NCBI RefSeq assembly: GCF_000426665.1
Contig: NZ_AUFU01000018.1
Span: 1 to 40,817, forward strand
Direction of reading: 5' to 3'
Length of the DNA stretch: 40,817 nt
Source of the DNA: Centipeda artemidis DSM 19719
GTDB lineage: Bacteria > Bacillota > Negativicutes > Selenomonadales > Selenomonadaceae
In this document: positions 1 through 40,817 of the stretch, piece after piece
Numbering within the stretch: position 1 is the stretch's first letter
How the letters are laid out: each line of letters opens with the position of its first letter
Program-made: the position numbers and the translations under genes
The notes under the pieces: model-generated
What the model was told of the DNA's origin: nothing
The model's input: the letters and a program-made list of their open reading frames with translations, nothing else
Databases searched by the model: none

Positions 1-34
1 ATGCGAATGTAATGCGTTATAATTGAATAATAAC
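1..34. repeat. Left copy of 34-bp terminal direct repeat (candidate att core)
   Basis: The first 34 bases are repeated exactly as the last 34 bases of the window. It is A+T-rich and not tRNA-like, and contains a TATAAT at 18-23. It may be an attL/attR core or the overlap of a circular assembly. Its position, in the non-coding stretch next to the integrase gene and between paired putative arm sites, favours an attachment core. Confidence 0.75.
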
Positions 35-37
35 ACA

Positions 38-50
38 ACACGAAAAACAT
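38..50 (+). repeat. 13-bp repeat, left flank of putative attP
   Basis: The 13-mer ACACGAAAAACAT occurs here and again, same orientation, at 40739-40751. On the circularised molecule the two copies flank the 34-bp terminal repeat at short distance on either side. They could bind integrase, excisionase or a host bending protein. The repeat is seen; the role is inferred. Confidence 0.45.
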
Positions 51-69
51 AAAGACATTCAACATCAAA

Positions 70-129
70 AAAATCCAGCAAAACAGCGGTCTAGCGGGGT
101 ATCCCTGCATCTGCGTTTTACTGGATTTT
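70..129 (-). terminator. Hairpin terminator after the integrase gene
   Basis: Positions 70-84 and 115-129 form an inverted repeat with 14 of 15 pairs, with a further short G+C stem inside (about 94-108). Read leftward, the hairpin is followed by a run of T (the A run at 67-73), as expected of an intrinsic terminator ending the lysogeny operon. A T-rich run also follows on the other strand, so it may work in both directions. It lies inside the presumed attP region, so a role in recombination is possible too. Confidence 0.6.
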
Positions 130-135
130 CTTTTT

Positions 136-154
136 TGACAGCTTATTTGACAGC
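136..154 (+). repeat. Paired TGACAGC repeats, putative left integrase arm sites
   Basis: TGACAGC occurs at 136-142 and 148-154, 12 bases apart. The same pair, in the same orientation and 11 bases apart, lies at 40681-40698 near the right end. Short direct repeats on both sides of a core are what tyrosine recombinases with an N-terminal arm-binding domain use as arm-type sites. The repeats are visible; binding is inferred. Confidence 0.5.
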
Positions 155-164
155 CCGGGGCGTC

Positions 165-1271
165 TTATCTGCCGTATTTCTCACCGATATGATCAATTTT
201 ATTTGTTATGCCGTCCTGCATGTGATCGGTATTGTGGATGTAGTGATCCATTGTAAACGCGGCGGAGGAATGACCGAGGCGAACCTGTATCTTCTTTGCA
301 CTGACCTCCTGTTCGGCGAGAAGCGTCGCATGGGTGTGCCGGAACGAGTGAAACCGCAAATTCTCAGGGAGTTCCAGCTTTCGCTTTAGGCTGAAGAATG
401 AGTGAGAAAGCGATCCCAGCGTCATGGGTTGTGTTATATCGCGCAAAGAACGGAACACGTAGTCATGATCCGAGATTCGGATACCTCTGGCGAAAAGGCT
501 CTTTGCGAGAACCTTTTTCCACTCCAGGAGGTTTTTCAGCGCTACGTTCGTCAGCGTCACGTTCCGGATGCTGCTTGCCGTTTTCGGCGCGCCCTCATAT
601 TCTCCGCCTGCATACTTACGCGATTTTGTAACGTGTACCACCATTCGCTCCCAGTCTAAATCAGACCAACGCAGGGCGACGATTTCGCCGCGTCGCAAGC
701 CTGTGTCCCAGGCGAACTTGTATAGATATTCAAGCTGCGTCCCTTCGATTTTTGATAGTAGGGCATGATATATTTCGGGGGTGACGATACCGGCGCGTAC
801 AGGAGCGTTTTTGTGTTTGCGAACGAAATCCATGGGATTTATGGCAATGAGCTGCTCGAATTTTGCCGCCTTGAAAATTGAGTACAGCAGGATATATACG
901 GTGCGGCGGCTTCCGTCACCTTTGATTTTTGCGAGTAGCTTCTTGATTAGCACAGGCTTTACATCCGCGATCTTCATTTCTGCCGGGATGGAGGGGAGAA
1001 TGTGATTATCAAGGAACTTGCGATAGGTCGATATGGTCGATCTTTCCAGTTTATCGACGTCACGCTTCGCGGCGAGAAATTCTTCGGCGAAATTGTGAAA
1101 TGTTTCGACCGCCAAAAAGTCGGAGACGTTCGCCGCAAGAACGCGGCGACGCTCCATTTCGAGGTCGCGCAGATTGTATGCGTAGATGTATCGCTTAACC
1201 TTTTCCCCTGTGATTGGATTTTCGACGGTGACGCTCGACTGGTAGCGCCCGTCTTTTCTTTTTGTTGGCAT
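165..1271 (-). CDS. int: Tyrosine recombinase, phage integrase
   Basis: This 368-residue protein would integrate and, with an excisionase, excise the prophage. Residues 1-50 form the short beta-rich arm-binding domain of this family, 55-150 the SAM-like core-binding domain, and 165-368 the catalytic domain. All active residues can be seen: R193 in TGLRRGE, K230, H308 and R311 in HSFRH, H334 in LGHSS, and the nucleophile Y344. The ATG is preceded by GAGGAGG at good spacing. It is the last gene of the leftward lysogeny operon, follows the nuclease gene after 150 bases, and lies beside the presumed attP. Nothing suggests a defect. Family assignment is secure; the attachment site is inferred. Confidence 0.96.
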   Translation of the reverse strand: MPTKRKDGRYQSSVTVENPITGEKVKRYIYAYNLRDLEMERRRVLAANVSDFLAVETFHNFAEEFLAAKRDVDKLERSTISTYRKFLDNHILPSIPAEMKIADVKPVLIKKLLAKIKGDGSRRTVYILLYSIFKAAKFEQLIAINPMDFVRKHKNAPVRAGIVTPEIYHALLSKIEGTQLEYLYKFAWDTGLRRGEIVALRWSDLDWERMVVHVTKSRKYAGGEYEGAPKTASSIRNVTLTNVALKNLLEWKKVLAKSLFARGIRISDHDYVFRSLRDITQPMTLGSLSHSFFSLKRKLELPENLRFHSFRHTHATLLAEQEVSAKKIQVRLGHSSAAFTMDHYIHNTDHMQDGITNKIDHIGEKYGR

Positions 1272-1421
1272 TGGGTAGCCTCCTCGTGTATCAAGGGATT
1301 GCGGGAGATGGCGTCAAAGATTTAAACTATACTTTCAGATATTGATGCCGAAAATGTAAGGTATGCTTTGAAATAGTAAAAATCGCGGATCTTTGTATCT
1401 CGGCGTGGGGAGATATAAAAA

Positions 1422-3038
1422 CTAAGCTATTTCTTCCTCCACCAGAGAAAGAGACTGGCGATACTGTTCCGCTTGCATAGTCCTGTTGAACTCTGCGGAC
1501 GGGTCATATTTATCGACCAATCCTTCAAGTTCATCAATAGACACTTTGAAAAACTCTTTTCGCGCATTTACTTTGTTCACACGGTTTTGTTCGAGCGCCA
1601 CATGCAGATCAGATTCTAGCTTCACGGCATCTTCGGAGAAAATGAAGCTGTGTACGTCAAATTTGAAGGGGACACTAGCATCTCCGAGTTCGTCTACGCG
1701 TTCTTGTGGATTTAGCCGCCGCGTCATGCCGACCTTGAACACATCGTCTCCGAACGACCCAAGATTGCTGATAACGTAGACATAGCCGGCTTTGCCGTTT
1801 TGCAGACGCGTTATTTCTTCCTGTTTTTCTTCAAGGTTATGTAGCTGACCTTCGAGTTCTTTGATTCGCTCTTGTAGTAACCTTGTTTTTTCATCATCCT
1901 CGGCGTCTACCATCTGTTGCCGGATATTTTCGATTTCAGCAGTATATTTGAGTTCCTCTTTTTTCATCTGCTCCTGTTGCTCTTTTAAACGGCGGCGCTC
2001 CTCGGCTTCCTCTCTCATCTGTGCGCGTAGCTCCTGTTGCTCCTGCCTTGCGGCTTCGCGCTTCACATAATACTCGTATTCTATTTTTACGGCATCTATA
2101 AAGAGGTATTCCAGTTCGCCTATAAATTTCGCCAGTGTAGCAGCTATCGTTTGGTTTCCGCTTTGCGCGATATTGATGTACCTATTTGTCATCGTTTTTA
2201 CGGCTTCAATTCCGTCGCTCAACTTGGAATACGTAAGCGTATATAGGATATTTTGTAATTCTGCTCGGAGTGCAATAACCATGAGTTGATAGATCGCTTG
2301 ATTTGTTTTTGTGCTATAACGCCCTTCGTAGCGCTCCAATGTACTGTCAATGAGTTTCTCATTTGCCCGGAAAGCTCGGCGGAGATCTTTGTAATCCATG
2401 CTATGGAGCTTTAGTGTTACGACAGGAACCAACTCATCGATATCCCTCATGAGTTCTACGGGTAAAGTGAGATATCGGTCATACGGTTCTGTCGATCCCT
2501 TGAAATAGGTTTTCAGAGTATGATTGACAGCATTTTGGATTGTCACCAAACGATCTATTTTTTCCTCACGGGAGACAAGTTTCTTTTCAAGAGATTCGAG
2601 TTCTTCTTTTGTGCGGGAAATTTCTGCGATATAAAAATCCTTCTTTTCGATCTCTGCATTTATTCGGTCTAGCTCAGTTTGTTTATCTTTGATACGAGAA
2701 ATAGCCTCAGACAAAGCATCTTCCCTTGCCTGATCAATAATAGCCTGCTTATCAGCCGCCTTCTCATTTATGACGGCGAGTTTTACCTCAGCCTCCTTAA
2801 TGAGCTCATCAACGGTGTTATTGGCTTCTTTTAGTATTGTTTCACGTTCTTTTTGTATACCGGCCTGGGCTCGCACGCTATATCGTTTCGCATGCCTAAC
2901 CTTTAAGAAGACCAGTATTAAAAGCGTGATCCCGGCCATTGGGGTTATTGGAGTTGCAAAAATAGCTATCCCGCAAACAATAAGAATCCAATCACTGATG
3001 TACCATGGCTCTGTGTACTTATAGTGTTCGTCCATCAA
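1422..3038 (-). CDS. Membrane-anchored DUF4041/GIY-YIG nuclease, SNIPE-like anti-phage protein
   Basis: In this 538-residue protein, residues 15-46 are one long or two short membrane segments, about 50-170 and 330-412 are charged coiled coil, and between them lies a helical region that I assign to DUF4041. The C-terminus is a T5orf172/Mug113-type GIY-YIG nuclease: Y419/Y421 in GYVYVI, KVGMTRR at 435-441, E475 in LESDLH and the closing EFF near 495. This is the architecture of SNIPE, reported (from memory) to sit in the inner membrane and cut phage DNA during injection. Start is TTG (3038), 8 bases after AGGGGA; ATG at 3035 is the alternative. It lies between immA and int, so it would be expressed in the lysogen. 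Base composition is more A+T-rich than the structural genes, consistent with later acquisition. Confidence 0.82.
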   Translation of the reverse strand: MMDEHYKYTEPWYISDWILIVCGIAIFATPITPMAGITLLILVFLKVRHAKRYSVRAQAGIQKERETILKEANNTVDELIKEAEVKLAVINEKAADKQAIIDQAREDALSEAISRIKDKQTELDRINAEIEKKDFYIAEISRTKEELESLEKKLVSREEKIDRLVTIQNAVNHTLKTYFKGSTEPYDRYLTLPVELMRDIDELVPVVTLKLHSMDYKDLRRAFRANEKLIDSTLERYEGRYSTKTNQAIYQLMVIALRAELQNILYTLTYSKLSDGIEAVKTMTNRYINIAQSGNQTIAATLAKFIGELEYLFIDAVKIEYEYYVKREAARQEQQELRAQMREEAEERRRLKEQQEQMKKEELKYTAEIENIRQQMVDAEDDEKTRLLQERIKELEGQLHNLEEKQEEITRLQNGKAGYVYVISNLGSFGDDVFKVGMTRRLNPQERVDELGDASVPFKFDVHSFIFSEDAVKLESDLHVALEQNRVNKVNARKEFFKVSIDELEGLVDKYDPSAEFNRTMQAEQYRQSLSLVEEEIA

Positions 3039-3129
3039 TGGTCACTTCCCCTAAATTCATTCTCTCTCTATTCCTTACACGATACTCCATCCAAAAAGGT
3101 TAAAAGTTATTCGCTTTCGCACCTCGTCC

Positions 3130-3594
3130 TTACCACAAATTCATCTGTCGATGGACATTTCGCCTTTGCATCCCTTGCAACTTTAACTCAGCATATTCCA
3201 CGGGCAAGCCATACGACTGCGCGAGCTGATAGATAGAGCATTCGGGGGATTCGAGAAGGAGTTCATCCGGCAGTAGTAGCTCAGCAGCGAATGTATTTGC
3301 CTGCCGTTCAAATCGGCTGTGCGGGTTGAATGTCTTTGTGTCCATGAAAACCGTGTTTAAGTCTCGGTGCATCTGCATATGCCCCAGCTCGTGAGCAAGT
3401 ACGAAGCGTTGTGTAATCTCATCCAAGTCCTCTGAAAGATAGATGATATGATTGCGCTTATGATACTGGTAGAACCCGTTGAGATCGACGAGGTGGCAAT
3501 AGATCAGTACGATATCAAGTGCCCGGGCAATCGTAAAAGGATCGTTGGAGTTACACCGCCTCATGAGTTTGATTGCACATTCCCTTGCATTCAT
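3130..3594 (-). CDS. immA: ImmA/IrrE-family metallopeptidase
   Basis: This is a short zinc peptidase of 154 residues with the HELGH motif at 68-72 and the third ligand region FERQAN-FAAELLLP, where E96 is the likely ligand. In ICEBs1 and many prophages, ImmA cleaves the adjacent XRE repressor after a host or quorum signal and so triggers excision. Here it begins 3 bases after the stop of the repressor gene and is surely co-transcribed with it. It is about the usual length for the family. The cleavage target is inferred from the neighbourhood, supported by the repressor lacking any S24 self-cleavage domain. Confidence 0.9.
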   Translation of the reverse strand: MNARECAIKLMRRCNSNDPFTIARALDIVLIYCHLVDLNGFYQYHKRNHIIYLSEDLDEITQRFVLAHELGHMQMHRDLNTVFMDTKTFNPHSRFERQANTFAAELLLPDELLLESPECSIYQLAQSYGLPVEYAELKLQGMQRRNVHRQMNLW

Positions 3595-3597
3595 TGC

Positions 3598-4053
3598 TCA
3601 ATCCTCGTGACGGTATTTCTTCGGCGTGTACTTTGCCTTGTTGCGCTTCTTCGCCATCTCCATCCCGATCTGCATCGCGTCAAGGATGGACTGGATGCTC
3701 TCGGGGCTTGCGGGGTGTCCGTCAAACATCAGCCCCTCCTCCTGCATGAGCTTTTCCTTCATATCGTCCATCATGCGGGTGATCTCGCGCTCATCTTTTG
3801 GAGTGAGGTCGGGCAGATTGTCTGATGCGGGGGCGGCGGATTCCTGTTCATCGTCGTCCCAACCCATAATGCTATTGGGGGATAGCTGCAAGACTTTAGC
3901 GAGCGATGCAATCGCTCCACGTTTCATGTTGGCAATTTCACCGCTCTCCCACCGCGAGATTGTCCCTTCACTCACACCGACTTTATCCGCGACCTCTTTC
4001 ATGGTCATACCGAGGGCTATTCGCTTTTGCCGGATTAAATCTCTTATCTCCAT
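3598..4053 (-). CDS. XRE-family lysogeny repressor (ImmR-like)
   Basis: The N-terminal 64 of 151 residues form a helix-turn-helix: LGMTMKEVADKVGVSEGTISRW covers the scanning and recognition helices (about 14-36). Residues 70-151 are acidic then basic and hold no LexA-like S24 peptidase, so RecA-driven self-cleavage is unlikely; the neighbouring ImmA probably inactivates it. The ATG follows a moderate AAGGCGGTGAT site. The gene is first in the leftward operon and starts 32 bases left of a TATAAT-type promoter whose -35 overlaps a palindromic operator, so autoregulation is likely. Family is clear; the role as master repressor rests on position and divergent cro-like gene. Confidence 0.9.
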   Translation of the reverse strand: MEIRDLIRQKRIALGMTMKEVADKVGVSEGTISRWESGEIANMKRGAIASLAKVLQLSPNSIMGWDDDEQESAAPASDNLPDLTPKDEREITRMMDDMKEKLMQEEGLMFDGHPASPESIQSILDAMQIGMEMAKKRNKAKYTPKKYRHED

Positions 4054-4085
4054 GACATCACCGCCTTGTTGTGAAAACTTAATTC

Positions 4086-4114
4086 ATTATACTCTGTTTC
4101 TTGCATTTTCGCAA
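4086..4114 (-). promoter_or_regulatory. Leftward repressor promoter
   Basis: Read on the minus strand, TTGCGA (4114-4109) and TATAAT (4091-4086) are separated by exactly 17 bases. This would drive repressor, immA, the SNIPE-like gene and perhaps int. The -35 box lies inside operator copy 1. Confidence 0.75.
4101..4114. promoter_or_regulatory. Operator copy 1, TTGC-N6-GCAA
   Basis: TTGCATTTTCGCAA fits the palindromic consensus TTGCGT-NN-ACGCAA shared by three other copies. It covers the -35 of the leftward promoter, so binding would block the repressor operon. Confidence 0.7.
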
Positions 4115-4140
4115 TATCTTTACCGAAAATGCTAAAAAAC

Positions 4141-4154
4141 TTGCGCAGACGCAT
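4141..4154. promoter_or_regulatory. Operator copy 2
   Basis: TTGCGCAGACGCAT differs from the palindrome at two positions. It abuts and overlaps by one base the TTGACT -35 box of the rightward promoter, a position suited to repression of the early operon. Confidence 0.7.
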
Positions 4155-4182
4155 TGACTAAGAGTATCCAATGTGCTATATT
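4154..4182 (+). promoter_or_regulatory. Rightward early promoter
   Basis: TTGACT (4154-4159) and TATATT (4177-4182) are separated by 17 bases. It would drive the cro-like gene and the early operon. It is bracketed by operator copies 2 and 3, as expected for the promoter shut off in the lysogen. Confidence 0.8.
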
Positions 4183-4186
4183 GTAC

Positions 4187-4200
4187 TTGCGTAGACGCAA
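4187..4200. promoter_or_regulatory. Operator copy 3
   Basis: TTGCGTAGACGCAA is a perfect inverted repeat apart from its two central bases. It lies where the rightward transcript would start and just before the AAGGAGGA ribosome site of the cro-like gene. It is the best match to the consensus and probably the strongest site. Confidence 0.75.
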
Positions 4201-4219
4201 GAAAGGAGGAAGATAGGCG

Positions 4220-4435
4220 TTGTTTGATAAAAACTTGTTCAAATTTCATGCGGGACGCGCCAATGCGTCAATGGAGACTATCGCCAATAAGCTAGGTATA
4301 AACGCCACCACGCTGTATAGAAAAATCAACGGTGAAAGCGACTTCACGCGCGGGGAAGTACAACTGCTACGCATGATTCTGAGACTCACCACGGATGAAG
4401 CCGATAGGATTTTTTTTGCCGAAAAACTTGCATAA
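4220..4435 (+). CDS. Small Cro-like HTH protein
   Basis: This 71-residue protein starts with TTG, 9 bases after AAGGAGGA. About residues 17-38 form a helix-turn-helix: METIANKLGINATTLYRKING reads as helix 2, turn and recognition helix. It is the first gene right of the early promoter and diverges from the repressor, the position of Cro or an activator. It probably binds the same TTGC-N6-GCAA sites and shuts off repressor synthesis. An operator copy overlaps its stop codon. I cannot exclude a CII-like role. Confidence 0.75.
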   Translation: MFDKNLFKFHAGRANASMETIANKLGINATTLYRKINGESDFTRGEVQLLRMILRLTTDEADRIFFAEKLA

Positions 4436-4441
4436 ACGCAA
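4428..4441. promoter_or_regulatory. Operator copy 4, overlapping the cro-like stop codon
   Basis: TTGCATAAACGCAA fits the consensus and contains the TAA stop of the cro-like gene. It lies about 245 bases right of the early promoter, where a bound repressor could act as a roadblock or loop to the main operators. Confidence 0.6.
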
Positions 4442-4487
4442 GAAAAACCAAGCGCCGCGCGTTGTCAGCATGAAAGGGGGTGACAGG

Positions 4488-4775
4488 GTGGAAGATATGA
4501 AGAAACTTTTGAGGGAAAGTGAGTTCTCACAACATCGGCTTGGTCTTTTGATTCAGACGAGGGTTAAATTTGCGGATGAACTGAAAATCCCACTAATACC
4601 GCTACAGCGCGAAAAGCTCCGCGTGCAATACGCAGAGCTTTTCGGGAAGATCGACGAGGTGATTGTGACCGAGGCGCGCGCACTATGTAGCCTGTACGAC
4701 AACACCGCAGATATACAGGCTTCTGAGGCTAAATGCCTAACTGCGCTTTTGCGAGCGCTGAGCAGAGAGTCGTGA
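4488..4775 (+). CDS. Hypothetical early protein
   Basis: This small protein (95 residues) matches no family I recognise. A GTG at 4488 follows AAAGGGGG by 7 bases and is preferred over upstream in-frame ATGs at 4395 and 4470, which lack spaced ribosome sites. The protein is helical and charged, with leucine-rich stretches (LLRESEFSQHRLGLLIQ; REKLRVQYAELFGKIDEVI). It is the second gene of the early operon. Its last 47 bases overlap, tail to tail, the end of the DUF2513 gene on the other strand, so the two transcripts would be antisense to each other. Confidence 0.6.
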   Translation: MEDMKKLLRESEFSQHRLGLLIQTRVKFADELKIPLIPLQREKLRVQYAELFGKIDEVIVTEARALCSLYDNTADIQASEAKCLTALLRALSRES

Positions 4776-5088
4776 CGACATCAAGAGAGGCACTTCCCCC
4801 GATGCCGGCAAGCTTCTTCTTTGCCTGTCCCCATACGTCATTGCTGCGGACGGAATCCAGGTATTCACATCCGCTGAAGGTCAATCGGTGAATGACAAAA
4901 TAATCCGGGCTGCCAATACAAGAAGCGTCGATAGCGGAAATGAAGTCCGCGTCAATCAGCAGTTGTATATGGAAACCGATGATTTGCGGATTATCCGAAA
5001 GATCATCGAAATCACTGTTTTCAATTTCTGACTCTGCCTCTTCAATGCGAAGCAGCATATTACGCAGTAAGTCAAGATCACGTTTCAT
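4729..5088 (-). CDS. DUF2513 family protein
   Basis: The N-terminus MKRDLDLLRNMLLRIEE and the later HIQLLIDADFI and LTFSGCEYLDSVR are characteristic of DUF2513, a small phage- and prophage-associated family of unknown function that probably adopts a winged-helix-like fold. The true start is ATG 5088, not the upstream ATG at 5109, because AGGAGGTGAT precedes it at ideal spacing; this gives 119 residues. It is read against the early operon from its own TATAAT-type promoter and ends inside the converging neighbour. It is therefore likely expressed independently of induction, in the manner of a moron. Confidence 0.82.
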   Translation of the reverse strand: MKRDLDLLRNMLLRIEEAESEIENSDFDDLSDNPQIIGFHIQLLIDADFISAIDASCIGSPDYFVIHRLTFSGCEYLDSVRSNDVWGQAKKKLAGIGGSASLDVVTTLCSALAKAQLGI

Positions 5089-5111
5089 ATCATCACCTCC
5101 TTTCCGCATTG

Positions 5112-5140
5112 ATTATACCACGCTGAGAGGAGGGCAACAA
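5112..5140 (-). promoter_or_regulatory. Promoter of the DUF2513 gene
   Basis: On the minus strand TTGTTG (5140-5135) and TATAAT (5117-5112) are 17 bases apart, with TGG just before the -10. It starts leftward transcription about 25 bases before the DUF2513 ATG. Confidence 0.6.
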
Positions 5141-5160
5141 CCGCGAGAGGAGGTGAGGGG

Positions 5161-5475
5161 ATGGAGAAAGACCTGATCCCGATCTGGGAAAAGGCGGTGC
5201 TCAACCTCGAAGAGACTGCCGCATATATGGGCATTGGTGTCGCACAGATACGCGCCCTTGCACACGCCGCACGGCATGGCATGGGCGACTTTCCTGCCTT
5301 CTGGGTGGGAAAGACGATCAAGGTATCACGTCGAGCGCTGCTGCAGTGGCTTGATGATGTAGCGGTATCGCACCGCGACCTAACCAAAGCAGCGGCGATT
5401 GTGGAGAATGCGAAGCAGATGAGCGAGGCACACGGGCGCGGTCGTCCGCGCAAGAGAAGGGAGGCAGTCGCATGA
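5161..5475 (+). CDS. Excisionase-like small HTH protein
   Basis: Residues 14-66 of this 104-residue protein resemble the MerR/Xis-type winged helix (helix_turn_helix_17): LNLEETAAYMGIGVAQIRALAHAA as the HTH, then FPAFWVGKTIKVSRRALLQWLDD as the wing and last helix. Such proteins are often the excisionase of Firmicutes elements. The C-terminus is basic with a GRGRPRKRR patch like an AT-hook, which could hold the DNA minor groove. GAGGAGGTGAGGGG precedes the ATG. It opens the continuous block of early genes and overlaps the next gene by 4 bases. The role in excision is inferred; it could instead be a transcription regulator. Confidence 0.65.
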   Translation: MEKDLIPIWEKAVLNLEETAAYMGIGVAQIRALAHAARHGMGDFPAFWVGKTIKVSRRALLQWLDDVAVSHRDLTKAAAIVENAKQMSEAHGRGRPRKRREAVA

Positions 5476-5789
5476 GCGGCAAGAAAGTGATTGCAGGATG
5501 TGTGATCGCGGGACTAGCGATCCTCTGCGCAGGGGCGTGTAACCCTTGGGACGACGACAAGAACGCCGTCCTTGTCGAGGAGGTATATACCGTACGCCCC
5601 GGAGATACCATCTGGGGTATCGCAGAAGAGTACCTTGCCAAAAATACCGGCACGCGCCGCTACATCCTCGAATACAAATCCGGCATCGAGGAGCTGAACC
5701 CGTGGCTCCTTGAACGGAAGGGGGAAATTTACCCCGGGGACAAAATTACCCTGACCTACTGGGTGAAGGGCGAGGAGGGAAAAGAATGA
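5472..5789 (+). CDS. Exported LysM-domain protein
   Basis: This small protein of 105 residues has a hydrophobic N-terminal segment (about 5-22) ending in a Cys; it resembles a signal peptide and marginally a lipobox (AGAC). A LysM domain follows at about 38-92, starting VYTVRPGDTIWGIAEEYL and ending YPGDKITL. LysM binds peptidoglycan. The ATG overlaps the previous TGA. An envelope-directed protein in the early operon is out of place for recombination or replication. It may alter the cell wall or block superinfection, but nothing in the sequence proves this. Confidence 0.75.
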   Translation: MSGKKVIAGCVIAGLAILCAGACNPWDDDKNAVLVEEVYTVRPGDTIWGIAEEYLAKNTGTRRYILEYKSGIEELNPWLLERKGEIYPGDKITLTYWVKGEEGKE

Positions 5790-5986
5790 CGCAATGGGCA
5801 CCCTGCTCCGAACGCGTCGGCGGCATCCTGCCGATGTGGCGCGCGTGCCGCATGGTAGACGGGATGCGCGAAACAGACATTTCGATCTACGGAACACAGG
5901 GAGAGGCGCTCAAACGCGCACGCGAACTTAACGCAAAAGAAAAAGCGCCCGCACCGGCTGGCACCGATACGAGCGCAAGAGAATAA
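5786..5986 (+). CDS. Hypothetical early protein
   Basis: This 66-residue protein belongs to no family I recognise. The ATG overlaps the stop of the LysM gene by 4 bases, so translation is probably coupled. The middle reads like a compact alpha/beta unit (RMVDGMRETDISIYGTQGEALKRARELN), and the tail is rich in Ala, Pro and charged residues. It is followed by 36 non-coding bases with the ribosome site of the exonuclease gene. Confidence 0.6.
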   Translation: MTQWAPCSERVGGILPMWRACRMVDGMRETDISIYGTQGEALKRARELNAKEKAPAPAGTDTSARE

Positions 5987-6022
5987 ATCTAGACGAGGTC
6001 ATTATATCACAAGGAGGACGTA

Positions 6023-6958
6023 ATGGCAAAACTGATTATGACAGTTGCAGAGATGCAGGATGAAACGAAATGGTTGAACGCGAGAAACGCAGGGATTGGC
6101 GGAAGTGACGCCGCCGTCGTTGTTGGGCTGAATCGGTGGAAGTCTCCGTATCAGCTGTGGCTTGAAAAGACCGGCAAGACGGAGCCCGAAGACCTCAGCA
6201 ACAACGAGTACGTCTACTGGGGCAAAGTCCTTGAACAGGCGGTCGCAGATCGCTTCTGCGAGGTCACGGGCAAGAAAGTTCAGCGTCGCGGACTCTTGCA
6301 GCACGATGACCATCCCTTCATCCTTGCCTCCGTTGATCGCATGGTGGTCGGCGAGGACGCAGGGCTTGAGTGCAAGACCTGTAACGGATTTGCCGCCAAA
6401 GAGTGGGAAGACGACGAAATCCCGGACGCCTACTATGTGCAATGCCAGCACTACATGATGGTGACGGGCTGCGCGAAATGGTACATCGCCGTGCTTATTG
6501 GCGGTAACCGGTTTGTGTGGAAGGAGATCCCCAGAAGCGACGCAGAGATTGAATTGCTCCTGCAGGCGGAGATTGCATTTTGGGACAAGGTACAAAACGG
6601 CATCATGCCGGATGTGGACGGGAGCGACGACTGCCGAAAAGCCCTGCAAAACGAATTTCGCGGCGGGAGCACCGAGCCGCTCACGCTGCCGGAGAAAGCG
6701 GCTGACGTCATCAAGATCATCAAGGAGCTCGAGGAGGTCAAGGATAGCACGGAGGAAAAACTCAACCGCCATAAGAACGAGCTCCGCGCCATGCTCGGAG
6801 ACAGCGAGATCGGCTATGCGGGGGATTACAAAGTCACCTGGAAGCCGCAGGCAGGGCGAGAAGGGATCGATGCCAAGCGCCTCAAGGCGGAAGAGCCTGA
6901 AGTCTATAACAAGTACAAGAAGCAGGGCGCACCGACACGCGTTTTGCGGATCGCTTAA
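6023..6958 (+). CDS. YqaJ-family viral recombinase exonuclease
   Basis: This 311-residue protein is a lambda-exonuclease-like PD-(D/E)XK nuclease that resects double-strand ends for RecT-driven annealing. Conserved elements can be read in order: GIGGSDAAVVVG (24-35), E71 in GKVLE, D105 in ASVDRM, E116-C-K118 in LECKT, and Q140/Q142 before HYM. The C-terminal part (about 220-290) is a charged coiled coil typical of the family. AAGGAGG precedes the ATG. It is directly followed by recT, giving a full two-component recombination system. Confidence 0.93.
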   Translation: MAKLIMTVAEMQDETKWLNARNAGIGGSDAAVVVGLNRWKSPYQLWLEKTGKTEPEDLSNNEYVYWGKVLEQAVADRFCEVTGKKVQRRGLLQHDDHPFILASVDRMVVGEDAGLECKTCNGFAAKEWEDDEIPDAYYVQCQHYMMVTGCAKWYIAVLIGGNRFVWKEIPRSDAEIELLLQAEIAFWDKVQNGIMPDVDGSDDCRKALQNEFRGGSTEPLTLPEKAADVIKIIKELEEVKDSTEEKLNRHKNELRAMLGDSEIGYAGDYKVTWKPQAGREGIDAKRLKAEEPEVYNKYKKQGAPTRVLRIA

Positions 6959-6984
6959 CAGAGGAGCAAAGGAGGACATACATC

Positions 6985-7866
6985 ATGGCAAATGTCAACG
7001 GCGGAGCAATCCAAAAGGCACAGACGGAAAAGAGCGCGGCGGTCAAGACGCAGCGCTCGATGAAAGACCTCATCATCTCGATGGAGGGGCAGATCGCAAA
7101 AGCCCTGCCCTCCGTCATCACGCCCGAGCGTTTCACGCGCATGGTACTCACGGCGATGAGCACGAATAAGGATCTCCAGCTGTGCACGCCGAACAGCTTT
7201 CTCGGCGCGATGATGCAGGCGGCACAGCTCGGCGTCGAGCCGAATACGCCGCTCGGGCAGGCGTATCTCATCCCATACAAGAACAAGGGCACGCTTGAGT
7301 GCAGTTTCCAACTCGGCTATAAGGGGCTGATCGACCTTGCCTATCGGAGCGGCGAGGTCAAGGACATTCAGGCGCACGAAGTACACGAGAATGACACCTT
7401 TGAGTACGAACTCGGGCTTGAGCCGAAATTGAAACATATCCCAGCAATGAAGAATCGCGGCGCAGTTATCATGTACTACGCCATTTTCCACACGAAGGAC
7501 GGCGGCTATGGATTCAATGTCATGAGCGTTGACGACGTTCAGGAACACGCAAGGAAGTACAGTAAACCCTACGGGTCTTCGTTCAGCCCGTGGAAGTCGA
7601 ATTTTGACGAGATGGCAAAAAAGACCGTCCTGAAAAGATGTCTGAAATACGCCCCGATTAAAACTGAGTTCGCTCGCAGCATCAGCACGGATGAGACGAT
7701 TAAGACGACCATTGCGGCAGATATGGCGGAACAGGCGGACGAGACGGATTATATCGATGCCGAGGTCGTCGAGAAGGATGCCCCTGAAGTCATCGAGGAA
7801 AAAGGTCGTACCGTTGATGCGGCAACGGGCGAAGTCCTCGAACTCGAGGCGGAGGAGCAGGCATGA
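6985..7866 (+). CDS. recT: RecT-family single-strand annealing protein
   Basis: RecT coats the 3' strands made by the exonuclease and pairs them with complementary DNA. This 293-residue protein shows the family landmarks: the N-terminal ITPERFTRMVLTAM, the central MMQAAQLGVEPNTPLGQAYLIPY, FQLGYKGLIDLAYRSG, and the W-K-S-NFDEMAKKTVLKR block before the acidic, poorly conserved tail from about 235. The length is typical. AGGAGG precedes the ATG. The next gene, ssb, overlaps it by 4 bases, tying together exonuclease, annealase and SSB. Confidence 0.96.
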   Translation: MANVNGGAIQKAQTEKSAAVKTQRSMKDLIISMEGQIAKALPSVITPERFTRMVLTAMSTNKDLQLCTPNSFLGAMMQAAQLGVEPNTPLGQAYLIPYKNKGTLECSFQLGYKGLIDLAYRSGEVKDIQAHEVHENDTFEYELGLEPKLKHIPAMKNRGAVIMYYAIFHTKDGGYGFNVMSVDDVQEHARKYSKPYGSSFSPWKSNFDEMAKKTVLKRCLKYAPIKTEFARSISTDETIKTTIAADMAEQADETDYIDAEVVEKDAPEVIEEKGRTVDAATGEVLELEAEEQA

Positions 7867-8249
7867 ACAAAGTCGTATTGATCGGGCGTCTCGCCCGCGA
7901 TCCGGAGGTTCGCTACACACAGAGCGGCAAGGCGGTCACATCATTTACGCTCGCGGTTGACCGCCGCGTCCGTAAAGATGCGGACGCACAGCAAACAGCA
8001 GATTTCATCCCCGTCGTTGCATGGGACAAGCTCGCCGAGATATGCGGCAACTATCTGACAAAGGGACGCAGGACGGCGGTGGAGGGGCGCATACAGGTGC
8101 GCAGCTACGAGGTGAAGGACGGCTCGAAGCGCTACGCGACGGAAGTTATCGCCGAAAATGTCGAGTTCCTCGGGGATAAAGGCACGGGGGATAACACCTC
8201 GCAGGGATACGGCGGAACGCCCGTCTCTGATGAAATGATCCCGTTCTGA
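7863..8249 (+). CDS. ssb: Single-stranded DNA-binding protein
   Basis: This 128-residue protein has an OB fold over residues 1-105, beginning with the family hallmark MNKVVLIGRLARDPEVRYT, then FTLAVDR and FIPVVAWDKLAE. A short flexible linker leads to the acidic tip DEMIPF, the docking peptide used by SSB partners. It protects single strands during phage replication and RecT recombination. The ATG overlaps the recT stop, and the stop overlaps the next start (TGATG). Confidence 0.97.
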   Translation: MNKVVLIGRLARDPEVRYTQSGKAVTSFTLAVDRRVRKDADAQQTADFIPVVAWDKLAEICGNYLTKGRRTAVEGRIQVRSYEVKDGSKRYATEVIAENVEFLGDKGTGDNTSQGYGGTPVSDEMIPF

Positions 8250-8911
8250 TGATCGTCCCGGGTAAGGTTGTGCAGGAGGTAGAGGAGGGCTTTCTCATCC
8301 TCCTCCCTGCTGCCGACAAGGAGGCTCTCAAGGGCAAATACAGGCGGGGAGTTAATATCGAGCTGTGCGACCCGCGCAGGATCAGTCCCGAACAGCGGCG
8401 CAAGGCATACGCACTCATCAGGGACATCTCCCTATGGATGGGTGGAACGCCGATGGAAACGGCAAAGGAGCTCACGAAATGGATCTTTCAGGAGAGCGAG
8501 CCCGCGACACTGGAGGAGATGTTCTCACTCTCGGACTGCTCGATGGAGGTTGCACGCCTCTATATCACGTTCCTCATCGACTTTTGCCTCCTGCACGACA
8601 TTCCGTGTGGCGAGCCTCTCTACAAGCTCGCAGAGGACATCGGGCGGTATGTGTGGGCATGCGCCCTTAACAAGCGGTGCGCGGTGTGCGGCAGGAAAGC
8701 GGAGCTGCATCACTGCGCGGGGAGCGTGGTCGGGATGGGCAGGAACAGAAAGGAAATCTGCCATATAGGCATGAAGGTTCTGCCACTGTGCAGGACGCAT
8801 CACACGGAGATTCACCGCATAGGGCATGAGACGTTCTTTCGGCGGTACATCCTAGAGCCTGTACGGGTGGATGAGCGGATCGCGACAGTCTACAAGCTGA
8901 GGAAGGAGTAG
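8249..8911 (+). CDS. HNH nuclease-like protein (HNHc_6 type)
   Basis: Proteins like this are called putative HNHc nuclease in Firmicutes phages and sit beside recT and ssb. The 220-residue chain has an N-terminal part that carries a small beta unit and a helical segment (50-135). The C-terminal part holds the metal-binding elements: C144 and C147 (CAVC), HH at 154-155, C181, HH at 184-185 and H189 (LCRTHHTEIH). It probably acts on recombination or replication intermediates, perhaps like a Rap/NinG-type junction nuclease; this is inference. The start overlaps the ssb stop by one base. Confidence 0.8.
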   Translation: MIVPGKVVQEVEEGFLILLPAADKEALKGKYRRGVNIELCDPRRISPEQRRKAYALIRDISLWMGGTPMETAKELTKWIFQESEPATLEEMFSLSDCSMEVARLYITFLIDFCLLHDIPCGEPLYKLAEDIGRYVWACALNKRCAVCGRKAELHHCAGSVVGMGRNRKEICHIGMKVLPLCRTHHTEIHRIGHETFFRRYILEPVRVDERIATVYKLRKE

Positions 8912-8916
8912 CAAAG

Positions 8917-9162
8917 ATGGATTTTGAGTTTAATCCAAAATATAAAGTCGGTGACGAGGTACAATACAACGACCTTGAAGGTGTCTGCGGCACTGTTGTT
9001 GCGGTTGAGGAATGCGAAACTAACGATTTCGAGGCATATATCGGGTATCTCGTGGAGTATGAAGACCGAAGTCGTGAATGGTGGGCTGAACAGGACATCA
9101 AAGGGCGATATTGTGATCCTGAGGACGACTTGCGTCCGGATGAGGCGGCAGAGGAAGCATAA
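8917..9162 (+). CDS. Hypothetical small acidic protein
   Basis: An 81-residue acidic protein. The pattern KYKVGDEVQYNDLEGVCGTVVAVEE, then YLVEYEDRSREWWAEQDIK, suggests a small SH3-like or KOW-like beta barrel. I know no named family with certainty. AAGGAG precedes the ATG, and the gene lies in the early operon between the HNH gene and the replication initiator. Confidence 0.65.
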   Translation: MDFEFNPKYKVGDEVQYNDLEGVCGTVVAVEECETNDFEAYIGYLVEYEDRSREWWAEQDIKGRYCDPEDDLRPDEAAEEA

Positions 9163-9177
9163 GGAGAGGGGACGCGC

Positions 9178-10206
9178 ATGGACTACATACGGCAGATGAG
9201 CGCATTTATTGACCGCTCTGCGGCGGTGTCTTTAAGTGCGTCCTCTTATGCTCTCTATCTACAGCTATTTGGTCTCAACAACAAACGCCGCTGGGCAGAG
9301 TGGTTCGAGGCGAGCAATGCGTTTTTAGAGACGGTCACGGGGCTCACGAGCAAGACGATTCAAAAGGCACGGCAGGAGCTTATCGAGAAGGGATTCATCT
9401 CTGTTCAGCTTGGTGATCGACGCATCCCAACGCAGTATCACATCATCCGTTTAGGGGAGAAACTCCCCTATAATGGAAACTCGGATGAATCTTTAGGGGA
9501 GGTTATAGGGGAAAAATTCCCCTATAAAGACAATGTTTTAGGGGAAAAATTCCCTCAAAAAGAAGTTTTAGGGGAATCTTTAGGGGAGGTTTTAGGGGAG
9601 GTTATAGGGGAAAAATTCCCCCAAAAGGACGCCGCAGAGCCTACAGCCTCAATGGATTCCGAGCCCCCTAAAACAAAAACAAAAACTAAAACAAATAATA
9701 ATAAACAGCAGCAGCAGTATATACCGCGTGCGTGCGCGCGTGAGGACGAGCCGCAGCCGCCGCATTCTAGGGATAAGCCGGATGATGACCTAGGAGAAGT
9801 GATGCGTACCTTCTCGGACAACATCCATCCCGTTACGGGGGCGATAGAGGCGGATAAACTCGCTGACCTCTACGACACCTACGGGGCAAAATGGGTCATC
9901 GCCGCAATCGCGGAGGCGGTAGAGTGTGGCGGTCGCAATCTCCGCTACATCTCGGCAATCCTCGAACGGTGGCAAAGAGACGGATTTAAGACACAGCGAA
10001 AAACGAAAGGAGCGGTGGCAGATGGAGCAGGCGAAAGAGATCATAGCGCGGATGTCTCCGCAGATGAAACTCCGTGGATACAGCAGCTCAGAGAGTGGGA
10101 GGAGCGAAAACGAAACTCCCCGCGTCCGTGGGACATACAACCTCCCGCAGGAGGTGATCGAGATGCACCGGGAGGAGATCATCCAGATCGAGGACGAGCG
10201 GGATAG
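9178..10206 (+). CDS. Replication initiator with wHTH and DnaD-like domains
   Basis: Residues 1-90 of this 342-residue protein form the winged helix of phage replisome organisers (WFEASNAFLETVTGLTSKTI, then a wing). Residues 92-150 are encoded by the TAGGGGA repeats described as the origin and read as degenerate LGEV/IGEKFP units. A Thr/Lys, Asn and Gln-rich linker (163-180) follows. Residues 210-285 form a DnaD/DnaB2 C-terminal domain (LADLYDTYGAKWVIAAIAEAVECGGRNLRYISAILERW). The protein would bind the iterons in its own gene and hand the helicase loader, encoded next, to the melted region. AAGGAGAGG precedes the ATG. The last 60 residues look poorly structured and overlap the next gene. Confidence 0.9.
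   Translation: MDYIRQMSAFIDRSAAVSLSASSYALYLQLFGLNNKRRWAEWFEASNAFLETVTGLTSKTIQKARQELIEKGFISVQLGDRRIPTQYHIIRLGEKLPYNGNSDESLGEVIGEKFPYKDNVLGEKFPQKEVLGESLGEVLGEVIGEKFPQKDAAEPTASMDSEPPKTKTKTKTNNNKQQQQYIPRACAREDEPQPPHSRDKPDDDLGEVMRTFSDNIHPVTGAIEADKLADLYDTYGAKWVIAAIAEAVECGGRNLRYISAILERWQRDGFKTQRKTKGAVADGAGERDHSADVSADETPWIQQLREWEERKRNSPRPWDIQPPAGGDRDAPGGDHPDRGRAG
9451..9712. other. Probable replication origin: TAGGGGA iterons and A+T-rich tract
   Basis: Eight same-direction copies of TAGGGG (with A after) start at 9452, 9494, 9506, 9539, 9569, 9581, 9593 and 9605, five of the intervals being or adding to exact 12-base steps. Several are halves of palindromes: 9452-9470 (8+3+8) and 9503-9527 (11+3+11) are perfect, while 9536-9560 and 9602-9626 are near-perfect. 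A reverse copy lies at 9665-9672. Directly after comes a strand-biased A+T-rich stretch (9668-9707) suited to melting. Iterons plus an A+T-rich region inside the initiator gene is the layout of lambda O and of many Firmicutes phages. Confidence 0.8.
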
Positions 10207-10936
10207 GTGTGCCGGCTGTGCGGGGACGTGCTACAAGACCGGCTCCGCGCAGGGGATGATCCCTGTCGTCACGGATGATTACGGCCGCTATGGTGTGAGC
10301 TATACCGTCTGCGATGTGGAGCGGAGGCGCCGTGAGAAGGTGCGGCTCGACCGCCTCTTCCAAGCGGCACATGTGCCGAAGCGGTACCGCAATCTTGGCT
10401 TTGCCGATTACCGCGTCACACAGCGCAACAAAGAGGCGGTAAGGGCTGCGCGGTGGATGGTGACGGCAGAGAGCGGCGGGCTGCTCCTGCATGGCGGACG
10501 GGGCGCAGGAAAGACGATGCTCGCGGCTATCATCGCGAATGAGCGGGCAAAGAGCGGCAAGAACGTCCTCTTTGCCAGTGCGATTGACCTCCTCGCCGAC
10601 ATCAAGGCAACGTTCGGAAAAGGGACGACGCAGGAGGTAACGCAAGCGATACGAACGGCGCCAATGTTGGTGCTCGATGACCTCGGGACGGAGCGCATGT
10701 CCTCATGGGTTGGAGAACAGCTTTTCGGGATATTCAACCATCGCTACAACGAGGAGTTGCCGACGATTGTCACGTCGAATTTTGCGCCCGAGCAACTGAG
10801 CAAACACCTATCGGAGATAGACCCGAAGAAACGGGAGAAAGACATTATGGGCGAGCGCATCGTGAGCCGTATTTGCGGGATGTGCGAGCCGATACGGATG
10901 GAAAGCCTCGACTGGCGGATGAAGGAGGTAGGATGA
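10163..10936 (+). CDS. DnaC/DnaI-like helicase loader ATPase
   Basis: This AAA+ ATPase loads the replicative helicase at the origin. From the preferred start it has 257 residues: a Cys-rich N-terminus (C16, C19, C23, C50) likely to bind zinc, Walker A GGRGAGKT at 111-118, Walker B MLVLDDLG at 168-174, and a sensor-like IVTSNF. ATG 10163 is preferred because AGGAGGTGATC, a full anti-16S match, precedes it and the overlap with the initiator gene is then 44 bases. A second possible start is ATG 10022 (304 residues), which has its own AAAGGAG and would overlap by 185 bases. It follows the initiator, as expected. Confidence 0.9.
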   Translation: MHREEIIQIEDERDRCAGCAGTCYKTGSAQGMIPVVTDDYGRYGVSYTVCDVERRRREKVRLDRLFQAAHVPKRYRNLGFADYRVTQRNKEAVRAARWMVTAESGGLLLHGGRGAGKTMLAAIIANERAKSGKNVLFASAIDLLADIKATFGKGTTQEVTQAIRTAPMLVLDDLGTERMSSWVGEQLFGIFNHRYNEELPTIVTSNFAPEQLSKHLSEIDPKKREKDIMGERIVSRICGMCEPIRMESLDWRMKEVG

Positions 10937-11361
10937 TGGACGAATACACACCTTGCAAGAAAAGCGACCCGACGGCACGGGCGGCAATCGGAAACGTTGA
11001 CAGGGACGGATTTCGCACCGTTCGAATGATGAGCGAAAAAGAACTTGCGCGGCATAGAAAGCAGACGCAGCTATGGAACGCGCGCAAGGAGGAAGAACAG
11101 CGGCGCGTGATACAAAAACGGCAGGAGAAATTGCGCCGGCAGAACGCGGAGCTTTTGATGCGTGTCAACTACGTCTTGCGTGCGGGACTAAAAATCAAAG
11201 AGTTTACGCGGTGTGTCTCCCTCGATTACAGCGGGCGGGTAAACGCCATCGAAATTCGCGAACTTGAGAGGATCGGAGAGAGCGTCGGGGCGGCATATGA
11301 GCGGATCGAAAAGATTGTCAACGCCATCGTTGACCGCAATACAGAGAGGAGAACGATATGA
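10936..11361 (+). CDS. Hypothetical early protein with charged coiled coil
   Basis: I do not recognise this 141-residue protein. Residues 38-85 are a strongly charged helix likely to be coiled coil (ELARHRKQTQLWNARKEEEQ and onward). The second half looks globular and helical. Two adjacent ATGs (10933 and 10936) are possible; the second is 7 bases from AAGGAGGT and overlaps the previous stop as TGATG. It lies between the helicase loader and the DUF1064 gene, so a replication or recombination accessory role is plausible. Confidence 0.65.
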   Translation: MDEYTPCKKSDPTARAAIGNVDRDGFRTVRMMSEKELARHRKQTQLWNARKEEEQRRVIQKRQEKLRRQNAELLMRVNYVLRAGLKIKEFTRCVSLDYSGRVNAIEIRELERIGESVGAAYERIEKIVNAIVDRNTERRTI

Positions 11362-11723
11362 TCCTGCACACGCGACGCAAGCCGAACAAGTACGGTGCGA
11401 AGAAAACGACGGTATACGGGCGCACGTTTGACAGCAAGCGCGAGGCAGAATATTACCTCGAGCTGCTTGACCTCAAGCGTCGGGGCGAGGTGGTATCAAT
11501 CACGCTGCAACCGTCCTTTGAGCTCCTTGAGGGGTTCGTGGACAACGCAGGGTACAAGCAGCTCCCGATTACTTACACGCCCGATTTCCTCGTGCGGTAC
11601 GCGGACGGGCATACTGAGGTCGTCGAAGTAAAGGGCATGAAGACGCGTGACTACATACTGCGGAAGAAGCTGTTCCTGCACAAGATGCGGGGGACGGGGT
11701 TGATGTTTCGGGAGGTGCGATGA
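11358..11723 (+). CDS. DUF1064 family PD-(D/E)XK nuclease-like protein
   Basis: The N-terminal RRKPNKYGAKKTTVYGRTFDSKREAEYYLEL and the core YTPDFLVRY-x-EVVEVKG are the signature of DUF1064, a small phage family with the PD-(D/E)XK nuclease fold. The catalytic Asp and the E-x-K are visible in PDF and VEVKG. The protein has 121 residues, the usual size. Proteins at this place in the genome often replace RusA-like resolvases, so cutting recombination or replication junctions before packaging is likely but not proven. The ATG overlaps the previous TGA by 4 bases. Confidence 0.9.
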   Translation: MILHTRRKPNKYGAKKTTVYGRTFDSKREAEYYLELLDLKRRGEVVSITLQPSFELLEGFVDNAGYKQLPITYTPDFLVRYADGHTEVVEVKGMKTRDYILRKKLFLHKMRGTGLMFREVR

Positions 11724-12100
11724 TGAAAAAATATGCGTGGAGCTTTGACGAGGCAGATCCTTTTATGGGCGAGTTTGTATCCGCGGAGGAGGCGTTGAAA
11801 TATGCGCACGAATATGATCCGGACTACAAGGATGTATACGTTGGCGAGGTCGTCCCGTATGTGTCGCATATTTGCGGTGGATGGGTTATTGAGTGTCTGC
11901 AAGAGGACGCTGTAAACGAGTGTGACGAGGTCGCAGATGAATGGATGACAGACGTCACACAGGAGGAGGAAAAAGACCTGTCCGATATGCTGACAGCGGC
12001 GTTTGTAAAATGGGCAAAGAAATACGGACATATGCCGAATTTTGAGCGTGTTATCAATGTGCAGCATTATCAGATGCCCACGGGTGAGGAGGTTCGGTGA
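11723..12100 (+). CDS. Hypothetical acidic protein
   Basis: A 125-residue acidic protein with no family I can name. It begins MKKYAWSFDEADPFMGEFVSAEEALKYA, and the C-terminal half is helical (MLTAAFVKWAKKYGHMPNFERVINVQHYQM). Of the two adjacent ATGs, 11723 is the better spaced from GGAGG (7 bases), while 11720 overlaps the previous stop in the usual way. It ends just before the recombinase gene. Confidence 0.65.
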   Translation: MKKYAWSFDEADPFMGEFVSAEEALKYAHEYDPDYKDVYVGEVVPYVSHICGGWVIECLQEDAVNECDEVADEWMTDVTQEEEKDLSDMLTAAFVKWAKKYGHMPNFERVINVQHYQMPTGEEVR

Positions 12101-12121
12101 CGCGCCGGAGGAGAGGGCAAC

Positions 12122-12733
12122 ATGTCAATTTACGGGTATGTGCGCGTTAGCACTCGCGAGCAAAATGAGGATCGGCAAATAATCGCCCTGCAAACGCTTG
12201 AGATACCAAAGAAAAATATCTTCGTCGATAAGCAATCGGGCAAAGACTTTAACCGCCCCGCTTATCAGAAGATGGTGCGGCGTCTGAAAAAGGACGACGT
12301 GATTTATATCAAGAGTATCGATCGACTCGGCAGGAACTATGAAGAGATACAAGAGCAGTGGCGTATATTGACCAAGGAAAAAGGCGTTGACATTGTGGTC
12401 GTCGATATGCCGCTGCTTGATACACGGCGGGGGAAAGACCTCATCGGAACGTTCATCAGCGATCTTGTCTTGCAGGTGCTTTCGTTCGTTGCCGAAAGCG
12501 AACGTGCGAACATCAAGCAGAGACAAGCCGAAGGGATCGCGGCGGCAAAAGCGCGCGGTGTAGAGTTTGGCAGACCGGCGCGCCCGCTGCCGGAGAACTT
12601 TCTTGAATGCTATCGGCAGTGGAAAGCAGAGAAAATTACAGGGAGTGCGGCAGCGCGGGCGTGCAGTATGCCGCTTGCTACCTTTCGTTACCGTGCGGAG
12701 CGATACGAAAAGGAGGTACAAGATGCGGTATGA
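12122..12733 (+). CDS. Serine recombinase of the resolvase/invertase family
   Basis: Residues 1-140 of this 203-residue protein are the catalytic domain: YGYVRVSTREQ with nucleophile S10, then IYIKSIDRLGRNYEEI and the long helix SFVAESERANIKQRQAEGI. Residues 160-200 form a short helix-turn-helix (ITGSAAARACSMPLATFRYRAERY) as in Hin/Gin and Tn3-type enzymes. It is too short to be a large serine integrase and the phage already has a tyrosine integrase. It might resolve dimers, invert a segment elsewhere, or have become a regulator. No cognate site is evident. AGGAG precedes the ATG. Confidence 0.9.
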   Translation: MSIYGYVRVSTREQNEDRQIIALQTLEIPKKNIFVDKQSGKDFNRPAYQKMVRRLKKDDVIYIKSIDRLGRNYEEIQEQWRILTKEKGVDIVVVDMPLLDTRRGKDLIGTFISDLVLQVLSFVAESERANIKQRQAEGIAAAKARGVEFGRPARPLPENFLECYRQWKAEKITGSAAARACSMPLATFRYRAERYEKEVQDAV

Positions 12734-12926
12734 GGACGAGCTCGGCATAGTCTACTACGTCGCGCCGGATGGGAAATCAGCAAAAGGGAGGCTGCGGTAC
12801 TCGGTGTACTATGCTGATCAGGGACAGGCGCCAGAAGTACTTATAGGGGCGTATCCCACGAAGAAGGATGCGTTAGACAGGCTTGAGGCATGGGCAAGGC
12901 TTTATGACTGGCAGAGGACGGAATAG
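12723..12926 (+). CDS. Hypothetical small protein
   Basis: The protein (67 residues) starts MRYEDELGIVYYV and has alternating short strands followed by a C-terminal helix (KKDALDRLEAWARLYDW). AAGGAGG lies just before the ATG at 12723, and the gene overlaps the recombinase stop by 11 bases. In-frame upstream starts would run into the recombinase gene and lack ribosome sites. No family recognised. Confidence 0.65.
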   Translation: MRYEDELGIVYYVAPDGKSAKGRLRYSVYYADQGQAPEVLIGAYPTKKDALDRLEAWARLYDWQRTE

Positions 12927-12935
12927 GAGGATGGC

Positions 12936-13277
12936 ATGAGCGAACAAAGCGCGGTGAAGAAATACTCCGTTATGGAGGAGGGATTGATCTCTCCACAGGG
13001 GCTTGAAAGGTATCCGCAGGACGAAGAGCAGAACGAATACCGCTATATCCATTTCCCATGGCTTGATAAAATTGCCGAGGGACTCACGGCAGGGGCGCGT
13101 AAGCATCCGGGCGAAACGTGGCGCAGTATCCCTGCAGAGGAGCACGCCGCACGCGCACTGCGGCATCTCTCGCTGTGGCTTGCAGGTGATCGGAGTGACA
13201 GCCATATCATCAACGCGAGTATGCGCTGCATGATGGCGTTTGCGATGATGGAGGAAGCGGAGGTCGGCGCACGTTGA
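12936..13277 (+). CDS. dATP/dGTP diphosphohydrolase-like protein (DUF5664 type)
   Basis: The segment GLTAGARKHP-W-SIPAEEHAARALRHLSLWLAGDRSDSHIINASMRCMMAF fits the short all-alpha hydrolase domain annotated DUF5664 or dATP/dGTP diphosphohydrolase in many phages. Such proteins may shape the nucleotide pool during replication. This one has 113 residues and no purZ-like partner, so base substitution in phage DNA is not suggested. AGGAGG precedes the ATG. The next gene starts inside its last codons. Confidence 0.7.
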   Translation: MSEQSAVKKYSVMEEGLISPQGLERYPQDEEQNEYRYIHFPWLDKIAEGLTAGARKHPGETWRSIPAEEHAARALRHLSLWLAGDRSDSHIINASMRCMMAFAMMEEAEVGAR

Positions 13278-13699
13278 GAGCAAAAGAATACCTGCAAAAA
13301 GTACGAGAAGGAGAGCGTTTGTTGCGTCTCCTTGAATCCGAACGCGTACAGTGTGAAGCCGATATTATCAGCCTGAAGGGCGTTAGCTATAACAAGACCA
13401 TTGTCAGCGGAGGCGGTCAACCCACGGACTTGTCCGCCGCGATTGCAAAACTCGAGTACTACGCCGCGCGTGTCAATCGGCAGTGGGACACTGTAATCAT
13501 GCAGCGCGAGGAGGCAAAGGCGCTGATCGCGAAGCTGTCCGACGTGCGTTATCGCGAAGTCCTGACACGGCGGTATATCCTGTGCGAGAGCTGGGAGCAG
13601 ATTGCCTGTGCGATGGGGTATACATACCGATGGGTGACACATATGCACGGCGCAGCATTACGAGCTTTTGAAAAAGAGTGCCTAGAAGTTCCTATTTGA
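13274..13699 (+). CDS. DUF1492/sigma-factor-like late transcription regulator
   Basis: The N-terminal half of this 141-residue protein is helical coiled coil. The C-terminal half reads LSDVRYREVLTRRYILCESWEQIACAMGYTYRWVTHMHGAALRAFEK, a sigma-70 region-4-like helix-turn-helix as in DUF1492, RinA and ArpU families. These are the last early genes of Firmicutes phages and switch on packaging and structural genes. It starts with TTG at 13274, overlapping the previous stop. Its position just before the HNH-terminase block fits this role exactly. Confidence 0.85.
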   Translation: MRAKEYLQKVREGERLLRLLESERVQCEADIISLKGVSYNKTIVSGGGQPTDLSAAIAKLEYYAARVNRQWDTVIMQREEAKALIAKLSDVRYREVLTRRYILCESWEQIACAMGYTYRWVTHMHGAALRAFEKECLEVPI

Positions 13700-13729
13700 T
13701 CTGTGGTATAGTGTAGGCTGTGGAATATG

Positions 13730-13762
13730 AGGCGAAGCGTCCGACAAGATACTTCGCCTTTT
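13730..13762 (+). terminator. Hairpin after the early operon
   Basis: AGGCGAAG (13730-13737) and CTTCGCCT (13752-13759) make an 8-bp stem with a 14-base loop, followed by TTT. It lies 30 bases past the late regulator and probably ends the early transcript. The loop is long, so it is not a strong terminator by form alone. A TATAGT-like box at 13707-13712 just before it could belong to a late promoter. Confidence 0.5.
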
Positions 13763-13796
13763 CAGCAAAAAAATATAAAAATAGCTAGAAAAAGTA

Positions 13797-13825
13797 TTGA
13801 CAAAAACAAGAGGAGGCGATATAAT
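13797..13825 (+). promoter_or_regulatory. Consensus sigma-70 promoter
   Basis: TTGACA (13797-13802), a 17-base spacer and TATAAT (13820-13825) match the consensus exactly, in an A+T-rich surround. It lies just upstream of the 56-residue basic protein gene and would be active without phage factors. Confidence 0.85.
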
Positions 13826-13851
13826 AAAACCATAGAAAGGAGGTGGTACAT

Positions 13852-14022
13852 GTGATAGAAAAGGGCACGGATTACATCGAACTCGCCGCCGCGCTGATGA
13901 CGGTAGGCGAAGGACTCTACAAGCTCGGCAAATGGCTCGAAGAAAGGAAAACCGAGAAAGAGTCGAAAGAGAAATCCGAAAAGAAAAAGCCCCGCAGTCG
14001 AAAGCGTCGGAAGCGCAAATAG
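13852..14022 (+). CDS. Very small basic protein
   Basis: The GTG at 13852 follows AAAGGAGGTGG and opens a 56-residue frame (the nearby ATG at 13850 stops at once). The first 35 residues are an amphipathic helix (YIELAAALMTVGEGLYKLGKWL) and the rest is very basic, ending KKKPRSRKRRKRK, which suggests nucleic-acid binding. The gene has its own consensus promoter and is followed by a compound hairpin. I know no family. It may be expressed in the lysogen. Confidence 0.6.
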   Translation: MIEKGTDYIELAAALMTVGEGLYKLGKWLEERKTEKESKEKSEKKKPRSRKRRKRK

Positions 14023-14034
14023 CTGACAGCGGAG

Positions 14035-14073
14035 CCACAGGAAAGGGGGCGAGCAATCGCCCCTGACCTGTGG
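14035..14073 (+). other. Compound hairpin (CCACAGG / GGGGCGA stems)
   Basis: CCACAGG (14035-14041) pairs with CCTGTGG (14067-14073), and inside it GGGGCGA (14046-14052) pairs with TCGCCCC (14057-14063) around a GCAA tetraloop. The two perfect 7-bp stems are joined by a small internal loop. No T-run follows, so it looks more like an RNA structure, a weak terminator or a processing or packaging signal than a classic terminator. GCAA is a stable GNRA loop. Confidence 0.55.
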
Positions 14074-14095
14074 ACATTCTATCACATGTAGGACG

Positions 14096-14245
14096 ATGAA
14101 GACAATATTGTTTTTCTCAGTCGTGATGGCCGTACTGATTGCGCGCAGAGCAGATACTATACAATGGCTAGACTGGCTGTTAGGCGTCGGCGTCGGCGTA
14201 ATGCTATCCGCATGGGTCGTGTACTGGAGGGTGCGCCATGACTAA
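14096..14245 (+). CDS. Tiny membrane protein
   Basis: A 49-residue frame starts MKTILFFSVVMAVLIARRAD and has a second hydrophobic stretch (about 27-43, WLLGVGVGVMLSAWVVY), so two membrane segments. The ribosome site (AGGA close to the ATG) is weak. The stop overlaps the next gene start by 8 bases, which supports translation coupling. No family recognised. It could be a holin-like or regulatory peptide, or not expressed. Confidence 0.45.
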   Translation: MKTILFFSVVMAVLIARRADTIQWLDWLLGVGVGVMLSAWVVYWRVRHD

Positions 14246-14420
14246 CGGATGGGGCGGTGCGCGCGAAGGGGCGGGGCGTCCGCGTACGTCTCCCGACGGA
14301 CAACTGAGAAAGCAAAGGCAGACGCGAGCTTCTGATGACGAGTGGGAGCTCATCCGAGCCTTCGCGGTTATTGTCAAGAAGGATCCTGCGCGTGCCGCGC
14401 GTATGATGAAAACAAACTAA
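14238..14420 (+). CDS. Small GGAREGAGRP-motif protein
   Basis: This 60-residue protein opens with GWGGAREGAGRPRTSPDGQ, a basic Gly/Arg motif seen in many small phage and plasmid proteins, often linked to DNA binding. A helical segment follows (ASDDEWELIRAFAVIVKKDPARAARMM). TGGAGGG precedes the ATG. A strong terminator follows directly, so it is the last gene of this small transcription unit upstream of the packaging genes. Confidence 0.65.
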   Translation: MTNGWGGAREGAGRPRTSPDGQLRKQRQTRASDDEWELIRAFAVIVKKDPARAARMMKTN

Positions 14421-14428
14421 CCTACAAC

Positions 14429-14467
14429 GCAAAAAGGGCGTTGCCATTATGGCGGCGTCCTTTTTGC
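14429..14467 (+). terminator. Strong rho-independent terminator
   Basis: An 18-bp stem (14429-14446 with 14450-14467, three wobble pairs) closes on a TTA loop, with an A run on the 5' side and T run on the 3' side of the stem. It can act in both directions. It isolates the small-gene cluster from the HNH-terminase operon, which therefore needs its own promoter or antitermination. Confidence 0.8.
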
Positions 14468-14491
14468 ATGGGATGAAAGGAGGGCGAGGGT

Positions 14492-14854
14492 ATGAGGCGA
14501 GCGCTGCACGAGTGTTGCATGCCGGGCTGTCATGTCTTGACGCGCGAACGATTCTGCGAAGCGCATAAGAAGACGCGCGAACGCGACAGGTTATCGCCGA
14601 GCCGCCGCGGATATAATGCGCGGTGGCAGCGCGAACGCCTAGCGTTCCTCGCCGCGCATCCGACGTGCGAGTGTCCTGAGTGTGTGGCGAGCGGCGCGCC
14701 TCTCATGGCGGAGGTCGTTGACCATATCAAGCCGCATAAGGGCGACCAAAATTTGTTTTGGGATAAAACTAACTGGCAGGCGATGTCAAAGCGCTGTCAT
14801 GACCGCAAGACGGCGAGAGAGGACGGCGGATTCGGAAATGCCCCCGGGCGGTGA
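14492..14854 (+). CDS. HNH endonuclease of the packaging module
   Basis: Structural Cys pairs are seen at C9/C13/C22 and C59-C61-C64 of this 120-residue protein. The nuclease motif is VVDHIKPHKGDQNLFWDKTNWQAMSKRCHDRKT, with D77-H78, N94 and H103. In HK97-like cos phages an HNH protein encoded next to the terminase small subunit is needed to cut cos DNA during packaging. AAAGGAGG precedes the ATG. Its place right before the P27-type small subunit indicates a cos phage. Confidence 0.92.
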   Translation: MRRALHECCMPGCHVLTRERFCEAHKKTRERDRLSPSRRGYNARWQRERLAFLAAHPTCECPECVASGAPLMAEVVDHIKPHKGDQNLFWDKTNWQAMSKRCHDRKTAREDGGFGNAPGR

Positions 14855-14963
14855 AAAAGTTTTCAGACAATTTACCGTACCGCGCCTTTCCTTTTTCTGT
14901 AAAAATTTCGTGTTACAAAGCTGTCAGATTAAACCGTTTGTTTGATGAAAGGAGGTGTATCGC

Positions 14964-15533
14964 ATGGGACGAAACGCAAAACCGATTGAACTGCATCTTG
15001 TAAACGGCAATAAGAGGCACTTGACGAAAGCCGAGATCGAGCACCGCAAAAGAGCCGAAGTGAAATTCGGCGATTCGAAACTTGTTTGTCCCTCGTTTGT
15101 GAAAGCACTTCCGGCGGCCGCGAAGAAGTGGCGGGAGATGGTAAAGCTTTATCAGGGCTTTGATTTCGTCCGCTCCGGTGACGTCGGCATGCTTGCGCGG
15201 TACTGCGTGGCGTACGCCGAATACCTCGATCTTGTCGAGCACCGGCAGCGCATACGCGAGATCAAGATTGACGGCATGGATGAGGGCCTGCTCACTGCTG
15301 TTCTGCCGGAGGTTTATTCCCGGCAGCGCGCAGTGAAGACCTTTGAGAAGATCGACTACATCCTCTCGGTTGCGGGTCTGCTCGCGCTCGACAAGGCAAT
15401 CAACGCGAAGATGGATGCGCTCGTCAAGATGGAGGATCGCTTGTTTCTCAATCCGGTTGCTAAAATCAAGAACGTACCGAAGACGCCGGAGAAGAAGCTT
15501 GACGCGGCGGCGGAAAGGGGCTTTGACGTATGA
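14964..15533 (+). CDS. terS: Terminase small subunit, P27 family
   Basis: This 189-residue protein recognises the packaging site. It starts MGRNAKPIELHLVNGNKRHLTKAEIEHRK, typical of the P27 family, followed by a helical core (LPAAAKKWREMVKLY, LARYCVAYAEYLDLVEH) and a conserved C-terminus. ATG 14964 is chosen because AAAGGAGGTG precedes it; the ATG at 14955 overlaps that site. The large subunit starts 4 bases before its end. The cos site probably lies in or near 14020-14490 by analogy. Confidence 0.93.
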   Translation: MGRNAKPIELHLVNGNKRHLTKAEIEHRKRAEVKFGDSKLVCPSFVKALPAAAKKWREMVKLYQGFDFVRSGDVGMLARYCVAYAEYLDLVEHRQRIREIKIDGMDEGLLTAVLPEVYSRQRAVKTFEKIDYILSVAGLLALDKAINAKMDALVKMEDRLFLNPVAKIKNVPKTPEKKLDAAAERGFDV

Positions 15534-17260
15534 GCCTGCTCGAAGAACTCGAGGCATATAGTAAAGCCTGCATCGCTGATGCCGCATGCTGCTGTGTCAA
15601 GCACCGATGGGCGTGCATGCGGTTTCTGCGCGACGTCGAGCGCGCGGGCACAGATGATTTCCCGTACGTATTTGACGAGCCGCGGGCGGAGCGCTTCTAC
15701 GCGTGGGCTCGCCTTCACAAACACACGAAAGGGATTCTTGCCGGCGAGCCGATCGAGCTTGCGCCGATACAGCGATTTATCTTCGGCAACGTGTTCGGCT
15801 GGGTACATCGGGAGACAGGGCTTCGCCGTTTCCGTCGCGCCTATTGGCAGGTGGGGCGCAAGAACGCGAAGTCGCAGAGCCTCGCGCTTGTCGGTGACTA
15901 TCTGCTTATGGCGGACGGGGAACCAATGAGCGAGGTGTATATCGGCGCGACGAAGAAGGCGCAGGCCGAGATCATCTACAAGGAAACCGTCGCGATGCTG
16001 CGGCGCAGTCCTGAGTTTTTCCGCGGCAAGTGGCACGAGAAGTACAGCATCATCACGCATCCGAAGACGGACAGCGTCATGCGTGCGCTGTCGAAAGACG
16101 ATGGTAAGACGGGCGACGGATTGAGTCCACACGGCGGGTTGATTGACGAGTACCACGCGCATCCGACAGACGAGATCCTCGAGGTGATTAACACCGGTAT
16201 GATCGCTCGGTCGCAGCCGCTCTTGTTTGTGATTACGACAGCGGGCTCGAACTTCGGCGGGCCGTGCTATCGCGTCGAATATCCGCTCGTCGAGAAGATA
16301 CTAAACCCCGCGCTTGACTTTGACGTTGTCGATTACTTCGTCATGGTCAACGAGCTCGACCATGACGAATCCGGTAATCTGCTTGACGACGTCAACGACG
16401 AAACGACATGGATCAAAGCGAATCCGATAGCCGCGTCCTACGACGAAGGCGTCGCGAATATCCGCAGCAAGCTGAACGCGGCGATAGAGAGCCCCGAGAA
16501 GATGGAGTCGTTCTTGACGAAGAATATGAATCTGTGGGTCAATCGCACCGCCCAATCCTACATGGATATGGAGAAGTGGAAAGCCCGCGGCGCGGTCGAT
16601 CTTGCGTCAGTCGACTATCACGGCGCCGACGCATACGTGGGTATCGACCTCTCAAGTAAGATCGACCTCACGTCGGCGGGGATCGTTATCCCGGTCAAAT
16701 ATCAAGATCGGTGGCGGCATCTTGTACTCGGGCACAGCTTTATCCCGGAAGACACGATGCACGCCAAGGAGAAGACCGACCGCGTCCCATATAGCACATG
16801 GGCGCGGGCGGGACATCTGACGGTGACGCCGGGCGAGGTGGTCGACTACCGGTATATGACTGAGTGGCTGCTCACGAAAGCGGACGAGCTCGGAATCAAC
16901 ATCCGCGAGATCTGCTACGACCCGTATAACGCCACGCACTACGCGCAGGAGCTCGACGCGGCAGGGCTCACGTGCGTCGAAGTACGACAGGGTGTCGCAA
17001 CGCTCTCCGAGCCGACGAAGGGATTCCGCGAGGCGGCCTATCAGGGCGACATCCTGCACGTTGAAAATCCGCTCCTTGACTGGGCGATCAGCAACGCGGT
17101 GATGCGCGTCGACAGTCAGGGGAACATCATGCTCGATAAAGCGAAGTCAACAAATAGGATCGATCCGATCGCGTCCGTGATGAACGCGTTCACGCGGGCG
17201 CTGTCTATGGCGGATACCGATCTTGAAAGTTATATACTCAGCGATGATTTTAGTTTGTGA
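15530..17260 (+). CDS. terL: Terminase large subunit (HK97-like, Terminase_1)
   Basis: This packaging motor and nuclease has 576 residues. The N-terminal ATPase has a deviant Walker A QVGRKNAKS (107-115) and Walker B LIDE (204-207) followed by YHAH. The C-terminal RNase H-like nuclease begins near YVGIDLSSKIDLTS (about 364), where the Asp is the first metal ligand, with further acidic residues in EICYDPYNA and near the end. The length is normal for the family. It overlaps the small subunit gene by 4 bases. It packages DNA into proheads through the portal encoded two genes downstream. Confidence 0.97.
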   Translation: MSLLEELEAYSKACIADAACCCVKHRWACMRFLRDVERAGTDDFPYVFDEPRAERFYAWARLHKHTKGILAGEPIELAPIQRFIFGNVFGWVHRETGLRRFRRAYWQVGRKNAKSQSLALVGDYLLMADGEPMSEVYIGATKKAQAEIIYKETVAMLRRSPEFFRGKWHEKYSIITHPKTDSVMRALSKDDGKTGDGLSPHGGLIDEYHAHPTDEILEVINTGMIARSQPLLFVITTAGSNFGGPCYRVEYPLVEKILNPALDFDVVDYFVMVNELDHDESGNLLDDVNDETTWIKANPIAASYDEGVANIRSKLNAAIESPEKMESFLTKNMNLWVNRTAQSYMDMEKWKARGAVDLASVDYHGADAYVGIDLSSKIDLTSAGIVIPVKYQDRWRHLVLGHSFIPEDTMHAKEKTDRVPYSTWARAGHLTVTPGEVVDYRYMTEWLLTKADELGINIREICYDPYNATHYAQELDAAGLTCVEVRQGVATLSEPTKGFREAAYQGDILHVENPLLDWAISNAVMRVDSQGNIMLDKAKSTNRIDPIASVMNAFTRALSMADTDLESYILSDDFSL

Positions 17261-17273
17261 GGAGGTTGTGAAT

Positions 17274-17456
17274 ATGGGTAAGTTATGGCGTTGGGCTGAC
17301 GACGGCCTGTTGGTGTTCAGTGCGGCGTGTATCGTCGTGGGGAGCACGATGCTTGATCCTATCCTAGGGCTTTTCGTGCTCGGTTTGGTCAGCTTTATTG
17401 CCGCGCTCATCATAGCGCGTGTGAGGTCGGACATCGAGGGCGGCGGTAAACGATGA
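17274..17456 (+). CDS. Small membrane protein between terminase and portal
   Basis: The ATG at 17274, after GAGGAGG, gives a 60-residue protein with two hydrophobic segments (about 12-29 and 33-47: LLVFSAACIVVGSTML, ILGLFVLGLVSFIAALII). Small hydrophobic proteins are common between the terminase and portal genes in Firmicutes HK97-like phages, and their role is unknown. It overlaps the portal start by 4 bases. Confidence 0.75.
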   Translation: MGKLWRWADDGLLVFSAACIVVGSTMLDPILGLFVLGLVSFIAALIIARVRSDIEGGGKR

Positions 17457-18742
17457 TCCTGCAGAAACTATTCTCCCGCCGCGGCGCCTTTCTCGGTGTG
17501 GATGATCCGGCGAGCGATCTGCTGAATCCCGCCGCGTGGCTGATCTCCGCACTCAGCGGAGAGGATGGGAGTATCACGGCGAAGCAGGCAGCGCGGAACT
17601 CGAACGTATATGCGTGCGTGAGTATCCTTGCCGACGATATCGCCAAGCTTCCGATCCACACCTTCACCGTTGACGGAGGCAGAGACGAGGGGAAAAAGCA
17701 TCCCGCGGCGCGTCTGCTATACGAACGCGCGAACCCCTTGATGTCCGCATTCACATTCAAGCAGACGCTGCAGGCGCATCTCGGACTATACGGCAACGCC
17801 TACGCGCTGATTGCGTGGGGGCCGTCCGGATATCCCGATGCGCTCTGGGTGCTTGATCCGTCCGTTACGGTGCCGCGGCTTGACGTTGGGACAGGTCAGT
17901 TGACCTACCACACGCACGACCGCGCAGGGCGACAGTACGTGTTACAGCCGTCCGACGTGCTGCATTTGCGTACGATGACACTTAACGGCATTGTCGGCGT
18001 GCCCCCGTGGAAGACGCTCGCGCCGGAGCTCGACGGGCAGAAGGCGACGAAGGAGTTCATCAGGAACTTCTACAAAAACGGCACGCACGTCAGCGGCGTG
18101 TTGCAGGCGTCCACGAAGATAGACGCGGAAGCAAAGAACAAGCTGCGCGGCGAGTGGGATAAGATTTACGGCACACCTGAGAATGCGGGCAAGGTGGCCG
18201 TCCTTGATATGGGGCTTGACTATAAGCCGCTCGGCATGCAGCTCGATCAAGCACAGTTCATCGAGACGCAGAAGTTCGGCATCAATGAGGTTGCGAAGGT
18301 TTACCGTGTGCCGCCGCACAAACTCGCGCAGCTTGACCGTGCGACCTATGCGAATGCTGAGGCGATGGGACTTGACTACATCAAGACGACGCTCCTTCCG
18401 ATCTTTACGCAGTGGGAGCAGGAGATCAACTACAAGCTATTCACGGAGACGGAGCGCACGAAGTATTACGTCAAATTCAACGCGGCTGCCGAGCTCCGCG
18501 GCGACAGTGCGATGCGCGCGCAGTACTATAAGCAGATGCTCGAGACGGGCGTCTACACGATCAACGAGGTGCGCGCGATGGAAGAGCAGCTTGCGATCGG
18601 TGAGAACGGAGACAAGCACTTCGTCTCGCTTAACTATACGACGCTGGATAATCTTGAAGCGCTGCAGCTCGCGAAAGCCGGCTCGGCGCGCTTGAAAGGA
18701 GGTGAGGGGGGATGGGAGCACAGAGAGAGCGGCGGACGCTGA
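17453..18742 (+). CDS. Portal protein, HK97 family
   Basis: Twelve copies form the channel at the capsid vertex for DNA entry and exit. Family landmarks in this 429-residue protein include NSNVYACVSILADDIAKLPIHTF near 50, HPAARLLYERANPLMSAFTF, the GNAYALI segment, and the stem region DMGLDYKPLGMQLDQAQFIETQKFGINEVAKVYRVPPHKL. The length is typical. The prohead protease gene starts 31 bases before its end and has its own AAAGGAGGTG. Confidence 0.96.
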   Translation: MILQKLFSRRGAFLGVDDPASDLLNPAAWLISALSGEDGSITAKQAARNSNVYACVSILADDIAKLPIHTFTVDGGRDEGKKHPAARLLYERANPLMSAFTFKQTLQAHLGLYGNAYALIAWGPSGYPDALWVLDPSVTVPRLDVGTGQLTYHTHDRAGRQYVLQPSDVLHLRTMTLNGIVGVPPWKTLAPELDGQKATKEFIRNFYKNGTHVSGVLQASTKIDAEAKNKLRGEWDKIYGTPENAGKVAVLDMGLDYKPLGMQLDQAQFIETQKFGINEVAKVYRVPPHKLAQLDRATYANAEAMGLDYIKTTLLPIFTQWEQEINYKLFTETERTKYYVKFNAAAELRGDSAMRAQYYKQMLETGVYTINEVRAMEEQLAIGENGDKHFVSLNYTTLDNLEALQLAKAGSARLKGGEGGWEHRESGGR

Positions 18743-19350
18743 CGACGGCGCTTGAACTGCGGGAGATCGATGACGGTGCCGGAGGCAAGCGGCGTGTGTT
18801 CGAAGGCTACGCGCTTAAATTTAACAGGCGCTCCGAGAACCTCGGCGGCTTTGACGAAATCCTGCGTGAGAACTGTCTTGACGGGACAGACATGTCGAAC
18901 GTCGTCGCGCTGTATAACCATGACGCGAGTTATCCGCTTGCGCGGAGCACAGTGCCGAGCGGCGAGGGGAGCCTGCGGCTTACCGTTGACGGCATCGGCC
19001 TACGTTTTACGCTGACGCCGACCGAAACGAGCTATGCAGCTGACCTCGAGCGCAACATGCGCGCGGGCGTGGTGAATCAGTGCTCGTTCGCGTTCACGGT
19101 TGCCGACGACGGGCAGGCGTGGACGTATGAGCATGACATAGACATGTATCACCGCGAGGTCACAAAGATCGCGCGTTTGTGGGACGTGTCAATCGTTACG
19201 ACGCCGGCTTATCCGGATACGGAAGCCGTTGCGAGCGAACGCGCCTTTGCCGCGGCGAAGGCTGCCGATGAAGCCGCTCGACAGGCGGCTGAGGAAAGAG
19301 AGACTCTGAAACGGCGTCTTGCCGTTGAAGTAGAATGCTTAGTTGACTAA
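18712..19350 (+). CDS. Prohead protease, HK97 family (U35)
   Basis: A serine protease of 212 residues that trims the capsid protein after prohead assembly. The core is visible: VFEGYALKFNRRSENLG near the start, H70 in ALYNHD, then QCSFAF with nucleophile S125, and DVSIVTTPAYPDTEA. The C-terminal tail from about 180 is charged and helical and probably self-cleaved. The start is after a strong AAAGGAGGTG inside the portal gene. Confidence 0.95.
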   Translation: MGAQRERRTLTTALELREIDDGAGGKRRVFEGYALKFNRRSENLGGFDEILRENCLDGTDMSNVVALYNHDASYPLARSTVPSGEGSLRLTVDGIGLRFTLTPTETSYAADLERNMRAGVVNQCSFAFTVADDGQAWTYEHDIDMYHREVTKIARLWDVSIVTTPAYPDTEAVASERAFAAAKAADEAARQAAEERETLKRRLAVEVECLVD

Positions 19351-19363
19351 AGGAGGATCACAC

Positions 19364-20512
19364 ATGAACGAGAAAGAACGTGCTCTGCGTCAGGCGATGG
19401 AGCAGAAGCAGGAAGAGATTCGCGGCTTGCTTGAGACGGACAAGCTCAGTGAAGCCGAGGAGAAGACGGAGGAGCTCCGCAAGATGAAGCGCGAGCTCGA
19501 TGTCATGCGCGAGCTTGACTTGCCGCAGGTCGTACCGCCCGCCGCACGCGGCGCGGAAACAGTTGAGACGAGCGTAGAGGAGACCGAGGTGCGCGGCGCC
19601 GACGTCCTTGCAAAGCTCCTGCGTGGACGTGCAATCACCGAGGCGGAAAGCAAGTTGATTCCCTCCGTGCGTGCGTCGGCAGGGCTCAACGAGACGACGG
19701 GAGCCGAGGGCGGATACATCGTGCCGGTCGATGTGCAGACGCGCATCAACGAGCTCAAGCGCACGTTGAACCCGCTTGACGCGCTCGTGCGTATTGAACC
19801 CGTCGTCACGATGTCCGGCTCGCGCGTCATCGAGAAGTCGTCGGTGATGACCGCGTTCGCGGATGTCGCCGAGTTTGCGAAGCTGGCTGACACCGACAAG
19901 CCTGAGTTCGTCCGGATCGAATACGCGATCAAAAAGTACGGCGGCATCCTGCCGATGTCTAAAGAGCTTCTCGCGGACACCGATCAGAATCTGATCGACT
20001 ATGTGACGCGCTGGCTCGCCAAGAAGGACGTTGTCACGCGCAACGCGAAGATCGTTGCCCTCCTCAAGACACTGACGGCAAAGCCGCTTGCGGACGTCGA
20101 CAGCATCAAGGGCGTGCTCAATGTTGATCTTGATCCCGAGATCGCGCTGGCTTCTGTGGTCGTCACGAATCAGGACGGGTTTAACTACCTTGACACGCTC
20201 AAGGATTTGCAGGGGCGCTATCTCCTGCAGCCGAATCCGCTCGAGCCGACGCAGAAGATGCTGTTCAGCCATCCTGTGCACGTCGTCTCGAATCGGACGC
20301 TGCCGACCGAAACGAAGAAGGTTCCGGTCTTTATCGGCTCGCTTGAGGATGCGATCACGCTCTTTGACCGTCAGGCGCTTAGCCTCGAGGGGACGACGGT
20401 TGGCGGGCAGTCATTCGAGCGTGACAGCTTCGACATCAAGGGCATCACGCGTTTCGACGTGCGCAAGGTTGATGCCGAAGCGGTTGTCTACGGACAGATT
20501 ACGCTCGCGTAA
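19364..20512 (+). CDS. Major capsid protein, HK97 family
   Basis: The first 60-90 of its 382 residues are a charged coiled coil (the scaffold-like delta domain, MNEKERALRQAMEQKQEEI and onward) that the protease removes. The fold begins around VRASAGLNETTGAEGGYIVPVDVQTRI, with the spine, P and A domains following (LPMSKELLADTDQNLIDYV; FDIKGITRFDVRKVDAEAVV). ATG 19364 is preferred over the frame start at 19343 because AAAGGAGG immediately precedes it. Confidence 0.96.
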   Translation: MNEKERALRQAMEQKQEEIRGLLETDKLSEAEEKTEELRKMKRELDVMRELDLPQVVPPAARGAETVETSVEETEVRGADVLAKLLRGRAITEAESKLIPSVRASAGLNETTGAEGGYIVPVDVQTRINELKRTLNPLDALVRIEPVVTMSGSRVIEKSSVMTAFADVAEFAKLADTDKPEFVRIEYAIKKYGGILPMSKELLADTDQNLIDYVTRWLAKKDVVTRNAKIVALLKTLTAKPLADVDSIKGVLNVDLDPEIALASVVVTNQDGFNYLDTLKDLQGRYLLQPNPLEPTQKMLFSHPVHVVSNRTLPTETKKVPVFIGSLEDAITLFDRQALSLEGTTVGGQSFERDSFDIKGITRFDVRKVDAEAVVYGQITLA

Positions 20513-20529
20513 GAGAGGAGGCAGGCGGC

Positions 20530-20793
20530 ATGCTGGAAGCCGTAAAGCTGTATTTGCGGATCGACCACGATCATGAAGACGAGCTGCTGCGCGGGCTGAT
20601 AGCCGCCGCCGTCAGCTTTATCAAAAGCGGCACGGGCGTTGAAGTGCGGGAGGACAACGAGAAGGGAATGCTGATCGTTAAGTTCCTTGTCGCGCATTGG
20701 TACGAAAATCGGCAGCTGGCGGGGCAGGGCTCCGAGCTGCCGTTTTCCGTTACCGCGCTCATGCTGCAGCTTGAAACGGAGAAAGGAGAATAG
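20530..20793 (+). CDS. Head-tail connector, gp6-like
   Basis: The 87-residue sequence MLEAVKLYLRIDHDHEDELLRGLIAAAVSFIKSGTG fits the small all-alpha DNA-packaging connector of HK97 gp6 type, and FLVAHWYENRQLAG is the typical second conserved block. It forms the ring beneath the portal. GAGGAGGCAGG precedes the ATG. Confidence 0.9.
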   Translation: MLEAVKLYLRIDHDHEDELLRGLIAAAVSFIKSGTGVEVREDNEKGMLIVKFLVAHWYENRQLAGQGSELPFSVTALMLQLETEKGE

Positions 20794-20794
20794 C

Positions 20795-21052
20795 ATGAAA
20801 GTACGCGTGTTGATTAAAACCGTCATCAGCGGTCATTGGCTGAGCGTCGGCGATGTGTACGAAGGAACAGAAGAAGAGCTGCGCCTCTACCTTGACAGCG
20901 ACTTCGTCGAGCCGATCGGGAATCCGAAAGCTCCCGAAGAGAGTGCGCCTTCGGCGGAACCAGAGCCGGAACCAGAGCCGGAACCGGAACAGCCGGCAGA
21001 ACCCCTTAAGCCCGAAAAGCCCGAAAAGGCGAAAGGAAAGGGGAAGAAATGA
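20795..21052 (+). CDS. Small protein with Pro/Glu/Lys repeat tail
   Basis: An 85-residue protein. Residues 1-45 form a small beta-rich unit (MKVRVLIKTVISGHWLSVGDVYEGTEEELRLYL) ending in DFVEP. The C-terminal half is a low-complexity PE run followed by KPEKPEKAKGKGKK. Proteins like this are common between connector genes but lack a known function. AAAGGAG lies before the ATG at 20795, which is one base after the previous stop. It overlaps the next gene by 4 bases. Confidence 0.75.
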   Translation: MKVRVLIKTVISGHWLSVGDVYEGTEEELRLYLDSDFVEPIGNPKAPEESAPSAEPEPEPEPEPEQPAEPLKPEKPEKAKGKGKK

Positions 21053-21366
21053 ACCCCGGGCGTATGCGTTACCGTGTAATCGTACGGAGGCGCATACAGA
21101 AGCCTGACGGCATGGGCGGGTATTCGTCAAAATGGGAGGACGTCGGTCAGCTATGGGCGGATGTGCGGAGCCCGCGCATCCGTGAACAGCTTGCGGCGGG
21201 AACTCCCGCAACGGAGCTCACGGGCGAGATTGTGACGCGCCGCGGCGGTATCGAAATACGGCGCGGCGATCAAGTCGTCGAGGGGCGTCATCGCTATGAG
21301 GTGATTGACGTCAAGCCATATGACCTTGAGACGCAGTGCGCGTTAGTGCGGGAGGTGGAGAGCTGA
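21049..21366 (+). CDS. Head closure (head-tail joining) protein
   Basis: This 105-residue protein reads MNPGRMRYRVIVRRRIQKPDGMGGYSSKWEDVGQLWADVR, the start of the phage head-tail adaptor family (SPP1 gp16/HK97 gp7-like), with the closing GRHRYEVIDVKPYDLET also typical. It plugs the connector after packaging. The gene order with gp6-like and gp10-like neighbours supports this. Confidence 0.92.
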   Translation: MNPGRMRYRVIVRRRIQKPDGMGGYSSKWEDVGQLWADVRSPRIREQLAAGTPATELTGEIVTRRGGIEIRRGDQVVEGRHRYEVIDVKPYDLETQCALVREVES

Positions 21367-21866
21367 TGCTTATACGGGTTAAAACCGAGAGCGTTCGAGA
21401 GGTGTTCCTCGCGATCGACAGCTACGAAGCGGAGACGAAAGACCGGCTCGCCCGAGCCGTCAATCGCAGTCTCAATGCGATACGCCGGGGTGCGAAAGCT
21501 CGTATACATTCGCGCTCCGGTTATCTTGCAAAGCGCATTCGAAAGACCTTCGATGCGCGCGTCATCTCGGGGACCGTGCGGAGCACCGCCCCGCATGCGC
21601 ATCTCGTCGAGTTCGGAACGCACGGCGTTCGAATGGCGGGGAGCAAGGCAAAGCTGCGCTCAACGAATCCCGTCCGCGCAAAACCGAAGGTCGGGCTCTT
21701 TGGGCGCCGCGTGCCGAAAGCAATGAAGATCCCCGGCATCGGTTACCGTATGTCGTATAAGCATCACGGATCGAAGGCGCATCCGTACATGAGCCCCGCA
21801 TTTTCGAGCGAGCGATCGCGGTATATTCAGAACCTGCAAAAGGCCCTGCAGCCGAAGAAGAGGTGA
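21366..21866 (+). CDS. HK97 gp10-family tail completion protein
   Basis: This 166-residue protein shows the gp10 pattern: a helical start (SVREVFLAIDSYEAETKDRLARAVNRSLNAIRRGAKARI), then TAPHAHLVEFGTHGVRM and a closing HPYMSPAFSSERSRYI. It sits at the head-tail interface or tail terminus. The ATG at 21366 overlaps the previous TGA and has GGGAGGTGG before it; the upstream ATG at 21336 is not supported. Confidence 0.9.
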   Translation: MLIRVKTESVREVFLAIDSYEAETKDRLARAVNRSLNAIRRGAKARIHSRSGYLAKRIRKTFDARVISGTVRSTAPHAHLVEFGTHGVRMAGSKAKLRSTNPVRAKPKVGLFGRRVPKAMKIPGIGYRMSYKHHGSKAHPYMSPAFSSERSRYIQNLQKALQPKKR

Positions 21867-21870
21867 TCGA

Positions 21871-22287
21871 ATGGCACGACGGATTCCGCTCATCGCCCTC
21901 CAGCGGGCGATCTACAAACGGCTGACGGAGTGTCAGGACGTCCCTGTTTACGACGCCGTACCGGACGACGTTAACGCGCGGTATGATTTGCCGTGCATCA
22001 CGTTCGGCGCATTTACCTATAAGCCCGATGGAACGAAGCAGGATGACGTCGCGCACGTGACGCTGCAGCTCGACGTGTGGTCGGCGGAGTCCGGTCGCGC
22101 GGAAGTGCAGCAGATCACGAACGACATTGCACTGCTCATCGAGCACAGCCGATTAACGCTTGACGACGAGTTCGAAGTCGTCCGGCAGGAGATAGATTTT
22201 TTCGAGGCATTCGCCGAGGATCCTTCGGGGTATCACGGTGTGATAACGCTTGCGGCGGATGTGCTCAATACCAAGAAGGAGGAATAA
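21871..22287 (+). CDS. DUF3168 tail terminator-like protein
   Basis: The pattern of this 138-residue protein fits DUF3168: IALQRAIYKRLTECQDVPVYDAVPDD, then LPCITFGAFTYKPDGTKQDDVAHVTLQLDVWS, and a helical segment before the last strand. The family is related to lambda gpU and caps the tail tube at the head end. GAGGTGATCG precedes the ATG. Confidence 0.9.
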   Translation: MARRIPLIALQRAIYKRLTECQDVPVYDAVPDDVNARYDLPCITFGAFTYKPDGTKQDDVAHVTLQLDVWSAESGRAEVQQITNDIALLIEHSRLTLDDEFEVVRQEIDFFEAFAEDPSGYHGVITLAADVLNTKKEE

Positions 22288-22290
22288 CAT

Positions 22291-22761
22291 ATGCCGATTA
22301 CAAAGCTGCCGACGCCCAAAGACGCGGCTCTGCATCTTGCCCTCGGCAAGGATTTCATTCTCGACGTCAACACGGGCGCTGACGAAGATACGCCGACTTG
22401 GACGGCGGTCGGCGGCCAGCGCACGACGAAGCTGTCCCGTCAGGCGGACGAGATCGACGCAAGTCATAAGACGTCGGGGAGTTGGAAGGATTCTGCGGCA
22501 GGTCTGCGCAGTTGGTCGATGGAGGCGGATGCCGTCGTTATCATCGATGACAAGGGCGCCGAGGCCGTTGACTTCGCGTTCACGAACGGTCAGCCGGTGC
22601 ATTGTCGGTTCCGTTATCCGGATGGGACAAATTACATCGGATGGGCGGCCGTGACGGAGTTTAGCATTGATACGTCGCACACGGACGTTGCGACGTTGTC
22701 GATCAAGCTCAGTGGCAAGGGCCCGCTCAAGCAGGGCACGAAGATCACAGCCGGCGGCTAA
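22291..22761 (+). CDS. Major tail tube protein (TP901-1 family)
   Basis: The 156-residue sequence has the all-beta tube pattern: GADEDTPTWTAVGGQRTTKLSRQADEIDASHKTSG, WSMEADAVVII and GTNYIGWAAVTEFSIDTSHTDVATLSIKLSGKGPL. It polymerises round the tape measure. AAGGAGGAATAACAT precedes the ATG. A terminator directly follows the gene, probably limiting read-through into the genes needed in small amounts. Confidence 0.93.
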   Translation: MPITKLPTPKDAALHLALGKDFILDVNTGADEDTPTWTAVGGQRTTKLSRQADEIDASHKTSGSWKDSAAGLRSWSMEADAVVIIDDKGAEAVDFAFTNGQPVHCRFRYPDGTNYIGWAAVTEFSIDTSHTDVATLSIKLSGKGPLKQGTKITAGG

Positions 22762-22770
22762 TCAGATGGG

Positions 22771-22793
22771 CGGGGGCGGGAGCCCCCGTTTTT
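22771..22793 (+). terminator. Terminator after the tail tube gene
   Basis: CGGGGGC (22771-22777) and GCCCCCG (22782-22788) form a perfect 7-bp G+C stem with a GGGA loop, followed by TTTTT. It lies inside the late operon, so partial termination would raise tail tube over downstream proteins. Confidence 0.85.
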
Positions 22794-22812
22794 GCTATAA
22801 GGAGACAGGTCA

Positions 22813-23154
22813 ATGAAAGTTAAATTCCCATACTTCGGAGACGATACAGACTACTTGAAATTCACGATCGCCGACATCGAGATGCTCGAGATGGCGACGG
22901 GCAAAAGCGTATTCAAGTTGATGGGCGACGACGACTTCGGCGCGATGTTTGTGTTCAAGGCCTTGCCAATCGCATATAAGCACTGCCATCCGGAACTTGA
23001 CGATAAGACGATCCGCGATAAGGTGCAGGAGTGCATCGATGAGGGTGGAAGTCTGATCGCGATCATTGGCGCTCTCGTCATGGCGCTCTACAAGTCTGGC
23101 ATTTACGGCAAGCAGGAGAAGCCCATCACGAGCGAGAACGGCGGAAAAAAATAA
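22813..23154 (+). CDS. Tail assembly chaperone, gpG-like
   Basis: Like lambda gpG, this 113-residue protein would bind the tape measure during tail assembly. It is mainly helical after a short beta start (MKVKFPYFGDDTDYLKFTIADIEMLEMATGKSVF). Its last codons are GGA AAA AAA TAA, a slippery A-AAA-AAA run at 23145-23151, so a part of ribosomes would shift back by one and read on into the next frame. AAGGAGAC precedes the ATG. Confidence 0.88.
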   Translation: MKVKFPYFGDDTDYLKFTIADIEMLEMATGKSVFKLMGDDDFGAMFVFKALPIAYKHCHPELDDKTIRDKVQECIDEGGSLIAIIGALVMALYKSGIYGKQEKPITSENGGKK

Positions 23155-23186
23155 CGTCCTTTGCCGGCTGGATCAATGCGGCAAAG
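23145..23186 (+). promoter_or_regulatory. Programmed -1 frameshift signal
   Basis: The slippery heptamer A AAA AAA (23145-23151) ends directly at the TAA stop of the chaperone gene. After a 7-base spacer, CTTTGCCG (23159-23166) pairs perfectly with CGGCAAAG (23179-23186) round a 12-base loop. The site lies between the two chaperone frames, where lambda-like phages shift. Slippery site, spacer and stimulatory hairpin are all present in the classical geometry. Confidence 0.85.
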
Positions 23187-23477
23187 CCGATCGCATACGG
23201 ACCGCTCGCGCTGATGCCGAATACGTTCTATGCGCTCACCCCGAGCGAGTTCTATGATCTCATCGAGGGGTACCGACTGCGGCGTCAGATCGAGCAGCAG
23301 GAAAGATCGTATTTCGTGAGCTGGATCATCGCGCCGCACGTCAAAAAGGCGATCCCGCCCGACGTTATCTATAAGCCACTTGCGCCGCGGCGGGAGATCT
23401 CGGAGGCGGAGCTGGCAAAGGATAGAGAGTATTTTATGGCGATGGACAGAAGGCAGAGAGGAGGAGAAACGGATTGA
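23151..23477 (+). CDS. Second tail chaperone frame (gpT-like), made by -1 frameshift
   Basis: The frame continues from the slippery run as ITSFAGWINAAKPIAYGPLALMPNTFYALTPSEFYDLIEGYRLRR and ends at 23477, adding 108 residues; the fusion with the upstream frame would be about 221 residues. The segment PSEFYDLIEGY is typical of the C-terminal chaperone part. An internal ATG at 23214 lacks a ribosome site, which favours synthesis by shift only. The tape measure start overlaps its stop. Confidence 0.85.
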   Translation: MTSFAGWINAAKPIAYGPLALMPNTFYALTPSEFYDLIEGYRLRRQIEQQERSYFVSWIIAPHVKKAIPPDVIYKPLAPRREISEAELAKDREYFMAMDRRQRGGETD

Positions 23478-26020
23478 AGATTGCAGAGCTCATCGTACAG
23501 CTTGGCGCGGACAGCTCCGACATGGTCAAGGGGCTCAAGAAAGCTAAGACAGAAGTCGAGGTCTTCCAGGAGTCCTTGAAGGGCATCAGCAACATGATGG
23601 TCGGTATCGGCGGCATGTCGGTTGCGGCGGTCGGTGGCGCGATCGCGGCGACCAAGTCTTGGGCGGCGGCGGTCAACGATCTCGAGGATAAGACGAACAT
23701 GTCTGCCGAAAGCTGTTCCGAGCTGCTCTATGTTACGCAGGCTGTCGGACTCAGTATGTCTGATGCGGGGGACAGCCTGTCCAAGATGTCGAAGAACTCG
23801 GTCACGGCATATCAGTCGATTGTGAAGGCAAACGAGGCAGGCGAGCAGTCGACTGATATCTTCACGAAGTACGGCATCACAATCACCGACGCGAACGGCA
23901 AGTTGCTCTCGGCGCAGGATATATTGGCCAACGTCGCAAAACGTCATCGCGAGATGGCGAACGGTGTTGCCAAGACGTCGATGGAGATGGAGATCTTCGG
24001 CCGCTCGGGCGCGAAGCTGAACGACTTGCTGAACCTCACGGAGGAACAGCTGAACGGCATGACGCAGCGTGCCCGTGCTGCGGGGCTTGTGCTCGACCAC
24101 GAAACGACGCAGGCATGGGAGGACATGACGTTTCAGATCAACGAGGCGAAAGCAGCGATGGTTGGCGCGGGGGTGCAGGTTGGTAGTCTCTTACTGCCGG
24201 AGTTAAGAAGGCTTGCAGATTTTGTGCAAGAAGCCTCCGGCAAGATCAGCAAGATGTCGGACGAAGAAAAACATACAATGCTGACTACCCTAGAGGTCGC
24301 CGCCGCAATCGGCGGGCTGGGGCTTGGGATTCGCGCGCTGATATTTACCTTTGGGCCACTGATCACCGGCATAGGAGAGGTCATCGCCGCACTCGTTGAG
24401 ATGCGTAATGCCGCTATCGCCGCACGTCTTGCGGTAGCGGGACCCGTGGCCATTGCTGCGGGCGTTGTTGCGTACAGCGCATATAAGCAGAACGAAGCTT
24501 TTAAGAACTACGGTATGGAGGCGTTTACGGTTGACGAGGAGGCAGGGACGGCGTACGCCGATCCTGACAAAATCGCGGCAATCAAAAAACGCAGAGAGAT
24601 CAACGCCGCGGTAGATGAGGCAGCGGATGCGGCAGACCGTGAACATCAAGCGGAAGTGGAGCAGCTTAACGCGCCTCCCAAGATACCGGAATTTAATTTC
24701 GGTGCGGCTTCTTCCGGGGGCTCCCGCGGAGGCGGCGGACGTTCCGCAGCGCACGAAGCAGAAATTGAAGCGCGCAAGGCCAAAGCCGAAGCAGAGCGCT
24801 TGCAGCGTGAGATCGAGCAAATCACCGATGACATTAAACGGGCAACTGAATCCTCCGGCGAACTCACGGATAACTTCGCGAACGCGGGGCGGCAGCTCTC
24901 AGTCGGTATGCTTGACGGGGCGCAGGCAGTTTACAGTCAGATCGAAGAGGAACGGATTCGTCGTGAGCAGAGCCTTGACGACTTCCTCAAGCAGTATCGC
25001 AAATCCGTTGAAGAAGCGGTGAAGATCAAAACCGATGCCGAGAAGACGGGCGACGCGGCGATCCTTGCGGAGGCTGAGCGGTATCTGCTCGAACGGCAGG
25101 AAGCAGAGGCTGCCGCCGCGGAAGAGGTCGCAAAGCGCCGTACCTTGATCGAAGAAGATGCCAATAAAGCGATGCTCGCGAACAGCACGCGCGCAAGAGC
25201 GATCGAAGCGGAGATGCGCGCGGCGATGGATGAAGGGGACGTACAGCGTTATCAGGCGGCGCTCTCCGATGAGAATGTTGCGTTCATAGCAAGCCTAGAA
25301 GAAAGACAGGCGGCCTTGCAGCAGTATCATGACTGGCGCATGGCGGCGGAGGAAAGCTACAGTGCATTCTCCCTTCAAATCATGGAGCAGTTCCGGCAGA
25401 ACTTCAGCAAGTCCATTACAGACTTCATCATGGGGACAAAGTCGCTTGGCGACGCCCTCGGCGGTGTCATCAAGCAGATGATCCAGATGTATATTCAGTG
25501 GCGTATTCAGCAGGTGCTCGCCGCTGCTTTTGCTAAAAAACAGCAGGCGCAGGAAACTGCTACAGGCACCGCACAAGCCGCGACATTGGCGGCTGCATGG
25601 TGGGCGGCAGCAATTCCGAAGATGATTGTCACAGGAGGTTTCGGTGGCTTTGGAAGCTTCGGAGGTCTCGGAGGTACAGGAACAGGCATCCCGTTTGCCG
25701 GCGGATCGTTTACGGGCTTCGGCGTCGCGTCGCCGTTCCGCGCGATGGCAGAGGGCGGCTACGCCTACGGTCCGACGCTGGCACTCATCGGTGAGGGCAA
25801 GCACCCCGAGGCTGTCCTGCCGCTCAATGATAATACGTTCGGCGAGATCGCAAAGGGGATCGCAGGACAAGGGATCGGCGGCAACGTAACGCTGCAAGTC
25901 AGCGCAATGGACGCGGGAAGCTTTTCTCACTGGCTGCAGACAGGCGGCGGCGTGGAGCTGAAGCGCTATCTCGCTGACAGCGCAAGAGAGTTCAGTATGG
26001 GAGGAGGCGCGTTCGCATGA
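23474..26020 (+). CDS. Tape measure protein
   Basis: A tape measure of 848 residues; its length sets the tail length (roughly 125 nm if 0.15 nm per residue holds, an inference). The N-terminus KIAELIVQLGADSSDMVKGLKKAKTEVEVFQESL is typical. A hydrophobic region lies at about 268-335 (AAAIGGLGLGIRALIF and AVAGPVAIAAGVVAYSAY), followed by a Gly/Ser linker near 410, long coiled coils (425-600) and a Gly-rich patch (GGFGGFGSFGGLGG, about 715). The start is TTG at 23474 after GAGGAG and overlaps the chaperone stop. It is short for a siphophage. Confidence 0.95.
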   Translation: MKIAELIVQLGADSSDMVKGLKKAKTEVEVFQESLKGISNMMVGIGGMSVAAVGGAIAATKSWAAAVNDLEDKTNMSAESCSELLYVTQAVGLSMSDAGDSLSKMSKNSVTAYQSIVKANEAGEQSTDIFTKYGITITDANGKLLSAQDILANVAKRHREMANGVAKTSMEMEIFGRSGAKLNDLLNLTEEQLNGMTQRARAAGLVLDHETTQAWEDMTFQINEAKAAMVGAGVQVGSLLLPELRRLADFVQEASGKISKMSDEEKHTMLTTLEVAAAIGGLGLGIRALIFTFGPLITGIGEVIAALVEMRNAAIAARLAVAGPVAIAAGVVAYSAYKQNEAFKNYGMEAFTVDEEAGTAYADPDKIAAIKKRREINAAVDEAADAADREHQAEVEQLNAPPKIPEFNFGAASSGGSRGGGGRSAAHEAEIEARKAKAEAERLQREIEQITDDIKRATESSGELTDNFANAGRQLSVGMLDGAQAVYSQIEEERIRREQSLDDFLKQYRKSVEEAVKIKTDAEKTGDAAILAEAERYLLERQEAEAAAAEEVAKRRTLIEEDANKAMLANSTRARAIEAEMRAAMDEGDVQRYQAALSDENVAFIASLEERQAALQQYHDWRMAAEESYSAFSLQIMEQFRQNFSKSITDFIMGTKSLGDALGGVIKQMIQMYIQWRIQQVLAAAFAKKQQAQETATGTAQAATLAAAWWAAAIPKMIVTGGFGGFGSFGGLGGTGTGIPFAGGSFTGFGVASPFRAMAEGGYAYGPTLALIGEGKHPEAVLPLNDNTFGEIAKGIAGQGIGGNVTLQVSAMDAGSFSHWLQTGGGVELKRYLADSAREFSMGGGAFA

Positions 26021-26592
26021 AATTAAAGGTGCTGCCGGTGACTGATGGCATCGCGTGGAAGTCTACGAAGGCGCAGGCATGGTCAACGACGGTGAAGGAA
26101 GCCGGCAGCGGCAAAGAACGCGTCTTGACGAATTGGGCATATCCGCGTTGGACGATCGAGACAAGCTACTCTATTTTGACGCCCGAGGCGGGCGATTTAC
26201 TCTATGGATTCTTCGCGAGCCTGCGCGGTAGGTATGAGCCTTTTCTATGGCCGGACCCCGAGCACAACGCGGAGCAGGGCATACAGCTCGGCATTGGCAC
26301 GGGCGCCAAGACGAAGTATCAAGCGTTGCGCCGGTTCGGCACATGGGCGGAGCCCGTCCTTGACCTAAAGCCCGATACGCTCGAAGTCAAGGTCGACGAC
26401 GTGAAGGTCGAGGCAACCGTAGACGACAACGGCATCATCACGCTTGCGGCTGCACCGCCGAATGGCGCGAAGGTGACAGCGTCCTACGGCTACTACTGGC
26501 GCGTACGTCTCTCAGACGATAAGTTCACGATCGAGGTTGTCCTCGACAGCATATGGAGGTCAAAGTCAATGAAGCTGGTGACGGTGCGATGA
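26017..26592 (+). CDS. DUF2460 (TIGR02217) distal tail protein
   Basis: This 191-residue protein carries family marks such as NWAYPRWTIETSYSILTPEAGDLLYGFFASLRGRYEPFLWPDPEH and the C-terminal ASYGYYWRVRLSDDKFTIE. DUF2460 proteins form the distal tail ring in gene transfer agents and related siphophages. It is the first of a four-gene tail-tip block. The ATG overlaps the tape measure stop. Confidence 0.92.
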   Translation: MKLKVLPVTDGIAWKSTKAQAWSTTVKEAGSGKERVLTNWAYPRWTIETSYSILTPEAGDLLYGFFASLRGRYEPFLWPDPEHNAEQGIQLGIGTGAKTKYQALRRFGTWAEPVLDLKPDTLEVKVDDVKVEATVDDNGIITLAAAPPNGAKVTASYGYYWRVRLSDDKFTIEVVLDSIWRSKSMKLVTVR

Positions 26593-27443
26593 AAGAAGTC
26601 AATGAAGCTCTGCAAAAGTATCTGAACGAAAGACAGCGGTATGTCTCGTGCGATCTCTATGAGTTCGTGCTTGCGAACGGCGAGAGGCTCTACTATACCG
26701 ACTTTGATATCGACATTATCGCCGACAACCATACGTTCCGGCATGACGGCCCGATCTTCGTTCGGAATCAGATCAAGCTGCAGTCGAGTATGTCGGTTGA
26801 TAAGCTTGACGTAACGATGTATGTTACTGACGTCGATAAGCTCCATACCGAACCACTGATGCAGATCGCGCATAACGGCGGCCTCGATGGCGGAGAACTC
26901 ACGCTCAAGCGGGCATTCTTCAGCGACGATAACGAGATCGTCGGAACCGTTCCGTTGTTTACCGGCAGTATTGAGATCCGGCAGGGCGGCGGGCTGACGC
27001 TGCAGCTGTGGGTCAAGAGCGAGGTGCAGAAGCTCAATGTCGCGTGGCCGACGCGTAAGTTCTATCCGTCCTGTCCGTATTCTCTTTACGGCGCGCGCTG
27101 CGGCGTTGATATCAAAAAGTATCGAAAAGATGCGGTCGTGCAGACGGTAGAGAGCGACGTCATGTTCGTGGTCAGCGTAGACTTCGCGGCCGGCTACTAC
27201 GACACGGGCGGCGTCGAGTGGTTGACCGGCGCGCTTGCAGGGCAGGTGTCCCCAATCAAGAAGAGTTATGACGGTCGTCGCATAGAGATTCTCGTACCGG
27301 CAGAAGCAATCCCCGCCGCGGGCGACCGCATGAAGATCTATCCGGGGTGCGACAAGCAGCCCGAGACCTGCCGGCAGAAATTCAATAACTGGGCGCGGAA
27401 CTGTGCAACGCCGTACGTGCCGAAGAAGGAGAGCGTCCTATGA
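26589..27443 (+). CDS. DUF2163/phage BR0599-type tail tip (hub) protein
   Basis: Central strands VSCDLYEFVLANGERLYYTDFDIDIIADNHTFRHDGP and LTLQLWVKSEVQKLN match the family. The Cys-rich C-terminus (YPSCPYSLYGARCGVD; GCDKQPETCRQKFNN) is the BR0599 signature. It lies between distal tail and NlpC/P60 genes, as in GTA-type tails. ATG 26589 (284 residues) gives the 4-base overlap usual in this operon; ATG 26553 is the alternative. Confidence 0.9.
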   Translation: MKEVNEALQKYLNERQRYVSCDLYEFVLANGERLYYTDFDIDIIADNHTFRHDGPIFVRNQIKLQSSMSVDKLDVTMYVTDVDKLHTEPLMQIAHNGGLDGGELTLKRAFFSDDNEIVGTVPLFTGSIEIRQGGGLTLQLWVKSEVQKLNVAWPTRKFYPSCPYSLYGARCGVDIKKYRKDAVVQTVESDVMFVVSVDFAAGYYDTGGVEWLTGALAGQVSPIKKSYDGRRIEILVPAEAIPAAGDRMKIYPGCDKQPETCRQKFNNWARNCATPYVPKKESVL

Positions 27444-27880
27444 CGGCGGGCGAGAAGATACGCGATGCCGCGTATGGGTGGCTCGGTACGCCGTACGAAG
27501 GATGCGCAAAGGTGAAAGGCGTCGGCATTGACTGCGGTCAGCTGTTGATCGCGGCCGTGGAAGATGCGGGGCTGATACAGCGCGGCACGGTACAGACGGG
27601 CACGTATTCACAGGAATGGCACTTGCACCGGAGCGAGGAAAAGTACCTTGCATTTATCGAGCGGTACTGCGAACCGGTGACGGGGGAGCCGCAGCCCGGA
27701 GACTTCGCGCTCTATAAATTCGGACGGTGCATCAGTCACGGTGCGATCGTCGACGCGTGGCCGCGCGTGATCCACGCCTACGTACGGCTCGGCGTTATCC
27801 TGTCCAACAATGACGAGGCGCTTCTTCTCGACGGGCGAGGACGCAGCCGTCTCGCCGGCATATGGAGGTTTAAGACATGA
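27440..27880 (+). CDS. NlpC/P60-family tail-tip peptidase
   Basis: A cell-wall peptidase of 146 residues carried on the tail tip. The catalytic Cys is C32 in GVGIDCGQLL, the His is H100 in CISHGAIV, and the third polar residue is probably H112 in RVIHAY. It cuts peptidoglycan stem peptides so the tail can reach the membrane. It overlaps both neighbours by 4 bases. It is not the lysis enzyme: the amidase beside the holin is. Confidence 0.92.
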   Translation: MTAGEKIRDAAYGWLGTPYEGCAKVKGVGIDCGQLLIAAVEDAGLIQRGTVQTGTYSQEWHLHRSEEKYLAFIERYCEPVTGEPQPGDFALYKFGRCISHGAIVDAWPRVIHAYVRLGVILSNNDEALLLDGRGRSRLAGIWRFKT

Positions 27881-30800
27881 GCGGGATTTTCGGCAAGACG
27901 ACAATCACCTCAAGGGCGGACAAGATATCCGACTTTCAAATCAACTCGGCGACATATGGGGCAACGGTGCCTCAGGTACTCGGGACAACGCGCATCAGCG
28001 GCAATATTATTGACTACACAGACTTTACGGCGTATGAACACCGCCATACGCAGAGGAGCGGAAAAGGCGGCGGTGTGAAGTCCGTCAGTATCGATTACAC
28101 ATATACCGTTGCCGTTGCGATCGCTCTCTGCGCCGGACCGATTCAGGGGATCGGTAAAGTATGGCGCAACAAAGAGGTGCTAAACTATCCCGGCGAAGGC
28201 CTCGGCCTATCGCTCTTTGACGGCCGCAACGGTCAAGAGCCGTGGTCGTATATGAAGGGCAAGCATCCCGAAAGAGCGCTCCCGTATAGCGGGCTGGCGT
28301 ATCTCGCGGGCGTCGTGGATCTCGGTAACAGTGGAAGTCTGCCGGTCTATAACTTCGAGGTGAAGAATCCAATCGCGGGAAGCGGCGACGGCGTCGACGT
28401 GAACCCCGCCGACTTGCTTCTGCATATTCTCGCCGATCATAACGACGGCGTCGGATTCAACGAGTACAGTATCGACCTTGACGCGCTCGATAACTTTAGG
28501 CGTTACTGCGCCGCTGCCGACCTGCTCTTTTCCACGCCGCCCGATGATACGTCGCGCGGAAATGTGCAGAGCATCGTCGAGACGATATGCACGCTGACGA
28601 ACACATACGGCTTTTGGTCGCAGAATAAGCTCAAGCTTGTGCCGCTCGCCGACGGTGACGTCGGGAGCTGGAAGGCAAACAAGGATGTGCAGTACGATCT
28701 CACGGCCGACGATTTCATTCCACAGACGGACGGGACGCTCGTACGTTTCGAACGAAAGGACAACAGCGAGGCGTACAATCAGGCCACGGTGGAGTTCATC
28801 AATCGGGCGAACGGATACGAGAAGGAGACAGTATCCTTCGAAATCACTTCCGACATTGCGAAACGAGGGCTGCGCGCCGCGAGTACGCTGAGCGCTCCGT
28901 GGGTCTATACCAAGGCACGGGCGCAGCTCATCGCTCAGCAGCAGGCGCTTCGGAACCTTTACAGCCGAAATGCGTATACGTTTAAAACGGCGTGGGCACA
29001 CTGCCGATTGGAGCCCGGCGATCTCGTAACACTCACGGACCGCTGCCTTGGCATCGATAAGAAGGTCGTCGTTATCAAGACTGTCACGGAGGCCGCGGAC
29101 GGCGGCCTAGAATTCACGGCCATCGCGAAGCCTCCGGGCATATACTCACCGGCACGATACGAGACGCACGAGACGACGAGCGAGAGTATCGACTATAACG
29201 CGACGCCCGGGGATGCCCATCAGCCGCTCATCTTCCAACCGCCCGCGGATGTTACGACATCCGGAAGCGAGGTGTGGCTCGTTACGAGTGGCGGGCAGTA
29301 CTGGGGCGGCGCTACCGTTTGGGTATCGGATGACAACGAGAAGTATGTTGCCGCGGGGAAGATTACAAGCGGCTGTACCTATGGACGGCTCGATGTCCGA
29401 TCCCGCGTACCTTCTACAGGCGATGGGGTGTGCGTTGTCAATCTTATCTCGGGGCGGCTTTACCCGGGCACCGTACAAGATGCCGAGCGTGGCAATACGC
29501 TCGGCTGGATTAACGGCGAGTGCATCGCGCACACGGGGGCGGAGCTCATCGGAAAGGATCTATACAGCCTGACGGGACTGCATCGCGGTATGTATGGAAC
29601 GCTGGAGACATCACACAGCCCGACCGAATACTACGTACGCCTTGACGACAGCGTGTTCAAACACACGATTAACGCGCGCGACGTTGGCAAGAAGATTTAT
29701 GTCAAGCTCACGTCCTACAACATCTTCGGTTTGCAAGAGCAAGCGCTCGACGAGGTAACGGCACATGAGTATACGATCTCTTCGGCGTATGTGCCGGCAG
29801 TGTCACAGCTCGCCGCTGTGACACGATATCGGCAGCTTGCGGACGCGCGGACGGGGTACGACGTCATCATCTCGTGGACGCCGCCCGAGATCTCGAGTTA
29901 CGCGGGCGCCGATGTGTACGCGCGCGTCAAGCCTGCGGGAGAGACGGCGTTCAGTGCGTGGGATTTCGTGATGCGGGGAGATCGGCAGGCGACGATCAAC
30001 CAGGCGCGCATCGGCGACGAGTGGCAGATTAAGGTCGTCGCAGTCGACGCGTACAACAACCGCGCGGCGATAGCAACGGAGACGACGGTGCACGTTGTCG
30101 GGAAGAACGTCGTTCCGAATACGCCGCAGAATTTCAGCATCTCCTTCGGCAACGAGGCCGTCGCACGATGGGATGATGATTTTACCTCAGATGTCGCATT
30201 CTACGAGTTGCGCTTCGACGAGTTCGCGGGCACAGCCAACAGTAACCTGTTGCTCAAAACGACGAGCACATCGGCGACCATACCGCTGACGGAGCGCACG
30301 GGAACCGTATATCTATTCGCATGTAACGCGATTGGTAAGTACAGCGCGGCCGCTGCGTGTGAGTATAACGTCCCCGCGCCGGTCAAGCCCGCGGCTCCGC
30401 AGGTGCATAAGCTTCTCGGGGGATTCGGTGTCGTTGCCTCCCCGCTTCCGCCGCGGGCGAAAGCAATGAAACTCTACATCAACACCGAATCGTACGTGTT
30501 ACCGGTCAACACCTTCACGTTCACCGGTGACGCGGGGGCCTACGAGGTCGCCGTTGCATACCTCGATATGTTTGGCGAGGGCGCAAAGTCGGACGTCGTT
30601 ATGACGACTGTATCGACAACGATCCCTCCTGAGTGGCTGAAAAACATCAAGATCGGCATCGAGCAGGTAGATGAAACGATTAAGGATGCACTCGACAAAG
30701 GCAAGACCGCGGCTGAAAGCTATACAAACATCGTTAAAAAAGTCGATGGTGCGTACACCGCGATCGCGCAGCTCGGCGACGATATCAACCTGCGCGTCAA

Positions 30801-31122
30801 GAAGGGGGACGTGATCAATCAGATTAACCTTTCCCCGGACGGCGTACAAATCGACGGTAAATTTCTGCACGTCACGGGAGACACAAAGTTTGAGCGCGGC
30901 GTCATTGCAAAAAATATCGAGGCGGGAAGCATACAAGGCGACCGTATCGTCGCAAATTCGATCGGCGCTGACCGCCTACAAGTCGACGAGTTGTCGGCGA
31001 TAACAGCCAAGATTGGTACGCTACGTACAGCCGACAGCGGTGCACGGACGGAGATCCACGATAACCTGATCCTTGTCTATGACGATAAGGATAGGTTACG
31101 CGTAAGAATGGGGGTATGGTGA
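27877..31122 (+). CDS. Tail tip attachment protein, J-like
   Basis: This 1081-residue protein begins with hub-type sequence (DFQINSATYGATVPQVLGTTRISGNII). Beta-rich hub domains follow to about 630. Then come about three fibronectin-III-like repeats (640-930), including YDVIISWTPPEISSYAGADVYAR and PQNFSISFGNEAVARWDDD. A helical neck lies near 925-960 and a C-terminal beta stretch (INLSPDGVQIDGKFLHVTGDTKF) resembles the gpJ tail region (DUF1983-like). It closes the tail tip and carries the receptor-binding parts. It is the largest gene of the window. Confidence 0.92.
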   Translation: MSGIFGKTTITSRADKISDFQINSATYGATVPQVLGTTRISGNIIDYTDFTAYEHRHTQRSGKGGGVKSVSIDYTYTVAVAIALCAGPIQGIGKVWRNKEVLNYPGEGLGLSLFDGRNGQEPWSYMKGKHPERALPYSGLAYLAGVVDLGNSGSLPVYNFEVKNPIAGSGDGVDVNPADLLLHILADHNDGVGFNEYSIDLDALDNFRRYCAAADLLFSTPPDDTSRGNVQSIVETICTLTNTYGFWSQNKLKLVPLADGDVGSWKANKDVQYDLTADDFIPQTDGTLVRFERKDNSEAYNQATVEFINRANGYEKETVSFEITSDIAKRGLRAASTLSAPWVYTKARAQLIAQQQALRNLYSRNAYTFKTAWAHCRLEPGDLVTLTDRCLGIDKKVVVIKTVTEAADGGLEFTAIAKPPGIYSPARYETHETTSESIDYNATPGDAHQPLIFQPPADVTTSGSEVWLVTSGGQYWGGATVWVSDDNEKYVAAGKITSGCTYGRLDVRSRVPSTGDGVCVVNLISGRLYPGTVQDAERGNTLGWINGECIAHTGAELIGKDLYSLTGLHRGMYGTLETSHSPTEYYVRLDDSVFKHTINARDVGKKIYVKLTSYNIFGLQEQALDEVTAHEYTISSAYVPAVSQLAAVTRYRQLADARTGYDVIISWTPPEISSYAGADVYARVKPAGETAFSAWDFVMRGDRQATINQARIGDEWQIKVVAVDAYNNRAAIATETTVHVVGKNVVPNTPQNFSISFGNEAVARWDDDFTSDVAFYELRFDEFAGTANSNLLLKTTSTSATIPLTERTGTVYLFACNAIGKYSAAAACEYNVPAPVKPAAPQVHKLLGGFGVVASPLPPRAKAMKLYINTESYVLPVNTFTFTGDAGAYEVAVAYLDMFGEGAKSDVVMTTVSTTIPPEWLKNIKIGIEQVDETIKDALDKGKTAAESYTNIVKKVDGAYTAIAQLGDDINLRVKKGDVINQINLSPDGVQIDGKFLHVTGDTKFERGVIAKNIEAGSIQGDRIVANSIGADRLQVDELSAITAKIGTLRTADSGARTEIHDNLILVYDDKDRLRVRMGVW

Positions 31123-31123
31123 A

Positions 31124-31393
31124 ATGGCCGGAGGATTACAGGTGTTCGACGAACAAGGGCGGGTGAAGGTGGATTTTAGTAAACGCTTCACACGTGTTCT
31201 TGGAAAGCTGACACTATCGGGCGACGGAGAATTTACGATCGACGGGTTCCCGAATCTTGATCCGTGGTGCATCATCTATCCGAGAGCTTCCGGGCGTCGT
31301 GGCGTAGTCCCGCTTGTGCGCAGAACCGGAAGAAAAATTATATGGCGCAATCAAGGGGTACGCGGAAGCGTAGTGGTATATGGGGTGTGCTGA
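31124..31393 (+). CDS. Small tail-tip protein, cassette copy 1 (a)
   Basis: Its 89 residues, beginning GLQVFDEQGRVKVDFSKRFTRVLG and ending GSVVVYGV, align along their length with residues 74-162 of the gene at 32177, and the ending is conserved. Short all-beta proteins starting GLQVFD are found after gpJ-like genes in tail-tip loci (DUF6453-like; family name not certain). It begins 1 base after the J gene stop. Together with the next gene it forms a cassette that recurs downstream. Confidence 0.75.
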   Translation: MAGGLQVFDEQGRVKVDFSKRFTRVLGKLTLSGDGEFTIDGFPNLDPWCIIYPRASGRRGVVPLVRRTGRKIIWRNQGVRGSVVVYGVC

Positions 31394-32164
31394 ATGTCAA
31401 GCTACTTTGAGTATGTAAGCGAGGATAACGGGCGCATCGTGTTGGATGATCGCTTTCAGAATTTCGAGCTTGTTGATGTCACTGCGCTTTCGCAGTGCAG
31501 GAAAGATGCTACTACTCCGACGCTTTATTCTTACGCGCTGCCTGCGATTCCCGGGCTGACGCCCGGCAAGGAAGTACTAGTGCACGGACTAGGCTTAACC
31601 GGATTATCGGGTAAGCGCTTTTGCATAAATGTTACTCAAGATTACTATGAAAGGCGTCTGTATCTTTACGACCCGGATTTACCTGCGTCGCAAAGAGTGC
31701 ACCCCGTTTTTCGAGATGATATCGCAGCGGTTGCGAAAGTCTATGCATTTGCTATACGAACGCGAAAACCGGCAGAGCATTTGAGCGGAATAGAGCTATA
31801 CGACGAATCTGGTAACGTTCTGTATTCGTCCGGCGCCCGATACATGGATGTTATCCGTTGCGGCCCCGATGCGGCGACCGTACCGTATGATGACAGCACG
31901 ATCGCTATCCCGTTTGGGGAAGATGTATACGTGGAAGTAAAGTCCTCGCATAAGGGGCAGTGGGGGACGGAATCCAATATCCGCCCGACCTTCACCGTAT
32001 CAGCGGATACGGTGAGCGTTGCGGCATCGGTGTTTATGACAGCGTATGGGGGTGACGTTGGAGATGGCGGCGATGGGGGGGGGCATCACGGAGATGATGA
32101 GAATATAGAGTACAGGAATTTAGCGAGCTATGCATATGGCTATATGATAGCTCGAGCAGTATAA
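31394..32164 (+). CDS. Putative receptor-binding tail protein, cassette copy 1 (b)
   Basis: This 256-residue protein is paralogous to the gene at 32667. Shared landmarks are YFEYVSED near the start, FQNFELVDV, HLSGIELYDESGNVLYSSGARYMDV in the middle, and ASYAYGYMIARAV at the end. The sequences between differ widely, as for receptor-binding proteins under selection. Near residues 217-235 is a Gly/Asp/His-rich loop containing a run of nine G in the DNA. It starts directly after the stop of its partner. The receptor role is inferred from location and divergence. Confidence 0.7.
   Translation: MSSYFEYVSEDNGRIVLDDRFQNFELVDVTALSQCRKDATTPTLYSYALPAIPGLTPGKEVLVHGLGLTGLSGKRFCINVTQDYYERRLYLYDPDLPASQRVHPVFRDDIAAVAKVYAFAIRTRKPAEHLSGIELYDESGNVLYSSGARYMDVIRCGPDAATVPYDDSTIAIPFGEDVYVEVKSSHKGQWGTESNIRPTFTVSADTVSVAASVFMTAYGGDVGDGGDGGGHHGDDENIEYRNLASYAYGYMIARAV
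32075..32083 (+). repeat. Nine-G homopolymer inside a tail gene
   Basis: Nine consecutive G lie in the Gly-rich loop of the copy 1 tail protein, about 80 bases before its stop. A change by one or two would shift the frame and remove the conserved C-terminus (ASYAYGYMIARAV). Such tracts are classical slipped-strand switches in receptor-related genes, but this could also be chance or a sequencing-sensitive spot. Confidence 0.5.
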
Positions 32165-32176
32165 GAGAGGTGTGAA

Positions 32177-32665
32177 ATGAGTATGTATGCTGTAGTAGGG
32201 CTCGTGTTGGTTGTGCTGGTAGTGTTCCTCTTGTGGAAACGGAGGGCAAATTCGAGCACAGAAAGCCCTCCTGTAAAGGAAGAGCCGATCAGTTCGCGGG
32301 AACCGCCGAGACATAGGGCTGAACCTGTGCCGATGGAGTATCCCGTCACAATTTACAAAGACGGTGTGCCGATGAAAGGGTGGGCGAAGGAGATGCCGCA
32401 GGGCTTACAGGTCTTTGACGAAAACGGTAAGATAAAAGTCGACATGACTAAGCGCCTTACAAAGGTTCTTGGTGTCATGACAATCTCGGGAACCGGAGAA
32501 TTGACGTTTGAGCAGTATCCGAATCAGCATCCGTGGATGGTCGTACTAGTCCATCCTTTTGGGGTAAACAATGAACATCCTGTGTTGGGGATAACTGACC
32601 GTCGTATCTACTGGAAGAATACTCCCGCGCCATATGGCGGGATGATACTGTACGGAGTGTATTGA
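32177..32665 (+). CDS. Membrane-anchored tail-tip domain protein, cassette copy 2 (a)
   Basis: Residues 4-20 of this 162-residue protein are a clear membrane segment (VVGLVLVVLVVFLL) followed by KRR. Then comes a Pro/Glu-rich linker (about 27-60) and from 74 on the same domain as the 89-residue copy 1 protein (GLQVFDENGKIKVDMTKRLTKVLG to GMILYGVY). Copy 1 has no such extension. By the positive-inside rule the domain would face the cytoplasm. It could tether tail-tip assembly to the membrane or serve as decoy. GAGAGGTG precedes the ATG. Confidence 0.75.
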   Translation: MSMYAVVGLVLVVLVVFLLWKRRANSSTESPPVKEEPISSREPPRHRAEPVPMEYPVTIYKDGVPMKGWAKEMPQGLQVFDENGKIKVDMTKRLTKVLGVMTISGTGELTFEQYPNQHPWMVVLVHPFGVNNEHPVLGITDRRIYWKNTPAPYGGMILYGVY

Positions 32666-32666
32666 T

Positions 32667-33407
32667 ATGGATAGATATTTTGAGTATCTCAATGAAGATG
32701 ATGAACGCGTAATCCTCAATGACTCTTTCCAAAATCTTGAGCTTATTGAGATCGTACCAATGTCACGATGCGAGAAACGATCAATTAACGGAAGCGTTGA
32801 TTATGTAGTTCCGCAACCGAGCAATGCGGCGAAGGATGACTATTATTTATTCGGCGTCAGTTTAGCAGAGTTGCAGGGAAAATCCTTTTGCGTAGATATC
32901 GAGCGCCAATATGACAACCCTAATACATGGGCTCTCATGCAATTCTACAATCCGCCGACCCTTTTTACGACCGTGGCAAGGGATGACATCGTCAATGTAG
33001 GAAACCTGTATATATTCGGGACGAAAAAGCGTAGCCCATCCGAGCACCTCACGGGGTTGGAGGTCTTCGATGCAAACGGAAGAGTGGTATATTCATCTAA
33101 CGCGCGATATCTTGATGTAAGCTATTGTGGGGGGGCTGATCCCGCGTCGTACGTGTACGATGCAGATACGCTGTTGTTTCTGTTGTCTGAAGACATAATT
33201 GTGGATCAGCTCATCTACCTAGAGGCGGGAACAGTGGGGAGCAACAGAGCGTGGAAACCGTTGATTAACGTGTCGAATAACACAGTATCCATTAATAAAG
33301 TACTGTTAGAGCACAAATACGAAGGGGTACCGCCGAGGTATGATCCCATCGTAGATTGGTATTCCGAAGTCCATGCTTATGCGTATATGATCGCAAAAGC
33401 CGTTTAA
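32667..33407 (+). CDS. Putative receptor-binding tail protein, cassette copy 2 (b)
   Basis: Paralog (246 residues) of the gene at 31394: YFEYLNEDDERVILNDSFQNLELIEI, HLTGLEVFDANGRVVYSSNARYLDV and HAYAYMIAKAV match its landmarks, while the remaining sequence has diverged strongly. It lacks the Gly/His-rich loop and the G run. Base composition is more A+T-rich than the structural genes around it, suggesting recent gain. It starts one base after its partner gene and ends the tail region. Confidence 0.7.
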   Translation: MDRYFEYLNEDDERVILNDSFQNLELIEIVPMSRCEKRSINGSVDYVVPQPSNAAKDDYYLFGVSLAELQGKSFCVDIERQYDNPNTWALMQFYNPPTLFTTVARDDIVNVGNLYIFGTKKRSPSEHLTGLEVFDANGRVVYSSNARYLDVSYCGGADPASYVYDADTLLFLLSEDIIVDQLIYLEAGTVGSNRAWKPLINVSNNTVSINKVLLEHKYEGVPPRYDPIVDWYSEVHAYAYMIAKAV

Positions 33408-33414
33408 GCTTCAT

Positions 33415-33438
33415 GCCGCTCAATAGGGCGGCTATTTT
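33415..33438 (+). terminator. Weak hairpin after the tail genes
   Basis: GCCGC (33415-33419) pairs with GCGGC (33428-33432), followed by TATTTTT. The stem is only 5 bp. It may attenuate transcription before the lysis genes. Confidence 0.4.
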
Positions 33439-33460
33439 TATACACTGAAAGGAGAATGCT

Positions 33461-33979
33461 ATGTTGGATATCGTGATGAAGGTGCTGGAGAGACTACAGG
33501 AAGCGTGGGCATTCAAAGTCTGCACGTCCTGCATCATAGCACTTGCCTCACACACGCACTTCCAGATGGCTGTTGCGTTTGCGGCGCTTGTGTGCGTTGA
33601 CCTACTGACGAAGTGGCTCTCACTGTCCCGTCAGCACCTCACTGACCGCGGCCGCAAGAAAATCCATTTCTGGGCGTGTCTCAAGAATATCCCAAAAGCG
33701 CGACGTGCTGGGTATATCCGGAGTGAGGAAATGCGTACGCGATTTGTCGCGAAGATGCTCACCTACTTCGGCGTTGTCGCAGCCGCGTGGCTTGTCGATT
33801 CGATGTGCACACGTGCGGGCGCACCGGCTATCGCGGTCGTCGTTGTGGTCGGATACCTGTCTGTGACCGAAATGCTGTCGATTCTCGAGAATATGGAGCG
33901 TTCAGGGGTAACAGAGGCCGCAGAGCTGCATGAGCTCATCCGAAAGAAGAGCGGACTCGGTGTAAAGAAGGAGGAGTAA
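33461..33979 (+). CDS. Phage holin
   Basis: A holin of 172 residues with hydrophobic segments at about 19-50 and 98-140 (KMLTYFGVVAAAWLVDSM; APAIAVVVVVGYLSVTEMLSILENM), a basic loop between them (about 56-85) and a charged C-terminal tail. This fits the Phage_holin_4_1 (toxin secretion/phage lysis) family, whose C-terminal SVTEMLSILEN pattern is characteristic. It opens the inner membrane and releases the amidase encoded 4 bases downstream. AAAGGAG precedes the ATG. Confidence 0.9.
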   Translation: MLDIVMKVLERLQEAWAFKVCTSCIIALASHTHFQMAVAFAALVCVDLLTKWLSLSRQHLTDRGRKKIHFWACLKNIPKARRAGYIRSEEMRTRFVAKMLTYFGVVAAAWLVDSMCTRAGAPAIAVVVVVGYLSVTEMLSILENMERSGVTEAAELHELIRKKSGLGVKKEE

Positions 33980-33982
33980 ATT

Positions 33983-34477
33983 ATGCAGAGAGTAAACATC
34001 AAGAAAGTAAATCTGGCGTACTACTATGGGGCGCTGAAACCGAGAACGGTAACAGATATGGTTGTTGTGCATCATACCGGAAATCCGACAGATGATGATC
34101 TGTCGGCAGAGGAGATCAATGCAAGTCATCAGGCGCAGGGATGGGCGTGTATCGGTTACCATTATGTTATCCGTAAGGACGGCACCATCGAGGCGGGGCG
34201 CCCGCATTGGACAGTCGGCGCGCATGCGTACAAGGAGAACTATCACACGATCGGGATCCACGTCTGCGGTAATTTCGAGCTCGCCGAGCCGACGGACGCG
34301 CAGATTGAGGCGCTTGCTATGCTGCTCGCGAATGTATGTCACGACTACGGTCTGCCGATCGACGACGATCACGTCGTCGGGCATCGCGATTTAATGCCGA
34401 CCGCATGCCCCGGAACAAATCTTTATGTGCTGCTGCCGGAAGTCCGGGGTAAGGCGAATTGGTATGCGCAGAATTGA
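33983..34477 (+). CDS. Endolysin: N-acetylmuramoyl-L-alanine amidase (Amidase_2)
   Basis: A zinc amidase of 164 residues that cuts between MurNAc and L-alanine. Ligands are visible: H30 in VVVHHTG, H134 in VVGHRD and C142 in PTACPG, with the H-x7-C spacing of T7 lysozyme. Y60 in GYHYVI is in place of the conserved Tyr. There is no signal peptide and no separate wall-binding domain, so export depends on the holin, and the small size fits endolysins of hosts with an outer membrane. AAGGAGGAG precedes the ATG. Confidence 0.95.
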   Translation: MQRVNIKKVNLAYYYGALKPRTVTDMVVVHHTGNPTDDDLSAEEINASHQAQGWACIGYHYVIRKDGTIEAGRPHWTVGAHAYKENYHTIGIHVCGNFELAEPTDAQIEALAMLLANVCHDYGLPIDDDHVVGHRDLMPTACPGTNLYVLLPEVRGKANWYAQN

Positions 34478-34487
34478 GGTGAAAGCA

Positions 34488-35072
34488 ATGCTCGAGAATA
34501 TCACGCGTAAACAAATCATCATCGCCTTGCTGTGCGCCTTTGTCCTCGTCGCTGTCGGCATCCTTGCGTATCGATACCACGCAGGGACAGAGGAGGCTCT
34601 GAGGCAGGCGCAGGAGATGACGGCGGAGCAAGCAAGGGACGCCGAGACACTCCGAGAGAGGCTGCGCATCTCAGAGGGACAGGCAGATCAGCTTGCCCGA
34701 GCCGTCGAACGAGCACAGCAGGGCAAAGTGCAGCCTGTCACACACGTCACAGTAACGGCGCCGACGGTGGAGCGAGCAGCGGCGCAGGTGCAGGAGCGTA
34801 TTAACAAGCACGATACGACACTGCCGGCTGAGGCGCTCGAAAAGACGGATCGAACCGTCGTTGCACCGCAGCCGGATAACAAAGATTATCAAGTTGGCGT
34901 TTACAAAATTAACCTCGACAAGCGGCGCAAGATCAAGGCGGGCGTGACACAGGTGGATAGCCGTACGTATTGGACGGCGGGCTTGCAGGTCGGACGATGG
35001 GAAGGACTTGTCCACGGACAGGGCGGCGATGTTAAGGGCGGGAGTGTCATTTACACTGTCGCGGAGTGGTAA
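34488..35072 (+). CDS. Spanin-like membrane-anchored coiled-coil protein
   Basis: Residues 9-28 of this 194-residue protein form a membrane anchor (IIIALLCAFVLVAVGILAY). About 33-85 is a coiled coil with regular charged heptads, and the last 60 residues look beta-rich and end in an aromatic (VIYTVAEW). Position right after holin and endolysin and this topology are those of an inner-membrane spanin, which fuses the two membranes of diderm hosts. I found no convincing lipoprotein partner frame inside. ATG 34488 is chosen for GAGGTGAAAGCA before it; earlier in-frame ATGs overlap the amidase gene. Function is inferred. Confidence 0.6.
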   Translation: MLENITRKQIIIALLCAFVLVAVGILAYRYHAGTEEALRQAQEMTAEQARDAETLRERLRISEGQADQLARAVERAQQGKVQPVTHVTVTAPTVERAAAQVQERINKHDTTLPAEALEKTDRTVVAPQPDNKDYQVGVYKINLDKRRKIKAGVTQVDSRTYWTAGLQVGRWEGLVHGQGGDVKGGSVIYTVAEW

Positions 35073-35091
35073 AGTGAATATAAGTTGAAAG

Positions 35092-35126
35092 CCTCGAGGG
35101 AGAATATCCTTCGAGGTTATTTTTTT
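35092..35126 (+). terminator. Strong terminator ending the late operon
   Basis: CCTCGAGGGA (35092-35101) pairs with TCCTTCGAGG (35107-35116) round GAATA, with one wobble pair, followed by a T-rich run to 35126. It separates the lysis genes from the accessory operon. Confidence 0.88.
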
Positions 35127-35157
35127 ACAAAAAGTATATACAAAATAAAAAAAAGTA

Positions 35158-35185
35158 TTTACAAATACAGAAAAGGTGATATACT
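35158..35185 (+). promoter_or_regulatory. Promoter of the accessory operon
   Basis: TTTACA (35158-35163), a 16-base spacer and TATACT (35180-35185) lie in a very A+T-rich stretch. The surrounding sequence, from AAAAGTATT to the GTGATATACT region, resembles that of the promoter at 13797. It would allow expression independent of the late genes. Confidence 0.7.
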
Positions 35186-35215
35186 AAAAGCATAAACAGA
35201 AAGGACGTGAAGACC

Positions 35216-36295
35216 ATGTCAAGATATGATATCGAATTCTCGTGCGGACACAGCGCATCAGTAAACCTTATGGGAAAGGTCAGCGGCGCCTATTTAGAAC
35301 ACCTCGCTGACGATGTATGCCCCCACTGCAGGGCTGAAAAAGAAGACGCAGAAAACAGCGCATTTGAAGAATCCTACGGACTCCCAGCGCTTGATGGATC
35401 GGAAAAGCAGATCCATTGGGCGCGTACGATTAGAAAGAGTTTCTTTGAAAAGATGGAGGAGGAAAAGGGAAAGATCGAGCCCGAACTGTACGGTCAAGCG
35501 GTACAGTTCTTTGGGCAGAAAACGGCAGCGAAGTGGTGGATCGATAATAGAAACTGGCTCCCGGAGGGGCTAATTGACAAATTTTATGAAGAAATCGCCT
35601 CCGTCCGATTTGATACTTCGTACGATGAACCGGCAGCGGACGAAACGGAAGCCCCCTCCGTTGTGTATCCAGAAAACGAAGTCTCAAAAGATATCGCTCA
35701 TGTCTATGTGCTCGACGGCGATGTAGTCATACGTTCACCGAAGAACGATACAATCCGGAACACGGCCAAAGAACACGGGTTTCGGTGGGATTCTGAGTAT
35801 CAAGCGTGGCGGCTCAAGATGAACGTCATGAACGGCGACAAGGATGACCGCATTGCGGAAATTGGAAATGCCCTCCTCAACGAAGGTATCATTGTAAAAA
35901 TCGAAGATGAAGCCCTGCGCGAACGCGCGGTCAATGCTGTTTTTGAGCAAAGGACAGCGCGATGGATTGTAGTAGAAAACGATGTGATCCGTATCTACTG
36001 GGAATACAACCCGGTACTATATTCATATATCAAAGACCTTCCGGGGGCTCGGTATGAGGATGGCGGTGTGACCGTAAAAGCTCGGTATTTCGCAGAAATC
36101 CGGGATTTCGCAGACCTGAACGACTTTAAGATTTCGCCCGGCGCAGAAAAGCTGCTCTCAAAGGCGGAACAGGCAGACCTAGAGAAGGCGCGGACGACTG
36201 TCAAAAAAGCGGAGAAAGCTACGCCAAAGACGAAAGACGTCAAAGAGATAATGTCGTCTAGCAGGGACGTCCTAGACGATTTGCTGGACGAGTAA
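35216..36295 (+). CDS. Zinc-motif and HARP-like domain protein, partner of SNF2 ATPase
   Basis: The N-terminus of this 359-residue protein holds a likely zinc site (C10, H12, C35, C38: SCGH and CPHC). Residues 163-228 (VYVLDGDVVIRSPKNDTIRNTAKEHGFRWDSEYQAWRL) and 247-310 (IRIYWEYNPVLYSYIKDLPGARYEDGGVTVKARYFAEI) both resemble HARP-type modules of SMARCAL1-like annealing helicases. The next gene encodes an SNF2 ATPase, so the pair looks like such an enzyme split in two. That resemblance is my reading of the pattern. ATG 35216 is preferred over GTG 35207, which is too close to AAGGA. Confidence 0.6.
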   Translation: MSRYDIEFSCGHSASVNLMGKVSGAYLEHLADDVCPHCRAEKEDAENSAFEESYGLPALDGSEKQIHWARTIRKSFFEKMEEEKGKIEPELYGQAVQFFGQKTAAKWWIDNRNWLPEGLIDKFYEEIASVRFDTSYDEPAADETEAPSVVYPENEVSKDIAHVYVLDGDVVIRSPKNDTIRNTAKEHGFRWDSEYQAWRLKMNVMNGDKDDRIAEIGNALLNEGIIVKIEDEALRERAVNAVFEQRTARWIVVENDVIRIYWEYNPVLYSYIKDLPGARYEDGGVTVKARYFAEIRDFADLNDFKISPGAEKLLSKAEQADLEKARTTVKKAEKATPKTKDVKEIMSSSRDVLDDLLDE

Positions 36296-36296
36296 A

Positions 36297-38069
36297 ATGA
36301 ATCTGAAAACTGAACTGCTGCCGCATCAAACGGCGGCGGTAGAAAAGCTCAGAAAACTAAAGATTGGTGCCCTGTATATGGAGCAGGGCACCGGAAAGAC
36401 AAGGACGACGCTCTCGCTTATCAAGGAGCGAGAGGAAGCGGGAAAGATTGATGTTGTGCTGTGGTTATGCCCGTGCAGCGTCAAGAAGAATCTCCGCGAA
36501 GACATTACCTATCATTGCGGAGAGATCCCCGGTAACTTTGTCATACGGGGGATTGAAAGTCTGTCATCTTCGGGGCGGCTGTATCTTCAGCTCCTCGAGC
36601 TGGTAGAAACACATAAAGTCTACCTAATCGTGGACGAGAGCAACCTTGTCAAAAATCACGAGGCGATACGCACCGCGAGGATCACAAGAATCGGGCGGTT
36701 TTGCAATTATAAACTCATCCTTAACGGGACGCCCGTCTCGAAGAACGAGGCGGATATGTTCGCGCAGTGGGTGATATTAGACTGGCGGATACTCGGATAC
36801 AAATCGTTCTATAGTTTCGCCGCAAATCACCTCGAGTATAAAGAGATAAAAGACCCAAGAACGGGGATAAAACACAAGACTGATCAGGTCGCGCGCGTTC
36901 TGAACGTGGATTACCTTACAGAAAAGATCGCGCCCTATACCTATCAGATCAGAAAAGAGGATTGCCTGCATCTTCCGAAAAAAGAATACCGATCGATGTA
37001 TTTTACAATGACGCCGGAGCAGGCGGATTTGTATGACGCGATCAAATGGGAATACCTAGAGAGCGTAAACGAGCTGCGGGCAGAGACGATCTATAAGCTA
37101 TTCACCGCATTACAGCATGTCGTCTCAGGACGAGGCGTCCTGTCGGGACCACAAGAGCGCATGCAGACAGCGCCGTTCTTTTCGGACTGGCACGACAACC
37201 CGAGGATACAAAAATTAAAAGAACTGATAGAGGACATCGGAACGGAGAAATGCATCATCTTCGCAAAGTATCAATCCGAGATCAATACGATCGAGGCGTT
37301 GCTATCTGAAATGAACCTCACGCATGTGACCTTTACGGGGAAGTTATCGCAGCCGAAACGGCAAGAGAACCGTGCGGCGTTTCAAAACAACGTACAATTT
37401 TTTGTAGCAAACAAGGTGTGCGGCGCCTATGGATTGAATCTACAGTTCTGTCGCAACATCATATACTACAGCAATGATTTTGACCTTGCGACACGCATGC
37501 AGTCGGAGGATCGGGTGCACCGTATCGGGCAGACGCAGGAGGTCAGAATTTACGATATATGCTGCGGCGGGACGATCGATGAACTTATCGAAGGATGTCT
37601 CTCGCGGAAGGAGAGCCTCGTTGATACCTTTAAGAAGGAAATCGACCAATGGAAAGGAGAACTAACGATGCAGTACAAAAACTTCTCAGCAGAAACGGAC
37701 CCGGATTTCTATCTGCGGTTCGGGGCGTTATTTGCCTCGCGTGCCATCCGAAAGGAGCTCGACGGATACCCGCTCAGTAACGAGCCGGACTGGACGTGGG
37801 TCACCGCGCTAGAGGGAAACACTATTGCTGGATTTTTGGCCGTCGAACCGAAAGCGCAGGGGATTCACATTCACGCCGCCTACGTCATGGAGGGGTATCG
37901 GAAGCAGGGCGTGCTCCGAGAGCTGGTACGCCGTGCTGTTAAATTTGCCGGGAACCGCAGCATTACCGTCACGACACGAATCTGCCTTGCTCACGTATAT
38001 GTCTCACACGGATTCAAAGAGACGGGCAAAAAAGGTAAAGCATGGGTGAATATGAGGAGGGAAGGATGA
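36297..38069 (+). CDS. SNF2-family ATPase fused to a C-terminal GNAT acetyltransferase domain
   Basis: Residues 1-455 of this 590-residue protein are a DNA-dependent SNF2 motor: Walker A QGTGKT (30-35), Walker B IVDESN (111-116, so DES in place of DEAH), LILNGTP (140-146) and motif VI EDRVHRIGQTQEV (404-416). Residues 458-590 look like a GNAT fold, with the acetyl-CoA loop in YVMEGYRKQGVLRELVRRAV and a closing VYVSHGFKETGKKG. At 37668 lies an in-frame ATG behind GGAAAGGAGA, so the GNAT part may also be made alone. It follows the HARP-like gene by one base and overlaps ibrA. Motor assignment is firm; GNAT substrate unknown. Confidence 0.88.
   Translation: MNLKTELLPHQTAAVEKLRKLKIGALYMEQGTGKTRTTLSLIKEREEAGKIDVVLWLCPCSVKKNLREDITYHCGEIPGNFVIRGIESLSSSGRLYLQLLELVETHKVYLIVDESNLVKNHEAIRTARITRIGRFCNYKLILNGTPVSKNEADMFAQWVILDWRILGYKSFYSFAANHLEYKEIKDPRTGIKHKTDQVARVLNVDYLTEKIAPYTYQIRKEDCLHLPKKEYRSMYFTMTPEQADLYDAIKWEYLESVNELRAETIYKLFTALQHVVSGRGVLSGPQERMQTAPFFSDWHDNPRIQKLKELIEDIGTEKCIIFAKYQSEINTIEALLSEMNLTHVTFTGKLSQPKRQENRAAFQNNVQFFVANKVCGAYGLNLQFCRNIIYYSNDFDLATRMQSEDRVHRIGQTQEVRIYDICCGGTIDELIEGCLSRKESLVDTFKKEIDQWKGELTMQYKNFSAETDPDFYLRFGALFASRAIRKELDGYPLSNEPDWTWVTALEGNTIAGFLAVEPKAQGIHIHAAYVMEGYRKQGVLRELVRRAVKFAGNRSITVTTRICLAHVYVSHGFKETGKKGKAWVNMRREG
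37651..37670 (+). promoter_or_regulatory. Internal ribosome site and start for the GNAT domain
   Basis: GGAAAGGAGA (37651-37660) stands 7 bases before an in-frame ATG (37668) that opens exactly at the start of the acetyltransferase domain. This suggests a second, shorter product of 133 residues within the fused gene. Confidence 0.5.
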
Positions 38070-39370
38070 AGAAAGTATACCAAGACGAGGACGTATACAC
38101 TGCGGCACAGCGAAGGATCAACTTCCTGTTTGATAACTTCGAGAAAATCTGCGTGAGTTTTTCCGGCGGCAAGGATTCAGGCGTTCTGCTGAACATGTGC
38201 ATCGACATTGCACGGGAGCGAAAGCGCAAAGTCGGCGTCCTATTCATCGACCTCGAGGCATTCTATTCAATGACAATCGAATATGTCGAGAGAATGTTCC
38301 GCGAAAATGAGGATGTCCTCGAGCCGTACTGGATATGCCTGCCGATGGAGAGCCCTAATAGCCTGTCCTACCTTGAACCAACGTGGATATGGTGGCAGCC
38401 GGAAAAGCGTCCGATTTGGGTGCGGCCGATGCAAAAAAATAAATGGGTGGTGAATTTAGATAATCAGGAATTGCCGTTCTACACACAGAATATGCCGTTT
38501 GAGAAGTTCATTCTCCACTTTGCGGCGTGGTACGGGCAGGGGAAGAGCACCGCGCAGCTCGTCGGGATACGGACAGACGAATCGCTGAACCGATGGCGGG
38601 CGATCGCCTCGGACGGCGCACAGGTCAATAACTACGAGGACATCGCATGGTCGCAGAAGATGGCGGAGAACTGCTATAGCTTTTATCCGATCTACGACTG
38701 GGCGGCGGAAGACGACTGGATATATTACGGAAAATTCAACAAGCCGTATAATCGGCTGTACGATCTGTTCTATCGGGGAGGCGTGCCAATTCACAAGATG
38801 CGCGTGGACGAGCCGTTCGGGAACGAAGCGAAAGCAGGGCTGAACCTCTTTCGCGTGATTGAGCCGGACACGTGGGCACGCGTTGTGAACCGCGTTTCCG
38901 GTGCGAACTTTGGCAATATATACGCTGGGAAAAAGATCATGACCGCAGATTACACGCTGCCGAAGGGACATACATGGCGGAGCTTCTGTAAATTTCTGCT
39001 GACGACACTGCCGAAAGAGGCGGCAAATAACTATAGGTGTAAATTTATCAAGTTCATAAAGTACTGGAAGCGCACGGGCTGTCCTGTTCCGGCAGATATC
39101 ATCGAGGAGCTGGAAAGAACCTGCCCGGACGCGATCGAGAACCTTCACAAATTCTCGAATCGCGGGAAAGGCGACAAAGAGATGATCCGCGCTCGAAAGG
39201 TCCTTGATGAACTGCCGGGCTTGGACAATCGACAAGACCTATGCACATGGAAGCGGATGGCTATGTGCATCATCAAGAACGATTACATTTGTAAGGGGCT
39301 GTGCTTCACGATAACAAAAGACCTCACGAAGCGTCAGCGGGAAATTGTAGAGAAGTATAAAAACCTATAG
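38066..39370 (+). CDS. ibrA: IbrA-like PP-loop ATP pyrophosphatase (PAPS reductase family, DUF3440)
   Basis: The PP-loop SFSGGKDSGV at 31-40 activates a substrate by adenylation, as in PAPS reductase and the DNA phosphorothioation enzyme DndC. Other landmarks in this 434-residue protein are VLFIDLEAFY, VGIRTDESLNRWRAI, and the C-terminal DUF3440 with four Cys (C393, C401, C409, C413) that may hold a metal or Fe-S cluster. The gene is followed by the ParB-like ibrB, the pair known from E. coli prophages and many phages, with unknown reaction. ATG 38066 overlaps the previous TGA and has GAGGAGGG before it. Confidence 0.9.
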   Translation: MKKVYQDEDVYTAAQRRINFLFDNFEKICVSFSGGKDSGVLLNMCIDIARERKRKVGVLFIDLEAFYSMTIEYVERMFRENEDVLEPYWICLPMESPNSLSYLEPTWIWWQPEKRPIWVRPMQKNKWVVNLDNQELPFYTQNMPFEKFILHFAAWYGQGKSTAQLVGIRTDESLNRWRAIASDGAQVNNYEDIAWSQKMAENCYSFYPIYDWAAEDDWIYYGKFNKPYNRLYDLFYRGGVPIHKMRVDEPFGNEAKAGLNLFRVIEPDTWARVVNRVSGANFGNIYAGKKIMTADYTLPKGHTWRSFCKFLLTTLPKEAANNYRCKFIKFIKYWKRTGCPVPADIIEELERTCPDAIENLHKFSNRGKGDKEMIRARKVLDELPGLDNRQDLCTWKRMAMCIIKNDYICKGLCFTITKDLTKRQREIVEKYKNL

Positions 39371-39378
39371 GAGGAGCT

Positions 39379-39894
39379 ATGAAAGAATACAAAAGCCCCG
39401 TGTACGGCGTCATTGCCGTACCGATTGAAAAGATCAGGGCGAACGAATACAACCCGAATAGTGTTGCGCCGCCGGAGATGAAACTGCTGTATGACAGCAT
39501 CAAGGAAGACGGGTATACGATGCCCGTGGTATGCTATTATCATCCAGAAGACGATATGTATGAAATCGTTGACGGATTTCATCGGTACTCCGTCATGCTG
39601 CGGCACAAAGACATCTACGAGAGGGAGGGCGGAAAGCTGCCTGTTTCGGTCATCGACAAACCAATAGGCGACCGAATGGCAAGCACGATCCGGCACAACA
39701 GAGCCCGTGGATCGCATGACCTTGATCTTATGAGCAACATCGTCCGGGAGCTGGTTGATATGGGCAAAAGCAATGCGTGGATCATGAAGCATCTCGGTAT
39801 GGATGCAGATGAGGTGATCCGGTTGAAGCAGATCACAGGTCTTGCCGCGATGTTCGTGGACAACGAATTTTCAAGAGCATGGGAGGCGCGATAA
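39379..39894 (+). CDS. ibrB: IbrB-like ParB/Srx-fold protein
   Basis: The N-terminal ParB fold (residues 10-100 of 171) contains VPIEKIRANEYNPNSVAPPEMKLLYDSIKEDGYTMPVV and the phosphate-binding motif EIVDGFHRYSV (62-72). RHNRARGSH (105-113) is typical of IbrB. A helix-turn-helix-like helical region follows (LVDMGKSNAWIMKHLGMDADEVIRLKQ). The DGFHR motif recalls DGQHR of DndB. ParB-type folds bind or hydrolyse nucleotides and bind DNA. AGGAGGAG precedes the ATG. The next gene starts on its last base. Confidence 0.9.
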   Translation: MKEYKSPVYGVIAVPIEKIRANEYNPNSVAPPEMKLLYDSIKEDGYTMPVVCYYHPEDDMYEIVDGFHRYSVMLRHKDIYEREGGKLPVSVIDKPIGDRMASTIRHNRARGSHDLDLMSNIVRELVDMGKSNAWIMKHLGMDADEVIRLKQITGLAAMFVDNEFSRAWEAR

Positions 39895-40079
39895 TGGGAA
39901 CGAAGAAAGCAACGACCCTCCGTATTACAGAGGAGCAAAACGAGGAAATGAAGCTCCTGCTGAAGGAGATCAAGGAGAAAACAGGGAAGAAGGCCTCGGA
40001 CGCCATCATTGCATCACTCAGATATTTCAACGATGCACTCAATAAGGTCCTGTATGTAGGAGGGAAAAACAATGACTGA
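39894..40079 (+). CDS. Ribbon-helix-helix (CopG/Arc-like) protein
   Basis: ATTLRITEEQNEEMKLLLKEIKEKTGKKASDAIIASLRYF is a complete ribbon-helix-helix: a short beta strand with alternating Thr, then two helices. The protein (61 residues) probably binds DNA as a dimer and may regulate this accessory operon. ATG 39894 follows GGGAGG. It overlaps the ibrB stop by one base and the next gene by 8 bases. Confidence 0.78.
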   Translation: MGTKKATTLRITEEQNEEMKLLLKEIKEKTGKKASDAIIASLRYFNDALNKVLYVGGKNND

Positions 40080-40611
40080 GCTCACAAGATTTGCCGTAGG
40101 CGATCGCTGGCCAGGAGAAGTCTTTCAGCAGGACGGATTGTATTTCGATTATACAGATGAAAGCGGCGCGTCGTTCGTACTGTTTTTCAGTGCGCCGAAC
40201 AAGAAGGAAATCGACGGCGTGAAGGATGGAAAGATAGAGCTTGCCATCACGGTAAAAGCTCCGGTCATTTTCATGTGCGCAAAAATACAAGGCGTTGGAA
40301 CCGGATGGATGGACGCCCCGTATTCAATTCGACGACATCCGGGGGCGACGATCATCCTGCAGCCAGCAAAAGACGGAGAGGGCCTGCCGATTCAGTTCTT
40401 CCTTGTTGACATACAGACAAAGAAGATATGCGCGATCCGTCTCATATCAACGGATAGCAAGTTCGCGAATTATTTTAGGCGAGCTGTCTTGACACAGTTA
40501 GGCGAACCTTATTCAACGCATGAATACGATTCTAAAATCTTCGAAGTTTATCAATCGCTTTCTTCGAAAGACTTAGCGCAGAGGGCAGATGTTACGTTTA
40601 GGACAAGATAG
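40072..40611 (+). CDS. Hypothetical protein ending the accessory operon
   Basis: This 179-residue protein belongs to no family I recognise. It begins with beta-rich sequence (GLYFDYTDESGASFVLFFSAP, KIELAITVKAPVIFMCAKIQ) and then reads PFSI-like DAPYSIRRHPGATIILQPAKDGEGLPIQFFLVDIQTKKICAIRLIS, followed by a helical C-terminus with YFRRAVLTQL. An early interior fold with several strands suggests a beta sandwich. AGGAGGG precedes the ATG. It overlaps the RHH gene and is followed by a terminator. Confidence 0.65.
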   Translation: MTELTRFAVGDRWPGEVFQQDGLYFDYTDESGASFVLFFSAPNKKEIDGVKDGKIELAITVKAPVIFMCAKIQGVGTGWMDAPYSIRRHPGATIILQPAKDGEGLPIQFFLVDIQTKKICAIRLISTDSKFANYFRRAVLTQLGEPYSTHEYDSKIFEVYQSLSSKDLAQRADVTFRTR

Positions 40612-40621
40612 CGTGCAGTGC

Positions 40622-40647
40622 GGGGGGAATGATACCGTCCCTTTTTT
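40622..40647 (+). terminator. Terminator after the accessory operon
   Basis: GGGGGG (40622-40627) can pair with CC and TCCC (40635-40641, one bulged G, one wobble) round AATGATA, followed by six T. The stem is short but the T run is good. Confidence 0.55.
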
Positions 40648-40680
40648 GTCTTAAAATCCATGCTTTCGCGGAATGGTGTT

Positions 40681-40698
40681 TGACAGCTTCGTGACAGC
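40681..40698 (+). repeat. Paired TGACAGC repeats, putative right integrase arm sites
   Basis: TGACAGC at 40681-40687 and 40692-40698 matches the pair at 136-154 in sequence and orientation, and the 9-base context TTTGACAGC and the following C(C/T) are also alike. The pair lies about 85 bases from the right terminal repeat, the left pair about 100 bases from it. Confidence 0.5.
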
Positions 40699-40738
40699 CT
40701 GTACTCTAACAAAAAATGGAGATACAGTGTCATATAGG

Positions 40739-40751
40739 ACACGAAAAACAT
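40739..40751 (+). repeat. 13-bp repeat, right flank of putative attP
   Basis: This is the second copy of ACACGAAAAACAT, in the same orientation as at 38-50. It lies 32 bases before the right terminal repeat, and the left copy lies 3 bases after the left one. Confidence 0.45.
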
Positions 40752-40783
40752 TGTGTCTCAAGGAAGTGCAGATAATACATACC

Positions 40784-40817
40784 ATGCGAATGTAATGCGT
40801 TATAATTGAATAATAAC
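40784..40817. repeat. Right copy of 34-bp terminal direct repeat (candidate att core)
   Basis: Identical to bases 1-34. With the left copy it either marks the two ends of an integrated prophage or the overlap of a circular sequence. In both cases the genome closes at this point, giving one non-coding region from 40612 through the joint to 164. Confidence 0.75.

Follow-up and report, generated by a model that had tools for sequence, protein, structure and literature searches.

A SNIPE-like nuclease gene of a separate subfamily in the lysogeny operon of a Centipeda artemidis prophage

The gene at 1422–3038 of the window (the whole stretch of DNA analysed here, 40,817 bases) encodes a SNIPE-like nuclease with intact catalytic residues, lies in the lysogeny operon of a prophage and belongs to a subfamily separate from that of Escherichia coli SNIPE (PD-lambda-1). 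It is a gene of a known kind in function and position; what is new is its changed middle domain. We think that it probably guards the lysogen against superinfection, as a SNIPE-like barrier that consists of one gene and is carried by the prophage. The 2026 publication on SNIPE describes a barrier that distinguishes viral from own DNA by where the DNA is. A sister subfamily that keeps the nuclease but differs in the middle domain amounts to a domain swap made by nature, useful for finding out what the middle domain senses, and the many members that have no transmembrane (TM)-like segment make the question of how the chromosome is spared directly testable.

The gene and its protein

The window, which is on record in IMG/VR too, is one entire contig of a genome assembled into 35 contigs (2.35 Mb in all). 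The gene and the parts of its product are as follows.

1422–3038, minus strand: SNIPE-like gene, a single open frame of 538 amino acids, start TTG at 3038 or ATG at 3035
2898–3005, minus strand: predicted N-terminal membrane hairpin, residues 12–47, from hydropathy and a low-confidence model
2505–2897, minus strand: long coiled coil, residues 48–178, from the structure model
2058–2426, minus strand: middle four-helix domain, residues 205–327, an alternative or strongly diverged DUF4041
1794–2057, minus strand: helical linker, residues 328–415, common to the DUF4041 type
1482–1793, minus strand: GIY-YIG (Mug113) nuclease, residues 416–519, with Y421, R441 and E475

The ATG is the second codon, following the TTG, and a GGGGAAG motif lies a few bases 5′ of the start; ATG 3035 is more likely to be the start than TTG 3038. 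The frame is not a chance one, given its matches to the PADLOC PD-Lambda-1 models PDLC03976 and PDLC03977 (E 2.9e-84 and 4.9e-80, best stretches 279–535 and 249–535, judged on E-values) and to phrog_1847 (E 2.4e-98, residues 39–535). These matches, with the position between immA and int described below, bear out the preliminary description's SNIPE-like architecture in a prophage lysogeny setting. PDLC03976 matched five proteins of the DUF4041 type, to which E. coli SNIPE belongs, at E 2.6e-103 to 1.9e-198, and five of the window type, which share the middle domain of the window protein, at E 6.5e-77 to 1e-89. The family phrog_1847, labelled as of unknown function, matches both types over most of their length and gives E 7.2e-196 with the PhiR26_1 protein that is annotated as PD-lambda-1.

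At the C-terminal end, Pfam lists Mug113 (PF13455, E 8.6e-17, residues 434–510). Y421, R441 and E475 are unchanged throughout an alignment of 83 sequences (the window protein and 82 relatives), and profile alignment pairs E475 with E414 of E. coli SNIPE. The preliminary description had read the domain as a GIY-YIG nuclease of Mug113/T5orf172 type with these three residues; the nuclease, its residues and Mug113 stand, and the T5orf172 part falls away for this protein, as PF10544 is not listed for it in the Pfam scan up to E 10. Among the 83 aligned members, the window protein included, Mug113 is found in 83 and T5orf172 in 76. The coiled coil of the same description appears as one long coiled coil in the structure model. 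A sequence search of the PDB with the window protein gave no match at E 0.1, and an NCBIfam scan gave none close to cut-off. We did not name a fold from structure matches in the PDB, which were helical-bundle or coiled-coil matches only (Z ≤10.5 and ≤10.4), as is usual for helical models.

The middle domain

The middle region had been assigned to DUF4041, and as a plain assignment this had to be given up: a Pfam scan of the window protein up to E 10 does not list PF13250 (DUF4041) (HMMER filters drop most matches above about 0.1), whereas this family matches 7 of 7 classical phage homologues run as controls, PhiR26_1 PD-lambda-1 among them, at E 1.2e-11 to 3.2e-25 (T5orf172 matches these too). 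The outcome that the preliminary description itself had named as speaking against it, no DUF4041 match, is thus what Pfam returned. At E 0.1, PF13250 was found in at most 3 of the 83 aligned members of the window branch, the window included. When 50 viral records were scanned, it scored above the cut-off in 25/25 of the DUF4041 type versus 1/25 of the window type, and that single match sits in an adjoining second gene of the DUF4041 type. Two more of the 25 window-type records had PF13250 at 13–14 bits, under the cut-off.

Profile alignments show the linker and nuclease to be homologous between the two types: hhalign of window residues 333–415 with the E. coli-type linker gave 97% probability (E 1.1e-10), whereas the middle domains alone, profile against profile, gave only 3.5%. 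With whole alignments compared as profiles, window residues 201–536 aligned to E. coli-type 135–476, pairing window 252 with E. coli-type 198, where PF13250 starts. The weak PF13250 match of one relative (L007) begins at its residue 181, equivalent to window 251, in agreement with this register.

The window protein and an E. coli-type SNIPE, L098, were modelled (mean pLDDT 83.5 and 87.2) and the structures compared, a check that had been named beforehand; helices and strands come in the same order in both. The first middle helix spans 217–238 in the window model and 146–165 in L098, the second 244–267 and 185–212, and the third 273–294 and 219–236; a long helix then starts at 296 and 246, and a further long one (382–413 and 321–355) precedes the GIY-YIG fold. 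L098 has a small strand element (173–175) after the first middle helix and before the second; the window model is without it, and so are several DUF4041-type phage proteins. Among viral structures, A0A8S5M6J8 is the best match of either model (E 2.7e-15 for the window and 4.9e-20 for L098, next matches at about 1e-5), with low TM-scores of 0.32–0.45. Since the predicted helix order is the same, the middle domain is likely to be a DUF4041 that has diverged strongly and altered its surface, the alternative being replacement by an unrelated helical bundle. With PF13250 unmatched and the helix order alike, we call the protein SNIPE-like rather than SNIPE in the strict sense. Conservation of the middle domain relative to the nuclease was 0.78 in the window type and 0.62 in the DUF4041 type, from which we draw nothing because the genome-scan patterns included the middle region.

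Two subfamilies

Middle-domain profiles were run on all open reading frames of 254 loci and the window, each classed by its best nuclease frame. Of these 255 sequences, which were chosen as relatives so that a nuclease is present in every one by construction, and which include many near-copies, 136 were of the window type and 119 of the DUF4041 type, and none matched both profiles (E 1e-3). With L001, L009 and L178 removed as copies of the gene in the window, 252 sequences remained, which fell into 170 clusters at 90% identity, 112 of the window type and 58 of the DUF4041 type. The two types are unequally sampled, because each scan kept the best 80 of the loci listed and, for the DUF4041 type, covered viral contigs and phage records only. 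In a tree of linker and nuclease, with the middle domain excluded, the types split on one branch (SH-aLRT 99, a quick method run with no bootstrap); on this tree of sequences, the window protein is on a sister branch of the DUF4041 type. Among the best 80 genome loci, the window type came mostly from Clostridia and other Bacillota, and the most similar named relative was that of Propionispira raffinosivorans (Selenomonadaceae), 62% identical; in the tree, an uncultured Bacilli bin (L019) is nearer to the window. Our literature search found no paper on the window-type subfamily and no report of a tested member.

The N-terminus

The N-terminal membrane anchor of the preliminary description is supported at the level of sequence: hydropathy marks two hydrophobic stretches, at about residues 15–29 and 33–47, and the model places helices at 12–28 and from 34, with low confidence in that stretch. 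Membrane insertion of the window protein is therefore a prediction, and across the subfamily it would be a minority trait. By a simple hydropathy rule, a TM-like start occurs in 22 of 108 full-length window-type clusters versus 43 of 58 DUF4041-type clusters, leaving 86 of the 108 with no such N-terminus; because of this low share, membrane anchoring may not be central to the window-type subfamily, the window itself being in the TM minority. N-termini were taken from the first start codon of the frame, and 4 of the 112 clusters, fragments of less than 400 amino acids, were excluded. The other starts in the 108 clusters comprise 27 with a zinc-ribbon motif, 25 that are MGLFDIF-like and 36 with none of these, and two of the 22 TM-like clusters also have the zinc ribbon. 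Three loci (L032, L036 and L039) combine a zinc-ribbon motif with a TM-like segment at the N-terminus. Anchors are common to both types, since a profile of the kind of hairpin present in the window protein finds DUF4041-type SNIPEs down to E 1.5e-14; up to E 0.1 it matched 33 of the DUF4041 type (many of them near-copies), 19 of the window type and two other frames (0.02–0.04).

The lysogeny operon and its variable slot

The preliminary description had placed the gene between immA and int, and this is where it lies, with immA upstream and the integrase downstream on the same strand.

165–1271, minus strand: tyrosine integrase, PF00589, E 2.2e-25
3130–3594, minus strand: immA, Peptidase_M78, PF06114, E 1.5e-22
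3598–4053, minus strand: HTH repressor, PF01381, E 7e-13
4086–4114, minus strand: promoter-like site 5′ of the repressor, a consensus match only (3 sites found, shuffles average 6.9)

The SNIPE-like gene stands 91 bp from immA and 150 bp from int, and the one terminator-like match on the minus strand of 1–4400 lies within the SNIPE-like gene; a common transcript from the repressor through the SNIPE-like gene is plausible from this layout. The same setting, with an HTH gene upstream and a recombinase (tyrosine or serine) downstream, both on the strand of the SNIPE-like gene, recurs among the evaluable clusters of the window type, the window itself set apart: 24 of 28 viral clusters have it and 32 of 58 genome clusters, leaving 26 of the 58 without it. 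For the DUF4041 type the counts are 15 of 46 evaluable viral clusters and 4 of 4 phage-record clusters, the latter partly by construction because the profile seeds include phage loci. We built the profiles for integrase, HTH and M78 ourselves, and a cluster was evaluable if its representative had at least 2.0 kb upstream and at least 1.3 kb downstream; non-evaluable clusters showed the setting in 6/18 genome and 4/7 viral cases (window type) and in 0/7 viral and 1/1 phage cases (DUF4041 type). Controls on the opposite strand gave 0/28 viral and 2/58 genome clusters, and controls with swapped order 1/28 and 2/58, for the window type; for the DUF4041 type both controls gave 0 and 0.

Three loci in the window's family have integrases 62–67% identical to that of the window (the third partial) and different genes in the slot: in L259 a protein bearing a PemK-like toxin domain, beside an unknown neighbour; in L260 two small proteins; and in L261 a DUF4258 protein whose partner, a possible antitoxin, matches YokU and MqsA under their cut-offs. 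The L261 cargo adjoins what by eye are transposase-like frames, and no M78 gene was found there. Integrases of this kind occur at E 1e-60 in 4 of 121 genomes, the window's own included. As related loci hold other cargo in the same place, we regard the SNIPE-like gene as cargo in a variable slot. In one further locus, on a viral contig (L212, 4395–7246), and in its near-copy L213, viral as well, a single lysogeny operon carries a repressor, a DUF4041-type SNIPE, a window-type SNIPE, one further gene and an integrase, both SNIPEs starting MGLFNKKEL; such a tandem is easier to understand if the two types are not redundant.

The prophage

Ten other proteins of the window were scanned; the matches of several of them, to portal, major head, major tail, tail terminator, tape measure and J-like tail proteins, are consistent with a siphophage-type prophage. 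The tape measure gene and the repeats at the ends are as follows.

23474–26020, plus strand: tape measure protein, phrog_12798 E 5.1e-65; PF10145 E 4.5e-7, 30.4 bits, under the cut-off of 33.2
1–34, plus strand: 34-bp repeat, probable att core, int side
40784–40817, plus strand: 34-bp repeat, probable att core, right end

Another contig of the genome (C2) ends with 61 bp of the phage right end, the 34 bp (G000:C2 183490–183523) and other sequence, and so carries the right junction. Contig edges exactly at the repeat would fit a mixture of integrated and circular forms, with excision in culture; the place of these breaks thus suggests an excising prophage. Near the right end, at 36297–39894 (plus strand), stand in a row a SNF2-type helicase with a GNAT domain, a DUF3440/PAPS-reductase protein and a ParB_N-like protein, a row reminiscent of IbrA/IbrB. 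In PADLOC, ZorD and DpdE match the helicase part of this row, and there are weak DndC and BrxP matches.

Occurrence and the published census

The SNIPE-like gene of the window was found in 1 of 14 genomes of the genus. Of 299 genomes sampled from the phylum, one, that of the window, had the window-type middle domain, and three had PF13250. At E 1e-5, the window type was found in 0 of 50,697 GenBank phage records and 0 of 72,556 plasmid records, sets from which those near the window's genome may be excluded. Another genome of the window's family (G028) has a DUF4041 match in a 604-amino-acid open frame (G028:C2 114300–114467). The suggestion that a Negativicutes prophage version would widen the known range of the system hardly survives these comparisons, as DUF4041-type genes occupy the same region of the Gram-positive phages EJ-1, phiS10, Javan523, PMBT9 and MismyG, and PF13250 is present in G028.

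According to PMC13190303 and PMC9519451, the published SNIPE homologues came from an earlier blastp search at 80% query cover. We re-ran such a filter (blastp, E 1e-5, one HSP covering 80% of the PhiR26_1 PD-lambda-1 query, with the database size set for the re-run), and it kept 5 of 112 window-type and 27 of 58 DUF4041-type clusters; at 70% cover it kept 6/112 and 51/58. The window protein fails this filter, aligning to query residues 260–472 only. From the 5 of 112 we infer that much of the window branch is missing from the 474 published homologues; tools based on HMMs would probably still call the window type PD-Lambda-1. Some SNIPE homologues that have no TM segment carry N-terminal DUF4428 domains, as PMC13190303 describes, and as zinc-ribbon starts also occur in the window branch, these homologues may be a point against the branch having been missed.

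Proposed function and alternative explanations

In the mechanism that we propose, the lysogen would make the protein from the repressor side of its phage, and the predicted N-terminal hairpin would hold it at the inner face of the cell membrane, with the long coiled coil reaching into the cytoplasm. By analogy with SNIPE, the middle four-helix domain would recognise some component with which an incoming phage injects its DNA, much as DUF4041 recognises tape measure proteins, but through a different surface and possibly with a different partner. Recognition would bring the GIY-YIG nuclease onto the entering DNA, which would then be cleaved. Recognition of the injection apparatus, cutting during entry and protection of the lysogen are all carried over from E. 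coli SNIPE, which protects against phages according to PMC13190303. According to PMC12322248, one Streptococcus thermophilus PD-Lambda-1, which may belong to either subfamily, also protects, and of two S. thermophilus homologues that are 98.5% identical one is inactive; homology alone is therefore no proof of activity.

The preliminary description had asked how such a protein spares the DNA of its own phage, and had conceived of a self-immunity rule, perhaps linked to the tape measure protein. No special rule is needed. Repressor immunity normally shields a lysogen from its own phage: superinfecting siblings meet the repressor. At first entry, into a cell without the prophage, no SNIPE is present. 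The induced prophage is spared as well: E. coli SNIPE affected neither the induced prophage nor its yield, as reported in PMC13190303.

A broader picture, possible but less likely than not, is one in which SNIPE consists of two old subfamilies with common nuclease and linker and different sensor domains: the window type would recognise another part of the entry machinery, phages with both types would have double cover, and members that have no TM-like start would be kept off the chromosome by other means. A variant that overlaps with our explanation, and that is likewise possible but less likely than not, is that the domain is a drifted DUF4041 which still binds siphophage tape measure proteins, so that nothing is new in the recognition. 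The similar helix order of the window and L098 models, the 13–14-bit PF13250 matches in two of 25 viral records and the in-register start in L007 all agree with such drift; the split of the types on one branch, the lack of any sequence that matches both middle-domain models and the two types side by side in the L212 operon argue against it.

That the protein has a GIY-YIG-like fold but stays in the cytoplasm, binding DNA or regulating lysogeny and playing no part in defence, would suit its place within the lysogeny operon, the 86 of 108 full-length clusters that have no TM-like N-terminus and the many T5orf172 and Bro proteins in the structure search. We nevertheless consider it unlikely, because the catalytic residues are invariant in 83 aligned sequences, the similarity to the PD-Lambda-1 family runs over most of the length and the slot is filled differently in related loci. 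There are homing enzymes among the GIY-YIG nucleases, but a homing endonuclease acting in its own interest is extremely improbable for a free-standing gene in an ordinary operon position whose product has a membrane-type and coiled-coil N-terminus. With the recognition partner not fixed, a barrier mainly against conjugated or transformed DNA can also be imagined; the location of the gene in a prophage makes this very unlikely, as does the statement in PMC13190303 that E. coli SNIPE did not block plasmid transformation. Our preferred explanation continues to be a superinfection barrier of the SNIPE kind.

Comparison with known systems

Like the window protein, E. coli SNIPE is a single protein with an N-terminal membrane segment (predicted in the window protein), a long helical stalk, a middle domain, a linker and a Mug113/GIY-YIG nuclease with the same catalytic glutamate, and it too is found on prophages (PhiR26_1). 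Unlike it, the window protein has no PF13250 match, stands on a separate branch of the linker and nuclease tree and has a predicted two-helix hairpin where SNIPE has one TM segment. Among the published SNIPE homologues, an N-terminal membrane segment is present in 66% and two TM segments are predicted in 7%, by the figures in PMC13190303. As membrane-localised barriers at phage entry (PMC13190303), Zorya and Kiwa resemble the barrier proposed here, but they are multi-protein systems (PMC12904381).

A likeness in position is seen in temperate phages of Gram-positive bacteria. EJ-1 (ORF3), phiS10, Javan523, PMBT9 and MismyG have, like the window, a repressor, a DUF4041 gene and an integrase with 0–1 gene on either side, and PLE3 has more genes in between in the same region. 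Their DUF4041 proteins share a hydrophobic N-terminus with the window protein, in all but PLE3, and are 38–42% identical to it in the C-terminal half only. The five that were scanned (EJ-1, PLE3, phiS10, Javan523 and PMBT9) match PF13250, whereas the window protein does not. In Salmonella phage ES18 (L011, 4044–9577), a DUF4041-type gene lies in the tail region, one gene from the tape measure gene. Phage SNIPE homologues (L012–L017 and others) are annotated as helicase, chromosome segregation ATPase, AAA-ATPase or UPF0325 YaeH.
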